From Spirochaetota bacterium (GTDB lineage Bacteria > Spirochaetota > UBA4802 > UBA5368), in contig DATIKU010000056.1 in NCBI GenBank assembly GCA_035477215.1, forward strand, positions 1 through 58,401: a stretch of 58,401 bases of DNA, in the 5' to 3' direction. The notes beneath the pieces were generated by a model. The model searched no databases. It saw nothing but the letters and a program-made list of their open reading frames with translations, and was not told the origin of the DNA. Positions 1-58,401 of this stretch are shown here, in pieces. A program made the translations under genes and the position numbers. How positions within the stretch are numbered: the first letter of the stretch is position 1; every line of letters starts with the position of its first letter.

Positions 1-795
1 GGTGTACTGCAGGCGCGCCCCCAGGGTTACGACGATCCCCGCGCTGTCGAACAGCCCCCCCACGGCGGGCTCGAAGTTGAAACCGACCTGTTCGGCCTTC
101 ATGGAAACGGGGGTTCCTGTTTCTATCTGGTTGAGCAACAAATTACCCGACGCCAGATACTCCATGTATGCCTGTTCCTTAAATTTCCCAAGGTTGAACA
201 TGTACAGCCCCGACAGGTTCGCCGCCGCGAAGAACTGCGAGCCCAGCGGCTGGGTAACCCCCAGGCCGAGCGCCGGCCCGTGGGCGGGGATATCGATCTT
301 CATATACGAGTCATACACCGCATGATCCGATCCCGCCGGATCATATCGTCGTTCCGTACAGTACATTTCTAAAAGTCCACGTTGGTACTTGTAGCCGGCA
401 AAGACCTTCATCTTTTCGGTCAGGCGGAAGCTGAGCGCGGAGTCGACATCGATCCGTTGTATCTCGACATAATAGGTCCCGGAAATGTAGTACTGGCCCC
501 CGCCGCCGACCGTCGTGAGCTGGTCCGGCGAATACCAGTGCGCCGACTGTGTGCCGAACAGGCCCGATACCGAGAGCGTAACATCGGGCGTAAAGCTTAC
601 GCTCATCACCGGGCCGTACAGCATGCCGCTGCCGTACTCGAGGTCCTCAAGACCGCTCCCCCCGATTTCATTAATATACGGATCCCAGGCGAAATACCCG
701 GCCTTGGCCCCCAGCATGAACTGCGCGGCGAAAGACGGCAGCGCGCACCCCGCGACCAGCAGCGACACGACGAACAGATGTATCCGACGTTTCAT
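1..795 (-). CDS. Outer-membrane beta-barrel-type protein, 3' end outside window
   Basis: The frame is open from the ATG at 795 to the window edge (265 codons), so the C-terminus is missing. The start has GGAG about 8 bases upstream. Residues 1-24 form a signal peptide (KRR, hydrophobic stretch, Ala-rich cleavage region after SFAA). The mature part is rich in Gly, Tyr and alternating aromatic/polar residues, with several short amphipathic strands and turns, as in porin-like or OmpW-like barrels. No specific family is recognised. It is divergent from the CsgG-like lipoprotein gene, and the shared upstream region holds three palindromic repeats beginning 26 bases from this start codon. Function unknown; outer-membrane location is inferred from signal peptide and composition. 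Confidence 0.75.
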   Translation of the reverse strand, partial: MKRRIHLFVVSLLVAGCALPSFAAQFMLGAKAGYFAWDPYINEIGGSGLEDLEYGSGMLYGPVMSVSFTPDVTLSVSGLFGTQSAHWYSPDQLTTVGGGGQYYISGTYYVEIQRIDVDSALSFRLTEKMKVFAGYKYQRGLLEMYCTERRYDPAGSDHAVYDSYMKIDIPAHGPALGLGVTQPLGSQFFAAANLSGLYMFNLGKFKEQAYMEYLASGNLLLNQIETGTPVSMKAEQVGFNFEPAVGGLFDSAGIVVTLGARLQYT

Positions 796-820
796 AGAGT
801 GATCTCCTCGTATGTAGTAT

Positions 821-931
821 GAAGGCGCGAATAGTATTCGCGCTTTCGTATATGAGCATGCGCCAGAAGGCGCGAATAGGTATTCGCGCGTTCACGTACG
901 ACGACGCGTCCCGAAGGCGCGTATTCGCGCC
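821..931. repeat. Three palindromic repeats GAAGGCGCG(AATAg)TATTCGCGC
   Basis: Copies lie at 821-843, 866-889 and 913-931. Each begins GAAGGCGCG and ends TATTCGCGC; the first two contain the inverted halves GCGCGAATA and TATTCGCGC. The third copy lacks the central AATAG. Starts are spaced 45 and 47 bases apart, close to but not exactly whole helical turns. They lie directly upstream of the minus-strand outer-membrane protein gene, so they could be operators or a short palindromic repeat family. Confidence 0.7.
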
Positions 932-1236
932 GGTATGCGCGGCGAGGAACCGTCCGGCGTTCCGGGTCCGTGCGTGTGGGCATGTAATCGCTGGCGGTAA
1001 ACGCGCACGCGGCCTCTTTGTCTGTGTGCATATTCGGGATGGACGGCGAGTGCGTGCCGGAGACGAATGCATTGTACGCGCGGGGCGCGGCCTGTATATA
1101 TCGCCGCTCCCCCGACGGCCCGTCCTATCGGCGCTACACCAACACGGTTTCATACGTCTGTCAACACTTAATCGGAAAAAGTGCACACGGGGCAAAATAT
1201 GTCTTGCGCGCCGCGCGACTCCGTGCCTATGCTGTG

Positions 1237-1267
1237 CGAAACGCGCCGGCGCGGCCGGCGCGTTTCG
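1237..1267. repeat. Perfect 14-bp inverted repeat (hairpin) in leader
   Basis: CGAAACGCGCCGGC at 1237-1250 is followed by the 3-base loop GCG and its exact complement at 1254-1267. The structure ends 32 bases before the ATG of the CsgG-like lipoprotein gene. There is no T-run, so a simple terminator is unlikely; an mRNA leader structure or protein-binding site is possible. Confidence 0.75.
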
Positions 1268-1299
1268 AACTCAATACATACACGATCCAGGAGACAGCC

Positions 1300-2073
1300 A
1301 TGCGCATACCCCGTTCACTCAGTTTCGTCGTCATGTTCGCGCTGCTTGCCGGTTGCGGCACGCCGCAGAAGACCCTGCGCCAGGTGCCCAGGGAAAAACG
1401 TTCGGGCCTGATGGTGCTCGATTTCAAGAACGCCACGCTCAAAAGCAGGGCCGAGGAGTTCGGCCCCTGGGAGTTCGGCATTCCATCGATGCTGATGACC
1501 GACCTGGAGGCCATAGGCCTTTTCACCATCATCAGCCGCGACCAGATGAAGGAGGTCATCAAGGAACAGGAATTTCAGATGAGCGGGATGGTGGACCCCG
1601 ACAAGGCGGTGAAGCTTGGCCGCATACTGGCCGCGCGCTACATGCTGGCGGGCTCCTTTATGGAAATGAACGGCAGCCTTCGCATGGAGTCGCGCGTCTA
1701 CTCGGTCGAAACGGGCGCGCAGCTCGGCGCGGCCGCCGTGGCCGGGAAGACCGACGGCTTCTTTGATCTGCAGAAGGAGCTTGTGGTGAAGGTTTCGGCC
1801 TATCTCGATACGATGCTGAGCGCCGAGGAGGCCAGGCTCATCGCGAAGAACGTGGAGACCCGCTCGGTCGACGCCTCGCTCAGCAACTACCGCGGCGAGA
1901 TCGCCGTCATGAAGGCCGAGGATCTCAAGGCGAAGGGGAACGTGGACGAGGCCCAAAAGGCGATTGCCGTAGCCAAAACGAGCTTCCAGAAGGCCATCGC
2001 GCTCGACCCGGAATACGAGAAGGCGCGCAAAAACCTCTCGCGCATCTCGCTCGCGGTGCCGGTGACCTTATAG
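1300..2073 (+). CDS. CsgG/LpoB-like outer-membrane lipoprotein
   Basis: 257 residues from ATG 1300, which has AGGAGA 6 bases upstream; longer in-frame starts lack this site. Residues 1-18 are a lipoprotein signal with the lipobox LLAGC, Cys19 being the predicted lipid-modified residue. The body (LMVLDF, a stretch on targeting a regulator-like TDL, then a long region with YMLAGSF) resembles the CsgG/FlgO/LpoB fold, in which a periplasmic domain binds envelope partners or forms a secretion pore. The last 60 residues resemble a TPR-type helical pair (KAIALDPEYEKARKNL). No curli genes lie nearby, so curli secretion itself is not supported; a general envelope role is safer. Confidence 0.65.
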   Translation: MRIPRSLSFVVMFALLAGCGTPQKTLRQVPREKRSGLMVLDFKNATLKSRAEEFGPWEFGIPSMLMTDLEAIGLFTIISRDQMKEVIKEQEFQMSGMVDPDKAVKLGRILAARYMLAGSFMEMNGSLRMESRVYSVETGAQLGAAAVAGKTDGFFDLQKELVVKVSAYLDTMLSAEEARLIAKNVETRSVDASLSNYRGEIAVMKAEDLKAKGNVDEAQKAIAVAKTSFQKAIALDPEYEKARKNLSRISLAVPVTL

Positions 2074-2127
2074 GGTAAGGACACGGGCTCAAATGCTGAG
2101 CGGACCTAAGCAACTCATCCCCCCGGC

Positions 2128-2154
2128 CCCCTTCTCTTCGGCGAAGAGAAGGGG
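2128..2154. repeat. REP-like hairpin, 12-bp stem
   Basis: CCCCTTCTCTTC at 2128-2139 and its exact complement GAAGAGAAGGGG at 2143-2154 flank a 3-base loop. C-rich sequence precedes it and no T-run follows. It sits between the lipoprotein gene and the pirin gene. It may act as a processing or weak termination structure, or be a dispersed repeat; no second copy was noticed in this window. Confidence 0.65.
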
Positions 2155-2211
2155 AGTTCCATAATCGAACCCTTGACATCACGTTCCGCGAACACCACCG
2201 GGAGGCACCGC

Positions 2212-3117
2212 ATGAGAAAAATCGTCAAAACCATAAAGAGCAGGTCAGTCATCGAGGGCGCCGGCGTGCATCTGCGGCGAGCCTTCGGTTTCGGCGAAAC
2301 GGAGCTTTTCGATCCCTTTCTGCTAATGGACGACTTCAGATCCGACGAGCCCGACCTCTACCGCAAGGGCTTCCCCTGGCACCCGCATCGCGGCATCGAG
2401 ACCATCACCTATATGCTTAAAGGCAGCGTGGAGCACGGCGACAGCCTGGGGAACAGCGGCATAATCGCCCCCGGCGACGTGCAGTGGATGACGGCCGGAG
2501 GCGGCATCATACACCAGGAGATGCCGAGGGGCGACACCGCGGGCTCCATGCACGGCTTCCAGCTGTGGGCCAACCTTCCCGCTTCGCGTAAGATGATGAA
2601 ACCGAGCTACCGCGGCATAACGGCCGCCGAGATACCCGAGGTCAGGGCGGAAGGCGGCGCGAGGATAAAGGTCATCTGCGGGACCGTGGGAAAAACGCGC
2701 GGGCCGGTTACCGATGTCGTTATCGACCCTGAATACCTCGACGTGTCCGTGCCGTCGAATAGTTCGTTTACGCATCCCGTCAGGCCGGGGCATACGGTGC
2801 TCTCCTACGTCATCGGCGGCGCCGGCGTCTTCTGCGGTGATGGCGACGCGTTTTCGTACAACGCCACCGGGGCGAACTATTTCGATTTCGCGAATGACCG
2901 GCTGATCGGCAACCACACCCTCATCGTCTACGGCGACGGCGACGCGGTCGGCGTTACGACCGGGGACGAGGGTGTGCGCTTTCTGCTTGTTTCGGGAAAA
3001 CCCATCCGCGAGAGCGTGGCCTGGCACGGGCCCATCGTGATGAACACCCACGAGGAGCTGCGCCGCGCTTTCGAGGACCTAAACAACGACACCTTCCTCA
3101 GATACGAAGGCGACTGA
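2212..3117 (+). CDS. Pirin-family bicupin protein
   Basis: 301 residues; ATG 2212 is preceded by GGGAGG at a good distance. The N-terminal cupin carries the pirin metal ligands: His57 and His59 in HPHRG, His101 and Glu103 in IIHQE. The typical pirin phrases GDVQWMTAGGGI and GFQLWANLP are present. The second cupin lies in residues 160-290. Pirins bind Fe; some have quercetinase activity and others modulate transcription factors or enzymes. Nothing nearby fixes the role. It converges on the antiporter gene with a 19-base gap. Confidence 0.9.
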   Translation: MRKIVKTIKSRSVIEGAGVHLRRAFGFGETELFDPFLLMDDFRSDEPDLYRKGFPWHPHRGIETITYMLKGSVEHGDSLGNSGIIAPGDVQWMTAGGGIIHQEMPRGDTAGSMHGFQLWANLPASRKMMKPSYRGITAAEIPEVRAEGGARIKVICGTVGKTRGPVTDVVIDPEYLDVSVPSNSSFTHPVRPGHTVLSYVIGGAGVFCGDGDAFSYNATGANYFDFANDRLIGNHTLIVYGDGDAVGVTTGDEGVRFLLVSGKPIRESVAWHGPIVMNTHEELRRAFEDLNNDTFLRYEGD

Positions 3118-3136
3118 GCGCGACCCGGTACGGCCG

Positions 3137-4123
3137 TTACAACCCGGCTGCGTGGTGCGTGTACAGGTAGTAGACGTAGCTGATGTATATCGCCAGCAGC
3201 AGACCCGCCTCGGGGCGCGTGACCCTTCCGCCTATGAGCGAGATGGGGATGATGAGCACCGAGGTCCCCATCATGACGAGCAGGTCGATCATGTTCACGT
3301 CGCCAGTGCCGATGGGAAAGAAGAGAGACGTGGCCCCCAGGATAAACAGGATGTTGAAGATGTTCGAGCCCACCACGTTCCCAAGCGAAACGTCGCCCTC
3401 GCCCTTCGCCGCGGCGAGCACCGAGGTGGCGAGCTCGGGGAGGCTTGTGCCAACGGCGACGACCGTGAGGCCGATCACGACGTTGCTCACACCCAGCATG
3501 CGCGCCAGCGTCACCGCGCCGCGAATGAAGAGCTCGGAACCGACCACGAGCACAAGGAGTCCCGCGACGATATAGACGATCGACCTGCCCCGGGAGAGCT
3601 CGCGCGCGCCCTCCACCGGCTCCTTCTCGACCTCAAGGTCGAGCTCGTCGACCTTCCCCTCCCGCCTTCTATGAATGGCCTGCCGCACCTTGTAGACGAC
3701 GTAAAAGGTTATTCCCGCGAGCAGCAGCACCCCATCCGTTCTCTTCAGGTCGCCGTCCAGCACCATGAAGCAGAGCAGTCCGCTGACTGCCAGCATGAAG
3801 ATAATATCGAGGCGCACGGCGCGGATGTTCATGACGATGGGACGAATAAGCGCCGCCGCGCCAAGGATGAGCGCGATGTTGGCGATGTTCGATCCGATGA
3901 CGTTACCGATGGCGATGTCGGCGTTGCCCATCCTCCCCGCGTTGAAGCTGACCAGCAGCTCCGGGCTCGATGTCCCGAAGGCGACGATGGTGAGCCCCAC
4001 GATGACCGGGGGAATCCCGAGCCTGAGCGCCAGGGCCACGCTCCCGCGCACCAGCCAGTCCGCGCCGAAGTACAGGGCGGCGATGCCCCCAAGCAACAAC
4101 GCTATCTCGATAATCGGTTCCAT
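3137..4123 (-). CDS. Ca2+/Na+ antiporter of the CaCA family (YrbG-like)
   Basis: 328 residues from ATG 4123, preceded by GGGAGGAATCA; a longer in-frame start exists but lacks a ribosome site. It is an inner-membrane protein with about ten hydrophobic segments and the two inverted alpha repeats of the family. The first repeat has GTSSPE at residues 50-55 followed by GNVIGSNIANI, and the second has GTSLPE followed by GNVVGSNIFNI. The conserved acidic residues of these repeats bind cation in characterised exchangers. A Glu/Asp-rich cytoplasmic loop separates the halves. It probably exchanges Ca2+ for Na+ or H+. A plausible promoter lies at 4192-4219. Confidence 0.93.
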   Translation of the reverse strand: MEPIIEIALLLGGIAALYFGADWLVRGSVALALRLGIPPVIVGLTIVAFGTSSPELLVSFNAGRMGNADIAIGNVIGSNIANIALILGAAALIRPIVMNIRAVRLDIIFMLAVSGLLCFMVLDGDLKRTDGVLLLAGITFYVVYKVRQAIHRRREGKVDELDLEVEKEPVEGARELSRGRSIVYIVAGLLVLVVGSELFIRGAVTLARMLGVSNVVIGLTVVAVGTSLPELATSVLAAAKGEGDVSLGNVVGSNIFNILFILGATSLFFPIGTGDVNMIDLLVMMGTSVLIIPISLIGGRVTRPEAGLLLAIYISYVYYLYTHHAAGL

Positions 4124-4398
4124 TGATTCCTCCCGCTGCCTCTGTTCTCGCATCACCAGCCGATCGCGGCTCAATGCCGCCGGAGCACAACACTATGCGA
4201 GCCGGGTCCGATTCGTCAAGCCGGTATATATCGCCCCCGCCGTTTTTTCGACCTCCGCGATTGTGCCTGAACTTCCATAAAAAAATCTTTCTTTCGCGCG
4301 CATCGCGTGCAATAATCGGCCTTGCCGCATAAATACAGTTTTCACCGGGGGCGGATGCCACCGGGCACTCCGCGACCGGTCGGCCAACGGAGCTGCGC
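4124..4398. other. Intergenic region upstream of the antiporter
   Basis: This region holds the antiporter promoter candidate at 4192-4219 and an AT-rich patch at 4271-4300. No coding capacity with a ribosome site was seen on either strand. Confidence 0.5.
4192..4219 (-). promoter_or_regulatory. Candidate sigma-70 promoter for the antiporter
   Basis: Reading the minus strand, TTGACG (4219-4214) and CATAGT (4197-4192) are 16 bases apart, about 70 bases upstream of the start codon at 4123. The -35 box matches consensus at five of six positions and the -10 at four. Confidence 0.4.
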
Positions 4399-5065
4399 AT
4401 GAAACCACTTCTGTCGTCGAAGACAACGGCCGGCGACCGGCGGGAGGGCTATATTGACCAGGCCCGTTACCGGGATATGACCGTCAGGGTGCTCGCCGTG
4501 ATGGCCGCTGTCTCCATGGGCTTCTCCGCGCCTGCCGCCGCTGGCTTCCTGTCCTCGCAAGTACCTGCCGGCACACTCATGAGCTGAATACGCCGCCGGG
4601 GACGATATCGACGACTCACAAATCGACCTCCGCGAGAAAATCGAGGCGATCCTCACCCTTTATAACAGCAAGCTGAGATACGGCATCGAGGTAAAAAAGA
4701 TGTTTTCGCCCGGCGGTACGCCGGTCGTCGGGAACCGCAACCGGCTCAACCAGGCATGGATGAACCTCATCAATAACGCCCTCCAGTCCATCGACTACCG
4801 CGGAATGCTCACCATATCCGCCGAACGGTCCGGGGAATGGATCATCGTTTCCTTTGCCGACACGGGACCGGGGATCCCCGAGTCGATAAGGGACCGTATT
4901 TTCGAACCGTTTTTCACCACGAAAAGGCACGGGGAGGGCATCGGACTGGGCCTCGACATCGCCAGGTCGATCGTGGAGGGCTGCGGCAGGATAGAGCTCG
5001 AAAGCTTTCCGGGAAACACGGTTTTCAAAGTCTATCTTCGATCCGCCGAAGACCGGAATCAATAA
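4399..5065 (+). pseudogene. Frameshifted sensor histidine kinase remnant
   Basis: Kinase signatures occur in three frames in the correct order. Frame from 4399 reads ...SSQVPAG and stops at 4587. The H-box HELNTP is at 4578-4595 in another frame: five bases instead of six lie between the Gly codon and the His codon, consistent with a 1-base deletion. From 4583 a third frame, open to 5065, carries DLREKIEA, the N-box (LNQAWMNLINNALQSI), DTGPGIP, FEPFFTTK and GEGIGLGL, a complete HATPase domain. About 70 residues of the helix pair between H-box and N-box are missing. A 121-residue protein from ATG 4700 could still be made. The response-regulator gene just downstream belongs to the type that pairs with HELNTP kinases. 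Confidence 0.75.
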
Positions 5066-5287
5066 CCACGGCGGGAAAGAGATCGCCACGCCCCGATACG
5101 GCCGGGGCTCGCAATGTTAGGCTGTTACCAGAAATTAAATCCACATCCACTATGGACGGGTGTTTATGTGGTTCTTTTTGCTTTACTTGCCGGGGATTAT
5201 CGGATATCCTCGCCGGAGCGGCTGTATGCCGCAACCGTATTTCAGAAAATGAAGTCCCATGCCGAATGCACACGACAGGGGAACACA

Positions 5288-5704
5288 ATGGATGCAAAGA
5301 AAGCCATAATCCGCGTCGGCGACGAAGCGATCATCGTACTGTCGCTCAAACAGGAACTCCAGAGCGGGCTGGGCGACGGGTATGTATACGAGTGCGCCAT
5401 GAGCGCCGACGAAGTCCGGCGGATCATCGACGAGCTCTGTAACGAGAAGGTATGCGTGGTACCGGCCATCTCGGACTGGCTTATGCCGGGGGTCAAGGGC
5501 GATGAGTTCCTGTTCCAGATCAATAAGCAACACCCCGAGATCAAGTCGATCCCGATCACGGGGCAGTCGGACGAGTCGGCGATCGAACAGGTTCTGAACG
5601 AGGGCGCCGCCGGCGCGGTGCTCAAAAAGCCCTGGGACACCGAAGACCTCATCAGGGAGGTCCGCGCCTTGTGCGCCGGCTGCACGAACGGCCACGCGGG
5701 ATGA
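5288..5704 (+). CDS. Single-domain receiver protein with altered acidic pocket
   Basis: 138 residues from ATG 5288 with AGGGGAA upstream. The receiver motifs are SDWLMPGVKGDE with phospho-acceptor Asp63, Thr91 (ITGQS), and Lys113/114 in LKKPW. The usual VDDE near the N-terminus is VGDE here (Gly11-Asp12), so one residue of the Mg2+-binding acidic pair is lost. Residues CVVPAISDW also carry an apparent small insertion before the acceptor strand. There is no output domain. It follows the kinase remnant, so it has probably lost its partner and may be decaying or signalling without phosphorylation. Confidence 0.75.
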   Translation: MDAKKAIIRVGDEAIIVLSLKQELQSGLGDGYVYECAMSADEVRRIIDELCNEKVCVVPAISDWLMPGVKGDEFLFQINKQHPEIKSIPITGQSDESAIEQVLNEGAAGAVLKKPWDTEDLIREVRALCAGCTNGHAG

Positions 5705-5744
5705 CTTCCCCCACATCCTTCGGCCGATCACATGGAGGTTTGCC

Positions 5745-5975
5745 GTGAAGGAAAATCCGATTACCCGACGAACCATGCTGAGGCTCGGCGCCGCCGCGGC
5801 CGGAAGCGCGGCGCTCGGTTATGCCGGATTCCAAGCGATCGGAAAGCTTGCCGGCGGCGCGGATGCAGCCTTCGCCTCGGCCGGGCCCAAAGCCCTCCCC
5901 ATGGAAAAGCTCATGACGAACTGGGAATCCTCCATCAGGCGCGATCCGCGCGGGGGGCTCGCGCCGCATTGGTGA
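5745..5975 (+). CDS. Small Tat-signal protein coupled to radical SAM enzyme
   Basis: 76 residues from GTG 5745 with a strong GGAGG at 5734-5738. Residues 5-30 are a twin-arginine signal: ITRRTML followed by an Ala/Gly-rich hydrophobic segment. The remaining 46 residues match no family I recognise and end GGLAPHW. The stop TGA overlaps the GTG start of the radical SAM gene (GTGA at 5972-5975), which implies translational coupling. It could be a Tat-exported peptide substrate or accessory of that enzyme, or the truncated head of a larger Tat protein. The ribosome site and coupling favour real translation. Confidence 0.6.
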   Translation: MKENPITRRTMLRLGAAAAGSAALGYAGFQAIGKLAGGADAAFASAGPKALPMEKLMTNWESSIRRDPRGGLAPHW

Positions 5976-7225
5976 TCCGAAAGCCCCTCACGAACATCCT
6001 CATCAAGCCCGCCGGGCCCGACTGCGGCATGGCCTGCGGCTACTGCTTTTACAGCGGCAAGGGAACGATCTTCCCCGATACGGCCGTACACCGCATGAGC
6101 GGGGCCATTCTCGAAGAGAGCATCCGCCAGCTCATGGCCCAGCCGCATGGCGAGGTGTCCGTAAGCTGGCAGGGCGGGGAGCCGACGCTCATGGGGCCGG
6201 ACTTCTATAAAAAGGCCGCCCAACTGCAGGAGCGCTACGGGCACGGCAAGACGGTGGGGAACGGCATCCAGACGGGCGGTATCCTGATTGACCGGGACTG
6301 GGCCCGTTTTTTCAAGGAATATAAATTTCTTGTCGGCCTTTCCATAGACGGGTCCGGGCACGTGCACGACCGCTACCGCCGCACGCGCGCCGGCGGCCCC
6401 ACCTGGGCGAAGGTGCGCGACGCCGCGCGGCTCATGCTCGACGAGGGCGTCGCAGTAAACGCCCTGTCCGTGGTGAACGACTATTCCGTGCGCTTCCCGG
6501 AGGAGACCTATGGCTTCTTAAAGGAGCTCGGGCTCTCGTACATGCAGTTCATCCCGTGCGTCGAGCCCGATCCGGCCGATGGTTCGAGGGCCGCGCCCTT
6601 CTCCGTTTCGGGCAAAGAGTTAGGACAATTTCTCATAACGATCTTCGACCTCTGGCGCGCGGACTTCATCGACGGCGCGCCGACCACCTCGGTGCGCTTT
6701 TTCGAGTCCCTGCTCTTCGGCTACGCGGGAATGCCGCCGTCGGAGTGCACGCTTATGGGCGAATGCGGCCCCTACCTCGTCGTGGAGCACAACGGCGACG
6801 TGTACTCCTGCGACTTCTTTGTGGAGCCCAAATGGCGCCTGGGAAACGTGATGAAAGGCCGCCTGGCGGATATGTTGAACTCGCCCGCCCAGGACGAGTT
6901 CGCCCGGCAAAAGGCCGCACTTCCGGACCGGTGCGCACAGTGTCGCTGGCTCGAGCGTTGCCGCGGCGGCTGTCCCAAGGACCGTCTGCGCGACGCGCGC
7001 GACGGCGGCCTCAATCATTTCTGCGAGGCCCTTTCGGCTTTTTTCGACCACGCGGACGCGGAATTAGCGCGGCTCGTCGCCGAATGGAGTCTGAAACAGG
7101 AGGCGCTCGAGCTCACGCGACGCGCGGCCGCGGCGGGAGCTATAGGCCGAAACGATCCCTGCCCGTGCGGCAGCGGACGGAAATACAAGAAATGCTGCGG
7201 GCGCGCGCCGTCGCCCCTCGCCTGA
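5972..7225 (+). CDS. Radical SAM/SPASM enzyme, anaerobic sulfatase-maturase type
   Basis: 417 residues from GTG 5972; earlier in-frame sequence is Arg-rich and not protein-like. The SAM cluster motif is C18-x3-C22-x2-C25 (CGMACGYC), followed by YSGKG and SWQGGEPTL as in anaerobic sulfatase maturases, which convert Cys or Ser to formylglycine. The C-terminal SPASM region has multiple Cys (CTLMGECG, DVYSCDFF, CAQCRWLERCRGGCP) for two auxiliary Fe-S clusters. It ends with a SEC-C zinc motif, PCPCGSGRKYKKCC. No sulfatase is encoded nearby. The coupled upstream Tat peptide raises the possibility of peptide modification instead. Confidence 0.88.
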   Translation: MIRKPLTNILIKPAGPDCGMACGYCFYSGKGTIFPDTAVHRMSGAILEESIRQLMAQPHGEVSVSWQGGEPTLMGPDFYKKAAQLQERYGHGKTVGNGIQTGGILIDRDWARFFKEYKFLVGLSIDGSGHVHDRYRRTRAGGPTWAKVRDAARLMLDEGVAVNALSVVNDYSVRFPEETYGFLKELGLSYMQFIPCVEPDPADGSRAAPFSVSGKELGQFLITIFDLWRADFIDGAPTTSVRFFESLLFGYAGMPPSECTLMGECGPYLVVEHNGDVYSCDFFVEPKWRLGNVMKGRLADMLNSPAQDEFARQKAALPDRCAQCRWLERCRGGCPKDRLRDARDGGLNHFCEALSAFFDHADAELARLVAEWSLKQEALELTRRAAAAGAIGRNDPCPCGSGRKYKKCCGRAPSPLA

Positions 7226-7243
7226 TATATGGAGAACGCCGTC

Positions 7244-7873
7244 ATGATCGATCAGAACGCACTCATCATGTTCGTAGCCGCCTCGACCGCGCTCGCCTTC
7301 GCGCCGGGCCCGGACAACATCTTCGTGCTCGCCCAGTCCATAACAATGGGAAGAACGGCCGGCTTCATCATCACGCTGGGTCTCTGCACGGGGCTCGTCG
7401 TCCACACAACGACCGTGGCGCTGGGCGTGGCGGCGATCTTTCAGACCTCGATCGCGGCGTTTACGGCTCTCAAGTACATCGGCGCCGCCTACCTGCTGTA
7501 CCTGGCATGGAAGGCCTTCACGGCGCGGGTAAGCGGCATCCGGCCCGACGGGGAGCCACGCCTGTCGCGCGCGTCGCTCTATCGCAGGGGAATCATCATG
7601 AATGTAACCAATCCCAAGGTGTCGCTCTTCTTCATGGCCTTCCTGCCCCCGTTCGCCGATCCGGCAAACGGGTCGATCACCGTCCAGTTGATTCTTCTCG
7701 GATTCGTGTTTATACTGGTAACGCTCCTGGTATTCGGTTTTATAAGCCAGATCGCCGGCGCAATCGGCCGCAGACTGGCCCGGTCGGGCCGCTGGGAAGG
7801 GGCGCTGAATAAAATCGCCGGCACGGTGTTCGCGCTCCTGGCGGTGAAGCTCGTGCTTACCGGTCAGAAATAG
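7244..7873 (+). CDS. LysE/RhtB-family amino-acid exporter
   Basis: 209 residues. ATG 7244 is chosen over ATG 7229 because GGAG at 7231-7234 is well spaced for it. Six hydrophobic segments span the protein, with the family signatures FAPGPDN near the N-terminus and RRGIIMNVTNPKVSLFF in the centre. Relatives export lysine, homoserine, threonine or leucine from the cytoplasm; the substrate cannot be told from sequence. It starts 18 bases after the radical SAM gene and may be in the same operon. Confidence 0.9.
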   Translation: MIDQNALIMFVAASTALAFAPGPDNIFVLAQSITMGRTAGFIITLGLCTGLVVHTTTVALGVAAIFQTSIAAFTALKYIGAAYLLYLAWKAFTARVSGIRPDGEPRLSRASLYRRGIIMNVTNPKVSLFFMAFLPPFADPANGSITVQLILLGFVFILVTLLVFGFISQIAGAIGRRLARSGRWEGALNKIAGTVFALLAVKLVLTGQK

Positions 7874-7918
7874 CGCGTGCGGTGTCAAGGCGCACACGAT
7901 TGACGGAGCGTATTAAGG

Positions 7919-8491
7919 ATGACACACCGGTTCGACCCTAAAAACATACAGCGTCTCGACAGCCCCGAGCGCAGGGAACTGCTCCCGCCCTCTCGCATTC
8001 TCGACAATATGGGTCTCGGACCGGGCCAGAGCTTCCTCGACATCGGCGCGGGTGCGGGCTACTTCTCCTTCCCGGCGCTCGAAATCGTCGGCGAGAGCGG
8101 ACGTGTCATCGCCGTGGACGTTTCGGCCGAGATGCTCGACGAAATGAAGCGGCGCGCGGGCGCCGCCGCGCACAACATCGAGTACCTTCTCTGTGATTCG
8201 GCCGCACTTCTCCTCCCCGATGGGTCGGTCGACACGGCGCTCATGGCGCTGCTGCTGCACGAGGTCGAAGAACGTGCCGGCCAGCTCGCGGAGGTCGGGC
8301 GCGTTTTGAAGAAAGGGGGAAGGCTCGCCGTCATCGAATGGAAGATGAAGGAGCCTCCCCCCGGCCCGCCGCGGGCCGAGCGCATCGCGCCGGAGGAAAC
8401 TGTCGATCTTTGCGCCGGGACCGGCCTCACGCTCGTGAGGCGCGAAGAGCTGAACGCGCATCACTACCTCGTGCTCTGCGAAAAGCGCTGA
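7919..8491 (+). CDS. Class I SAM-dependent methyltransferase (UbiE-like)
   Basis: 190 residues from ATG 7919 with AAGG just before it. Motif I is DIGAGAGYF (41-49), followed by VIAVDVSAEML for the ribose-binding acidic residue, LPDGSVDTALM (motif II/III) and VLKKGGRLAVIEW. This is the Methyltransf_11/25 fold. Its N-terminus, with a repeated PERRELLPP segment, resembles small methyltransferases found in prokaryotic metal or arsenite clusters, but no Cys-rich arsenite motif is present. Substrate unknown. It converges on the outer-membrane protein gene. Confidence 0.85.
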   Translation: MTHRFDPKNIQRLDSPERRELLPPSRILDNMGLGPGQSFLDIGAGAGYFSFPALEIVGESGRVIAVDVSAEMLDEMKRRAGAAAHNIEYLLCDSAALLLPDGSVDTALMALLLHEVEERAGQLAEVGRVLKKGGRLAVIEWKMKEPPPGPPRAERIAPEETVDLCAGTGLTLVRREELNAHHYLVLCEKR

Positions 8492-8514
8492 GGGGCGGAC
8501 GGCGGTAACAGGCA

Positions 8515-9189
8515 CTATTCATAACGCAGGATAAGCGCCACGTCGCCGAACATCTCCAGGCCACCGTTTGATCCCTTGTAGTTAAAATGGAGATCGTTAT
8601 CGGTTGAATAGTTGACTTCCACGAAGTTGTTCCTCGCTCCCGTGGAGAGCCCGAGCGAGATCCTTTCGGAAAGGTGTGCGTTGAGGCCGAGTATCGCGCC
8701 TATGCTCGCGAAGGTCTCGATGTATTTCATGCCCAATTTTCCCGCATAGGAGTACGATCCCCTGGCGTTACCCAGTCCGAGCTGCGGGCCGAGCCACAGG
8801 CGCATCGAATCGGTGCGGACCAGGCCGAAACCGAAGGAATGATACATGTGGTATTCGGTCAGGCCGATGGATTTACTGTACTGCGTACCATCGATCGAAA
8901 GGCTGCCGGTTGCGATTCCAAGCTGAAGCCGGTAATTGAACAATTTGTCCTTTGCCACGGCCGTGTCGATCAACAGGCCGAATCCGAAGAGGCTCCGCTC
9001 GGCATCCGCATCCTCCTCCCAGCCCAGCAGCATAGGATCAGGATCGAGATAATCACTGTTGAGCTCGGCTGACGCCGTTTTATATTGCCCGTATATCCCG
9101 AAGCTGAGCGCAGAGGCGCTTCGCGCAAACATACCGGTGAAAAAAATAACCGTGAACAGGAAAACTGGAAAACCCGACGTTTTCTTCAT
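8515..9189 (-). CDS. Probable outer-membrane beta-barrel protein
   Basis: 224 residues from ATG 9189, preceded by GGAGGATGTGACT. A signal peptide occupies residues 1-28 (KKTSGF, hydrophobic core, ASA). The mature region shows alternating hydrophobic strands, GFGLLIDTAV, LGLSTG and a C-terminal strand ending LILRYE, as in small eight-stranded barrels. No family is recognised. It lies downstream of another barrel-like gene on the same strand, with a GC-rich hairpin between them. Function unknown. Confidence 0.7.
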   Translation of the reverse strand: MKKTSGFPVFLFTVIFFTGMFARSASALSFGIYGQYKTASAELNSDYLDPDPMLLGWEEDADAERSLFGFGLLIDTAVAKDKLFNYRLQLGIATGSLSIDGTQYSKSIGLTEYHMYHSFGFGLVRTDSMRLWLGPQLGLGNARGSYSYAGKLGMKYIETFASIGAILGLNAHLSERISLGLSTGARNNFVEVNYSTDNDLHFNYKGSNGGLEMFGDVALILRYE

Positions 9190-9251
9190 AGTCACATCCT
9201 CCGGAAAATGAACATACCCCGATGGACAGGGGTGAGCATACATGAAGGCGC

Positions 9252-9276
9252 GGGCCCCGGCCTGCGGCCGGGGTCC
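9252..9276 (-). repeat. GC-rich intergenic hairpin between two barrel genes
   Basis: GGGCCCCGGCC (9252-9262) and GGCCGGGGTCC (9266-9276) form an 11-bp stem with a 3-base loop and one non-Watson-Crick pair. It follows the stop codon of the upstream gene (9290) in the direction of transcription and has no T-run. It may give differential expression of the two genes. Confidence 0.55.
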
Positions 9277-9289
9277 GCCGGATATCCCG

Positions 9290-10045
9290 TCAGAAAGCGA
9301 GACCCAGGCCGACATACAGGCTGACGCCGCTCAATCCGGCCGTAAGCGCCGAACCGTCCTCGTTGACAAGCCAGACGCCGTTCTTTTCGAATTTATCGAA
9401 CTCGACGTATCTGCCCATCAGGCCACCGTAAATAATGGCCGAACCGGACAGCACATGGTTGTATTCAATCTTCGCATGATACCCGATCGCGGTATTCTTT
9501 AACGTCATTGAATCGCCGAAATCGGGAGGAATCGAAACCTTGTCCTCTATCTCCATTTTCAGTGTTGCCATGTAGTACCCGGCCCCCGCGCCGAACACCA
9601 GGTAACCCGAGTCGCTCACCGCTTTCCGGTAATAGAGGGTACCGGTGACCGGGATCACGTTGAGCGTCAACGTGCACGTGGCGGAGTCCGCCCACGACTT
9701 CGATTCCACTTTCGATTCGGCGCGTGTCGTATAAAATCCCCCGGACGCGCCCAGACCGACGGACCCAAGGAACAACCTGGGCTCGAGTTCCGCACCGAGG
9801 GCCACGTTCGCCGAAGAATCATCGGATTTGAACGAATTCGATCCCACGACGCCATTAAGATCATCCGCCAGTTCACCACCCAGCCATTTGGTCCAGTCCG
9901 ACATGTCCGGATTATGCGCGTAGCCTATTCCGAACTGACCGAGTATCTGGAAACTGGTCCCCTCGGTGTTTTCTTCGGCGAAGGAAACCGACGAAACGAG
10001 CACGACCGAAAGCACGAACGACAGAAAAGCGTACCGCATTTTCAT
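9290..10045 (-). CDS. Probable outer-membrane beta-barrel protein
   Basis: 251 residues from ATG 10045, with AGGAGA at 10057-10052. Signal peptide residues 1-23 end SVSFA. The mature part has acidic turns and repeated amphipathic strands (LFLGSVGLGASGGFYTT, YLVFGAGAGYYMA) and ends VSLYVGLGLAF, a typical C-terminal barrel strand finishing with Phe. This C-terminal Phe is the recognition feature for Bam insertion. Family not recognised. It heads a two-gene minus-strand unit and is divergent from the secreted protein gene at 10564. Confidence 0.72.
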   Translation of the reverse strand: MKMRYAFLSFVLSVVLVSSVSFAEENTEGTSFQILGQFGIGYAHNPDMSDWTKWLGGELADDLNGVVGSNSFKSDDSSANVALGAELEPRLFLGSVGLGASGGFYTTRAESKVESKSWADSATCTLTLNVIPVTGTLYYRKAVSDSGYLVFGAGAGYYMATLKMEIEDKVSIPPDFGDSMTLKNTAIGYHAKIEYNHVLSGSAIIYGGLMGRYVEFDKFEKNGVWLVNEDGSALTAGLSGVSLYVGLGLAF

Positions 10046-10159
10046 TATTATTCTCCTGTTAAAAATTGTTCGAGCCGTCGCACAGTCCGGAAGCGGCAAT
10101 TTCACCCATCTCCGGCGATAACTGGCATTTACCGTTCAGGTTATGCGATACTCTTATTT

Positions 10160-10187
10160 TATCGAAGCGGGAATCCCGCCATCGATA
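10160..10187. repeat. Compound palindrome TATCGA...GCGGGAATCCCGC...TCGATA
   Basis: TATCGA (10160-10165) pairs with TCGATA (10182-10187) and encloses GCGGG/CCCGC separated by AAT. It lies in the shared upstream region of two divergent genes and could be an operator or a leader hairpin for the minus-strand gene, whose start is 115 bases away. Confidence 0.55.
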
Positions 10188-10457
10188 CTCGCAACCTGCC
10201 ATGCCTGCGCTCCCAGCCGCGCCATACGAAGACGACGGATCCGGATGCGAAGGCCCGCATAATAAAAACGAATGGGAGAGCTGTTTTGTTAAAATTTTTT
10301 TGTATCCGGTGAAAAAATTCGCATTTTACGCAGTTTCCACGCCTGACACACCCCCCCCTCCGTCCGGACCAATCGCCTGATTTGGGGCCTGATGAACAAG
10401 CGTCCATGCACATATCGGGACCGTTTTTTAACCCGGTTCGTGAATCGGCCGGCATGC

Positions 10458-10486
10458 TTGACAATCAGCGCAATTATCTATATATT
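10458..10486 (+). promoter_or_regulatory. Sigma-70 promoter for the secreted protein gene
   Basis: TTGACA at 10458-10463 and TATATT at 10481-10486 are 17 bases apart. The -35 is a perfect match and the -10 matches five of six positions. Transcription would start near 10493, giving a leader of about 70 bases before ATG 10564. Confidence 0.8.
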
Positions 10487-10563
10487 TAGTCGATTCGCGA
10501 CCGGGAGTTGGAACGCTCCCCGCCCCCGGCGGCGAATCCGAATCCGTTACCAGGGGAACAGCA

Positions 10564-11034
10564 ATGAAAAAATATCCAGCGCTCTTACTCGTGCTCGCGG
10601 TAGCGGCGGCATTGCCATTGGACGCCGAGATCATGAAGGGACCGGAGGGGTATATCGACGAGGGGAATATGCCCATAATCGAGGATACGCCGACGATCGA
10701 GAACATTCCGGTGGTGGACGCGAAAACCGACCGCGCCGCGCGCAACGCGGCGCCATCCACAAGCGGTACCCTTATCATGAAATATTTCAAGGACGACAAT
10801 ACCTTTGTCATCATCTGCAAGGGGTATCCGAAACCCGGCGTTGAAAGCGGCGAGGCCCGGGGCACCGCGCGCGAGGCCGCTCTCATCAACGCACAGGTGC
10901 TTGCGGGTGAGGTTTTCAAATCCGGGATAAACGTCATAACCGCCGGCTCGCCGGAGCGTTACATCGACGGCAAGGGCTACGCAATGATTTATTATATCGT
11001 GCGGCACCCGGGACTGAGGAAGTACGCGAAGTAA
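10564..11034 (+). CDS. Secreted protein of unknown function
   Basis: 156 residues from ATG 10564 with AGGGGAA upstream. Residues 1-21 form a signal peptide (KKYPALLL...LDA). The mature protein starts with an acidic, Ile/Pro-rich segment and then has a compact region (TFVIICKGYPKPGV, EAALINAQVLAGEVF) that recalls the LPP20/DUF4384-like fold in which an N-terminal alpha helix carries conserved Ala-x-Glu-A motifs. That similarity is weak. It is driven by the promoter at 10458 and followed by a hairpin with a T-run at 11047-11075. Confidence 0.75.
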   Translation: MKKYPALLLVLAVAAALPLDAEIMKGPEGYIDEGNMPIIEDTPTIENIPVVDAKTDRAARNAAPSTSGTLIMKYFKDDNTFVIICKGYPKPGVESGEARGTAREAALINAQVLAGEVFKSGINVITAGSPERYIDGKGYAMIYYIVRHPGLRKYAK

Positions 11035-11046
11035 GCCCCGTCGCAA

Positions 11047-11075
11047 CGACGGCGGGGCCGTCGCTCTCGGTTTTT
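11047..11075 (+). terminator. Candidate Rho-independent terminator
   Basis: CGACGGC (11047-11053), loop GGG, and GCCGTCG (11057-11063) form a perfect 7-bp stem. TTTTT follows at 11071-11075, displaced by seven bases. It begins 13 bases after the stop codon of the secreted protein gene. Confidence 0.5.
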
Positions 11076-11377
11076 CCGGCCAGTAGATAAAGTCGGTATA
11101 CCGCCAGAATCCCGTACGGAATCTCTCCGTTCAGGCGCTCGAAGACCGGCTTGAGGTATTCCGCGCCGAGCTCTTCGAAGGCACCCATAACGGACTTGCC
11201 GCGTTCCTCATCGAGAGCGAGCATGGGCGTGGTACCGTAGCTTCGCAGCGAATTTCCCTCGCGAGATAACTGAAAAGGTTGCTCAGGATTGTCCGCGTCT
11301 TCACCCCGTATTCCCCGCTCGGGACTCCGATACGCGCGCGGCCCGAACGGCCGCTGCCCGACAAAAGGTGGTTGCAC
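11069..11377 (-). pseudogene. Possible gene fragment, unknown protein
   Basis: The minus-strand frame contains a stretch of natural-looking helical protein from about 11245 to 11069: LALDEERGKS, AFEELGAEYLKPVFERLNG, PYGILAVYRLYLL. There is no overlapping gene that could produce this as a shadow. The upstream part is Arg/Pro-rich and unlike protein, there is no ribosome site, and the frame runs on into the terminator and the neighbouring gene. It looks like the leftover of a deleted gene. Family not recognised. Confidence 0.25.
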
Positions 11378-11677
11378 TTTGCGGCCCCACGTGCATAGAC
11401 TTGCATGGAAGGAATTTCAAGGGCGGCGGGCAACCCGGGCGGCGACACCCAAAAAAACACCGGACGGCTGTTTTATGGTTGTCGCATTTTACCGCTTATA
11501 TAAAATTTACATGATCGAAAAAGCGGCTTTGCGTAGTTGGTAATCGTTCGATTCCCCCGCCGCTGGAGGGGAACCCGGCACTTCGGGGATTGACGCAATT
11601 CATATCACCGGCCACAGACGGACGAAACCGGCGCCGTCCCGCGGCATACATGATCACACACCAGAGGGAGGAGCATC

Positions 11678-12445
11678 ATGCTTAAAAAGAGGATCGAGGA
11701 CGATATCTATATTCTGACCATCGGCAACGGCAAGACCAATTCACTTACCGCCGAGTTCTACACCGAGCTTCGGGAGATACTGAACGAGGTCAACAACAAC
11801 CCGTCGCCCAAGGGGATCATTTTCACCGGCGAGGGGCGTTTCTTTTCATCGGGATTCGATCTGCCCATGTTTCTTTCGTTTAAAAATTCGAAGGAAGTCG
11901 CGAATTTTTTCACCTCGCTCGAGGAGCCGGTGCTGGTCGACCTGTTCATGTGCAAAAAGCCCGTCATCGCCGCGCTCAACGGCCACACCGTCGCCGGCGG
12001 GCTCATCATCGCCATGGCATGCGACTACCGCATCGCCACGCCGAACCCGAAAGCGAAATACGGAATGAGCGAAATCAAGATCGGCCTGCCGCTCTCCGTG
12101 GCCCAGGGCGAGATCGTCCGCTTCGGCATGTCCAACGACAAAAACTACCGCGACCTGGTATACTTCGGCAGCATGATGGACATCAACCAGGCGCGCGAGA
12201 AGAACATCGTCGACGAGGTCGTCGAGGAGGCCGAGCTCATCAACCGCGCCAAGCAGCTGGTTTCGCTGTTTATCGACAATCCCGGCCGCGCGTTCACGCC
12301 CATCAAAAACCTCTACCGCAGGCCGCTCGCGGAGCGGATGCAAAAGGGCATCGCCGAACTCGACTGGGAAGAGAGCCTCGGCTGCTTCTTCAAGGAGGAC
12401 GTGCGGGCCACCCTGGAGTTTGTGCAGGCGAGCATGGCGAAGTAG
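11678..12445 (+). CDS. Enoyl-CoA hydratase/isomerase-family protein
   Basis: 255 residues from ATG 11678 preceded by AGGGAGGAG. This is a crotonase fold: oxyanion-hole segments GEGRFFSSGFDL and LNGHTVAGGLIIAMACDYRIA, followed by MSEIKIGLPL, where crotonases place a catalytic Glu. The C-terminal helices (RAKQL, EESLGCFF) match the trimerisation region. Family members hydrate or isomerise acyl-CoA esters. The second usual catalytic Glu position is not clearly conserved, so delta-3,delta-2-isomerase or another activity is possible. It is 15 bases upstream of the membrane/cNMP gene and may be cotranscribed. Confidence 0.85.
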   Translation: MLKKRIEDDIYILTIGNGKTNSLTAEFYTELREILNEVNNNPSPKGIIFTGEGRFFSSGFDLPMFLSFKNSKEVANFFTSLEEPVLVDLFMCKKPVIAALNGHTVAGGLIIAMACDYRIATPNPKAKYGMSEIKIGLPLSVAQGEIVRFGMSNDKNYRDLVYFGSMMDINQAREKNIVDEVVEEAELINRAKQLVSLFIDNPGRAFTPIKNLYRRPLAERMQKGIAELDWEESLGCFFKEDVRATLEFVQASMAK

Positions 12446-12460
12446 GTAAATACCCGATCA

Positions 12461-15400
12461 ATGGACATCAGGAAGGCGGGATGGCGTCTGTTTTCGATCC
12501 GGCAGGACGAATTCGGCTACGCCGTCCCGCTTTTCGCGCTCTACCTGCTCTCCGGTTGTTTCTACGCGACCGGCCAGATATTCACCGAAACGATCTTTCT
12601 CAAAACCTACGGTGCGCCGGGACTCTCGCGCTTCTTCGTTTATAACGGCATCGCGCTCATCGCGGGCGGGCTGATGTACAACCTCTTTCTTCTGAAAGTC
12701 TCGCTGCGCCGCGGCTACCTCGTTCTCATCGTGCTCTTTACCGGGCTCATCACGGCGGCCCTGCTCGAGCGCTTCCGCGGAGAGAAATGGCTGCCGTTCG
12801 CGCTGTACATGGGGAACTACCTGTTCACCTTTTTCCTGGACATGCATTTCTTCAACTTCATCTTCCGCTACCTTTCGCTTCGAAACTCGCGCCGCATCAT
12901 CCCGTTCCTCATGGGGGGGGGGAAGCTCGGCGGGATCCTCGCCGGGGGTCTCATCTTCGGCCTGCTTTCCGACGATGTAGCGCAACTCGGCATCATCCTG
13001 TGGGCCTCGTGCGGCGCGCTGATGCTTGTGCCGCTCCTGGCCCTCCGGCCGCCCGCCGGAGGCGGCGGCCCGGAGGGCCGACGGGAGAGCGAACTCCTGC
13101 CCGACATGCGCATCGTTGAAAAGCTCGTACGCAAGGTGCGCGTCGCGCTCCGCTTTCCGCTTTTCGCCTGGTCCATACTGGCGGTCTTCGCGATGTCCAT
13201 CGCCAACCAGATCGCCGAGTTTTATTTCGCCGGTATATTCAACAGGGTTTTCACCACCGGAAGGGAGCTCGCGGCCTTCCTGAGCGCCTATACCGTCGGC
13301 TCGGACCTGCTGACCCTTGGCCTCCAGCTGTTCGTCGTATCGCGCGTCATCCGGGGCGCCGGGGTGGGAAGGGTTAACTCCGTATATCCCGCGTCCTTCC
13401 TCGGACTGGTCCTTCTTGCCGCCGCCTGGCCCGGACTGGCCGCGGGCATCATGCTGCGTTTCTTCCGCAAGAACCTGAGCATCCTCTTCCGCATGCCCGC
13501 GTTTAACATCATCATGGCGGCCTCCCCGTCCGAACGAATGGCCGAGGTCAAATCCTTCATCACCGGCATCATAAGCCCGCTGGGAATGATCGCCGGCGGC
13601 GGCTGTATCCTCCTCATCCACGATTATCTTGCCCCCGGCGCGGGCTACGCGCTGGGTGCGGGCGTCGGGGCGGTCTACCTCGGCGTTACGCTGTTTCAGA
13701 ACCGGGCGTATCTTTCCTCGCTCAGAAAACGTCTCTCGATAGGCTCGGCGTACGCAAACGCGTCTGCGCTGATGCCCCAGGACGGACTGCCGCCGCACGG
13801 CGACGACGCCGGAAGGGTCTTCATCGCCGAGGCCTTCTTTAACGAGAACCCGTCGGTCGAGCGCGCCGCCGATCTCGCCCCGTTGTACGACGGGCTTTCA
13901 CGGGAAACGAAAGAGGGCATGCTCGATCTTTTCTCGTCGACACGCACCGAGCCGTTCGAGGCGGTCATACACCGTGCGCTCGGCGACGGCGAGCCATCGG
14001 TGCGGATACGGGCGCTCGGGCTCATCGCCGGGAGGCCCCTGGCGGAGCGGAGGAGGCTCATCGACACCCATTTAAGACCTTCGCTCGAAGGAGAGTGGCG
14101 CGCCGCCATGCTGATCCTTGCCGGTGAAGGGCCCGTAGCGGCCACCGGCCTTGACCCCGACAGCTTCGCCCTCCAGAGCCTGCACGAAATCGGCGCCATG
14201 GTGCGCGCGCGGGAGTGCGACCCGGTCGAGTTCCTGGCCCTGTGCCGGGTGCTTCACCCGGGATATTATCTCGACCGCCTGGTCGACCTTGCGGTCGAGA
14301 CGCGCCAGATCGCGCTCTTCGACGCGATCATCCCGCACGCCGACAGCCTGACCAGATCGAAGGCGCGCAGGGTGATGTACGCCTTCCGCGACGCCACCCC
14401 CGGAAGGCTTGCCGACTTCTTCTCTATGGCCGACGCCCTCTCCGAAATGGACCGCGCCTCGCTCCTCGACCTGAGACCCGCCCTTTCGGCTGCCCACATA
14501 ACTCTCCTCTTCCAGCCCGATGAAAAGGTCCGCTCGACGGTCTTTCGCCGCCTGGCAAGCCGCAAAAGCTTCAGCCAGAAATACAACTATCTCAATTACC
14601 TGGTCAGCATAGGGGTGCCTGCCGTGAAGGAGATGGAGTCCTTTCTCGACTACGAGATCGACACCATTGTACGCCTGAAGCGGCTGCGCTCCTCGATAGA
14701 AGGGGCACCCGAAAACGATACCGCGGGGACCCTGCTCGAATTCATAAACATGACGCTCACGGACACCGTCGAGCTCCACAAGCACCTCATGCTCAAGGCG
14801 CTCGGCGCCATCACGGGGGCCGATCTTGACAGGTTGTACGAATCGAGCCTGCTGCTTCGCGACAGAGAGCTCGACGAGTATCTTCTGGAATATATCGACG
14901 CATCGGGAAAGGCCGGAAAGCGCGCGCTCGCCGTCCTCGAGGACGCCGGACGGTCCGCGGACACGAGCGGCGCGAAGACCGGCCACACGACGGCCGAGAT
15001 GCTCTGGGCCGTCTCCGAAAAGAACAGGCAGTTTCTTCCTGAAATACGCGACGCCATGCGACATTGCGCGACCGTGCTTTCGCGCGGCGAAGCGCAGAAT
15101 GCAGAATCGACACGGGAGGCTGAAATGGACTCTCTCATAGAAAAAATAGTGTTTCTGAAAAAGAACGTTTTATTCCGCGATCTCAAGGTCAACGAGCTCA
15201 TCCGTATCGCGGCCATCACCAGGGAGATCGATCTCGCCGCGGACCGCACCGTTATTGCCGAGGGCGATATGGGCGACGAACTGTTTATGGTGTACGAGGG
15301 CGAGGTGCTGGTCCACACGGGCGGCAGGACGCTCGACCGGCTGGGCGCCGGCGATTGCCTTGGCGAGCTCTCGATCATCGATCGCGAGCCTCGCAGCGCG

Positions 15401-15541
15401 AGTGCCGTAACCACGAAGCCCTCGCGTTTGCTCGCCATTCGCCGCGAGGATTTTCTGTTGACACTGAAGGAAAATCCATCCATATCGATAAGCGTGATGC
15501 AGGTTATCACGCGGCGACTGCGGAAGATGATAGCGTCATAA
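12461..15541 (+). CDS. Membrane transporter-like/HEAT/cNMP-binding fusion protein
   Basis: 1026 residues from ATG 12461; the ribosome site is weak. Residues about 15-410 have some ten to twelve hydrophobic segments and resemble the nucleotide transporter (NTT)/MFS fold, with a GGGKLGGILAGG loop. Residues about 420-890 are soluble, helical and repeat-like (SVERAADLAPLYDGLS, EPSVRIRALGLI), as in HEAT repeats. Residues about 895-1026 form a cyclic-nucleotide-binding domain: IAEGDMGDELFMVYEGEV, and the phosphate-binding cassette GELSIIDREPRSASAV with its conserved Arg. Similar three-part proteins occur in Leptospira-type and related bacteria with unknown substrates. It is probably an inner-membrane sensor or transporter gated by cAMP or cGMP. 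Confidence 0.85.
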   Translation: MDIRKAGWRLFSIRQDEFGYAVPLFALYLLSGCFYATGQIFTETIFLKTYGAPGLSRFFVYNGIALIAGGLMYNLFLLKVSLRRGYLVLIVLFTGLITAALLERFRGEKWLPFALYMGNYLFTFFLDMHFFNFIFRYLSLRNSRRIIPFLMGGGKLGGILAGGLIFGLLSDDVAQLGIILWASCGALMLVPLLALRPPAGGGGPEGRRESELLPDMRIVEKLVRKVRVALRFPLFAWSILAVFAMSIANQIAEFYFAGIFNRVFTTGRELAAFLSAYTVGSDLLTLGLQLFVVSRVIRGAGVGRVNSVYPASFLGLVLLAAAWPGLAAGIMLRFFRKNLSILFRMPAFNIIMAASPSERMAEVKSFITGIISPLGMIAGGGCILLIHDYLAPGAGYALGAGVGAVYLGVTLFQNRAYLSSLRKRLSIGSAYANASALMPQDGLPPHGDDAGRVFIAEAFFNENPSVERAADLAPLYDGLSRETKEGMLDLFSSTRTEPFEAVIHRALGDGEPSVRIRALGLIAGRPLAERRRLIDTHLRPSLEGEWRAAMLILAGEGPVAATGLDPDSFALQSLHEIGAMVRARECDPVEFLALCRVLHPGYYLDRLVDLAVETRQIALFDAIIPHADSLTRSKARRVMYAFRDATPGRLADFFSMADALSEMDRASLLDLRPALSAAHITLLFQPDEKVRSTVFRRLASRKSFSQKYNYLNYLVSIGVPAVKEMESFLDYEIDTIVRLKRLRSSIEGAPENDTAGTLLEFINMTLTDTVELHKHLMLKALGAITGADLDRLYESSLLLRDRELDEYLLEYIDASGKAGKRALAVLEDAGRSADTSGAKTGHTTAEMLWAVSEKNRQFLPEIRDAMRHCATVLSRGEAQNAESTREAEMDSLIEKIVFLKKNVLFRDLKVNELIRIAAITREIDLAADRTVIAEGDMGDELFMVYEGEVLVHTGGRTLDRLGAGDCLGELSIIDREPRSASAVTTKPSRLLAIRREDFLLTLKENPSISISVMQVITRRLRKMIAS

Positions 15542-15562
15542 TCCGACCTCGAAGGCGGCTTC

Positions 15563-16933
15563 ATGGCAGTGCTCGGAGGGAAGGGCGTCCGGACCCACGG
15601 CGCGCTAAGATCTGCGATGTGCGCACTTTCCCTTGCGTGCGCCCTCACCGTCGTCGCCCTTGCGCTCCGCGGAGAAAACGCCCGACTCTTCGGCGAGGAG
15701 CCCCTTAAAGAGAAACCCGCCGCAGACACTTCCCCGGACAAGCCCCCTGCCGCAAAGAAAAGGGCCGTTAGAAAAATCGTCGACACCATATCGACGGGCG
15801 AGCTGTACAAACAGCGGGAAAAGCAGGAGAAGCGCCGGGTCGAATCCGGTCCCGGGCGCGACCACGAGGACCTTTCCTCCATGCACAAGAGCGCGAGCGA
15901 GGAGATCGAATCCATCATCGTCTTCCTGGGCGAGATTCCGGCCACCGGCGGCAGAAAGGCGCTGTACGCCCCGGTCTTCCTCTCGGAGAGCAAGGGCATT
16001 TTCGGCACGGGTACGGATTTCTCGCTTAGATGGGTCGGCTACAAGCTCTCGACGCGCTTCACTCAGAAGCGGTTTCCGTGGGACAACACGACGCTCAGCG
16101 AAACGCTGGTGGGCTCCTTCCTGTACGCGTCGGGCACCAACATCGGCTTTCAGGGAAATGCCGTCGTTGAGGAACGGCGCTTCTACACGAACTACACCTC
16201 GCAGATCGTCACGTTGAAGGTCGGCCTTCCGTTCAGGGCCTACGCGGGCTTCACGCTCGATTCGCGGCAGTATTTCTTCGTGCGGCGCAATGCACCTGAA
16301 GATTTCATCATGCCGAACGACCACATTAACCTATTTCCCCGCATCGACCTGGGAATCGAGCGCCTCACCGAAAAGGGGATCGACCAGATCAAACAGGGCT
16401 TCAGCCTCGAGTCATGGGCCGGGTACGGCATCCGGAACAAATGGGAGAGATGGGGAGAGGAACCCATCCTTGAAGATACGACCTGCGCGCGCACCTTCGC
16501 AATCTACTCCTGCGAGTTCACCGCGGGGGCGCTCTTTCTGAGAACTCACAACCTGGTATTCAGGGCGCATTATAAAGGAGGCATCGACAACGATTTCCTC
16601 ACGCGCCCCCGCTTCGGCGGCACCATTGACAACGCCAACCTCGACGTAGTCCACGGTTTCACCGTGGACAATTTCCGGGTGGAGAGCTTCGGCCTGGTAA
16701 ATCTGAAATATGCTTTCGACGCGGCCTCCCGCCTGCGGATCAACGTCTTCCTCGATTATGCGCGCATCTTCGACCCGGACCCCGAACACGTGGCCGGCTC
16801 GGGCTACGGCGTTAGAATTCTCGCCGTCGGCGGCCTTCCGGTATGGATCACCCACGGCATCGGGCGGCGGGAATTCCCCGGAAACGCTCGATGGGAACAC
16901 GTCGTCATGGTCATGACCGCCGCCGGCTGGTAA
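15563..16933 (+). CDS. Outer-membrane beta-barrel protein with coiled N-terminus
   Basis: 456 residues from ATG 15563, 21 bases after the preceding stop. A hydrophobic signal segment lies at residues 17-36; a start at ATG 15617 is also possible. It is followed by a Pro/Lys-rich and charged helical linker (KQREKQEKRRVE). From about residue 130 the chain is beta-rich with aromatic girdle-like alternation (FSLRWVGYKLSTRFT, FYTNYTSQIVTLKVG). The last third resembles the surface-antigen part of Omp85-type barrels only loosely. An outer-membrane role is likely; substrate and family are not recognised. Probably cotranscribed with the cNMP-binding protein. Confidence 0.7.
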   Translation: MAVLGGKGVRTHGALRSAMCALSLACALTVVALALRGENARLFGEEPLKEKPAADTSPDKPPAAKKRAVRKIVDTISTGELYKQREKQEKRRVESGPGRDHEDLSSMHKSASEEIESIIVFLGEIPATGGRKALYAPVFLSESKGIFGTGTDFSLRWVGYKLSTRFTQKRFPWDNTTLSETLVGSFLYASGTNIGFQGNAVVEERRFYTNYTSQIVTLKVGLPFRAYAGFTLDSRQYFFVRRNAPEDFIMPNDHINLFPRIDLGIERLTEKGIDQIKQGFSLESWAGYGIRNKWERWGEEPILEDTTCARTFAIYSCEFTAGALFLRTHNLVFRAHYKGGIDNDFLTRPRFGGTIDNANLDVVHGFTVDNFRVESFGLVNLKYAFDAASRLRINVFLDYARIFDPDPEHVAGSGYGVRILAVGGLPVWITHGIGRREFPGNARWEHVVMVMTAAGW

Positions 16934-17084
16934 AAAAAAGCTTGACTGAGCGCGCTTTCGCCGCAGAGCATAATGTCATATATCGGTTGATCATCAATGG
17001 ACTAATTGCGAACCGCGGATTGCGATGATTTTCCAGGTTTTGCATCGGCTCCATAGTATCATGAAAACAGAGGCGGTCGCGCTC

Positions 17085-17549
17085 ATGAAGGTAATAGAAG
17101 GTAAACTCGACGCGTCGGGACTCGGGTTCGGCATCGTCGTATCGCGGTTCAACGAATTCATCACCCAGAAGCTTTTGGGTGGCGCAATTGACTGCCTTAA
17201 AAGAAACAACGCCGACGAAAACAACATAACCGTGCTGTGGGTACCCGGATCGTTCGAGATTCCGGCGGCGGCCAAACGCCTGGTCGATACGGGTTCCTTT
17301 GACGCGGTGATCTGCCTTGGCGCGGTTATACGCGGCGCCACGCCGCATTTCGATTTCGTCGCCTCGGAGGTATCCAAGGGCGTGGCCCAGATATCCCTCG
17401 CGGCCTCCATACCCGTCGTCTTCGGCGTACTCACCACGGACAGTATCGAGCAGGCCATCGAGCGCGCCGGGTCGAAATCCGGCAACAAGGGTTTCGACGC
17501 CGCGCTTTCGGCGATCGAGATGGCCAATATCTTCAAACAGATCCGATAA
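17085..17549 (+). CDS. ribH: 6,7-dimethyl-8-ribityllumazine synthase
   Basis: 154 residues from ATG 17085; two upstream in-frame ATGs would add 8 or 20 residues not seen in the family. The enzyme condenses 5-amino-6-ribitylamino-uracil with 3,4-dihydroxy-2-butanone 4-phosphate in the penultimate step of riboflavin synthesis. Visible active-site elements are [14 protein letters not shown] (55-60), [14 protein letters not shown] with the general-base His88, and a final helix. Length matches the usual 154-160. No FMN riboswitch lies upstream, and the other rib genes are elsewhere. nusB starts at the next base. Riboflavin output would feed the flavin-rich NQR encoded later in the window. Confidence 0.97.
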
Positions 17550-17996
17550 ATGGGACACCGGCGGAAATCCCGGGAATATGCGCTCCAGGGACTTTATATG
17601 TTCGAAACGGTGCATACAACTCCCGACGAGCTCGCCACGCTCGGATGGGTGGATAAGGACATATCCGAGGACATCCGCCAGTTCGCCCTCTCGCTGATCG
17701 ACGGATCTTTACGGAACATGGACGAGATCGATGACCTCATAAAGACCTATTCCAAAAACTGGAAGTTCGAACGCCTGAGCGCAGTCGACAAGTCCATTCT
17801 GAGGCTTTCCATTTTCGCGCTGCTTCACCTCCCGGACATTCCGTCGGCGGTCACGATCAATGAGGGCATCGAGCTCGGGAAGATCTACGGCGGCGAGAGC
17901 TCCGGACAGTTTATAAACGGCATACTCGACGCCATACATAAATATGAACTGAATAGGGAGGAAACAGCGGAGAGTGAGCCCGATAACAAAAAATAG
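17550..17996 (+). CDS. nusB: Transcription antitermination factor NusB
   Basis: 148 residues starting immediately after the ribH stop. It opens with the family RRKSREYALQGLYMFE and contains SAVDKSILRLSIFALLHLPDIPSAVTINEGIELGKIYGGESSGQFINGILD, split here as the classic second half (key pieces: INEGIELGK, FINGILD). NusB pairs with S10/NusE on boxA RNA in rRNA antitermination complexes. The ribH-nusB arrangement is common across bacteria. The C-terminal tail is acidic and overlaps the start of the following TPR gene. Confidence 0.96.
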   Translation: MGHRRKSREYALQGLYMFETVHTTPDELATLGWVDKDISEDIRQFALSLIDGSLRNMDEIDDLIKTYSKNWKFERLSAVDKSILRLSIFALLHLPDIPSAVTINEGIELGKIYGGESSGQFINGILDAIHKYELNREETAESEPDNKK

Positions 17997-20016
17997 GTTT
18001 TCCATTTCCTCCGGCGACGAGACGGACGACGCCCCGGGCGAAATAAAACGAAACAGGCTCAGCCTGGCCGAGTCCCTCAAAAGCCGGAAATACCTCCCGG
18101 TGGCGGTCATATCGGGAATCGCCGTGCTGGCCGTCTCCGCCATCCTTCTGCTCACCGCCTACTACAAGAAACCGTCGCTGTTCACTCCATCCGATAAAAC
18201 GGCGGGCGAGTCCATCTACTCGGACACCGACAAAAAGGAGCTCCCCGCAGGCGCGGTCGAGAACATCCATCTCAAAAGGGGCATCGAAAGCTATCACAAG
18301 GGATATTTCAACGACGCGCTGGCCGAGTTCGCCGAGGTGGTCGAGTCCGGTGCCTCCAACGAGGAAAAGGCCATGGCGCTCACCTATGCGGGCATCATCC
18401 ACGATGACAAGGGCGATTTCAACAAAGCGATAGAAAGCTACAACCGGGCCCTGACCTACGACCGTAAAAATCCGGTGATCTACCGGAACATCGCCCTGGC
18501 CTACCGGCGCAAGAAAGACTACGACAAGGCGGCGGAGTTCGCCGAAAAGGCGGTCGACACCGACTCGGGCAATATTCACAACAGGGTGCTGCGCGGCAAC
18601 ATCTACTTCGAACAGGGCCGCTATGCCGACGCCGCGCGCGAATACGAGGCCGCGCTCGAAACCTCACCCGAGGACCCGCCCGCGCTCTATAACCTGGCCA
18701 TCGCCCTCCTCAAAAAAGGCGACGAGGTCTCCGCAATCGAATATCTCAAGCGCGCCGGCGCCGCCGATAAAATCGGACAGGTCGCCTCGCGCGCGTACGG
18801 ACGGCTCGGCGTTCTCTTCACCGAGAGGCGCGACTATCCACAGGCCGAAAAATTCCTGGTGCTCGCCGTCTCCATCGCCCCTCGCGACGCCGTCAATCAT
18901 TACAACCTGGGAATAGTCTATTCCCGGCAGAACAAAAACGAAAAGGCACTGGAGGCCTTCGTCAAGGCCGGCGAGCTCGGCCACGGCGACGTGGCGATGC
19001 TCGAGAGCCTGGGCGAGGCCTATTACTCGCTGAAAGACTACGACCGCAGCCTCGAGACCTACAACCGCCTGCTCGGCACCTCGAAGCGAAACGCGCGAGT
19101 TCTTTCACGCATCGCCGAAATATATTACGACAAGGGCGACCTGGACCGGGCCTACGAGTTCTATCACAGGATTACCACCTACGAACCGGCCTCGGAAAAC
19201 GCGCGCGTGGCCTATCTCAACATGGGCAACATCCTCGACGACGCCCAGCGCTTCGAGGAATCGATCCAGGCATACGAGAAGGCGCTGGCCATAAGCCCCA
19301 AGGACGATTCCGCGCTCTACAACCTGGGGATCGCCTACAAGCACGCCGGCAAACCCCAGCTCGCGATTGAATCGTGGAAGAAGGCCGCCGAGCTCAATCC
19401 GGACAATCCCCAGCCATTGCTTGCGCTCGCGGACTTTTACTACGAGAACAACCACTACGACATGGCCATGGACGAATACCAGCGCATACTGCGGCGCTGG
19501 CCGAACATCCAGGAGGGCCACTTCAGCCTGGCCACGATCTATTACAAAAAAAACCTGCTCGATTACGCCCGCGAGGAATACAAGCGCGTCATCGAAATCA
19601 ACGAAAAGTCCGACCTCGCGCGTCGCGCTTACGTTAACCTGGGAATCCTCGCCTCGAAGATCGAGAAGCCGAGCGACGACTCCATGCGAAATGCCGTCGG
19701 CTACGTGCAGAAGGCGCTGCTCCTGAAGCCCGGCGACGCGGAGGCGCTTTTTTCACTTGGGCTTCTGTACGCGAAGAAGGAGATGCACGACAAGGCCATC
19801 GATATCTTCTACCAGGCCGTCCGCGCGACGAACGATCCGAAGGTGATCGCCGAATCGTACAACAACATAGGCAAGTGCTACTTCAAAAAGGGTATGTATA
19901 AAAAGGCCCTGCAGTCCTTCACCAGGGGCATCGAGGAGGATCCCGTCAACGAGGAGCTCCGCATGAACCGCAAGGTGGCGATGCAGGCCTACGAGGAAGA
20001 GCTGGCGCGAAGGTGA
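17974..20016 (+). CDS. Membrane-anchored TPR-repeat protein
   Basis: 680 residues from GTG 17974, which overlaps nusB by 23 bases and has GGAGA directly before it. Residues 1-40 are cytoplasmic and polar, 41-63 form a single transmembrane helix, and the rest is a long solenoid of about 14-16 tetratricopeptide repeats (typical units: AIESYNRALTYD, AIEYLKRAGAAD, AIQAYEKALAISPKDDSALYNLG). The repeat region would be periplasmic. TPR solenoids scaffold protein complexes; no enzymatic domain is seen. Translational overlap with nusB and the following dGTPase suggests one operon but not one function. Confidence 0.9.
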   Translation: MSPITKNRFSISSGDETDDAPGEIKRNRLSLAESLKSRKYLPVAVISGIAVLAVSAILLLTAYYKKPSLFTPSDKTAGESIYSDTDKKELPAGAVENIHLKRGIESYHKGYFNDALAEFAEVVESGASNEEKAMALTYAGIIHDDKGDFNKAIESYNRALTYDRKNPVIYRNIALAYRRKKDYDKAAEFAEKAVDTDSGNIHNRVLRGNIYFEQGRYADAAREYEAALETSPEDPPALYNLAIALLKKGDEVSAIEYLKRAGAADKIGQVASRAYGRLGVLFTERRDYPQAEKFLVLAVSIAPRDAVNHYNLGIVYSRQNKNEKALEAFVKAGELGHGDVAMLESLGEAYYSLKDYDRSLETYNRLLGTSKRNARVLSRIAEIYYDKGDLDRAYEFYHRITTYEPASENARVAYLNMGNILDDAQRFEESIQAYEKALAISPKDDSALYNLGIAYKHAGKPQLAIESWKKAAELNPDNPQPLLALADFYYENNHYDMAMDEYQRILRRWPNIQEGHFSLATIYYKKNLLDYAREEYKRVIEINEKSDLARRAYVNLGILASKIEKPSDDSMRNAVGYVQKALLLKPGDAEALFSLGLLYAKKEMHDKAIDIFYQAVRATNDPKVIAESYNNIGKCYFKKGMYKKALQSFTRGIEEDPVNEELRMNRKVAMQAYEEELARR

Positions 20017-21182
20017 GGGCGATGAAGGGGCCGCACCGGGCATATCTTGAGGAGATGGAGGAATCGTTGCTCGCGCCGTGGGCCGCGCGCTCCGGCCGCT
20101 CCCGCGGCCGGCAGTACCCGGAGCCTTCGCACTCCTATCGCACGGAGTTTCAGCGCGACCGCGAACGCATCATCCACTCCCGCGCGTTCAGAAGGCTTGA
20201 ATACAAGACGCAGGTGTTCGTCAACCACGAGGGCGACCATTACCGCACCCGTCTCACGCACACCATCGAGGTGGCGCAAATCGCGCGGTCCATCGCGCGG
20301 GCGCTCAGGCTCAACGAGGACCTGGCCGAGGCGGTCGCGCTCGCCCACGATCTCGGGCACACGCCCTTCGGCCATTCGGGCGAACGCGCCCTCAACGATC
20401 TCATGGCCGATTCGGGCGGGTTCGAGCACAACCGGCAGAGCCTTCGCGTGGTCGAGAAGCTCGAGGAGCGCTACGGCGACTTCCCGGGGCTCAACCTGAC
20501 CTGGGAGACGCGGGAGGGCATCATCAAGCACTCATCCTCTTACGACCACCCCGAGGCATCGGACTACGCGCCCGCCGAACAGCCGTCCCTCGAGGCGCAG
20601 ATCATCGATCATGCCGACGAAATCGCCTACAACAACCACGACATTGACGACGGTCTCACGTCCCGGCTGCTTGACCTCGACGAGGTGCGGCGGCTTTCAG
20701 TATGGAAAATCGCCGTGACGAGGCGCGGCGGCGACGCGGCGCTGCCCGGTGGACGGAAGCTCCTGGTGAGCGCCGTTATACGGACGATAATAGACCTCCT
20801 GGTGTCCGACCTCATCGACACCACGCGCTCCGCCGTCGCGCGCATGGGGATACAGAGCTATGAGGATGTACGGACGGCATCATGCAAGACCGTCGCGTTC
20901 AGCGCTGAGATCGACGAGGCCAACCGGGAGCTCAAGGAATTTCTCAGGAAATACCTGTACCGGCACTACAGGGTGGTCAGGATGAGCATAAAGGCGCAGA
21001 AGGTGATCAACGATCTGTTCACCCTGTATTACGAGCACCCGAATGCGCTTCCGGAGAGCTATTTCAACCGCATCGAGAGCGACGGGATTCGACAGACCAT
21101 TTCCGATTACATTGCGGGCATGACCGACCGTTACGCGCTCGAGGAACACCAGAAACTTACGGACCCGATGATCCGCGTGTAG
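20013..21182 (+). CDS. dgt: Deoxyguanosinetriphosphate triphosphohydrolase-like HD protein
   Basis: 389 residues if GTG 20013 is used (GTGA overlap with the TPR gene stop); ATG 20022 would give 386 residues. HD-superfamily metal ligands are visible: RLTHTIEVAQI, HDLGHTPFGHSGE and, further on, the EAQIIDHADEIAYNNHDIDDG segment. The N-terminal RTEFQRDRERIIHSRAFRRLEYKTQVF is characteristic of dGTPases. The enzyme releases triphosphate from dNTPs and tunes nucleotide pools. It belongs to the shorter type-2/3 class rather than E. coli Dgt (505 residues), so the preferred substrate may differ. Confidence 0.93.
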   Translation: MRAMKGPHRAYLEEMEESLLAPWAARSGRSRGRQYPEPSHSYRTEFQRDRERIIHSRAFRRLEYKTQVFVNHEGDHYRTRLTHTIEVAQIARSIARALRLNEDLAEAVALAHDLGHTPFGHSGERALNDLMADSGGFEHNRQSLRVVEKLEERYGDFPGLNLTWETREGIIKHSSSYDHPEASDYAPAEQPSLEAQIIDHADEIAYNNHDIDDGLTSRLLDLDEVRRLSVWKIAVTRRGGDAALPGGRKLLVSAVIRTIIDLLVSDLIDTTRSAVARMGIQSYEDVRTASCKTVAFSAEIDEANRELKEFLRKYLYRHYRVVRMSIKAQKVINDLFTLYYEHPNALPESYFNRIESDGIRQTISDYIAGMTDRYALEEHQKLTDPMIRV

Positions 21183-21252
21183 GGACGTCGCCGGACCACG
21201 CGCCTCCTCGCCCGTTATACCAATACTGCAGAGGTCAGACCCGAGAGGCGCC

Positions 21253-21771
21253 ATGCCCGATGAGTACGCCGAGATACCGGACTACATACGCGAGCTCTTC
21301 GACACCGGCGAACTCGCGGAGATACGCATAGACGCCGAGGGCAACTGGCTGCACGCCGGCGAACCCTTTCAGAACCAGCGTATCGTTGATTTTTTCAACC
21401 GGTCCGTCGACGTGACGGCGGACGGCGTATATGTAATTCATTACGGGCCCTTCGTGCACCCGATCGTCGTCGAAGATGCCCCCGTGTTCATCACCGGCGT
21501 GAGAATAGAGGGCTTCGGCGACTTCGAACGCATATTCGTAATGCCGACCACCGGCGTCGAGGAGGAGCTCGACATCCGCACACTCGGATTCCGCCGCTCG
21601 GGCGGCCTGTATTGCCGGGTAAAAGAAGGCAGGCTTCAGGCCAAATTCAGGAGATCGCCGTCCTTTCAGATCCTCGACCGGCTCGAGGAAAGCGATGACA
21701 CCTTTTACATCACGCTGTGCGGGCAGCGGATCGTGCTCACTGAAAAAGTGGAGGCCCTCGACCAGGAATGA
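21253..21771 (+). CDS. DUF1285-like protein
   Basis: 172 residues from ATG 21253. Core phrases resemble DUF1285: EIRIDAEGNWLHAGEPFQNQ, then VEDAPVFITGV, and GGLYCRVKEGRLQAKFRRSPSFQIL. Proteins of this family are small, cytoplasmic and structurally beta-rich; their biochemical role is not established. Its stop overlaps the start of the VKOR-DsbA gene (ATGA), which points to coupled expression. Family assignment is from pattern memory and moderately sure. Confidence 0.6.
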   Translation: MPDEYAEIPDYIRELFDTGELAEIRIDAEGNWLHAGEPFQNQRIVDFFNRSVDVTADGVYVIHYGPFVHPIVVEDAPVFITGVRIEGFGDFERIFVMPTTGVEEELDIRTLGFRRSGGLYCRVKEGRLQAKFRRSPSFQILDRLEESDDTFYITLCGQRIVLTEKVEALDQE

Positions 21772-23000
21772 AAAAGTACACGCTTCTTTTGATCGCGCTT
21801 TCGCTTGCGGGCGCCGTTATTTCGGGGGTAATGGTCGCCGGCCATTATAATCCCGGCATCCAGGAACGCCTCATCGCCTGCGGCGACGCGCTGGACAATC
21901 CCTGCCGGGCGCTCGGGCTTTCTGGCTACGCCGAGATTCTGGGCGCGCCAATCGCGCTCTTCGGTCTCTTCTACTACCTTTTCATGCTGTTCACGCTCCT
22001 CGCGGCCGATTACGCCGGAGGGCGTTATTACGGTGACGCTATCTGTGTGCTTCTGCCGCTTGCGCTCCTCTCACTCGCCGCGAACATGGTCCTCGCGGCG
22101 CTCCTTGTGCGACTCGACCTTTTCTGCACGCTCTGCGTCTCCACCTACGCGGTCAACCTGCTATCCGCCGTCGCGCTGTACCTGTTGTGGCGCGAAACGG
22201 ACCGCGGGGAAAAACAGGGAATGCGGGAGTCGTATCGGAAACTGTTCAGAATGCCGTCAACGAACGACGGCAGGGCCGTGTTTTCCATTTACCTGCTGTT
22301 CACCTTTTTTCTTTTCATCGCCGTATTCTCCGCCGGCGGACTGATTAAATCGAAAGCGCCCGGCACACGGATACCGAGAAGCGAGATTGCCGAGCACGTC
22401 AATGCCTTTTACTCGACGGTTCCCGAAACGGCAGAACTTCCCGAAAGCGCTCTAACGCTTGGCGAAGGCGGTCTTACAATCTCGGTATTTACCGATTTTC
22501 TGTGCGGGGCCTGTTACCAGTTCTACGAGGTGGAAAAAGACCTCTTCGCCCGCTATCGCGGCCGTATCCGCGTGGCCTATTACCACTACCCGCTCGACCG
22601 TTCCTGCAACCCAAACGTCAGATCGAGCCGTTACCCGGGCTCCTGTGCCGCATCGCGCGCCATGATCGCCGCGTCACAGATGGGAATATTCCGGGAGTAC
22701 TTTCTCGCGCACTTCGGAAACTTCGAGCGCGTTAAACGCGGTTTCTCGCCGGATGCCGCGACCGCCACGGCCGCGGGGCTTGCCGATAGCGACGAATTCA
22801 CCGGGACGATGAACTCGCGAAAAACGGACGAGCTGCTCGCCCGGGACCTCGAACTTGCACGGAGACTCGGAATACACGCGACACCGACCATCATCATCGG
22901 GGGAAGAAGGCTTGAAGGGGTGCCGCCTGCGGAGATACTGTTTGGCATAATCGACCGGGAGTTTCGTTCGGGCAAAGGGACGGGGGCGAAGCCCCGGTAA
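21768..23000 (+). CDS. VKOR-DsbA fusion, disulfide-bond formation
   Basis: 410 residues. The N-terminal half (about 1-190) is a vitamin K epoxide reductase-like membrane domain with five hydrophobic segments, loop cysteines Cys38 and Cys46, and the membrane CxxC Cys120-x2-Cys123 (FCTLC). A transmembrane helix at 171-193 leads to a periplasmic thioredoxin-fold domain with Cys246-x2-Cys249 (CGAC) and a cis-Pro in HATPTIIIGG. The fusion would oxidise substrate proteins through the DsbA-like domain and pass electrons through VKOR to quinone, replacing DsbB. The gene ends with a small GGGGC/GCCCC hairpin around the stop codon. Confidence 0.92.
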   Translation: MKKYTLLLIALSLAGAVISGVMVAGHYNPGIQERLIACGDALDNPCRALGLSGYAEILGAPIALFGLFYYLFMLFTLLAADYAGGRYYGDAICVLLPLALLSLAANMVLAALLVRLDLFCTLCVSTYAVNLLSAVALYLLWRETDRGEKQGMRESYRKLFRMPSTNDGRAVFSIYLLFTFFLFIAVFSAGGLIKSKAPGTRIPRSEIAEHVNAFYSTVPETAELPESALTLGEGGLTISVFTDFLCGACYQFYEVEKDLFARYRGRIRVAYYHYPLDRSCNPNVRSSRYPGSCAASRAMIAASQMGIFREYFLAHFGNFERVKRGFSPDAATATAAGLADSDEFTGTMNSRKTDELLARDLELARRLGIHATPTIIIGGRRLEGVPPAEILFGIIDREFRSGKGTGAKPR

Positions 23001-23007
23001 AATACGG

Positions 23008-24999
23008 CTAAAGCATGTCGAAGGGGTCCACGTCAATTTCCAGATAGACTCCGCGCGGAAGCCGCTCCGAACTCGCCTTTCGCAGGGCCGGCCGTATTGA
23101 CTCCATGTCGCGCGCCTTGATGATTGCGTGATGGCGATGGTTCCCGCCGATTCTGGCAAGCGGCGCTTTCGCCGGGCCGAGGACCGTCGTGTTCTCGACC
23201 CCCTTCAGCCCCGCGCGGAGCACCTCCGTTACCCGGGCCATGGCGCCCTCGACGGCGTCCTCGTCGGGGCCCCTGGCCAGAAGCCGCGTTATGCGCGAAA
23301 AAGGAGGATATCCAAGGGCCCGGCGTACGGAGAGTTCGTGCCGGTAAAAACCGTAATAATCGTGGTTCTTTAAAAAGCCGAACACATAGTGGTTCTCGTC
23401 AAGGGTCTGGATTATCACCTTCCCCGGGACATCCCCCCGCCCACCGCGCCCCGCCACCTGGAGGAGGAGCGAAAAAACGCGCTCAGAGGCCCGGAAATCG
23501 GGAAAGTTGAGCCCTATGTCGGCCAGGATCACCCCGACCACCGCGACATTATGAAAATCGAAACCCTTGGCGACCATCTGCGTGCCGAGCAGTATGTCGA
23601 TTTCTCCCGCGCGCATTTTCTCGATCAGGTCGAAGATGGCGTCCTTCTTTCGCGAGCTATCCTGGTCGAGCCTGAAGATGCGGCTTCCCCGGAAAGTATT
23701 GGCGATGATCTCCTCCAGGCGCTGGGTGCCCGAGCCCACCTTCTCGAGCCTTTCCGCCCCGCAGGCGGGACAGGCTTCGGGCAGGCGGCGCTGGTATCCG
23801 CAGTAATGGCAGAGCATGTTTCCGTCGCTGTGGAAATTGAGGCTGATGCTGCACTGCGGGCATTCAAGCACCGCGGAGCACTCGCCGCACACGACATACG
23901 GCGCGAAGCCGCGCCGGTTCAGCAGGTATATGGCCTGCAGCCCGCCGTCGATCGCGCGTTTGGTGTGGAGCTTGAGCGCGGTCGAGAGCATCGCCTCGGG
24001 CCTCGCTGACGGAAGGCGGACAATCTCGATTTCGGGAAGCACCGCCTTCCCGTATCGCCCCTTGAGCGCATGGAGCTTCATGAGGCCGCGTTCCGCGGCG
24101 TACAGCGACTCGACCGAGGGGGTGGCGGAACCCATAATTAGGAGCGCCCCCTCCTTCCTGCACCGGTAAAACGCCACCCTGCGCGCGTTGTACCGGGGCG
24201 TACTGTGTTCCTTGTACGAGCCGTCATGCTCCTCGTCTATGATGATGGCCCCCAGTCGCGGGCACTGTAAAAACACGGCCGAGCGGGTGCCTACGGCGAT
24301 CTTCGCGTCCCCGGAGTAAAAACGCATCCAGTTGTGGAGACGCTGCTGGGCCGTGAGGCGGCTGTGATAGACGATAAGCGCCTCGCCGAAAACGTCGTGG
24401 AGCCGTTCGAATATCTGCGACGATAGCGATATCTCGGGGACCAGGTAGACGACCGACGCGCCCTCGCTCATTAAGCGACGGGCGATCTCCATGTAAACCT
24501 CGGTCTTTCCGCTGCCGGTAATGCCGTGCAGCAGGTGGAAGGCCGAGGCCGATCCGAACGAAGCCATGATCGCGTCATGCACCGCCTGCTGCTCGTCGGT
24601 GAGGACGATCGAGCGGGAAGCGGATACGCCGAAGGGATGGCGGTAGCGCTTCGACGGCCGCTCGCCCGAGGGAAGCGCCGTCGCGAGCGCCTCGCCGAGC
24701 GATCCGAAATAGTTGTCCGCCACATGGTGAGCGCAGTCGAGCAGGCGTTCGTCGAAGATGGGGGACTGGTCGATTACCGAGCGGATTTCCTTGACCTCGA
24801 ACCCGGACGGAGCTTTTCCATGCAGTTCCAGCACGAACGCCGTCACTATCCTGCCCCTGAAGTCGACCTTCACCCGCGAAAAAACCCTGACGGGAACGCC
24901 CTCCGGGACCGCGTAGGTAAACATTCCCTCGACCGGATAACCGACGCAGACATCCGCGAAAGAACCGGGCCCAGCGATTCCGGGAGAGCGCTCAGTCAA
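23008..24999 (-). CDS. priA: Primosomal protein N' helicase PriA
   Basis: 663 residues from TTG 24999, which overlaps the end of the preceding gene (TTGACTGA) and follows GGGAAAG. The family region FTYAVPEGVPV lies near the N-terminus. Helicase motifs: GITGSGKTEVYM (Walker A), IIDEEHDGSYKE (DEEH), GSATPSVES, and a late QVAGRGGRG. Four zinc CxxC pairs occur in the middle (CGEC, CPQC, CHYC, CPAC). PriA reloads the replisome at stalled or D-loop forks. Length is a little shorter than E. coli PriA (732). It is the last gene of the long minus-strand run starting with rpoN. Confidence 0.95.
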   Translation of the reverse strand: MTERSPGIAGPGSFADVCVGYPVEGMFTYAVPEGVPVRVFSRVKVDFRGRIVTAFVLELHGKAPSGFEVKEIRSVIDQSPIFDERLLDCAHHVADNYFGSLGEALATALPSGERPSKRYRHPFGVSASRSIVLTDEQQAVHDAIMASFGSASAFHLLHGITGSGKTEVYMEIARRLMSEGASVVYLVPEISLSSQIFERLHDVFGEALIVYHSRLTAQQRLHNWMRFYSGDAKIAVGTRSAVFLQCPRLGAIIIDEEHDGSYKEHSTPRYNARRVAFYRCRKEGALLIMGSATPSVESLYAAERGLMKLHALKGRYGKAVLPEIEIVRLPSARPEAMLSTALKLHTKRAIDGGLQAIYLLNRRGFAPYVVCGECSAVLECPQCSISLNFHSDGNMLCHYCGYQRRLPEACPACGAERLEKVGSGTQRLEEIIANTFRGSRIFRLDQDSSRKKDAIFDLIEKMRAGEIDILLGTQMVAKGFDFHNVAVVGVILADIGLNFPDFRASERVFSLLLQVAGRGGRGDVPGKVIIQTLDENHYVFGFLKNHDYYGFYRHELSVRRALGYPPFSRITRLLARGPDEDAVEGAMARVTEVLRAGLKGVENTTVLGPAKAPLARIGGNHRHHAIIKARDMESIRPALRKASSERLPRGVYLEIDVDPFDML

Positions 25000-25642
25000 T
25001 GCTTTCCCTTGCCAGCTTGAGCGTATTCCAGGCTCCGCGCTTGAGGTCGGGATTGTTTATAAGGGCTATCGGATGGTCGACCGCGAACCACGACACGGCG
25101 GTGTGCCGGTCCCTGACGCGCTTGAGCGGCCGCATGTCGCCCATTACAATGACTACGCGCGGAGCCAGGCACGCGATCTCCTGCTCGAGGATCGGCTCGC
25201 AGTTTCTGAACATTCCGCCCGGACTCATCGTTGGCTCGGCCGGATCGCACTTGATGAGGCTGGTGATGTAGCATTTCCGTATATCGATATCAATCGCCGC
25301 CATCATTTTCTTCATGAGATCGGTGGCTTCCTCGCGGTACTTTCTGCGCTCCATTCCACTCACCATCGACGGCGGATTGAGAATGATCATGACCCCGTTC
25401 TCCCCGTTTCCCGCCGGCTTTTTACGGTCGCGCACGTTGCCGCATTTGCCGCACGACGCCCCATCCGCCCGTCCCGGCCGCCCGGCGGTTGCGCCCTGCT
25501 CCGGCCGCTCCCCGGCCATGCCGGGAGACGAGACGAACTCCTTTAAAAAAGCGCGCTCTTCTTCTCCGCGGCAGATGGTGATCCGCCCGGTCCTTCGCCC
25601 GTCACGAAGGGCCTTTGCTATATCGGAGTAATCGGTATACAT
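24992..25642 (-). CDS. Divergent family-4-like uracil-DNA glycosylase-superfamily protein
   Basis: 216 residues from ATG 25642 with GGAAAGA close upstream. The four Fe-S cysteines of family 4/5 UDGs appear to be present: Cys64, Cys67 (CGKC), Cys132 (IKCDP) and Cys148 (NCEPILEQE). The C-terminal DHP loop with His190 (VDHPIALINNP) and the final KRGAWNTLK helix also match. Motif A, normally GEAPG, is replaced by ILNPPS, so the usual catalytic residue is absent. Residues 1-63 form an extra, Gly/Arg-rich N-terminal region. Uracil-DNA cleavage is therefore doubtful; DNA or nucleotide binding is possible. Confidence 0.7.
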   Translation of the reverse strand: MYTDYSDIAKALRDGRRTGRITICRGEEERAFLKEFVSSPGMAGERPEQGATAGRPGRADGASCGKCGNVRDRKKPAGNGENGVMIILNPPSMVSGMERRKYREEATDLMKKMMAAIDIDIRKCYITSLIKCDPAEPTMSPGGMFRNCEPILEQEIACLAPRVVIVMGDMRPLKRVRDRHTAVSWFAVDHPIALINNPDLKRGAWNTLKLARESID

Positions 25643-25730
25643 GTCTTTCCACGCGCGGGGACGACCGGCGCCGGGTCCATATGCGCGCCCCCGCGCGCCG
25701 CCTGTCAAGAGCAAAATGACGGGCGGCCCG

Positions 25731-27095
25731 TCAGGACCCCAGATTGTCCAGGTCGATGCCGAGTTGCTTGATCTTTCGGTGCAGATTCGTCCGCTCTATG
25801 CCAAGATCTTTCGCGGTCAGCGTCACGTTTTTATCGTTTGCGACGAGAGCGCGTATAATATGCGTGCGCTCGAAGTCCTCGCGCGCCGATTTCAGGGGTG
25901 AGATGTCCCCGGCGACGACCTGTTCCCTGCCCGGGCGGAGTTCCAGGTTCTTCCTGATGTCATCCTCGTCAATGATCTCCTTCTGGACCATGATCGAAAC
26001 GCGCTCGACAACGTTCTTCAGCTCCCGTATATTCCCGGGCCAGGAATGCTCGGCGAGAAAGCGCATCCCGCCTTCGGAGATTTCCTTGGTGCCCAGGCCG
26101 TGCTCTTTAAGGAAACGGTCGAAAAAATACCGGACCAGAAGGGGAATATCCTCCCGCCTTTCGGAAAGCGGCGGCACCCGTACGGGGATGACGTTCAGGC
26201 GGTAAAAGAGGTCCTCCCTGAAGCGCCCCTCCTCGATTGCCTTCTGCACGTCGATATTCGTGGCCGAGATGACGCGCACGTCCACCGTCAGGGTCTCGCT
26301 TCCGCCCACCCGCTCGAACTGCTGCTCCTGCAAGACACGCAGCACCTTCGCCTGCGCGCTCGCGCTCATGTCGCAGATCTCGTCGAGGAAGATGGTGCCG
26401 GAGTTCGCCAACTCGAACTTCCCCAGCCTGCGGCCCATCGCCCCGGTAAACGATCCCTTTTCATGGCCGAAGAGCTCGCTCTCGATGAGCTCGTCGGGGA
26501 TCGCGGCGCAGTTCACCTTTATGAAGGGTTTGTCCGAACGTTTCGATCCGCGGAAGATCGCCCGGGCTACCAGTTCCTTGCCGGTTCCGTTGTCCCCGGT
26601 TATCAAGACGCGCGCGTTTGTGGCCGCGGCGGTCTCGATGACGCGGCGTATCTCCCCCATTTGCGGGGATTCGCCGATCATTTCGTCTTCCAGCATTACC
26701 TCACGGCGAAGCTTGATGTTCTCCCTCCGCAGGCGGAGCTGTTCGAGCGCGTTGGCCAGGGTCGTCAGAACACGCTCCATGGAGGGGGGTTTTTCGAGGA
26801 AATCGAAGGCCCCCATCTTGGTGGATTTCACCGCGATATCGATCGAGCCGTGCCCCGAGATCATGATGACCGCGGCATCGGTATTCATCCGCTTGATCCG
26901 CCCCAGCACTTCGATCCCGTCTATGTCGGGCAGCCACACGTCGAGGAAGACAAGGTCGGCATCGTTTTTGTTCAGGAATTCGAGCGCCCCCTTCCCGTCC
27001 TTACTCGAATGGACTACATGCCCCTCGTCCTGGAGGATGCCCGTCATCGTCTTTATGATGTTGCTCTCGTCGTCAACTACCAGTATTGTCGCCAT
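25731..27095 (-). CDS. ntrX: Sigma-54-dependent response regulator NtrX-type
   Basis: 454 residues from ATG 27095, overlapping ntrY by 23 bases. Three domains: receiver at 1-120 with Asp8-Asp9 and phospho-acceptor Asp52 (LDVWLPD); AAA+ domain about 140-380 with GDNGTGKE Walker A, the sigma-54 contact loop GSFTGA, and FREDLFYRLNVIPV; and a Fis-type helix-turn-helix at the C-terminus (TAKDLGIERTNLHRKI). It would bind enhancer sites and open promoters held by sigma-54, which is encoded at the head of the same run. Paired kinase is NtrY, directly upstream. The AAA+ loop has Ser where GAFTGA has Ala. Confidence 0.95.
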   Translation of the reverse strand: MATILVVDDESNIIKTMTGILQDEGHVVHSSKDGKGALEFLNKNDADLVFLDVWLPDIDGIEVLGRIKRMNTDAAVIMISGHGSIDIAVKSTKMGAFDFLEKPPSMERVLTTLANALEQLRLRRENIKLRREVMLEDEMIGESPQMGEIRRVIETAAATNARVLITGDNGTGKELVARAIFRGSKRSDKPFIKVNCAAIPDELIESELFGHEKGSFTGAMGRRLGKFELANSGTIFLDEICDMSASAQAKVLRVLQEQQFERVGGSETLTVDVRVISATNIDVQKAIEEGRFREDLFYRLNVIPVRVPPLSERREDIPLLVRYFFDRFLKEHGLGTKEISEGGMRFLAEHSWPGNIRELKNVVERVSIMVQKEIIDEDDIRKNLELRPGREQVVAGDISPLKSAREDFERTHIIRALVANDKNVTLTAKDLGIERTNLHRKIKQLGIDLDNLGS

Positions 27096-28911
27096 CCGGT
27101 TCCGCACCCGCCACCTTAATTGGAAGTTCAATGGTGAACTCCGTTCCCTCGCCCGGCTTCGAACGGCAGGTGATACTGCCGCGATGCTCCAGAATGATCT
27201 TCTCGACGATGGTGAGCCCCAGGCCCGTTCCGTGCGGCTTTTTCGAAAAGGTGGGCTCGAATATTCTGTCGAGGTCCTCCTCATTAATGCCTAAGCCGTC
27301 GTCGCGCATCCGTATCAGGACCGCCCGGGAGTCCGCCTGAATCAGCAGCTCTGTTTTAATGAATATATTCCCCTGATCGCCAACCGCGTCGATCGAGTTC
27401 TGGATGATATTGGTGAGCGCCTGCCGCAGCAGCGACCTGTCCAGGGTGATCCTCGGCAGGCTCTGATCCAGTTCGAGGTGAAACGACACCCTTTCGTGCC
27501 CGTGAAATAAATTGACACAGCTCTCGATGATCGGGTTGAGGTCAACCGTCTCCGGTTTCATCTCGGGCAACCTGGCGAAGCGCGAGAATTCCCCGAGCAG
27601 CTCCATGAGTACGTTCACCTCCTCTATGATCGTGTCCGTTCCGGTCAGGATGATGCTCCCGATATCGGGATGCGATTCGCGGTAGCGCCGCTGGATTCGC
27701 TCGGCCGAGAGCCGTATCGGCGTCAGCGGGTTCTTGATCTCGTGCACCAGCTTGCGCGCCACGTCCCTCCACGCTTCGAGCTTCTGCGCATGAAACTGGG
27801 CCTTTCTGCTGGCCTCGAGCTGCCGTATCATCTTGTTGAACGAATCGAATAAAAGCGCCAGCTCGTCCGGCGAATCGCGCTCGAGGCGCACGGCGAAATC
27901 TCCCGCGGCCACTTTTCCCGCCGCTTCTTCGAGCTCCAGCACCGGCCTGGTAATGTTGGCCGAGAGGAGCAGGCTCACCACCACCGAGACGACGACGATG
28001 AGAAAAGCGATCAGCAGCATGAATATCCCCACCCCGGTCTGGAAATAGGGCTTCAGGTACTCCTTCTGCCGGTATGTTCCGAGCGACTCCTCGAAGAGCG
28101 CGCTTTGAATGAAAAGCTGCTTGGGCATCACCCTGAAAACCGCCACCAGGTAATCTCCGGGGAAGAAGGTGCCGAGCGCAATCGAGTCCTCTCCGATCGA
28201 TATGGCATAGACCGCCGTACCGCGCCGAGGTTTCACCACATCCAGAAATTTCGCGATTCCGTCGGCGTACGCCGCCCCCGGGAGAGGGTCGATCGCGACC
28301 GGAACCGTCGCTCCCGGGCGGAAAAAGGCCGCGCCGTAGCCCCGCGAGGCGAGGAGTGAAACCATCGTGTCCCTGCCGAACGGGGTCGCCGGCGACATGA
28401 TCCCCCTCCCAAGGGCGAAATCGAGCGAATCGAGCTCCCTCTCTACCCCCGCGTATTCTTCGGCGATGGAGGCCTTCGCCATTTCGACCGACTCCTCGAG
28501 GGCAAGAGCCGTCTTCTCGGCTATGAGCTCGCTTATGGTGTGGCCGATTATGTTGTTCGAAACGAGTATGATCGGAAGCGACGGCAGAATGGCGACGAAC
28601 ACGAAGGCGAGCGCGATCTTGAAACGTATGCTGAAAAAGGCCTCGGAGGGTCCCGACGAAAGCTTCCGCCGGAAGGAAATGATGATGAAATACACCGCGG
28701 CCACAACCGGGACCATCATCATCGAGTAGAAAAAAAAGCTCCGTGCCGCCTCTCCCTGGGTGTCGACCGACGGAAAAAGGCCGAGGACCAGGACGGCGGA
28801 GAACACGAAAATGCCGATCAGAAAGACGACATCGTGCGCGCGCAGTCTCTCGTAGATGATTTCCCGGATCTTCCTCAGATTCAGTGCGGCGGAAGATTGC
28901 ATTCGCTCCAT
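27073..28911 (-). CDS. ntrY: NtrY-type sensor histidine kinase
   Basis: 612 residues from ATG 28911. N-terminal membrane region with about four segments (29-47, 62-82, 97-125, 296-322) encloses a periplasmic sensing domain at roughly 126-295. A HAMP domain follows (ITRPVLELEEAAGKVAAGDF), then no clear PAS, then the H-box HEIKNPLTPIRLSAERIQRRY, the N-box NIIQNSIDAV, DDGLGI, FEPTFSKKPHGTGLGL. Such kinases phosphorylate NtrX, which is encoded next. DUF4390-like protein is encoded just upstream, as in proteobacterial ntrYX loci. NtrYX is linked to nitrogen, redox or envelope responses; the stimulus here is unknown. Confidence 0.94.
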   Translation of the reverse strand: MERMQSSAALNLRKIREIIYERLRAHDVVFLIGIFVFSAVLVLGLFPSVDTQGEAARSFFFYSMMMVPVVAAVYFIIISFRRKLSSGPSEAFFSIRFKIALAFVFVAILPSLPIILVSNNIIGHTISELIAEKTALALEESVEMAKASIAEEYAGVERELDSLDFALGRGIMSPATPFGRDTMVSLLASRGYGAAFFRPGATVPVAIDPLPGAAYADGIAKFLDVVKPRRGTAVYAISIGEDSIALGTFFPGDYLVAVFRVMPKQLFIQSALFEESLGTYRQKEYLKPYFQTGVGIFMLLIAFLIVVVSVVVSLLLSANITRPVLELEEAAGKVAAGDFAVRLERDSPDELALLFDSFNKMIRQLEASRKAQFHAQKLEAWRDVARKLVHEIKNPLTPIRLSAERIQRRYRESHPDIGSIILTGTDTIIEEVNVLMELLGEFSRFARLPEMKPETVDLNPIIESCVNLFHGHERVSFHLELDQSLPRITLDRSLLRQALTNIIQNSIDAVGDQGNIFIKTELLIQADSRAVLIRMRDDGLGINEEDLDRIFEPTFSKKPHGTGLGLTIVEKIILEHRGSITCRSKPGEGTEFTIELPIKVAGAEPDGDNTGS

Positions 28912-28933
28912 CGCTCCCCGCTTTCCGGCCGCG

Positions 28934-29491
28934 TCAGTAACCCACCGGCGGCCCGTTTACCCATCCCGTATCGAAATCCCAGAAGCCCACAAGGTATTTG
29001 AATATCAGATTCATCGGAAAATAGAGCTCGACCGATTTGAGCTCGGCCTTCGCGCGCATGGCGTAGGCCTCCTTTCCCATCAGCCCGAGGCCCCGGAGAT
29101 CATAGTCCCTCAGCGAGAAGAAATAATCGAGCATCGCGTTTTCACTCTGGAACACGGTGCTCTTTTTGCCTTCCATCACCTGGAACGCCTTCCCCCAGAA
29201 ATCGAACTTCACCTTTCGGGTTATGGTCCTGGAATACACGGTCTTGTCCCAGGCGAGTATTCCGCCGGTAACACGGCGTACCTGTATCTCGTAGATTATC
29301 TTTATTTCCATCCCGCGTTTCATGGCCTCTATGAGGTCATGCCGCTGATAGGAATACACCGACAGGTTCACCTGCGCCCCGTCGCCGACCATGTACACGG
29401 GCCCGAAATTCAGCTTGGCGGCGAAAAGCACCGCCGGAAAGAACGCGGCGAGGAACGCGGCGAGGCGCAGTATGTTCACCATTGTTTTCAT
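28934..29491 (-). CDS. DUF4390-like secreted protein upstream of ntrY
   Basis: 185 residues from ATG 29491, sharing TGATG with the stop of the preceding gene. A signal peptide (about 1-24) ends VLFAA. The mature part is a small beta-rich domain with alternating hydrophobic strands (MEIKIIYEIQVRR, DKTVYSRTITRKVKFDFW). Its length, export signal and position directly before ntrY match DUF4390 proteins, whose function is unknown. A periplasmic partner of NtrY is a reasonable guess based only on this conserved neighbourhood. Confidence 0.65.
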   Translation of the reverse strand: MKTMVNILRLAAFLAAFFPAVLFAAKLNFGPVYMVGDGAQVNLSVYSYQRHDLIEAMKRGMEIKIIYEIQVRRVTGGILAWDKTVYSRTITRKVKFDFWGKAFQVMEGKKSTVFQSENAMLDYFFSLRDYDLRGLGLMGKEAYAMRAKAELKSVELYFPMNLIFKYLVGFWDFDTGWVNGPPVGY

Positions 29492-30090
29492 CAAAACTGC
29501 AGGGATTTTATGACCGCGACGTTCACGCCGTCCTGTCTTATATCAAGGGAAAATCGCGCCCTGTTCTGGGCCTTCCAGTAGGGAAAATACACATCCCGGT
29601 TGTAGCGCTCCGCCGAGTATACCGCGTCCACGACACAGTACACCTTGAGGAACAGCACGGAGAAGACGTAACCGATGATAATTGTCTGGTCCCGCCGCTG
29701 CATGTCCTGCCATCGCGCCACTTCATTGTCCGAGGACGAATATTTGTCCGAGTAATAGAGCGCCCCGTAGATCAGGAGTCCCTTCTGCACAAGGTCAGCG
29801 AGCAGAAAGAGCGATCCCGCGCCGTAATCCTGTGTGTAGAACTGCCCGAGGCCGGGCCACACCCACGAAAGCACGCCCGCTATAAAGGGGTCCTTTCTGT
29901 CGGGCTCGTCGATGAAAAAACCGCCGTCCCCGAGCACGGCGGCGTTCTTATCCGCCGGCCCCGGGCGTTCCGCCGCATGCGACACGCCCGCGGATGCGAG
30001 GAGAAATACGAGAACGGCCGAGCATGCCGCCGTACATACACATTTACAGCCTTTTCCGTATTCCAATGGAAACCCCTTGCCCCCGTTCAT
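29491..30090 (-). CDS. Membrane protein, DUF5683-like paralog B
   Basis: 199 residues from ATG 30090. It has a signal or anchor segment at about 19-39, then the family phrase KDPFIAGVLSWVWPGLGQFYTQDYGAGSLFL. Two further hydrophobic segments follow. The SW-PGLGQFY motif also occurs in the neighbouring upstream protein (30044-30703), so the two genes arose by duplication; they differ elsewhere. This motif is common in DUF5683/TM2-like proteins of unknown role. It overlaps both neighbours, indicating one transcript with ntrYX. Confidence 0.7.
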   Translation of the reverse strand: MNGGKGFPLEYGKGCKCVCTAACSAVLVFLLASAGVSHAAERPGPADKNAAVLGDGGFFIDEPDRKDPFIAGVLSWVWPGLGQFYTQDYGAGSLFLLADLVQKGLLIYGALYYSDKYSSSDNEVARWQDMQRRDQTIIIGYVFSVLFLKVYCVVDAVYSAERYNRDVYFPYWKAQNRARFSLDIRQDGVNVAVIKSLQF

Positions 30091-30703
30091 AATCGAAATT
30101 AATTTCAGGATATTTTTCCCTCATCTGCTGCCTTCGCCTGTCAAGGCTCTGATTAAAATCGCGCGCCGACAATACCGCGTCAGATACGTTGTACAGGTGA
30201 AGCAATCCCGCGGCCGCCATCAGGCCGATGAACACGTTTCGCCTGGAGGTCTCCACCACGCCCAGATCGGTCCTCCTGGCGTCAACCTTCAGGCTCAGTC
30301 CCGACCCGCCTCCGGCCGAGAAATCGAAATTTAGAAAATAGAACAGCGCGCCGATAACGATTGAATACTCGGTGACGAGAAAAACCGTGCCCTTGACGTA
30401 CTCGGCCGAGTAAAACTGCCCCAGGCCCGGAACGTACCATGAGAGCATGCCGGCGAAGATCGGGTCCCGTTTCTTTAAGAAAAAGACATTATTGTAATCG
30501 ATCTCCTCGTAAAGTCCGCTCCTTTGCTGTGCGGCCTTTGCCGGAACCTTCGCCGGGGCCTTCGCCTGGGCGGCCGCAGCGCCCGCGGTCCCTCCGACAA
30601 GGAGCAGAGCCACCATAACGACCACCGCCGTCCTTCTCGACAGCGGGCGGCGGGCAAGTAATGGCATCGTCATGCGATATTTCAAAAGCGTTTCCTTTTC
30701 CAT
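30044..30703 (-). CDS. Membrane protein, DUF5683-like paralog A
   Basis: 219 residues from ATG 30703, four bases after the HPr gene stop; the longer frame overlapping the HPr gene is rejected. A basic N-terminus and hydrophobic segment (about 24-44) precede an Ala/Pro/Lys linker. The core repeats the motif of its neighbour: DPIFAGMLSWYVPGLGQFYSAEYVKGTVF. Two later hydrophobic segments and a C-terminal polar region end GIRKRL. The two paralogs overlap by 47 bases. Function unknown; their placement between HPr and the ntrY group suggests they are part of the same regulon. Confidence 0.7.
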   Translation of the reverse strand: MEKETLLKYRMTMPLLARRPLSRRTAVVVMVALLLVGGTAGAAAAQAKAPAKVPAKAAQQRSGLYEEIDYNNVFFLKKRDPIFAGMLSWYVPGLGQFYSAEYVKGTVFLVTEYSIVIGALFYFLNFDFSAGGGSGLSLKVDARRTDLGVVETSRRNVFIGLMAAAGLLHLYNVSDAVLSARDFNQSLDRRRQQMREKYPEINFDYERGQGVSIGIRKRL

Positions 30704-30707
30704 CGCC

Positions 30708-30971
30708 TTAATTTTTAAAATCGTTTTCGACAAGGGACGCGAGCTTCGCGACGGCGCTCTCCTCGTTCTCCCCCCGGGCGCGGATGATAAGCCGCGATCC
30801 CGAGGTGATGGCAAGCCCCAGCACCGACATTATGGATTTACCGTTCGCCTCCATGTTGTCTTTAATGAGAAAAACCTCGCATGGATATTTCATCGCCTCG
30901 CGCACAAACATCATGGCGGGGCGGGCATGAACGCCCGCATCGCTTCTCACCAGAACCTCGCGCTCAATCAT
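30708..30971 (-). CDS. HPr-family phosphocarrier protein
   Basis: 87 residues from ATG 30971. His15 in AGVHARPAM is the phospho-site used by PTS enzyme I, and Ser45 in GKSIMSVLGL is the regulatory site phosphorylated by HPr kinase, encoded directly upstream with an 8-base overlap. Length and fold match HPr. No enzyme I or sugar-specific EII is in the window. Because the run also encodes sigma-54 and the NtrX activator, this HPr may work as in the nitrogen PTS rather than in sugar uptake. Confidence 0.95.
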   Translation of the reverse strand: MIEREVLVRSDAGVHARPAMMFVREAMKYPCEVFLIKDNMEANGKSIMSVLGLAITSGSRLIIRARGENEESAVAKLASLVENDFKN

Positions 30972-31923
30972 CGGAACGTTCGCCCTCCATCCTCATCCAG
31001 TTTTGAATTCTGCCGTCGAGCTCGCGCGCCGAGAACACGCCCATCTTTTTAAGGCGCTGGTTCAACGCGGCGGTCTCGATAATGATCGGTATGTTCCTCC
31101 CGGGCCGCACCGGCACGGTTATGAACGGAACGTCCAGATCGAGTATCGTGTAGTGCTTTTCGTCTATGCCGAGGCGGTCGTATTCCCGACCCTCGGTCCA
31201 CTCCTCCAGGAGGACGACCATCTCGATGCGTTTGCGGTGACGGATCGACCGTATCCCGAAAATGTCCCGCACGTTGATGATGCCCAGCCCGCGTATCTCC
31301 ATATGGTGCCGTATGATCTCCGAGCCGCTCCCCATAATCAACGACTCGTCTATCTTCCTGACCTCGACCATGTCGTCGGCGACCAGCCGGTGGCCGCGCT
31401 CGATGAGCTCCAGGGCCGTTTCGCTCTTCCCCACCCCGCTCTTGCCCATCAGGAGAACGCCGACCCCGAACACGTCGACCAGCGTGCCGTGCATTATAAC
31501 CAGCGGCGAGAAAAATTCCTCCACAACGTGCGTAAGAAGGCTGATGAACCGCGTCGTGCGGTGCCTGGTCACGAAGGTCGGAACCTTGAAACGGTTGGCG
31601 AACCCGACGAACATCTCCTCGGGAAGTTCGTTATGGGTAAAGACACAGCATAAAACGTCGAAAGAAAAGAACTTTTCGAAAACCTCCGTCTTTTGTTCGA
31701 TCGAGAGCCTGCGCATGAAGGCGGTCTCGCCCAGCCCGAATATCTGTATCCGGTCGTAGGCGAAAAAATCGAAAAAACCCGCGAGGCCCAGCCCCGGACG
31801 GTTTATATCGCCGACTGTAATCTCTTTCCCCAGCCCATCCCTTCCCGCGACCAGCTCCATCTGCAAATCGATCTTGCTGTCGGCGTCGCGCAGGTCCCTG
31901 ACGTATATCTTTTTAGCGTGCAT
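30964..31923 (-). CDS. hprK: HPr kinase/phosphorylase
   Basis: 319 residues from ATG 31923. Motifs: catalytic-region His145 in MHGTLVDVFG, Walker A GKSGVGKS at 160-167, VADDMVEV, and the HPrK signature EIRGLGIINV. The N-terminal half (1-130) matches the HPrK regulatory domain. The enzyme phosphorylates the regulatory Ser of HPr with ATP or pyrophosphate and reverses this with phosphate. Its substrate gene is immediately downstream. Length matches family norms (about 310). Confidence 0.97.
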   Translation of the reverse strand: MHAKKIYVRDLRDADSKIDLQMELVAGRDGLGKEITVGDINRPGLGLAGFFDFFAYDRIQIFGLGETAFMRRLSIEQKTEVFEKFFSFDVLCCVFTHNELPEEMFVGFANRFKVPTFVTRHRTTRFISLLTHVVEEFFSPLVIMHGTLVDVFGVGVLLMGKSGVGKSETALELIERGHRLVADDMVEVRKIDESLIMGSGSEIIRHHMEIRGLGIINVRDIFGIRSIRHRKRIEMVVLLEEWTEGREYDRLGIDEKHYTILDLDVPFITVPVRPGRNIPIIIETAALNQRLKKMGVFSARELDGRIQNWMRMEGERSDD

Positions 31924-31938
31924 GTATCGGTCGTATCC

Positions 31939-32742
31939 TCAGAACGCGGGGACCATCACCTCGAATCTCCGGCCCTTTCTATACACTACGTTGAGCGATT
32001 TGGTTTCGACATTAAAAAACGGCAGGAACTCGCGGCCGTCGACCGAAAGTTTCTGCAGCGCGTCTGCGAGCGAAATCGCCTCGATGTTCGTGCAGCGGTC
32101 TTTCGGTTTGAACTTGACCTTCGGCCTGGCGGGTGATTCGCTCTGGATATCGAGATCACACTCGATGAAGCTTTTCGGGTCGAAACGCGCCTCCTGTATC
32201 TGCGCGAAGGGGACCTCCACCATTATATACCCATCACCGATCTTGTAAATAACCGCGTAATTCTTGCTAACATAATCGAGATCGCTTTTCACGTCGACGA
32301 CCCCCTTTTTGAAAAGAATGAACTCCCTGTTCTCGAGCTTCATTTCGAGGAAGGCCTCCACCTCGGTCTTCGGTTTGTTGCTCACCTGGTACAGGTGCAG
32401 ATCGATTCCCCGGTTTTCAAGGTCGATTTTTTCGACCATTTCGAAGGACACGGCCTTGTGGTCGCTCTGCCGGTCCTTGTACCTCGATATCTGCTTCTCC
32501 ATCTTGTCGATGATCAGGTCTATCGACGAATACATGTCCCCCGCCTTCTGGATGGCGTAGAACTGAACGCCGTCACCGTTCACCAGGATATCGACGACAT
32601 AGTCCAGCTTCTGCACATTCATGACGACGAGCACCTCGATAAGCTGGTTGAAGTACTTCTCGATTTTTTTAATCCGCTTCTCGGAGTATTCGCGCACATC
32701 CGAAGTCACTTCGAAATTTCTCCCGGTAATCGTTATGTTCAT
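31939..32742 (-). CDS. hpf: Long ribosome hibernation factor with central insertion
   Basis: 267 residues from ATG 32742, which overlaps the rpoN stop (ATGA). Residues 1-100 are the HPF/RaiA ribosome-binding domain (MNITITGRNFEVTSDVREY, KKIEKYF, DLIIDKMEKQI). The last 50 residues match the dimerising C-terminal domain of long HPF (EALQ-type helix, REFLPFFNVETKSLNVVYRKG). Typical long HPFs have about 180-190 residues; here roughly 80 residues lie between the domains, with strands like YAVIYKIGDGYIMVEV. Long HPF pairs 70S ribosomes into 100S dimers. The insertion is unusual (see findings). hpf next to rpoN is a widespread arrangement. Confidence 0.9.
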   Translation of the reverse strand: MNITITGRNFEVTSDVREYSEKRIKKIEKYFNQLIEVLVVMNVQKLDYVVDILVNGDGVQFYAIQKAGDMYSSIDLIIDKMEKQISRYKDRQSDHKAVSFEMVEKIDLENRGIDLHLYQVSNKPKTEVEAFLEMKLENREFILFKKGVVDVKSDLDYVSKNYAVIYKIGDGYIMVEVPFAQIQEARFDPKSFIECDLDIQSESPARPKVKFKPKDRCTNIEAISLADALQKLSVDGREFLPFFNVETKSLNVVYRKGRRFEVMVPAF

Positions 32743-34193
32743 GCTTTTCCCTCGCTCCTGAGCATATTGAGTTTTTTGCGTTTATTCGAAGGGGGTATAT
32801 GCAGAATACCCCTGTATTTCGCGATAGTCCGTCGCGCCAGCCGTATGCCCCGCTTTCCGAGCAGTGCGAGTATTTCGTCGTCGTTAAGCGGTCTGGAGGC
32901 GTCTTCCCCTGCGATGATCTCTTTCACCATATTTATGATCATATTGGATGAATAATCATCCGGATCGCCCGACCGCAGCCTGGACGCGAAAAAGTATTTC
33001 AGCTCGAACACACCCCATGGTGTCTGGACGAACTTGTTGCTGGTGGTCCTGCTTACCGTCGATTCGTGGAGCCCGAGCTCGTCGGCCACCTCCGTGTGAG
33101 TGAGCGGCCTCAGGTTTCCCGGCCCCTTGAGGAGAAATTCGACCTGCCGCTGCATGACGACCGCCACCACCCGTGCGATGGTGTCGCGGCGGCTCGAAAT
33201 GCTCCGCAACAGGGAGCGGGCGGACTGTACCCTGTCCTTGATAAACTCCCTCAGGTTTTTATCAATGTTTTTTTTCTTCATCATGTCCACATAATACCGG
33301 TTGATGCGGACGGGCGGGATGTAATCATCGTTGACTGTGATGAGAATTTCACCGTCCACGTACCGGACCTCCGCGTCGGGGACGATGTAACGGACGTCCT
33401 TTGCCGCGAACTGTCTGCCCGGAAACGGCGTCAGCGTATGGATTAGCCGGGTCTTCTCCACGATTTCGTCGCTGGTAATCGAAAGGGCGCGCGCGATTTT
33501 ACCGTAGTCAAGCCGTTCGAGTTCGGCGAAATGATCGCGCAGGATGGCGTGAAGCACCCGGTCGTCCGGATACCGGGATTCCGCCTGAAAGAGAAGGCTC
33601 TCCTTCATCGATGAGGCCGCGCAGCCCGGCGGATCGAACGCGCCGATCGTGCGGATGGCCTCGCGAACCGGCCCGGGGCCCACACCCTGGCTCTCCGCAA
33701 TCTCGTCGATATCCGCGACCAGAAGGCCCCGTTCGTCGATGGAGGTGATGATCGCCTCGAAGAGGGCGAACTCACGTTCATCGCGGGACACCATGAGCGC
33801 CTGTGCCAGCAGGTGCTCCTTCAGCGTCTCTTCCTGGGCGACGGCGTTTTCGATGTATGAACGCGCACGGTCCTCGTCGCCGTGTCCGGGCACGTATCCG
33901 CTGTCGCCCTCGTCATGGTAACTGAGGCTTTTTTCCTCGCGGCGGGCGAAAATGGACTCATCACCCGAGAGCTCCCTGCTCACACCGTCCGCGGCCGCCC
34001 CATCCCCGTTTGCCGACGGCGGCACGGCCGTGGAGTATTCCTCCTCGAGCACCGGGTTCTCGAGGAGCTCTTTCGATACCGCTTCCACCAGCTCGATGGA
34101 GGAAAGCTGCAGAAGCTCGATGGACTGAAGCTGCGACTGGGTGAGCGCCAGGCGCTGCGTCTGCTGCAAGCCGATTTTAATCGAAACAGCCAT
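32739..34193 (-). CDS. rpoN: RNA polymerase sigma-54 factor RpoN
   Basis: 484 residues from ATG 34193. The Gln/Leu-rich activator-interacting region I is at the N-terminus (LQQTQRLALTQSQLQSIELLQL), followed by an acidic linker, the core-binding region (EIAESQGVGP, FDPPGCAA), a helix-turn-helix (LTHTEVADELGLHESTVSRTTSNK) and the RpoN box ARRTIAKYR near the C-terminus. It directs RNA polymerase to -24/-12 promoters that need AAA+ activators such as NtrX, encoded about 6 kb downstream in the same run. Length matches E. coli RpoN (477). A candidate promoter lies at 34250-34278. Confidence 0.97.
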   Translation of the reverse strand: MAVSIKIGLQQTQRLALTQSQLQSIELLQLSSIELVEAVSKELLENPVLEEEYSTAVPPSANGDGAAADGVSRELSGDESIFARREEKSLSYHDEGDSGYVPGHGDEDRARSYIENAVAQEETLKEHLLAQALMVSRDEREFALFEAIITSIDERGLLVADIDEIAESQGVGPGPVREAIRTIGAFDPPGCAASSMKESLLFQAESRYPDDRVLHAILRDHFAELERLDYGKIARALSITSDEIVEKTRLIHTLTPFPGRQFAAKDVRYIVPDAEVRYVDGEILITVNDDYIPPVRINRYYVDMMKKKNIDKNLREFIKDRVQSARSLLRSISSRRDTIARVVAVVMQRQVEFLLKGPGNLRPLTHTEVADELGLHESTVSRTTSNKFVQTPWGVFELKYFFASRLRSGDPDDYSSNMIINMVKEIIAGEDASRPLNDDEILALLGKRGIRLARRTIAKYRGILHIPPSNKRKKLNMLRSEGKA

Positions 34194-34249
34194 ATGCTCC
34201 GTGAACGGTATCTCTCTGGATCAGCCGGGACCAAACCCCGGTATAATCA

Positions 34250-34278
34250 ATACTATTCCGGTAGACGCGGCAAGGCAA
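34250..34278 (-). promoter_or_regulatory. Candidate promoter of the rpoN run
   Basis: On the minus strand TTGCCT (34278-34273) and TAGTAT (34255-34250) are 17 bases apart; each box matches consensus at four of six positions. The predicted transcript would start near 34243, about 50 bases before the rpoN start. Confidence 0.4.
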
Positions 34279-34390
34279 TAATTATTTCCCTAAACCCGCC
34301 GCGGAGCGGAGGCCGGGACTGCGGGTCCGGTCGGCGGGGAAACCGGCGGAAAGCGAGAGGAGGGGCCTGGAGGTCGGCCACGCCGCACCA

Positions 34391-36076
<1,686 letters not shown>

Positions 36077-36192
36077 TCACGGGCAATTCCTATTCGCACA
36101 CACGTCCCATTCGGCGATTATTTTACATGGATGTTACATGACACGGCGGGCCGGCCCCTGCCGGGGAAAAGGACGGTATCCAAAAACAAGGC

Positions 36193-36221
36193 TTGACATT
36201 CAGTCCGGCGGACACTATACA
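36193..36221 (+). promoter_or_regulatory. Sigma-70 promoter for the PilZ pair
   Basis: TTGACA at 36193-36198 and TATACA-type TATACA at 36216-36221 are 17 bases apart; the -35 is perfect and the -10 matches four or five of six. The start site would be near 36228, giving a leader of about 40 bases. Confidence 0.75.
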
Positions 36222-36267
36222 TAAGCCGATCACGACAAACTACCGCCGCTTCGGGAAGGTGCGCTCA

Positions 36268-36654
36268 ATGAGTGAAAAGAGGGAATACAAACGTCACCAG
36301 TGTTTCGAAAAGATAGACTTCGATTATTTTGAAGGGAATCCCGACGAGATCGATATCAGCACTACCGTCCCCGTCAAGTGCAAAGGCCACATGCTCGACC
36401 TCGGCCGCGGCGGCGCCTTCATCGTCACCGACACGCGGGTCGCCGTCAACATGCCTGTCAGGCTCCGCTTCCGGACGAAAAAATCGAAATACGAGGTGCC
36501 CGGGACGATTATCCGGACCGGCCTTTTAAAGAACAATCCCTCCGAGATCACGCAGAAATACGCCGCCGTGAAGGTTAAGGAAGACGCGTATATCGCGATA
36601 CAGTTTGCGGAACTCATCGAGGAGATCGACGAATCCGTCCTTAAAAAGTCATGA
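36268..36654 (+). CDS. PilZ-domain protein, c-di-GMP receptor type
   Basis: 128 residues from ATG 36268, with GGAAGG upstream; the longer frame starting at the promoter is rejected because it would begin upstream of the predicted transcription start. The RxxxR motif (REYKR) and the DLGRGGAF version of the D/NxSxxG motif are both present, spaced as in single-domain PilZ proteins. These bind cyclic di-GMP and act through partner proteins. The stop overlaps the start of the next gene (ATGA), making that product the obvious partner candidate. Confidence 0.88.
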   Translation: MSEKREYKRHQCFEKIDFDYFEGNPDEIDISTTVPVKCKGHMLDLGRGGAFIVTDTRVAVNMPVRLRFRTKKSKYEVPGTIIRTGLLKNNPSEITQKYAAVKVKEDAYIAIQFAELIEEIDESVLKKS

Positions 36655-37514
36655 AGACGCAATTCATTCGAGTCAACGATATCGCCGAGGTGGACCCCTC
36701 CCGGGCCACCGTCTATGACCTCAACAAGCGGTATATCGACAGCCAGGGCAACATGTTCGGACTGCGCTACAACCGGGAGACCAGGAAGATCGAAATCATC
36801 AAGATCATCCGTACCCCGGCGAAGACGGCGCCGTATTATCAGCAGCGCATGGCCCAGCAGAAGTATATGACCAGAAACGAGGGGCGGACGACCGCCTCGG
36901 GAGTCCCCCAGTCACTGGATAACGACGAGGGGTTCGACGAATCGGGCGAGGCGGTGTTCGACCCGACGACCTTTATCAACCACTGCCTCGAAATGATGAG
37001 GACGCACAGGGACCGCCTGAGCGGGATAATGATGAACATCAAGAATTCCAAGGTGATTCCCGAGACCGAGCGCATGGACGCCTCGACCCTGGCCGGAATT
37101 TTCAGAAACATGGACATCGACGGCATCCGAAGGATCGAGAAGGTCATCGACAACCATCGCGAGCTCACGAACTATCCCCGCTCGCTGTCGTACTACCAGT
37201 CCAAGCTCGACACGGCAGGAAGGGATATCTTCGAGGCGCTGGGAGACGACGGCAGGAGGACGCGCTTCATCTTCTTCACGGAAATGCACGGATCGATCAG
37301 GCACCTCTACCGATCGCTCCTTAAGGCGGTGCGGGACCTCGAGTTTTTTCTCAGCGAGAAGGACGTCGAGAGCGTGAAACACCTCACCTTTGCCGAAAAG
37401 CAGCAGTTCCAGGACGCCATGACCTCGATACAGAACACCCTCCGCGAGATAACCGCCATACTCCGGGACACAAGCAGGCTCGAGGAATTCATCGGCAATC
37501 CCGAGAACTTCTGA
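36651..37514 (+). CDS. Unknown helical protein coupled to PilZ protein
   Basis: 287 residues from ATG 36651, overlapping the PilZ gene by 4 bases. There is no signal peptide or membrane segment. The N-terminal 60 residues are beta-like (TVYDLNKRYIDSQGNMFGLRYN, KIEIIKII), and the remainder is a charged helical domain (FINHCLEMMRTHRDRLSGIM, FFTEMHGSIRHLYRSLLKAVRDLEFFL). I do not recognise the family. It is probably a cytoplasmic effector or partner of the PilZ protein. It converges on the M16 gene with a one-base gap. Confidence 0.75.
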   Translation: MKTQFIRVNDIAEVDPSRATVYDLNKRYIDSQGNMFGLRYNRETRKIEIIKIIRTPAKTAPYYQQRMAQQKYMTRNEGRTTASGVPQSLDNDEGFDESGEAVFDPTTFINHCLEMMRTHRDRLSGIMMNIKNSKVIPETERMDASTLAGIFRNMDIDGIRRIEKVIDNHRELTNYPRSLSYYQSKLDTAGRDIFEALGDDGRRTRFIFFTEMHGSIRHLYRSLLKAVRDLEFFLSEKDVESVKHLTFAEKQQFQDAMTSIQNTLREITAILRDTSRLEEFIGNPENF

Positions 37515-37515
37515 C

Positions 37516-39042
37516 TCAGGGCCGGACGACGACCACCTCGCCGAATTTGGCCAGTTCCTTTTTCAGCGACCCCTCTCCCAGAACCAGCCGCACGGAGCCC
37601 TGTTCGAAGAGCTTTTTACCGCTTTTCAGAACCGCGTCAGCGCCGACACCCGCGACATTCCGCTGGTAGTCGGTGATATAAGAAATAGGAAGGCCCATGT
37701 GATACACCGTCATGTATTTTTCGAGCACGTCAAGCGGCGTCTCGAATTCGAAGATATAGCTGTTTATCAGCGATTGCCGGGCCCATACGAGCTCGTCGGG
37801 GGTGACCGGCGAGGTGGCCATCTTTTCCATGTTCTCGAGTATCAGCCGCAGCGTAAGCGGCGACTGCGCGGTATTGGTCTGGGCAAACGCCAGAAAGACC
37901 CCCGTCTCCTTCCGCTGCCGCAGCACCGACTGCACCGCATAAGAAAGCCCGCGGTCCACCCTGATCTCCCGCACCAGCCGCGAATTGAACGAGCCCTCGC
38001 CGAGGATGAAGTTCATTACACCGAGCGAATGCGAGTCCGGGTCGGCCACGGGGGGCGCCAGCGTGCCGATGACGATGGTCGCCTGAGGCACGGGCCGCTC
38101 GATAAAGTATATCTTCTTCGCGCCCGCGCGCACGGCCGCGGCCGCCTTTTCCGCGTCGAACCGGTACGCCACGCGCGCGCCACGCGCGACCCCCGACAGC
38201 GCTTTCTCGATACGCCCGCGAGCGGCGACCGCCTCGATCGCGCCGACGGCCCCGACGGCCATGTTCCCGGCGCGGAAGTGATTGTTGAACGCGGTCCTCA
38301 GTTCGGCCTGGCTGATCGAATTAACCGACTGCTCGCTCGGGACCGAACCGTACCCCACCCCGTCGAAAATGATTTCCCGCACCTTCTCTATGGCGAGGGT
38401 CGACGGGCTGTCCTTTTTTCGCCTGATCTCCTCCACCATCATCGCCCTGGCGTCGGCTATCGAACGCTCATCGAGCTCAGGATCGGCCAGAAGGTCGGCC
38501 ATTATATCGAGCGCCAGGTCCGCGTGGCGCTCGAGCACGCGGATGGTAATGTTCACGGTCTCCCATGAGGCGCTTATCGCAATGCGTCCGCCCACTCTTT
38601 CCACAGCTTCATGCAGTCGGTCGCCGGGATAGCGCTTCGATCCACCCAGGGTCAAAGCTCTCGCGAGCAGGTCGGAAATGCCCGCATTCAGCCTGCCCTC
38701 GTAGAGCTTGCCGAATCCCGCGATTGCGACAATGGAAAACTGCGGCAATTCGTCCCGTATATAGAATACCCTCATACCGTTCAGAAGCTCATACTCCTCC
38801 ACCGGGGGCAGCGACAATTCGGCGGGTTTCATCTCCCGTTCCGCGATGGAAGGAGCGGGGATCTCCGTCTTTCGCGTCTCGGCCTGTTTAACGGGTTTCC
38901 GCGGTTTCCCCGGCAGGGCGGATTTCTGCGCCGCGTCGCCGAGCGACGCGAACGGCATTCCCAACAGCATGAGTGCGGCCGGCACAACGAAGCGCGCACG
39001 CGCGTGGCGGCCCGGTCTTTTTGCGGTATATTCGGAGGTCAT
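37516..39042 (-). CDS. M16-family peptidase homolog, non-catalytic
   Basis: 508 residues from ATG 39042, overlapping the upstream M16 gene by 4 bases. An N-terminal signal segment lies at about 18-37, so it is exported. The M16 fold is evident (LLNGMRVFYIRDELPQFSI, NAGISDLLARALTLGG, EEIRRKKDSP, SFNSRLVREIRVDRGLSYAV), but the zinc motif HxxEH is absent: the aligned segment reads ISDLLARAL. It would form a pair with the catalytic subunit encoded upstream, as in mitochondrial processing peptidase-like and other M16B heterodimers. An envelope protein-processing role is inferred. Confidence 0.88.
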   Translation of the reverse strand: MTSEYTAKRPGRHARARFVVPAALMLLGMPFASLGDAAQKSALPGKPRKPVKQAETRKTEIPAPSIAEREMKPAELSLPPVEEYELLNGMRVFYIRDELPQFSIVAIAGFGKLYEGRLNAGISDLLARALTLGGSKRYPGDRLHEAVERVGGRIAISASWETVNITIRVLERHADLALDIMADLLADPELDERSIADARAMMVEEIRRKKDSPSTLAIEKVREIIFDGVGYGSVPSEQSVNSISQAELRTAFNNHFRAGNMAVGAVGAIEAVAARGRIEKALSGVARGARVAYRFDAEKAAAAVRAGAKKIYFIERPVPQATIVIGTLAPPVADPDSHSLGVMNFILGEGSFNSRLVREIRVDRGLSYAVQSVLRQRKETGVFLAFAQTNTAQSPLTLRLILENMEKMATSPVTPDELVWARQSLINSYIFEFETPLDVLEKYMTVYHMGLPISYITDYQRNVAGVGADAVLKSGKKLFEQGSVRLVLGEGSLKKELAKFGEVVVVRP

Positions 39043-40550
39043 TTCCTGTCCTTTTTGTTTAATAACACGCCCACCGTCCTGTTCTCCCTGGTGAAGTACT
39101 CATCGATCGTCCGCCTGACGCGTTCGGGCGTAACGAGTCTGATCTCGTCAAGATGGCGCAGGAGGTACGTCCAGTCTCCCAGTATCGTCTGGTAGTGATT
39201 CAGCGTGCGGGCGATTCCCTTGTTCGACTGGAAGTCCAGCACCGTCGACGATTCATTCCGGTTTATGACTTTTTCGATTTCCTCGCGGCCCACTTCCGCG
39301 GCCAGCTTCCCGATCTCCTCGTAGATGGCGGCCTCGACCTCCTGCGGGGTGTGCGGGGCGCGCGGCGCCGCGGCGATGACGAAGAGATTGTCATAGCGTA
39401 TGCCGGGGAAGGCGTTCCACGCGTCGACCGAAACGGCTATCCGCTTCTCGAGCACGAGCGACCGGTACAAACGCGAGGTCTTGCCGTCGGCGAGGATCCC
39501 CGCGATAACATCGCATGTGAAATCGACCTCCGAGGGAAACGTCGGCTTCTGCCAGCCTATCAGGACGTATGGATTGGCGTCGAAATAATACTCCAGGCGC
39601 CGTTCGCCGGCCGTCGCCGGCTCGCGCGTTTTGATCGGCGAGGGCTCCCCGACCGCCCTGATCCGTCCGAAATACTTTTCGATTACGGCGAATGTTTTAT
39701 CGGGCTCCTGGCGCCCAACCACGGTTATCGTCATGCGGGAGGGGATATAGTGCGTCCTGAAAAAATCACGTACGTCCTTGATCGACATGCTCCGTATTCC
39801 GGACTCCCAGCCGATTATCGGATGGCGGTATGGATGCGCAATGAACGCGGCCGCGATGAAACGCTCGACCAGGCCCTCCAGCCCCTTCGAGTCATACCGC
39901 ATTAGGCGCTCCTCGACGACGGTGTTGCGCTCCTTATAATACTCTCTCAGCACCGGATTTCTAAGGCGCTCGGATTCCGTCTGCGCCCACAGTTCAAGCT
40001 TCTCTGAAGGCACTTCTATGAAATAGGATGTCATGTCGCGCGAGGTTGACGCGTTGAAACCCACGCCGCCGATCTCGCTGTATATGCGGTCATAGGGGGA
40101 ACTCACCACGAATTTCGCGTGGTCACCCTCAAGCTTCCCGAGCTTTTTTTCCAGAATCGGAATGCGCCGGTCGCCGGGGTTCGATATTCGCAGGCCGTCA
40201 AGGGCCTCGCCTATGGCCTCGATCTCGACCAGGAGCTTTTTCTCTTTTTTATAATCCTTCGTGCCGATGACATCGGTGCCTTTGAAGAGCATGTGCTCGA
40301 GCATGTGCGCGGCGCCGGCGGTCCGGTAGCTTTCATCAACCGATCCCACGCGAAACGATATGATGAGCGCGAGCGTGGGAGAATAACCGCGGTTGAGCGC
40401 AATCACGTTGATGCCGTTCCCAAGGGTCCTCGTTTGGACGTTTTTTTTCAGAAAGTCGAAGCCGGAGGCCGGCTCTCCATACGAAGACGCCTGCGGCAAA
40501 AGAAACAGTATCGCGCAAAGGCACAGCACACGCCTGATCCCACCCGCCAT
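39039..40550 (-). CDS. M16-family zinc peptidase, catalytic subunit
   Basis: 503 residues from ATG 40550 with GGAGCGACAG just upstream. Signal peptide residues 1-24 (KR...LFLLPQASS) indicate export. The inverted zinc motif HMLEH (His82, Glu85, His86) is present, with a downstream VVEERLMR Glu as third ligand. A long charged insertion follows (KEKKLLVEIEAIGEAL). The second M16 domain contains DGKTSRLYRSLV, the substrate-holding region. It probably degrades peptides in the periplasm. The non-catalytic homolog directly downstream is the likely partner. Confidence 0.93.
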   Translation of the reverse strand: MAGGIRRVLCLCAILFLLPQASSYGEPASGFDFLKKNVQTRTLGNGINVIALNRGYSPTLALIISFRVGSVDESYRTAGAAHMLEHMLFKGTDVIGTKDYKKEKKLLVEIEAIGEALDGLRISNPGDRRIPILEKKLGKLEGDHAKFVVSSPYDRIYSEIGGVGFNASTSRDMTSYFIEVPSEKLELWAQTESERLRNPVLREYYKERNTVVEERLMRYDSKGLEGLVERFIAAAFIAHPYRHPIIGWESGIRSMSIKDVRDFFRTHYIPSRMTITVVGRQEPDKTFAVIEKYFGRIRAVGEPSPIKTREPATAGERRLEYYFDANPYVLIGWQKPTFPSEVDFTCDVIAGILADGKTSRLYRSLVLEKRIAVSVDAWNAFPGIRYDNLFVIAAAPRAPHTPQEVEAAIYEEIGKLAAEVGREEIEKVINRNESSTVLDFQSNKGIARTLNHYQTILGDWTYLLRHLDEIRLVTPERVRRTIDEYFTRENRTVGVLLNKKDRK

Positions 40551-40684
40551 CTGTCGCTCCTTATCTTTGAATATGTCCAACTGGATCGCAGTGAAGCCCG
40601 GCGATGCCCGAATATTCCCCGCCTGCGGGGACAAAACCTTTACGGCCGCCGGTTGCATAAAAGCCCGATGCGTTTACCGGCGGA

Positions 40685-41050
40685 TCAGGCACCGCCCTCT
40701 TCCCTCCGCAGTATCTCCTCCGCGAGTATCCGGAGCTTCGGCGACACCTTCAGCGGCGGAAGCTCCACGCGCGGCGCCGGGCGTTTCGACTCGCCGCCGC
40801 CGAGCCATTGCGACAGGGCCATGACCATACGCGCCTGGATCTCCTCGACCTTCGACGTAACCCCGGCCAGGCGGTAAAACTTCACCGCCAGGAGAGGCTG
40901 CCTCTTTTCGTAGAAATAGTAATCGCCGACGCGGGTAAGGCCGTCGCGGTATTTCGTCCTGACGAAAAGCTCCACCGCCTGTTTTATATCGCCGCTGTTG
41001 AAGCATTCGTTTCCTTTTCGAATGAGCGATACCCGTTCACTGGCGTCCAT
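40685..41050 (-). CDS. Small repeat-like cytoplasmic protein, unknown
   Basis: 121 residues from ATG 41050, with GAGGTGG upstream. It is soluble, without signal peptide. The first 70 residues look like two TPR-style helical hairpins (NECFNSGDIKQAVELFVRT, YYFYEKRQPLLAVKFYRLAG); the C-terminus is Pro/Arg-rich then helical. No specific family is recognised. It lies upstream of the M16 pair on the same strand with a 134-base gap, so shared transcription is possible. Confidence 0.65.
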   Translation of the reverse strand: MDASERVSLIRKGNECFNSGDIKQAVELFVRTKYRDGLTRVGDYYFYEKRQPLLAVKFYRLAGVTSKVEEIQARMVMALSQWLGGGESKRPAPRVELPPLKVSPKLRILAEEILRREEGGA

Positions 41051-41073
41051 CCATCCACCTCTTCACGCTATGC

Positions 41074-41091
41074 GACGGCCGCGCGGCCGTC
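41074..41091. repeat. 18-base perfect palindrome GACGGCCG...CGGCCGTC
   Basis: The sequence GACGGCCGCGCGGCCGTC reads the same on both strands. It lies 24 bases upstream of the start codon of the small protein gene (minus strand), next to a TATATA stretch. It may be an operator or a leader hairpin. Confidence 0.6.
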
Positions 41092-41239
41092 ACGTATATA
41101 AGGGCCTCGAAACGTCCGACGGTTACATCGCAACCCGCCGTAACCCCGCTCCCGAATTAATCATCGGCAAGGGGTGCGCCGCAACCACAGCATAACCTTA
41201 ACCCCGAAAGGACCCTGCCGTCAATTCATAAAGATGCCC

Positions 41240-41257
41240 CGCGGCGCGTGCGCCGCG
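41240..41257. repeat. 8-bp stem-loop CGCGGCGC/GCGCCGCG
   Basis: CGCGGCGC (41240-41247), GT, then GCGCCGCG (41250-41257). It precedes the terminator at 41284 by 27 bases and would form part of any transcript ending there. Confidence 0.5.
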
Positions 41258-41283
41258 AGGCCTGGACTTTACTATAAAAATTG

Positions 41284-41310
41284 AAAAAAGCCCTCCGCGG
41301 GGCGTTTTTT
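41284..41310. terminator. Bidirectional Rho-independent terminator
   Basis: An A-run, a GCCC/GGGC stem around TCCGCG, and a run of six Ts follow each other; the same layout exists on the minus strand (TTTTTTCAATTTTT). It lies just upstream of the kor promoter. It could insulate the kor-nqr block from transcription entering from the left, or end a small RNA. Confidence 0.6.
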
Positions 41311-41311
41311 A

Positions 41312-41340
41312 TTGACACCTCCCCGCGCCCGCGCTTAATT
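41312..41340 (+). promoter_or_regulatory. Sigma-70 promoter for the kor operon
   Basis: TTGACA at 41312-41317 and TTAATT at 41335-41340 are 17 bases apart; the -35 is perfect and the -10 matches four of six. The leader to ATG 41406 would be about 60 bases. Confidence 0.65.
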
Positions 41341-41405
41341 GTACTCTAAAAAACAAATCATGCTTCAGCACTTCAGGCGAACTGCCCGGGAGGACGGGGT
41401 CCGTA

Positions 41406-41615
41406 ATGGCACACATAGTGATCGATCATGACCGGTGCAAGGGATGTTATTTCTGCATCGAATTCTGTCCGCGCACCGTAATAAAGATCTCCCAGGAGCA
41501 CAACCGGACCGGCTACTTTCCCGCCGAATTCATGGAAGAAGAGCGCGAGCGCTGCACCGGCTGCAAAACCTGCGCCGTCATGTGCCCCGATACGGCGATA
41601 GAGGTGTTCAAATGA
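41406..41615 (+). CDS. korD: 2-oxoacid:ferredoxin oxidoreductase, ferredoxin subunit
   Basis: 69 residues from ATG 41406. Two CxxCxxCxxxC(P) clusters: Cys11/14/17/21 and Cys50/53/56/60, i.e. two [4Fe-4S] centres. As the delta subunit it carries electrons from the TPP subunit to soluble ferredoxin. It is the first gene of a four-gene unit; its stop overlaps the start of korA (ATGA). Order delta-alpha-beta-gamma is that of VorDBAC or KorDABC complexes. Confidence 0.95.
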   Translation: MAHIVIDHDRCKGCYFCIEFCPRTVIKISQEHNRTGYFPAEFMEEERERCTGCKTCAVMCPDTAIEVFK

Positions 41616-42676
41616 CTGAAAAGAAACTTACCAAGGGCAACATCGCCCTTGCAGAAGGCTCCATACAGGCGGGATGCCTTTTATATTTCGGCTACCCCAT
41701 CACACCGCAAAGCGACATTCCCGAATACCTCGCGCAGAACCTCCCCAAAATAGGCGGGACGTTCGTTCAGGCCGAAAGCGAGATCGCCTCAATCAACATG
41801 GTGATGGGCGCCTCCGCATCGGGCAGGCGGACCATGACCTCGTCCTCCGGGCCCGGTATTTCTCTCATGCAGGAGGGCCTCTCCTATCTTGCGGGGTCCG
41901 AGCTGCCGGCGGTCATCGTCAACATCATGCGGTGCGGGCCGGGACTGGGCGGTATCGCCCCGACCCAGGGAGACTACAACCAGGCCGTGCACGGCGGCGG
42001 CCACGGCGATTACCGCAACATCGTGCTTGCCCCCGGTTCGGTACAGGAGATGTTCGACCTGACCATAAAGGCCTTCGAGCTTGCCGATAAATACCGCAAC
42101 CCGACGATGATCATCGCCGACGCCATGATCGGACAGTTCCAGGAGCCCTGCCGCCTCACTCCCGAAAAACCGGTCGAGCTTGCCGAAAAACCGTGGGCCC
42201 TCACCGGCCGCAAAGGCAGGGACCCGCGGCTGGTCAAATCGCTTTACCTTGGCGACTACGAGCAGGAAGAGCACAACCTCCTTTTAAAGAAAAAATACGA
42301 CGAGATCCAGGATAACGAGGTGATGGTCGAGATGAAGAACCTCGACGACGCCGAGCTGATCATAGTCGCTTTCGGCACGCCGTCGCGTGTGGCGAAGACC
42401 GCCATCGGACTCGCCCGCGAGGAGGGGCTGAAGGTCGGCCTCATCCGACCCATCACGCTCTTCCCCTTCCCCGTCAATGAAATTTATGAACACTCGGCCC
42501 GCGTGAAAAACGTCCTTGTGGTCGAGATGAACACGGGCCAGATGGTGCGCGACGTGCGGATCGCCGCGCACAAGGACGCCGCCATCCACTTCTACGGCAG
42601 GCCCGGTGGAGGGTTCCCCTTCCCCGACGACGTGCTTAACGAGATTAAAACGGCGCTTGGGGGAGGTCCGCGATGA
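41612..42676 (+). CDS. korA: 2-oxoacid:ferredoxin oxidoreductase, alpha subunit
   Basis: 354 residues from ATG 41612. Pyrimidine-binding and core regions of the PFOR superfamily: [58 protein letters not shown] and [18 protein letters not shown]. Similarity pattern is closest to VorB (2-oxoisovalerate) and KorA (2-oxoglutarate) subunits, which cannot be told apart by eye. The complex forms acyl-CoA, CO2 and reduced ferredoxin in the cytoplasm and also runs in the carboxylating direction in some anaerobes. It overlaps korB by four bases. Confidence 0.93.
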
Positions 42677-43425
42677 ACGCTATATTCAAACGGCCCGACA
42701 GCCTCACAAACGCCCCCACCCATTTCTGCCCGGGCTGCACGCACGGCATCGCCCACCGGCTCATCGCCGAGGCGATGGACGAGCTTGGCATTACCGACCG
42801 CACGATCGGAATACCCGGAGTGGGGTGTTGCGTATTCCTCTATCGCTATTTTCCCATCGACGCGCTCGAGGCGCCGCACGGCCGCGCCCCGGCGTGCGCC
42901 ACGGGCGTTAAACGCGCCCAGCCGGACAAGGTCATCTTCGCCTACCAGGGCGACGGCGATATGGCGGCGATCGGCACTTCGGAGATCATCCACGCGGCCA
43001 ACCGCGGCGAGAACATCACCGTGTTCTTCGTCAACAACGCGGTCTACGGTATGACGGGCGGGCAGATGGCGCCGACCACCCTGCTGGGACAGCACACGAC
43101 AACCAGCCCCTTCGGGCGCGACTTCAAATCGGAGGGATACCCGATACGGATGGCCGAGCTGCTCGCGACGCTCGAGGGGGTGGCATACTCGACGAGGGTG
43201 GCGCTCCACTCTCCCAAACACGTCACGCAGGCGAAAAAGGCCATTGTAAAGGCCTTCGAGATGCAGATAAAAGAAATGGGGTTCTCGGTGGTGGAAATGC
43301 TTTCCACCTGCAACACGAACTGGCGCGTATCGCCGCTCGAGGCCCTGAAGACTATTGAGAGCGAGATGATCCCCTATTTCCCGCTCGGGGTATTCAGGGA
43401 GCGCACCGGGAAGGATTTTCTGTAA
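42673..43425 (+). CDS. korB: 2-oxoacid:ferredoxin oxidoreductase, TPP-binding beta subunit
   Basis: 250 residues from ATG 42673. The TPP/Mg2+ motif is [19 protein letters not shown]...[11 protein letters not shown], and Cys residues in FCPGCTHG and VGCCVF ligate a [4Fe-4S] centre close to TPP. This subunit carries out decarboxylation of the 2-oxoacid. The C-terminal region ([18 protein letters not shown]) is typical of Kor/Vor. A 111-base gap with a GC-rich stem separates it from korC, the only gap in the unit. Confidence 0.95.
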
Positions 43426-43536
43426 CAATACGCCCGCCGGGCCGGGTTCAGCCGGCAGGCGCGGGATACGAAAAAGTCATCCGGCTTGCGTGCGGCAAAC
43501 CGAGAAAATGGCCGGACGTGCCAAAGGAGGAATGAT

Positions 43537-44103
43537 TTGTACTACGATGTAATTATGGCGGGCTTCGGCGGCCAGGGCATACAGGTGATGAGCCAGATCG
43601 CGGCGGTTGCGGCGATTAAAAAAGGATTCAACGTGACCTACCTTCCCTCCTACGGTGTGGAGAAGCGCGGAGGGCGCACAAACGTGACGCTGGTCATCGC
43701 TGACGAGGCGATAGGCTCCATGGTGACCAACCACCCGAAGTGCGTCATCGCCATGGACACCGTCGCCGTCGACAAGTACCAGAAGCTGGTGGCGCCGCGG
43801 GGTCTGCTCATCATGAACTCAAGCCTTGCCCCCGACAGCATGCTCCACAGGGACGACATCGAACCGCTCGCCCTCAGATGCAACGACGAGGCCCAGGCGC
43901 TGGGAAGCGCAATGCTCTCCGGCATGATCGCCCTCGGCGCGTTCCTCCAGAGATCGGGAATACTCGGCTTCAGCGACGTGGAGAGCGTAATGGAAGATGT
44001 CACACCCGAACGCCTTATAAAGACGATCCCCGCCAACCTCGAGGCGATACGGCGCGGCATCGAAATCGCCGCCAACGGCAGCGCCCGCTCTGCGCGGGAG
44101 TGA
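43537..44103 (+). CDS. korC: 2-oxoacid:ferredoxin oxidoreductase, gamma subunit
   Basis: 188 residues from TTG 43537, chosen because AAGGAGGAATGA ends 6 bases before it and YYDVIMAGFGGQGIQ is where the family begins; the longer frame is rejected. The FGGQG loop and YLPSYGVEKRGGRTNVTLVIADEAIGS are the CoA-binding and gamma-domain hallmarks. It completes the complex with KorA, KorB and KorD. The next gene block (NQR) begins after a gap of about 240 bases. Confidence 0.93.
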   Translation: MYYDVIMAGFGGQGIQVMSQIAAVAAIKKGFNVTYLPSYGVEKRGGRTNVTLVIADEAIGSMVTNHPKCVIAMDTVAVDKYQKLVAPRGLLIMNSSLAPDSMLHRDDIEPLALRCNDEAQALGSAMLSGMIALGAFLQRSGILGFSDVESVMEDVTPERLIKTIPANLEAIRRGIEIAANGSARSARE

Positions 44104-44165
44104 AGACGCCGCACCGGATTCGGCGCCTTCACTCTTCCACATCCACCCCGTCCGCCAAAAAATTC

Positions 44166-44194
44166 TTGCATCAATAGTATTCCTCGTGTACATT
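44166..44194 (+). promoter_or_regulatory. Candidate promoter for the nqr block
   Basis: TTGCAT at 44166-44171 and TACATT at 44189-44194 are 17 bases apart; matches are four and four to five of six. It precedes the NqrM-like gene by about 140 bases, a long leader, so this is uncertain. Confidence 0.35.
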
Positions 44195-44340
44195 CCCGCA
44201 TATGTTCGAGGCATCGCGCGATTCGGGAGAATGCTTTTGCCCGCCGCCCTCGACGGGGAAAAGCCGGAAGACGCTCCCGCCAATAAGCGAATATATTAGT
44301 TCGCGTATAACATCAGGCGCAGGGAAAAATACGGTCGGCC

Positions 44341-44517
44341 ATGGTTCCCACCATAGCAATAGCGTTCGCGATCGTCGCGCTCTTCATGGGGGCGATGGTG
44401 CCGTTATTCTCGCGGAAGAACGGCCGGCGCGGCGGCTGCGCGGCAGGTGCCGGCGGAATGAACCGCTGCGCCCGCTGCGGGAGCGTGCACCGGTCGGACC
44501 GCACCCCGGAAAAATGA
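44341..44517 (+). CDS. nqrM: NqrM-like Na+-NQR maturation factor
   Basis: 58 residues from ATG 44341; too short for common gene-finding cut-offs. One transmembrane helix (residues 3-22) is followed by a basic RKNGRRGG turn and cysteines Cys33, Cys43 and Cys46 (GGCAAG, CARCG). This layout, helix then conserved Cys, matches NqrM/DUF539, which is needed to insert the iron centre held between NqrD and NqrE. Position immediately before nqrA supports it. The ribosome site is weak and the Cys pattern is shorter than in Vibrio NqrM, so certainty is moderate. Confidence 0.65.
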   Translation: MVPTIAIAFAIVALFMGAMVPLFSRKNGRRGGCAAGAGGMNRCARCGSVHRSDRTPEK

Positions 44518-44639
44518 CCTCCCATGCCCGCGCCACAACGGGCCGGAGGCCTGCAGCCGCATGGACCGTGCCGGCGGCAACTTTTTACTATGCGTTGAGG
44601 CTGAACTACCATTATAGTCCGCATACGTGCTGAGTGTAT

Positions 44640-46010
44640 ATGGCGAACTACAGGCTGAAAAAGGGATACGACATCCGCATCGCGGGCGAGGCCGAAAAGT
44701 TCATCGAGCGCGCGCCGTTGCCTGAGAGCGTGGGGCTGTATCCGGCCGACTTTTACGGCATGACGCCGAAACCGCTTGTGGAGGGCGGCGAACGGGTCAA
44801 GGTCGGCACGCCGCTCTGGCGCGACAAGCGCAGGGAGTCGCTCGTCGTCACGTCTCCGGTTAGCGGCACGGTGGCAGAAGTCCGCCGCGGAGAGCGGCGG
44901 GTGCTGGGGGCCGTGGTCATACGGACCGACGGAAAACAGCACGTCGCCACGACAGCCGCCCCCCCTCCAAAACGCGTATCTTCCTCGGCGCGAGGAGACA
45001 TCATCGGCGCACTCTGTGCGGCCGGACTCTTCCCCCTCGTCCGCCAGCGCCCCTTCGGCACGATCGCCGACCCACAGGCCACGCCGCGCGACATCTTCGT
45101 TACGGCCATGGACACCGCGCCGCTCGCTCCGGACCAGGGGCTCATTATAAAAAACCACCAGCGGGAATTCCAGCGTGGCATCGACGTGCTCGCGGTCCTC
45201 ACCCCGGGCAAAGTGCATCTCTGCGCGGATGGAGGCCCGGGCGGCGACTCCCTTTTCGACGGCGTGAAAAACGTTGAGCACCACCGCTTCGCAGGCCCGC
45301 ACCCTGCCGGAAACGTCGGCGTGCATATCCATCACGTCTCCCCGATACGCGGCGCCGGCGACATCGTGTGGCACTGCACGGTCCAGGGGGTCATTCTGAT
45401 CGGACGATTTTTCATTGCGGGTGCGCCCTCGTTCGAGGTTACGGCAGCCGTAGCGGGACCGGCGGCGGCGCGGAGACGTTACGTAGAGGTCCTTGCGGGC
45501 GCGGAGATTTCATCCTTCGCCGGGGCGTCGGACGCGTTTCCGTCGGCGCGATTCATTTCCGGGAACGTCCTCACGGGCCGCAATGCCGGCGCGGACGGCT
45601 TTCTCGGCTTCGGCGACAACCTGGTCACAATCATTCCTGAAACGAAAAAAAGCGTGTTCCTGGGCTGGCTCTCCCCGGGGTTCTCGCTCGAGAGCTTCTC
45701 GGGCTCGTTTGTCTCGCGGCTTATGCCGCGGCGGCGCTTCGCGATCGACACCAACCGCAACGGCAGCGTCCGCGCCTTCGTCGCCACCGGCATCTACGAG
45801 CGCCTGCTGCCGATGGATATACTGCCTTTGTTTCTCCTGAAGTCCATACTCGCCGGCGATATCGAGGAGATGGAAAAGCTCGGCATACTCGATGTAACGC
45901 CGGAAGACTTCGCGCTGTGCGAATATGCCTGCCCCTCCAAGACCGACATACAGCGCATACTGCGAGACGGGATCGATCTCGTGCTCAAGGAGGCGCGGGA
46001 AAGAGAATGA
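44640..46010 (+). CDS. nqrA: Na+-translocating NADH:quinone reductase subunit A
   Basis: 456 residues from ATG 44640; GTG 44634 two codons upstream is an alternative. NqrA is the peripheral quinone-reactive subunit. It starts with RLKKGYDIRIAGEAE, the family opening, followed by a barrel-sandwich hybrid domain with VTSPVSGTVAEVRRGERR, and C-terminal SLBB-like and helical regions (CEYACPSKTDIQRILRDGIDLVLKE). Length agrees with about 447 in Vibrio. Four-base overlap with nqrB. Confidence 0.96.
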   Translation: MANYRLKKGYDIRIAGEAEKFIERAPLPESVGLYPADFYGMTPKPLVEGGERVKVGTPLWRDKRRESLVVTSPVSGTVAEVRRGERRVLGAVVIRTDGKQHVATTAAPPPKRVSSSARGDIIGALCAAGLFPLVRQRPFGTIADPQATPRDIFVTAMDTAPLAPDQGLIIKNHQREFQRGIDVLAVLTPGKVHLCADGGPGGDSLFDGVKNVEHHRFAGPHPAGNVGVHIHHVSPIRGAGDIVWHCTVQGVILIGRFFIAGAPSFEVTAAVAGPAAARRRYVEVLAGAEISSFAGASDAFPSARFISGNVLTGRNAGADGFLGFGDNLVTIIPETKKSVFLGWLSPGFSLESFSGSFVSRLMPRRRFAIDTNRNGSVRAFVATGIYERLLPMDILPLFLLKSILAGDIEEMEKLGILDVTPEDFALCEYACPSKTDIQRILRDGIDLVLKEARERE

Positions 46011-47167
46011 AACCACCCGGAAAGATGCGATCGGCGTTCGAAAAAGGGGGACGCCTCGAACGGTTCTGGCCGCTCGTCGACGCGGCCGAGACCTTTTTCT
46101 TCCGCCTGCCGGTGCGCACGGCCGGCGGGGCCCATATCCGCGACGCGTACGACCTCAAGCGCATGATGATGATCGTTGTGGTTGCGCTCTTTCCCAGCAT
46201 GATCTTCGGCACCTATAACGTCGGCTACCAGTTTTACGCCTCGGCCGGCATTTCGGCCGATCACATCGCCTGCATGCTCAAGGGCCTTACGGTGATCATT
46301 CCGCTCTACGTCGTCACCTTCGCCGTCGGCGGGGCCTGGGAGGTGTTCTTCGCCCTCATCCGCGGCGAGGAGATCAACGAGGGATTTTTCGTCACCGGCG
46401 CGCTCATCCCGCTCGTCATGCCGCCGGCCATCCCGCTGTGGCAGCTTGCGCTGGCGGTGAGCTTCGGCGTGGTGCTCGGCAAGGAGCTCTTCGGCGGCAC
46501 GGGTATGAACATCTTCAACCCGGCGCTCGTCAGCCGCGCTTTTCTTTTCTTCGCCTATCCAAAGTCCATCTCGGGCGCCGGCGTGTGGACGCTCACCGGC
46601 GACAGGGTGGTCGACGCCTACACCATGGCCACGCCGCTGCACCTTGGCATCGAGCCGAAGGGAGACATCATAACCCATCTTTCAGCCAACGGGTTCGATT
46701 TCTGGAGGATGTTCACCGGCCTCGAACCGGGCAGCATAGGGGAGACCAGCGTTATCGCGATACTGATCGGGGCGCTCATCCTCATCATAACAGGCGTCGG
46801 GAGCTGGCGAATCATCGTTTCGGTCTTCGCCGGCGGCGCTGTGGTGGCGCTCGTCTGCAACGCCTTCGCCCCGTCGCCCGCGAGCATACTGGCGCTCCCC
46901 GCGCACTACCATTTCGTGATGGGCGGCTTCGCCTTCGGCGCGGTCTTCATGGCCACCGACCCGGTCTCGGCCGCGGGGACGAACTCCGGCAAGTACGTCT
47001 ATGGCTTTTTGATCGGCGCGCTCACCGTCATGGTCCGCACGCTCAACCCGGCCTACCCGGAAGGGATGATGCTCGCCATACTCTTCATGAATCTTTTCGC
47101 GCCGCTCATCGATTACACGGTGGTGCAGCTCAATATGAAACGGAGGGTGCGCCGTGCGGCAGGGTAA
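46007..47167 (+). CDS. nqrB: Na+-translocating NADH:quinone reductase subunit B
   Basis: 386 residues from ATG 46007. This is an integral membrane subunit with about ten helices. The family region DAYDLKRMMMIVVVALFPSMIFGTYNVGYQ and the covalent-FMN site (AYTMATPL, Thr209) are present. It also carries riboflavin and binds the quinone end of the complex. It forms the Na+ pathway with NqrD and NqrE. It overlaps nqrC by 14 bases. The N-terminal 30 residues are shorter than in Vibrio (415). Confidence 0.97.
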   Translation: MKPPGKMRSAFEKGGRLERFWPLVDAAETFFFRLPVRTAGGAHIRDAYDLKRMMMIVVVALFPSMIFGTYNVGYQFYASAGISADHIACMLKGLTVIIPLYVVTFAVGGAWEVFFALIRGEEINEGFFVTGALIPLVMPPAIPLWQLALAVSFGVVLGKELFGGTGMNIFNPALVSRAFLFFAYPKSISGAGVWTLTGDRVVDAYTMATPLHLGIEPKGDIITHLSANGFDFWRMFTGLEPGSIGETSVIAILIGALILIITGVGSWRIIVSVFAGGAVVALVCNAFAPSPASILALPAHYHFVMGGFAFGAVFMATDPVSAAGTNSGKYVYGFLIGALTVMVRTLNPAYPEGMMLAILFMNLFAPLIDYTVVQLNMKRRVRRAAG

Positions 47168-47948
47168 CGCGTACACGCTCATCTTTCTGGCAGCGGTGGC
47201 GCTCGCCGCCTCGCTCGTCCTCTCCCTCGCCTCTCATCTCCTCAAGGAGCGTCAGGTCCTGCTGCAGCGGGCCGACATGAAACGGAACATCCTCATCGCC
47301 GCGGGCTTCATGGAGTGCTACGCGGACGCCCACGAGGCGAAACGCGAGATGGATCCCGGCATCTGCGCCGACGTGCATCTCTATTACCAGGCGCACATGC
47401 GCGCGCTGCTTCTCGACCACCGGGGGAAGGTCGTCGATGAACCGGGAACGCGCCCGGAACTCGTGGATCCCGCGCGCGAGGCCGAAAAGCCCCCCGGGAA
47501 ACGGCGCTATCCGGTTTTTCTGCGCGTCGATTCGATCAAAGGAAAAGAAGTGGTCTCCGCCTACTGCATCCCCATTTACGGAAAGGGACTCTGGTCCTCG
47601 CTCTATGGATATCTCGCGCTCGAGCCCGACCTCAACACCGTAAAGGGCCTCACCTTCCATAAACAGGGCGAGACGCCGGGGCTCGGCGCCGAAATACAGT
47701 CCCGCTGGTTCCAGGATGGATTCAAGGGAAAGAAGATACTGGACGGCGGGGGGAACCTCGTCTCCATTACCGTGCTCAAGGGGAAGCTGGACCCGTCCTC
47801 ACCGCAGGCCGCTCATCTGGTGGACGGCATCAGCGGCGCGACCCTGACCACGAAGGGCGTCACGGAACTCTTGATGAGAAGCCTCTCGATGTACGAGCCC
47901 TATTTCACAATGATCCGTCGCGGAGGTGTCGAACATGGCAGTCGATAA
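47154..47948 (+). CDS. nqrC: Na+-translocating NADH:quinone reductase subunit C
   Basis: 264 residues from GTG 47154. One N-terminal helix (8-30) anchors a periplasmic FMN-binding domain; the flavin-attachment motif SGAT is at 227-230 with Thr230 as the linked residue. [31 protein letters not shown] is the strongly conserved core. Flavin transfer needs ApbE, which is not in the window. Reaction: electron relay from the membrane Fe centre of NqrD/E to NqrB. It overlaps nqrD by 14 bases. Confidence 0.97.
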
Positions 47949-48549
47949 AAAAATCTTCCTTTCCCCGATAAACGAAAACAATCCCATCACCACCCAGGTG
48001 CTGGGCATATGCTCGGCGCTCGCCGTCACCTCGCAGCTCAAGCCGTCGATCGTGATGGGGCTGGCCGTCATCGCCGTGGTCGCCTTCTCGAACCTTATCA
48101 CCTCGTTCATGCGGGAATATATTCCGCAGAAGGTGCGCATCATCGTCGAGATGACCGTGGTGGCCTCGCTCGTCATCCTTGTGGACCAGCTGCTCAAGGC
48201 CTACGCCTTCCAGATGTCCAAGCAGCTTTCGGTCTTTGTGGGCCTCATCATCACCAACTGCATCGTGCTGGGGCGCATCGAGGCCTTCTCGATGGGAAAC
48301 CGCCCCGTTCCATCATTTGTCGACGGACTGGGGAACGGCCTGGGATACGCGCTCATCCTCTTTGTCGTCGGTTTTTTCCGGGAACTCCTGGGGTTCGGAA
48401 AAATCCTCGGCTACCAGGTGCTCCCGGAGTCGCTGTACGCGGCGGGCTACGAGAACAACGGCCTGATGGTGCTCGCACCGGGCGCGTTCATCATCCTCTC
48501 GCTCATCATCTGGCTGCAGCGAACCATATCCGGATACCGCGAGGACTGA
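47935..48549 (+). CDS. nqrD: Na+-translocating NADH:quinone reductase subunit D
   Basis: 204 residues from ATG 47935, with GGAGG 9 bases upstream; an in-frame start nine bases earlier is less well spaced. Six membrane helices. Family phrases: [42 protein letters not shown]. The inverted pair with NqrE houses an Fe centre bound by Cys in the middle of the membrane (Cys in ITNCIV here). Same fold as RnfE. Confidence 0.97.
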
Positions 48550-48555
48550 GGCGTC

Positions 48556-49173
48556 ATGGAACTTGTAAACATCGGCATTCGCGCGATATTCACCGAAAAC
48601 ATCATACTGGCGTATTTCCTGGGCATGTGCTCGTTCCTGGCCCTGTCGAAAAAAATGCCAACATCGCTCGGCCTGGGCGTGGCGGTGGTCTTCGTTCTCT
48701 CCATCACCGCCCCGGCCAACTGGATCATCCACGAGTACGTGCTCCGCGAGGGCGCGCTCGCGTGGCTCGGCCCGCAATTCAAGGAGGTGGACTTAGGCTT
48801 TCTCGTATTCATCTCGTTCATAGCCGTCATAGCGGCGCTGGTACAGGTTGTGGAAATGGCGATCGAAAAGTTCTCGTCGAAGCTCTACAGCGCTCTCGGC
48901 ATCTATCTTCCGCTCATCACGGTCAACTGCGCGATCCTCGGCGTTTCGCTCTTCATGGTGGAGCGCCGGCTAACGCTCGCCGAAACCGCGGTCTTCGGCT
49001 TCAGCTCCGGACTCGGCTGGTTCATGGCCATTGTCAGCATGGCGGCAATACGGTGGAAACTGCGCTATTCGAACATTCCCTCCGGCATGAGGGGGCTGGG
49101 CATCACCATGCTTGTCACCGGCCTCATGGCCATGGCGTTCATGATATTCTCCGGAATCAGCCTGGGGCACTGA
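48556..49173 (+). CDS. nqrE: Na+-translocating NADH:quinone reductase subunit E
   Basis: 205 residues from ATG 48556, six bases after nqrD. Six membrane helices, opening ELVNIGIRAIFTENIILAYFLGMCSFLALSKKMPTSL-type family block (key pieces FTENIILA, LGMCSFLA). Homologous to RnfA and inverted relative to NqrD. Its Cys in LGMCS and in TVNCAILG are the expected Fe ligands. nqrF starts two bases after its stop. Confidence 0.97.
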   Translation: MELVNIGIRAIFTENIILAYFLGMCSFLALSKKMPTSLGLGVAVVFVLSITAPANWIIHEYVLREGALAWLGPQFKEVDLGFLVFISFIAVIAALVQVVEMAIEKFSSKLYSALGIYLPLITVNCAILGVSLFMVERRLTLAETAVFGFSSGLGWFMAIVSMAAIRWKLRYSNIPSGMRGLGITMLVTGLMAMAFMIFSGISLGH

Positions 49174-49174
49174 T

Positions 49175-50416
49175 ATGATCGTCATCGTAACGGGAGTCGC
49201 GGCGTTTTCTTTCATCATCCTCGCGCTCGGCCTTGTCATCATCGCGGCCGAATCACGCCTGGCGCCCAAGGGGGCCGCCCGCATCGTCATTAATGGTGAC
49301 GCGGAAAAAGCCTTCGATGCTCAGCCGGGCAAGTCCCTGCTCACCGTCCTCTCGCGGCAGGGCATACTCCTGCCATCGGCATGCGGCGGCAAGGGGACCT
49401 GCGGCACCTGCAAGTGCCGGGTGACGGAAGGCGGCGGCGACATCCTCCCCACCGAGACGGCGCATATCACGCGCGCCATGGAGAAACAGCACTGGCGCCT
49501 TTCGTGCCAGGTCAAGGTGCGGACCGACATGGCTGTGCGCGTTCCCGAGGAGATATTCTCGATCAAAAAATGGGACTGCGAGGTGGTATCGAACAACAAC
49601 GTGGCCACGTTCATCAAGGAGTTCGTGGTGCGCCTCCCGGAGGGTGAGTCGCTCGACTTCAGGCCCGGCGGCTACGTACAGATCGACATCCCGCCGTACG
49701 CGATCGGCTTCGCGAAGGACATCGAGGTGGAGCCCGCATACATCGACGACTGGAAGCGCCTGGACATCTTCGATCTTAAATCAGGGAACGCGTCCACCGA
49801 CACGCGCGCCTATTCCATGGCCAACCACCCGGCCGAGGGAAACCTCGTCAAGCTCAACGTCCGCATCGCCACGCCGCCCTGGGACTTCAAGCGCAGGCAT
49901 TTCAGCAATCTGCCCCCGGGTATCGGATCGTCGTACATTTTCAGCCGCAAACCCGGCGACATGGTTTCGATCTCCGGTCCCTTCGGCGAGTTCTTCATAC
50001 AGGAGACCGGTCGCGAGATGATGTACATCGGCGGCGGGGCGGGCATGGCGCCGCTGCGCTCGCACATCTTCCATTTATTCCATACCGAGAAGACGAAGCG
50101 GCGGGTCAATTACTGGTACGGCGCGCGGTCGAAACGCGAGATCTTTTATGAGGACGAGTTCAGGGCGATCGAGAAGAAATTTAAAAACTTTTTGTTCAAC
50201 ATCGCCCTCTCGGAGCCGCTCCCGGAGGACAACTGGAAGGGCAACAGGGGATTCATACACCAGGCGGTATACGAAAACTATTTGAAGAAGCACCACGCCC
50301 CAGATGAGATCGAATACTACCTCTGCGGCCCGCCCATGATGCTCGACGCGGTACAGAAGATGCTCGACGACCTCGGCGTCGACCCGGAGATGATCCGCTT
50401 CGACAAGTTCGGCTGA
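49175..50416 (+). CDS. nqrF: Na+-translocating NADH:quinone reductase subunit F
   Basis: 413 residues from ATG 49175. One N-terminal helix, then a [2Fe-2S] ferredoxin domain with Cys70, Cys76, Cys79 and Cys111, then an FAD domain (RAYSMANHP) and an NADH domain (GGGAGMAPLRSH, YLCGPPMM). It is the electron-entry subunit: NADH to FAD to 2Fe-2S on the cytoplasmic side. It ends the block; a short CCGTC/GACGG stem lies in the gap to the convergent gene. Confidence 0.97.
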   Translation: MIVIVTGVAAFSFIILALGLVIIAAESRLAPKGAARIVINGDAEKAFDAQPGKSLLTVLSRQGILLPSACGGKGTCGTCKCRVTEGGGDILPTETAHITRAMEKQHWRLSCQVKVRTDMAVRVPEEIFSIKKWDCEVVSNNNVATFIKEFVVRLPEGESLDFRPGGYVQIDIPPYAIGFAKDIEVEPAYIDDWKRLDIFDLKSGNASTDTRAYSMANHPAEGNLVKLNVRIATPPWDFKRRHFSNLPPGIGSSYIFSRKPGDMVSISGPFGEFFIQETGREMMYIGGGAGMAPLRSHIFHLFHTEKTKRRVNYWYGARSKREIFYEDEFRAIEKKFKNFLFNIALSEPLPEDNWKGNRGFIHQAVYENYLKKHHAPDEIEYYLCGPPMMLDAVQKMLDDLGVDPEMIRFDKFG

Positions 50417-50461
50417 GTCGGCCGCTCCCTTGGAGTTTCCGTCCCGGACGGCCCCCGTGTG

Positions 50462-51718
50462 CTACTTCCCCGGCGCGCCGCCGAGCCCCTCGAGGAGCGC
50501 GCGGTATTTCGCCGCCGACTCCTTGCTCCCGGTCCTCTCGTACGCGTCGGCTATTTCGTCGTACGCGTAGCGGAGATGCGTTTCGGCGATCTTCTTTTTC
50601 AGCTTCCCGGAACTCAGGCCTTCCTCGATCCCCCGGATCTCGGCGGTATACAGCTCGATGGCCCTCTCAAGGGAGCGCTGTTCCTCGGCGCGTCTGGACA
50701 GCGAGGCGTAGAAGTTGGCCATGCGATAATAGGCGGTGCCGTTCTCCCCGCCGCCCGCTATCCGCCGTTTTTTCTCCTCCAGGGCCATCTTGATAAGCGT
50801 CCGTGCGCGCTCTTCCTCGCCCTTTTTCCGGAGAAAGGACGCGTAATTGTACAGCGTGTCGGGGTTGCAAAGCTCCGGCGCGGCGACCAGGTACTCGAAG
50901 ACCTTTTCGGCCTGGACGTCGAGCCCGCGCCGCGGGTACTCCTTTATGGCGAAGAGATTCATCCTCGAGCTCAGGACATCGGGCCACGGCCATCGGACGG
51001 AGAGTAAAAGCGCGCTCGCCACAACGGCGCCCGTAAGCAGCCATGCGGGGAGGATATGCAGCCGGTCACGATCGGCCGCGGGTCCAGTATCAAAATAAAT
51101 GTCGAGCGAGAGGAACGCGAAGCCGTACGCGAAGATGAGCTCGTTGAATTCCTCCGATTTCGGGATGATACCGAAATACGCGAAAACGAGCGCCAGTATG
51201 AAATACGGGGCCGTAAAGGGCGGTATCCTCGGCACCTTCAGCCATTCGAGCAGGCGTCCGATTATTCCGAGCTTCCGCCGGGGAATCCACGACAGCAGGA
51301 GCCACACGAACACTCCGTTGTGGAAAAGCATTTTGGTGTATTTGACAAAACTCAGGTTGTGCAGGTTGAACTCTCGCTGGTGATTGTGCTCCATGAAGAA
51401 ATCGGTGGTTTCGATGCCGATGATGCGCTGCCCCCAGCTTATCTCCTCCATGCCGACGAAGAACATGAACAGGAAGAGCAGCGCATTGATCATCGTACGC
51501 GCGTCCCTGTTTCTTATCATCGCCCACGCCATCATGACACAGCCCGCGAGGTACGCCGTGGTGGTGGCGTACTCGCCCGGCGTGTCCTCGGATATGAAAT
51601 ACACGTACCACACCGGAAAGTGGTAATAGAGCACCATGATCGCGGCGAAGGCGGCCACGCACACGCCGCTGTTGATCAGAATTGATTTAGTCCTGATGGA
51701 GAGCCTGTCGATCATCAT
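50462..51718 (-). CDS. Membrane protein with C-terminal TPR-like region
   Basis: 418 residues from ATG 51718; an alternative start is the next codon. Residues 1-240 contain about seven hydrophobic segments with the signature EEISWGQRIIGIETTDFF in an extramembrane loop. From residue 260 the chain is soluble and repeat-like (DTLYNYASFLRKKGEEERARTLIKMALEEKKRR, LRYAYDEIADAYERTGSKESAAKY), resembling two or three TPR hairpins. The EEISWGQR loop recurs in uncharacterised membrane proteins of several phyla. Substrate and role unknown. It is separated from the ABC cluster by about 190 bases. Confidence 0.72.
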   Translation of the reverse strand: MMIDRLSIRTKSILINSGVCVAAFAAIMVLYYHFPVWYVYFISEDTPGEYATTTAYLAGCVMMAWAMIRNRDARTMINALLFLFMFFVGMEEISWGQRIIGIETTDFFMEHNHQREFNLHNLSFVKYTKMLFHNGVFVWLLLSWIPRRKLGIIGRLLEWLKVPRIPPFTAPYFILALVFAYFGIIPKSEEFNELIFAYGFAFLSLDIYFDTGPAADRDRLHILPAWLLTGAVVASALLLSVRWPWPDVLSSRMNLFAIKEYPRRGLDVQAEKVFEYLVAAPELCNPDTLYNYASFLRKKGEEERARTLIKMALEEKKRRIAGGGENGTAYYRMANFYASLSRRAEEQRSLERAIELYTAEIRGIEEGLSSGKLKKKIAETHLRYAYDEIADAYERTGSKESAAKYRALLEGLGGAPGK

Positions 51719-51869
51719 CGTCCTCTGGATTCATCGTTGCCGGAATCGGGGCGCCGGCCCCTGTCGGGGGTAAGCATGGAGCCGAAAGGCCGTATTTCAA
51801 TAATAATTTACCCATTCCTGAAATATTCTTAATATCGAATATTCATACTGCTCATTTAACCCGAACCTG

Positions 51870-51895
51870 TTCCGGCAAGGTGGTCCGCGCCGGAA
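51870..51895 (-). repeat. Stem-loop after the exporter operon
   Basis: TTCCGGC (51870-51876) and GCCGGAA (51889-51895) form a 7-bp stem with a 12-base loop. A second hairpin, GGGGT/ACCCC, overlaps the stop codon of the ATPase gene at 51907-51920. Neither has a T-run, so they may stabilise the 3' end or help Rho-dependent termination. Confidence 0.4.
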
Positions 51896-51911
51896 ACGAC
51901 AAGCCCGGGGT

Positions 51912-52841
51912 TCAGACCCCGAGCCTGCGGGCGTGGGAAACGAAAACATCCTCCAGCGTGGCGCCGACTTCCTCGATGATAAAACCGGCGATTCCTTTTC
52001 CCCGGAGCGCCTTCGCCAGTTCGCGCTTCAATGGAAAACCCTTTTCGCACATGATGTGGATCTCGCTCCCGAAAATCGCCGCCTCGTCGATAAACGGAAG
52101 CGCGGCGACCTCCTCGAACACCTCGATGAAGCGCTCCACCCGAAGCGACCAGACGCTGTACGGCAATGCCGCCTTGAGCGCGGAAGGCGAGTCCAGCGCG
52201 ATGATCTTCCCCGCGATGATGAGCGCCATGCGGTCGCAGTGCTCGGCCTCGTCCATGTAGTGCGTCGTGACGAAGATGGTCTTGCCGTTTTTCGAGAAAT
52301 CGTAGATGATCTCCCAGAAAGTGCGCCGCATGATGGGGTCCACCCCCGAGGTCGGTTCGTCGAGAAAGAGCACCGGCGGATCGTGCAGAATCGCTCCCCC
52401 CAGGGCCAGGCGCTGCTTCACGCCGCCGGGGAGACTTTTCACAACAGTGTCCTTCCGCCTCCCGATGTCCGCCATTTTCACAACGTACGCGATGCGCTCG
52501 CGAAGCCGCGCCCCCTCGAGACCGTAAAGGCTCCCGAAGAACTCGAGGTTCTCGCGCACCGTAAGGTCGTCGTACAGTGAAAACTTCTGCGACATGTAGC
52601 CAATGACGGTCTTGATGCTCTCCTGAGCGGTCATGATGTCGAAACCCGCCACGCTCCCCTCTCCCGCGGTGGGCGCAAGGATGCCGCAGAGCATGCGGAT
52701 TGTGGTGCTCTTCCCGGCGCCGTTGGGGCCGAGGAAACCGAAGATCTCGCCCGCACGGACGTTGAAGCTGATATCGTTCACCGCGTAGAAATCTTCGAAA
52801 CGTTTCGAGAGTCCGCGTACCTCCACCGAAAACCCGCTCAT
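51912..52841 (-). CDS. ABC exporter ATPase (YbhF-like, second half)
   Basis: 309 residues from ATG 52841. Walker A GPNGAGKST (38-46), Q-loop region VIGYMSQKFSLYDDLTV, signature loop variant LPGGVKQR, Walker B VLFLDEPTSGVDP and H-loop TTHYMDEAEHCDR. It powers the two ABC-2 permeases encoded upstream. In YbhF-type exporters two ATPase domains are fused; here they are separate genes flanking the permeases. The signature loop has Pro where LSGGQ has Ser. It is the last gene of the unit. Confidence 0.93.
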   Translation of the reverse strand: MSGFSVEVRGLSKRFEDFYAVNDISFNVRAGEIFGFLGPNGAGKSTTIRMLCGILAPTAGEGSVAGFDIMTAQESIKTVIGYMSQKFSLYDDLTVRENLEFFGSLYGLEGARLRERIAYVVKMADIGRRKDTVVKSLPGGVKQRLALGGAILHDPPVLFLDEPTSGVDPIMRRTFWEIIYDFSKNGKTIFVTTHYMDEAEHCDRMALIIAGKIIALDSPSALKAALPYSVWSLRVERFIEVFEEVAALPFIDEAAIFGSEIHIMCEKGFPLKRELAKALRGKGIAGFIIEEVGATLEDVFVSHARRLGV

Positions 52842-52851
52842 CGCCGTCACC

Positions 52852-54009
52852 CTATTCCATTTTTCTGCTGAAACGCCGGACGCTGAAGAAGAGCAGCACG
52901 GCGCCAAGTGTGAAAAGCGCCAGCATCTCCGGCCAGAGCACGCCGGCTCCCACTCCCTTCAGGAAAATCCCGCGGATGATCGTGATGAAGTAGCGAAGCG
53001 GGTTGAGAAAGGTAATCGCCTGTACCGGCACCGGCATCGCGTAAATGGGAAAGACGAACCCTGAGAAGAGGATCGCGGGCACAAAGAAAAGGAAGGTCGA
53101 AAGCATGGCCTGCTGCTGGGTCCGCGAAACCGTCGAGATGTACAGACCAACGGCGAGCGTCGAGAGAATGAACAGTATTCCCGAAAAAAGGAGCAAAGCG
53201 AAACTCCCGTTAAACGGCACACGGAACCACGCGATGGTGATGATCGTCACCACGCAGATATCGGCGAATCCTATGATGGCGAACGGCAGGGTCTTCCCGG
53301 CCACGAACTCGATTGGCCGAAGCGGCGAGACGACGAGCTGCTCCATGGTGCCGGTCTCGCGCTCCTTCACCACGGACATCGAGGTGAGCATGATCGTGAT
53401 CAGCGCGATGAGGAGCCCCAGCACCCCGGGGAGCATAAAGTTACGCGAGGCGAGGTCCGGGTTGAAGAGAGCGCGCTCGACCAGTCCGACGCTCTCTTTC
53501 ATTCGCAGGCCGCCGGTTCCGCGCGACACCACGAGCACCCGTATCCTGTCCTCCAGGTAGTCGAAGGAAAACGAGCCGGTTATCCGGTTGACGTACGACA
53601 TGATCACCGAGGCCCTGCCCGAGTCGGTGCCGTCCAGGACGAGCTGCACTTCGGCGCCCCGGCCCGATTTGATCCGCTTCGAGAAGCCCCTGCCGACGTG
53701 CAGCATGATGTCGGCCTCGCCCCGGTCCATCAGATCCGAGGCGCCGTCCGGGGATTCCGGAAACGCCGCGAGATGAAAATATCCGCTCGCGGTGAAGCGG
53801 CGGACGAAATCGCGGCTGGCGGATGAACGGTCCTCGTCGACGAGCACCATCGCTATATCGGTGACGTCGGTATTCGCCGCGTATCCGAAGATGAGGAGCA
53901 TGAGAATGGGGGAACCGAATAGCACGCCGATCATCCGCCGGTCGCGCAGCACCTGCTTGAACTCCTTGACCACCACGCTTTTAAGGATGCTCTTTCGTAT
54001 CCACTTCAT
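52852..54009 (-). CDS. ABC-2-type permease (YbhS/YbhR-like)
   Basis: 385 residues from ATG 54009, overlapping the preceding permease by 4 bases. One N-terminal helix (about 26-47), a large extracytoplasmic domain (50-180) with GTDSGRASVIMSYVN, then five helices carrying the KERETGTMEQLVVSPLRPIEFVAGKTLP coupling motif. It is homologous to the neighbouring permease, and the two probably form a heterodimer. Substrates of YbhGFSR relatives include antibiotics and cations; not specified here. Confidence 0.93.
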   Translation of the reverse strand: MKWIRKSILKSVVVKEFKQVLRDRRMIGVLFGSPILMLLIFGYAANTDVTDIAMVLVDEDRSSASRDFVRRFTASGYFHLAAFPESPDGASDLMDRGEADIMLHVGRGFSKRIKSGRGAEVQLVLDGTDSGRASVIMSYVNRITGSFSFDYLEDRIRVLVVSRGTGGLRMKESVGLVERALFNPDLASRNFMLPGVLGLLIALITIMLTSMSVVKERETGTMEQLVVSPLRPIEFVAGKTLPFAIIGFADICVVTIITIAWFRVPFNGSFALLLFSGILFILSTLAVGLYISTVSRTQQQAMLSTFLFFVPAILFSGFVFPIYAMPVPVQAITFLNPLRYFITIIRGIFLKGVGAGVLWPEMLALFTLGAVLLFFSVRRFSRKME

Positions 54010-55163
54010 GAGCGCGCCTCCGGAAGCCGCATCGAAAGTTTTCTCACGCTTCCGGCGAGCACCGCGAGCGCGAAGACCGCCAGGAACACGATCTGCATCC
54101 ACAACAGGCTTACGCTCACGCCCTTGAGCGCGATCCCCTTTACGAGCACGATCAGGTACTTGGCCGGGATGAGATAGGTGATGGCCTGGACGACGACCGG
54201 CATGCTCTTTATGGGGAAGATAAAGCCCGACAGTATGAACGAGGGCAGGTAGGTCACCACCATCGCCGCCTGCACCGAGAGCACCTGAACGCGCGTCGCC
54301 GCCGAGATGAGAATCCCAAGGCTCGATGTCCCCGCAAGGAAGAGGAGCGACACCATGCCCAGCTCCACGAAGCTCCCTTTAAGGGGGACATCGAAGACGA
54401 AGTATCCGAGCGTGATGGTCGCCGCCACGTCGAAAAGCCCGATGATGAGATAGGGGATGAGCTTTCCGAGCACCAGTTCAAACCCGCGCACCGGCGTGGT
54501 GATGAGCGTCTCCATGGTGCCGCGCTCCCACTCGCGCGAAATGGTGAGCGACGCGATGAGCGCGGAGATGATGGCGAGGATGAGGACTATGAGCCCGGGG
54601 ATGATGAAGTTCTTGCTCCGGAGCTCGGGATTGTACCATATCCTGCTGCGTATTTCGACGGGCATCTTCGGCTCCCGGATACCGGCGCGGGCGAGCTCCC
54701 GCACCTTGAGGTCGAGATTAAAGTTCATGATGATCGCGCTCGCGTAGCCGATCGCCACCGTCGCCGTGGTCGCGTCCGATCCGTCGGTGACAAGCTGCAC
54801 GTCGGTGCTCTTTCCCGACTTGAACCGCCGCTCGAAGCCGGGCGGGATGACGAGCGCCATGGCGACCCGTTCGCTGTCGATGAGCCGGTCGATCTCGGCG
54901 TAGCTTTGGACATGGCCGCGCATCGAGAAGTATTCCGTGTGGGAAAACTCCTCCACGAAGCGGCGCGAGAGGGTGCTGTGGTCCTGGTCGTATACGGCCA
55001 TGCCCACGTTTTTAACGTCGACCGTCAGCGCATAGCCGAAGAGCATGATGAGAAGCGCCGGCGCCACGAGCGCGAGGATGAGGCTTCGCGTATCGCGGCG
55101 CACCTGCAGCCACTCCTTGCCGGCAACGGCGAGAACCCGGACCAGCGAATGACCGGCTTTCAT
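54006..55163 (-). CDS. ABC-2-type permease (YbhR/YbhS-like)
   Basis: 385 residues from ATG 55163, overlapping the preceding ATPase gene by 4 bases. Architecture is the same as its partner: N-terminal helix (about 26-48), extracytoplasmic domain with ATTATVAIGYASAIIMNFN, and a C-terminal five-helix bundle with REWERGTMETLITTPVRGFELVLGKLIPY. Ile/Val-rich membrane helices follow. Together the pair exports substrate to the periplasmic adaptor encoded upstream. Confidence 0.93.
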   Translation of the reverse strand: MKAGHSLVRVLAVAGKEWLQVRRDTRSLILALVAPALLIMLFGYALTVDVKNVGMAVYDQDHSTLSRRFVEEFSHTEYFSMRGHVQSYAEIDRLIDSERVAMALVIPPGFERRFKSGKSTDVQLVTDGSDATTATVAIGYASAIIMNFNLDLKVRELARAGIREPKMPVEIRSRIWYNPELRSKNFIIPGLIVLILAIISALIASLTISREWERGTMETLITTPVRGFELVLGKLIPYLIIGLFDVAATITLGYFVFDVPLKGSFVELGMVSLLFLAGTSSLGILISAATRVQVLSVQAAMVVTYLPSFILSGFIFPIKSMPVVVQAITYLIPAKYLIVLVKGIALKGVSVSLLWMQIVFLAVFALAVLAGSVRKLSMRLPEARS

Positions 55164-56080
55164 CGCTTTGCGCCTTTGGAAATGATTTCCATGAAACAGT
55201 TTTCAAGCGTCGGCACTTTCGTCTCGGCCGCACCGGCGCGAATGCCCCTGCGGGAAAGCGCGGCTTTTATGCGTTTCCCGGCGCGCCCGGCGTCGTCCAC
55301 GAAGAAGCGCAGCGCGTTCCCCTCGCGGATGATGGAAGCGAACTCCCCGCTCTCCAACAGAACGGCCTCGGCCTTCCACACGTCCGACGGCCGGATCTCG
55401 ACAAGCACCCTGCCGATGCCCGCCTTTATCTCGGTCGGGCTTCCCGTAACCACGAAACGCCCTTCGTACATGAGCGCGACCCTGTTGCAGCGCTCGGCCT
55501 CGTCCAGGTAGGCGGTACTCACCACGATGGTCACGCCCCCGGCCAGCAGGCCGTAGAGTATCTTCCAGAACTCGCGCCGCGATACCGGGTCCACGCCGTT
55601 CGTCGGCTCGTCGAGCAGAATGAGCCCGGGCCGGTGCACAAGGCAGCAGGCGAGCCCCAACTTCTGCTTCATGCCGCCCGAAAGCTTTCCGGCAAGGCGG
55701 TCCCTGAAGGGACCGAGCCTGCTGAACTCGTACAGCCCCTTCTCGCGCTCCCTGATCTCCCTGCGCGAAACACCGAACACCCTCCCGAAAAAATGTATGT
55801 TCTCCTCCACCGTGAGGTCTTCGTACAACCCGAAGCGCTGCGGCATGTATGCGAGGTTCTCCTTTATCAGGAAGGGATCACCGGCCACGTCGACGCCCCC
55901 CACCTCGATGCTCCCGGAATCGGGAGGAAGGATGCCCGCGACCATCCGAAGCAGGGTGCTCTTCCCGGCCCCGTCCGGGCCGACTATCCCGAATATCTCA
56001 CCCCCGCGCACGGAAAAGGACAGGTCGGCAACGGCCCGCGTTTTTCCGAAAGTTTTCGAGATGTCGCGCGCGTGTATCAC
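55160..56080 (-). CDS. ABC exporter ATPase (YbhF-like, first half)
   Basis: 306 residues from ATG 56080. Walker A GPDGAGKST (34-42), YMPQRFGLYEDLTVEENI, signature LSGGMKQK, Walker B LILLDEPTNGVDP, H-loop region STAYLDEAERCNR (the usual His is Ala-Tyr shifted, reading STAY instead of STH). The missing H-loop His suggests one degenerate ATP site in an asymmetric ATPase pair with the downstream subunit. Four-base overlaps with both neighbours. Confidence 0.92.
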   Translation of the reverse strand: MIHARDISKTFGKTRAVADLSFSVRGGEIFGIVGPDGAGKSTLLRMVAGILPPDSGSIEVGGVDVAGDPFLIKENLAYMPQRFGLYEDLTVEENIHFFGRVFGVSRREIREREKGLYEFSRLGPFRDRLAGKLSGGMKQKLGLACCLVHRPGLILLDEPTNGVDPVSRREFWKILYGLLAGGVTIVVSTAYLDEAERCNRVALMYEGRFVVTGSPTEIKAGIGRVLVEIRPSDVWKAEAVLLESGEFASIIREGNALRFFVDDAGRAGKRIKAALSRRGIRAGAAETKVPTLENCFMEIISKGAKR

Positions 56081-56883
56081 TTCTTTTCTCCATTCGTAAT
56101 GATGACCGCGTCGGCGGGCATGCCCGGCTTCAGCGCCTGGTCGGGATTGTCGACCGCGATCTTTACCGCGAACACCAGCTTAACCCGCTCTTCCTTCGTC
56201 TGGATGGTCTTTGGCGTAAACTCGGCCTTGTTCGAGATCGCGACCACCCTGCCCGCGAACGCCCTGCCGGGGAACGAGTCCACGTACACCTCGGCCTTCT
56301 GGCCCAGCTTTACCAGTCCCAGCTTCACCTCGTTGACGTAGACGTACATCCACGGCCTGGTGATGTCGGCGACAGTCACGATCGGGGTTCCCGGAAACGC
56401 CATCTCGCCGACCTCGAGGTTCGTATCGAGCACCACGCCGCCGATCGGCGAGTAGAGGACCGCGTTGGTGATCGCGGCCGATACCTGATCGTGCGCGGCG
56501 CGCGCCACGCGGTAGGCCGTTTCGGCGTTGTCCAGGTCCCGCCGCGAAACCGAGCCCGAGGCGAAGAGCGCCTTTATGCGGGCGAGGTTGCGCTCCGCGT
56601 TGGTGAGATTGGCCTGCGCGGAGTTACGCTGCGCTGACAGCTCGTCGTACTCCAGGCGCACCAGAAGCTCGCCCCGGTCGACCGGTTCCCCCTCCGCCTT
56701 CGGAAGACTCGCGACACGCCCGGCTATCTTCGAGCTCATCTCTATCTCGGTGACCTCCACGGTACCCGAGCCCTCTATACGCGCGTCGTCCTTCCCGAGG
56801 TGGCGGAACACCTCGAAATAGAGCGTCGAAACGACGAGCGCCGCGGCCGCAAGCGCGAGCGGAATCATTTTTTTCCTGTTCAT
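56077..56883 (-). CDS. HlyD-type membrane fusion protein (YbhG-like)
   Basis: 268 residues from ATG 56883, overlapping the TolC-like gene by 4 bases. One N-terminal helix (7-24) anchors it. The lipoyl/barrel-sandwich region GTVEVTEIEMSSKIAGRVASL, a coiled-coil hairpin (SAQRNSAQANLTNAERNLARIKALFASGSVSRRDLDNAE) and a beta-barrel region TPIVTVADITRPWMYVYV follow. It bridges the inner-membrane ABC permeases and the outer-membrane channel. Shorter than average MFPs (about 330), like YbhG. Confidence 0.93.
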   Translation of the reverse strand: MNRKKMIPLALAAAALVVSTLYFEVFRHLGKDDARIEGSGTVEVTEIEMSSKIAGRVASLPKAEGEPVDRGELLVRLEYDELSAQRNSAQANLTNAERNLARIKALFASGSVSRRDLDNAETAYRVARAAHDQVSAAITNAVLYSPIGGVVLDTNLEVGEMAFPGTPIVTVADITRPWMYVYVNEVKLGLVKLGQKAEVYVDSFPGRAFAGRVVAISNKAEFTPKTIQTKEERVKLVFAVKIAVDNPDQALKPGMPADAVIITNGEKK

Positions 56884-58301
56884 TTTCGCACATCCTCCAT
56901 TATGATGCCGTCATCATCCGAGCCGATCTCCCTCCCGAGCTCGGCCAGGGAGCCGTAGTAGGCGTTGATCGCGTTGATATAGCCGGCGCGCGCGTTTGTG
57001 CGGGCGAGCTCGGCCGAAAGGAGCTCCGAATTCTTGATGACGCCCGCGCGGTAGCTCTCGCGCGCGATCCGGAGGCCCTCCTCCGCGGTGGACACGTTGT
57101 CCTTCTGCGACCTGATCGTCAGGCAGGCGGTGATCAGGCGCGAGTATTCGGCGTTAACCGAAATCTCGACGCGCCGTTTGAGCCGCTCGAGCAGTTCAGC
57201 CGCCTCCTTCTCCCTCCCGGCCGCCTCGCGCTCCAGCGCCCGGGTCTGGTCGGCCGGGATGAGCGCGCCCCAGCGGTAGGTCGCCGCCGCGCGAACCTGC
57301 CAGGTGGTCTGCCAGTCCTCGCTTCCCGCGATCTGCGACAGATCGGGTGACATCGCCGGCGGCATCCCGAGGTCGACCCGGCTGGGGAGATACATGGTGC
57401 GCCCATACGAACCGCTCACCGAAAATGTGGGCCACAGGTAGAACGAGCTATGCGCCATTCTCGCGTGCGACTCGGCATCGCGTTTCAACTCGACCTGGAT
57501 GATCTCCGGCCGGTTCCGAAGCGCCGTGCGCACCAGCGCCTCCTTTTTGGCGGCGTGATCGCCGGCGGGCATCCGGTAGGACTCGCTTTCCAGTACCGAT
57601 TCGTCGGGGACGTGACGAACGGCGCCGCTGCCGAGATGAAAATTGAAGGTGTCGAGCATGAGGGCGTAATTGTTCTCGGCCTCGAGGAGCAGCGGCTCCT
57701 GGCCTTTTAGCCGCACCTGGGCCTGGAGAAGCTCGAATCGCGGGACGCTGCCGGTACGGAAGAGGTTCTCGACGTCTTTCAGGTTCGATTTCAGAAGATC
57801 GAGCGATTCCCTGCGCAGCGTTATCATCTCACCGGCGGCAAGCGCCCCGAAATAGCTCCTGATGACCGCGGACTCGGTTTCCCCTTTCACGCGCCGCACT
57901 TCCTCCTTCTCCGCCGCGTACGCGGCCCGGGAGGCGGCAAGCGAATTATAAAAGATTCCCGGGTTGACACCAAGGCGGATCTGGACGAACCTGATGTCGT
58001 ATTGCCCGTCAGTGAGGCTCATGAACCCGCTCTCGGCATACTGCCGCGCGAGCGAAGCCTCCGATTCGAGAACTGGAAAGAGCTTTCCCCACTCGCCGTT
58101 CACACGCTCCTTCGCCTGCGCGAGCCTCGTGAGTGCGATCCGGTACTCCCGGTTGTTCGCCAGGGCCACCCTCACCGCCTCGTCCACCGATATCTTACGC
58201 GGGGCCTCATCCGCCGCGGGGGTGCTCCCCGTCGCGGCGAGCATGATCGCCGCGGCAATGGCCGCGATACGGACGATCCCGTTTCTTTTCATGCCTTTCA
58301 T
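56880..58301 (-). CDS. TolC-family outer-membrane channel protein
   Basis: 473 residues from ATG 58301, overlapping the upstream gene by 4 bases. A signal peptide covers about 1-29 (ending TPAAD). The repeated OEP domain is seen twice: ISVDEAVRVALANNREYRIALTRLAQAKERV and, in the second half, RNRPEIIQVELKRDAESHARMAHSSFYLWPTFSVSGSYGR. Long helical stretches (ELLERLKRRVEISVNAEYSRLI) give the periplasmic tunnel. It completes a tripartite exporter with the HlyD-like protein and ABC pumps downstream. Confidence 0.93.
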   Translation of the reverse strand: MKGMKRNGIVRIAAIAAAIMLAATGSTPAADEAPRKISVDEAVRVALANNREYRIALTRLAQAKERVNGEWGKLFPVLESEASLARQYAESGFMSLTDGQYDIRFVQIRLGVNPGIFYNSLAASRAAYAAEKEEVRRVKGETESAVIRSYFGALAAGEMITLRRESLDLLKSNLKDVENLFRTGSVPRFELLQAQVRLKGQEPLLLEAENNYALMLDTFNFHLGSGAVRHVPDESVLESESYRMPAGDHAAKKEALVRTALRNRPEIIQVELKRDAESHARMAHSSFYLWPTFSVSGSYGRTMYLPSRVDLGMPPAMSPDLSQIAGSEDWQTTWQVRAAATYRWGALIPADQTRALEREAAGREKEAAELLERLKRRVEISVNAEYSRLITACLTIRSQKDNVSTAEEGLRIARESYRAGVIKNSELLSAELARTNARAGYINAINAYYGSLAELGREIGSDDDGIIMEDVRK

Positions 58302-58401
58302 CTCGCCCTCCCACCGGATTCCATTCCGTTTTTGAGGATGTTCATGAGGTTGCTTTCAAACCGCGCCATGTAGTCGCCCTTGAAGGCCATCTCCTCCAGC
58401 A
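58298..58401 (-). CDS. C-terminal end of probable regulator, 5' part outside window
   Basis: Thirty-three codons and the stop are visible in the only sensible frame; the stop overlaps the start of the TolC-like gene (ATGA). The segment LEEMAFKGDYMARFESNLMNIL is a helical tail. In YbhGFSR systems a TetR-type regulator (CecR) commonly precedes the exporter genes, so this could be such a protein. Too short for a firm assignment. Confidence 0.45.
   Translation of the reverse strand, partial: LEEMAFKGDYMARFESNLMNILKNGMESGGRAR

Follow-up and report, generated by a model that had tools for sequence, protein, structure and literature searches.

An NTT-like fold without the nucleotide lysines: a spirochaete NTT-HEAT-cNBD fusion that may act as a cyclic-nucleotide-controlled carrier with a linked partner protein

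The spirochaete protein P0001 belongs to a family that retains the fold of the ATP/ADP carriers while having lost the lysines with which these bind their nucleotides, and its gene is linked to P0002, a partner gene of no known family. We propose that P0001 is a cyclic-nucleotide-controlled carrier of a solute other than ATP, probably anionic, which works together with the exported P0002, and we assign this reading a probability of about 0.45. Among all observations, the partner gene and the loss of the lysines bear most on function; neither was part of the earlier sequence-only reading, which stopped short of the conserved gene directly downstream of P0001. The window (the whole stretch of DNA analysed, 58,401 nucleotides) is one entire contig (C56) from an assembly that totals 3.57 Mb, and the following features of it are discussed here.

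11678 to 12445, forward strand: enoyl-CoA hydratase/isomerase gene, a neighbour that remains where the P0001-P0002 pair is absent
12461 to 15541, forward strand: P0001, NTT-HEAT-cNBD fusion of 1026 aa, whole gene
12461 to 13744, forward strand: predicted 12-helix membrane domain with NTT/MFS fold, residues 1-428 (AlphaFold model; Glu253 kept)
13805 to 15175, forward strand: HEAT-like helical arm, residues about 449-905 (full-length model, profile comparison)
15233 to 15469, forward strand: cyclic-nucleotide-binding domain, residues 925-1003, with the cassette Glu969...Arg978 (Pfam, family alignment)
15563 to 16933, forward strand: P0002, 456 aa, probably exported, C-terminal Trp, no known family, co-occurs with P0001
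17025 to 20016, forward strand: ribH, nusB and TPR genes, a conserved flank outside the system

The frame of P0001 starts with ATG 15 nt past the stop of the hydratase gene and runs for 1026 codons plus a stop that lies inside 12461-15541 (+); P0002 begins 21 nt further on and is followed by ribH, nusB and the TPR gene. Orthologs from related genomes of the same order are nearly full length at identities from 72% down to about 34%, indicating a conserved gene, and a chance ORF or annotation artefact was ruled out on these grounds. One ortholog (G004:C170, L010) is spread over two frames covering residues 1-739 and 754-1026 at about 90% identity, due to either a frameshift or an assembly error. 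As the hydratase gene persists in genomes without the pair, it was rejected as a member of the system. The P0001 neighbourhood also conserves a protein with HD and HD_assoc domains (20013-21182, dNTPase-like match). Scanning for promoter-like and terminator-like signals gave counts near chance (2 versus 1.3 expected and 8 versus 5.6 expected, respectively).

Frame, Pfam and structure models agree on a single chain of 1026 residues with a membrane part, a HEAT-like region and a C-terminal cyclic-nucleotide domain. Thus, the three-part anatomy, the NTT-like fold and the pocket motif of the sequence-only reading stood. The order of domains is not new, however, as NTT-HEAT-cNBD proteins were already published in 2017 for many bacteria (Major, Embley and Williams, 2017; PMC5381601). 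In the sections of that study drawn on here, the architecture is described as predominantly bacterial with a single origin of the NTT-HEAT fusion, such fusions, some with a cNBD, are listed for free-living bacteria, chlamydiae and oomycetes, an adjustment of ATP uptake by cAMP is suggested for the NTT-HEAT-cNBD proteins, and NTTs are reported to be absent from Spirochaetes (PMC5381601).

Modelling of residues 1-428 by AlphaFold (12 sequences) led to a bundle of 12 helices with pLDDT 74 and pTM 0.73. When this model was compared with all PDB chains by Foldseek, as the sequence-only reading had proposed, ranks 1-4 were NTT carriers (AtNTT1 9j3m, AtNTT1 9j3l, C. pneumoniae NTT1 9j3n and AtNTT1 9j3j; E 5.5e-8 to 1.0e-6). 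VIA-align likewise placed NTTs at ranks 1-3 (Z 34.5, 34.1 and 32.9 over 410-411 residues, rmsd 2.8 to 3.1) and above other MFS folds, with LacY next at Z 30.0. A transporter fold was therefore found, in line with the supposed NTT/MFS-like membrane part, and in the model the membrane domain has the fold of the solved NTT structures. Direct sequence searches gave nothing: with a threshold of E<=1, Pfam did not detect TLC (PF03219) in P0001 or in any of the 14 aligned family proteins (A1), and the family profile had no match among PDB sequences. A PF03219 search of the source genome gave 0 matches as well, which is uninformative because 0/14 control genomes had any. The assignment was therefore settled by fold and by intermediates. 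The family profile finds the relative G191:C1 at E 1e-29, a protein that itself scores 57.9 bits against TLC (cut-off 21) and hits AtNTT1 at E 9.2e-9, and a TLC scan of 13 relatives gave seven over the cut-off, three under it and three without a match. Judged by these sequence profiles, NTT homology of P0001 thus holds via intermediates and not by a direct Pfam TLC match. A stand-alone membrane protein of 471 residues from the same order (G025:C57, L079) matches TLC at 40.0 bits and MFS_1 at 40.8 bits and showed no HEAT or cNBD match. Two NTT-HEAT relatives from another family of the phylum (L072, L074) are preceded by an ORF that by eye resembles a PLP-type decarboxylase, possibly a different neighbourhood link.

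The full-length model (mean pLDDT 77, pTM 0.56) shows paired helices from about residue 449 to 905; at this pTM the placement of the arm relative to the rest is a tentative prediction. HEAT had no Pfam match at E<=1 in P0001, weak HEAT_2 matches occur in 3/14 proteins of the family alignment, and a profile of the arm matches the HEAT_2-bearing region of relatives at E 9.1e-6 (probability 83%, 99 columns). Together, the helices and this profile match bear out the HEAT-like region of 450 residues that had been described. The sperm sodium/proton exchanger SLC9C1 appeared at Foldseek rank 1 for the full-length model, yet with TM 0.12 and rmsd near 40, so that this match was not used as evidence of homology.

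At the C-terminus, Pfam cNMP_binding (PF00027) matches residues 925-1003 at E 2.8e-16 and 59.7 bits (cut-off 27.5), and the domain was detected in 14/14 proteins of the family alignment. The phosphate-binding cassette of P0001 reads GELSIIDREPRSAS, and its Glu969, Pro977 and Arg978 are invariant in all 14, confirming the conserved arginine of the pocket seen before. Judging from these residues, and from matches of the domain profile to the domains of PKG, PKA-R, CRP-type proteins and MlotiK1, the pocket appears competent for cyclic-nucleotide binding. A search for co-occurring cyclases, also suggested earlier, revealed class III cyclase domains in the source genome, five scoring over the Pfam cut-off and one under it, which makes synthesis of a cyclic nucleotide in this organism likely.

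For the plant carrier AtNTT1, mutant studies, as far as their results were available here, connect K155 with ADP binding, K527 with ATP binding and E245 with a translocation step (PMC3306366), and K155, E245, E385 and K527 are termed functionally important in the consulted part of a further paper (PMC10654386). AtNTT1 was added to the family alignment at two settings, and a wider alignment was made from 24 spirochaete relatives, comprising 11 members of the 14-protein family alignment and 13 further sequences, with long ones cut to roughly their first 520 residues. In all three alignments K155 corresponds to Tyr61, E385 to Glu253 and K527 to Met376 of P0001; E245 aligned to Asn119 in the family alignment or to Tyr120 in the wider one. 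P0001 therefore keeps E385 alone of these four charged residues. A lysine at the K155 or K527 position was found in 0/24 relatives, the alignment near K155 being uncertain in the most diverged rows, which makes classical ATP/ADP exchange unlikely. The E245 position is acidic in 10/13 of the other relatives and in 0/11 orthologs of the order, the E385 position in 11/13 and 11/11, respectively. Without the ADP- and ATP-binding lysines of plant NTT1, P0001 probably moves another solute, and the invariant Arg333, Lys337 and Arg344, located in the late membrane helix 326-353, may leave room for another anion as substrate.

The loss of the substrate lysines could also mean that the membrane part does not transport at all but is a receptor for a periplasmic ligand, perhaps presented by P0002, which signals through the HEAT arm and the cNBD. 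MFS-fold sensors exist, an output function would fit the large size of the cytoplasmic part, and P0002 may reside in the periplasm or the outer membrane. On the other hand, the membrane domain is better conserved (mean column identity 62%) than the arm (43%), its helices carry many invariant polar or charged residues as expected of a working carrier, and neither an output enzyme domain nor a conserved signalling gene adjoins P0001. We therefore regard a receptor as the more doubtful role, to be taken seriously nonetheless. Unlikelier still is a nucleotide carrier for ATP, ADP or NAD in which other residues now form the binding site and cAMP would adjust uptake, the latter as proposed for this architecture in the 2017 study, to the extent that it is used here (PMC5381601); the NTT fold of the model and Glu253, kept at the E385 position in every aligned ortholog, are consistent with it, but the missing lysines and the non-acidic E245 position argue against it.

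Returning to the cyclic-nucleotide-controlled carrier, its putative partner P0002 had no matches in Pfam, NCBIfam, PHROGs or the PDB sequences, where the best match, at E 0.64, was regarded as chance. Among 46 genomes of the order, the fusion occurs in 17, and P0002 is present in 17/17 of these and in 1/29 of those without the fusion, the latter (G007) being a fragment at a contig end (Fisher p 1e-11, a statistic that ignores kinship). G027 was counted by the C-terminal part of the fusion only, because the contig ends inside the gene, and the stand-alone protein of G025 as well as second, distant matches in G005 and G008 were not counted as fusion orthologs. A complete copy of either gene alone was found in 0/46 genomes of the order. 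Across the sampled phylum P0002 was detected in 18/392 genomes, every one in this order, and no relatives were found elsewhere in the phylum. Both genes are adjacent in 14/17 pairs; they are separated by 6 kb in G015 and by about 39 kb in G011, and the pair of G004 is interrupted by a contig break. Three genomes (G001, G003 and G024) miss the pair as a unit between intact flanks, the upstream hydratase gene being followed directly by ribH with neither P0001 nor P0002 at E 1e-4. Since several families share this position of the pair, the simplest history would be that both genes were lost together in more than one lineage. That P0001 and P0002 have no common function and, as neighbours, were inherited and lost together through linkage agrees with a single deletion being able to remove both genes of an adjacent pair and with the blindness of the Fisher test to kinship, but is improbable given that three genomes without the pair keep its flanks on both sides, that two genomes retain both genes although separated, and that no genome of the order has one complete gene without the other.

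By eye, the N-termini of the P0002 orthologs resemble signal sequences; a variable linker leads to a conserved domain, whose last residue is Trp or Phe in 15/15 cases. Such a C-terminal aromatic residue is typical of many outer-membrane barrels. Strand statistics pointed weakly in this direction: P0002 as a whole scored z 1.0 and its residues 110-456, the conserved part, z 1.9, the 15 full-length P0002 proteins ranged from z -0.2 to 1.9, and the family profile reached z 0.9 (strand count) and z 1.2 (beta moment); seven other proteins of the window gave z -1.8 to -0.2. P0002 is thus probably exported and, from its C-terminal aromatic residue and the weak strand statistics, perhaps an outer-membrane beta-barrel. 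Elsewhere in the window, two adjacent ORFs on the reverse strand (8515-9315 and 9290-10105) have an exported, beta-rich look by eye with strand z 2.3 and 2.4.

In the proposed mechanism, P0001 would sit in the inner membrane as a carrier from the NTT branch of the MFS, with a cytoplasmic HEAT arm ending in a cyclic-nucleotide sensor. Class III cyclases would make cAMP (or cGMP), which would bind this sensor, and the bound sensor may alter the activity of the carrier through the HEAT arm. The carrier would move a solute other than ATP, likely an anion, and together with P0002, probably a beta-barrel of the outer membrane or else a beta-rich protein of the periplasm, might move this one solute across the envelope. 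Transport itself, its substrate and direction, the gating by a cyclic nucleotide, and both where P0002 resides and that it contacts the carrier are what we infer here, and the strongest points against a carrier with a partner are that P0001 may be a receptor and that structural evidence for P0002 is weak. Even more tentative, and on balance rather unlikely, is the stronger version of a new two-gene envelope system, in which a cyclic-nucleotide-gated inner-membrane carrier that lost the NTT nucleotide site would cooperate with a dedicated outer-membrane protein of an undescribed family, and cytoplasmic cAMP would govern the passage of one solute through both membranes.

New are a diverged NTT-HEAT-cNBD branch in one order of Spirochaetota, the missing ADP/ATP lysines in the spirochaete relatives and the link to the partner gene P0002. 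The missing lysines suggest that the idea of cAMP-tuned ATP uptake is ill-suited to the spirochaete members, and the linked partner gene gives a tangible starting point for finding out what these fusions do; a functional study of any NTT-HEAT fusion was not found in the open-licence literature searched, including the available portion of a 2019 diatom review.

Compared with the fusions of 2017, as characterised in the parts of that study used here, P0001 shares the domain order in one chain and the NTT fold, whereas it comes from a spirochaete branch, is by itself below the Pfam TLC detection limit, has a non-acidic residue at the E245 position and is linked to P0002. With the NTT ATP/ADP carriers (AtNTT1, C. 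pneumoniae NTT1; 9j3l, 9j3m, 9j3n) it shares the fold and the E385 position, but it lacks K155, E245 and K527, is only 13-14% identical and has a regulatory arm and a sensor added. Its cyclic-nucleotide domain belongs to the family of those in PKG, PKA-R, CRP-type proteins and MlotiK1 and has the same cassette motif, though there the domains are joined to kinase, DNA-binding or channel parts. SLC9C1, going by the sources consulted in part, is similar only in the way it works, as a secondary carrier regulated by its cyclic-nucleotide domain, the role proposed for P0001; it differs in the carrier family and in a voltage sensor between the parts. Should the gating proposed for P0001 hold, the spirochaete protein would provide a counterpart among bacteria to SLC9C1, in which a cyclic-nucleotide domain likewise regulates a carrier.
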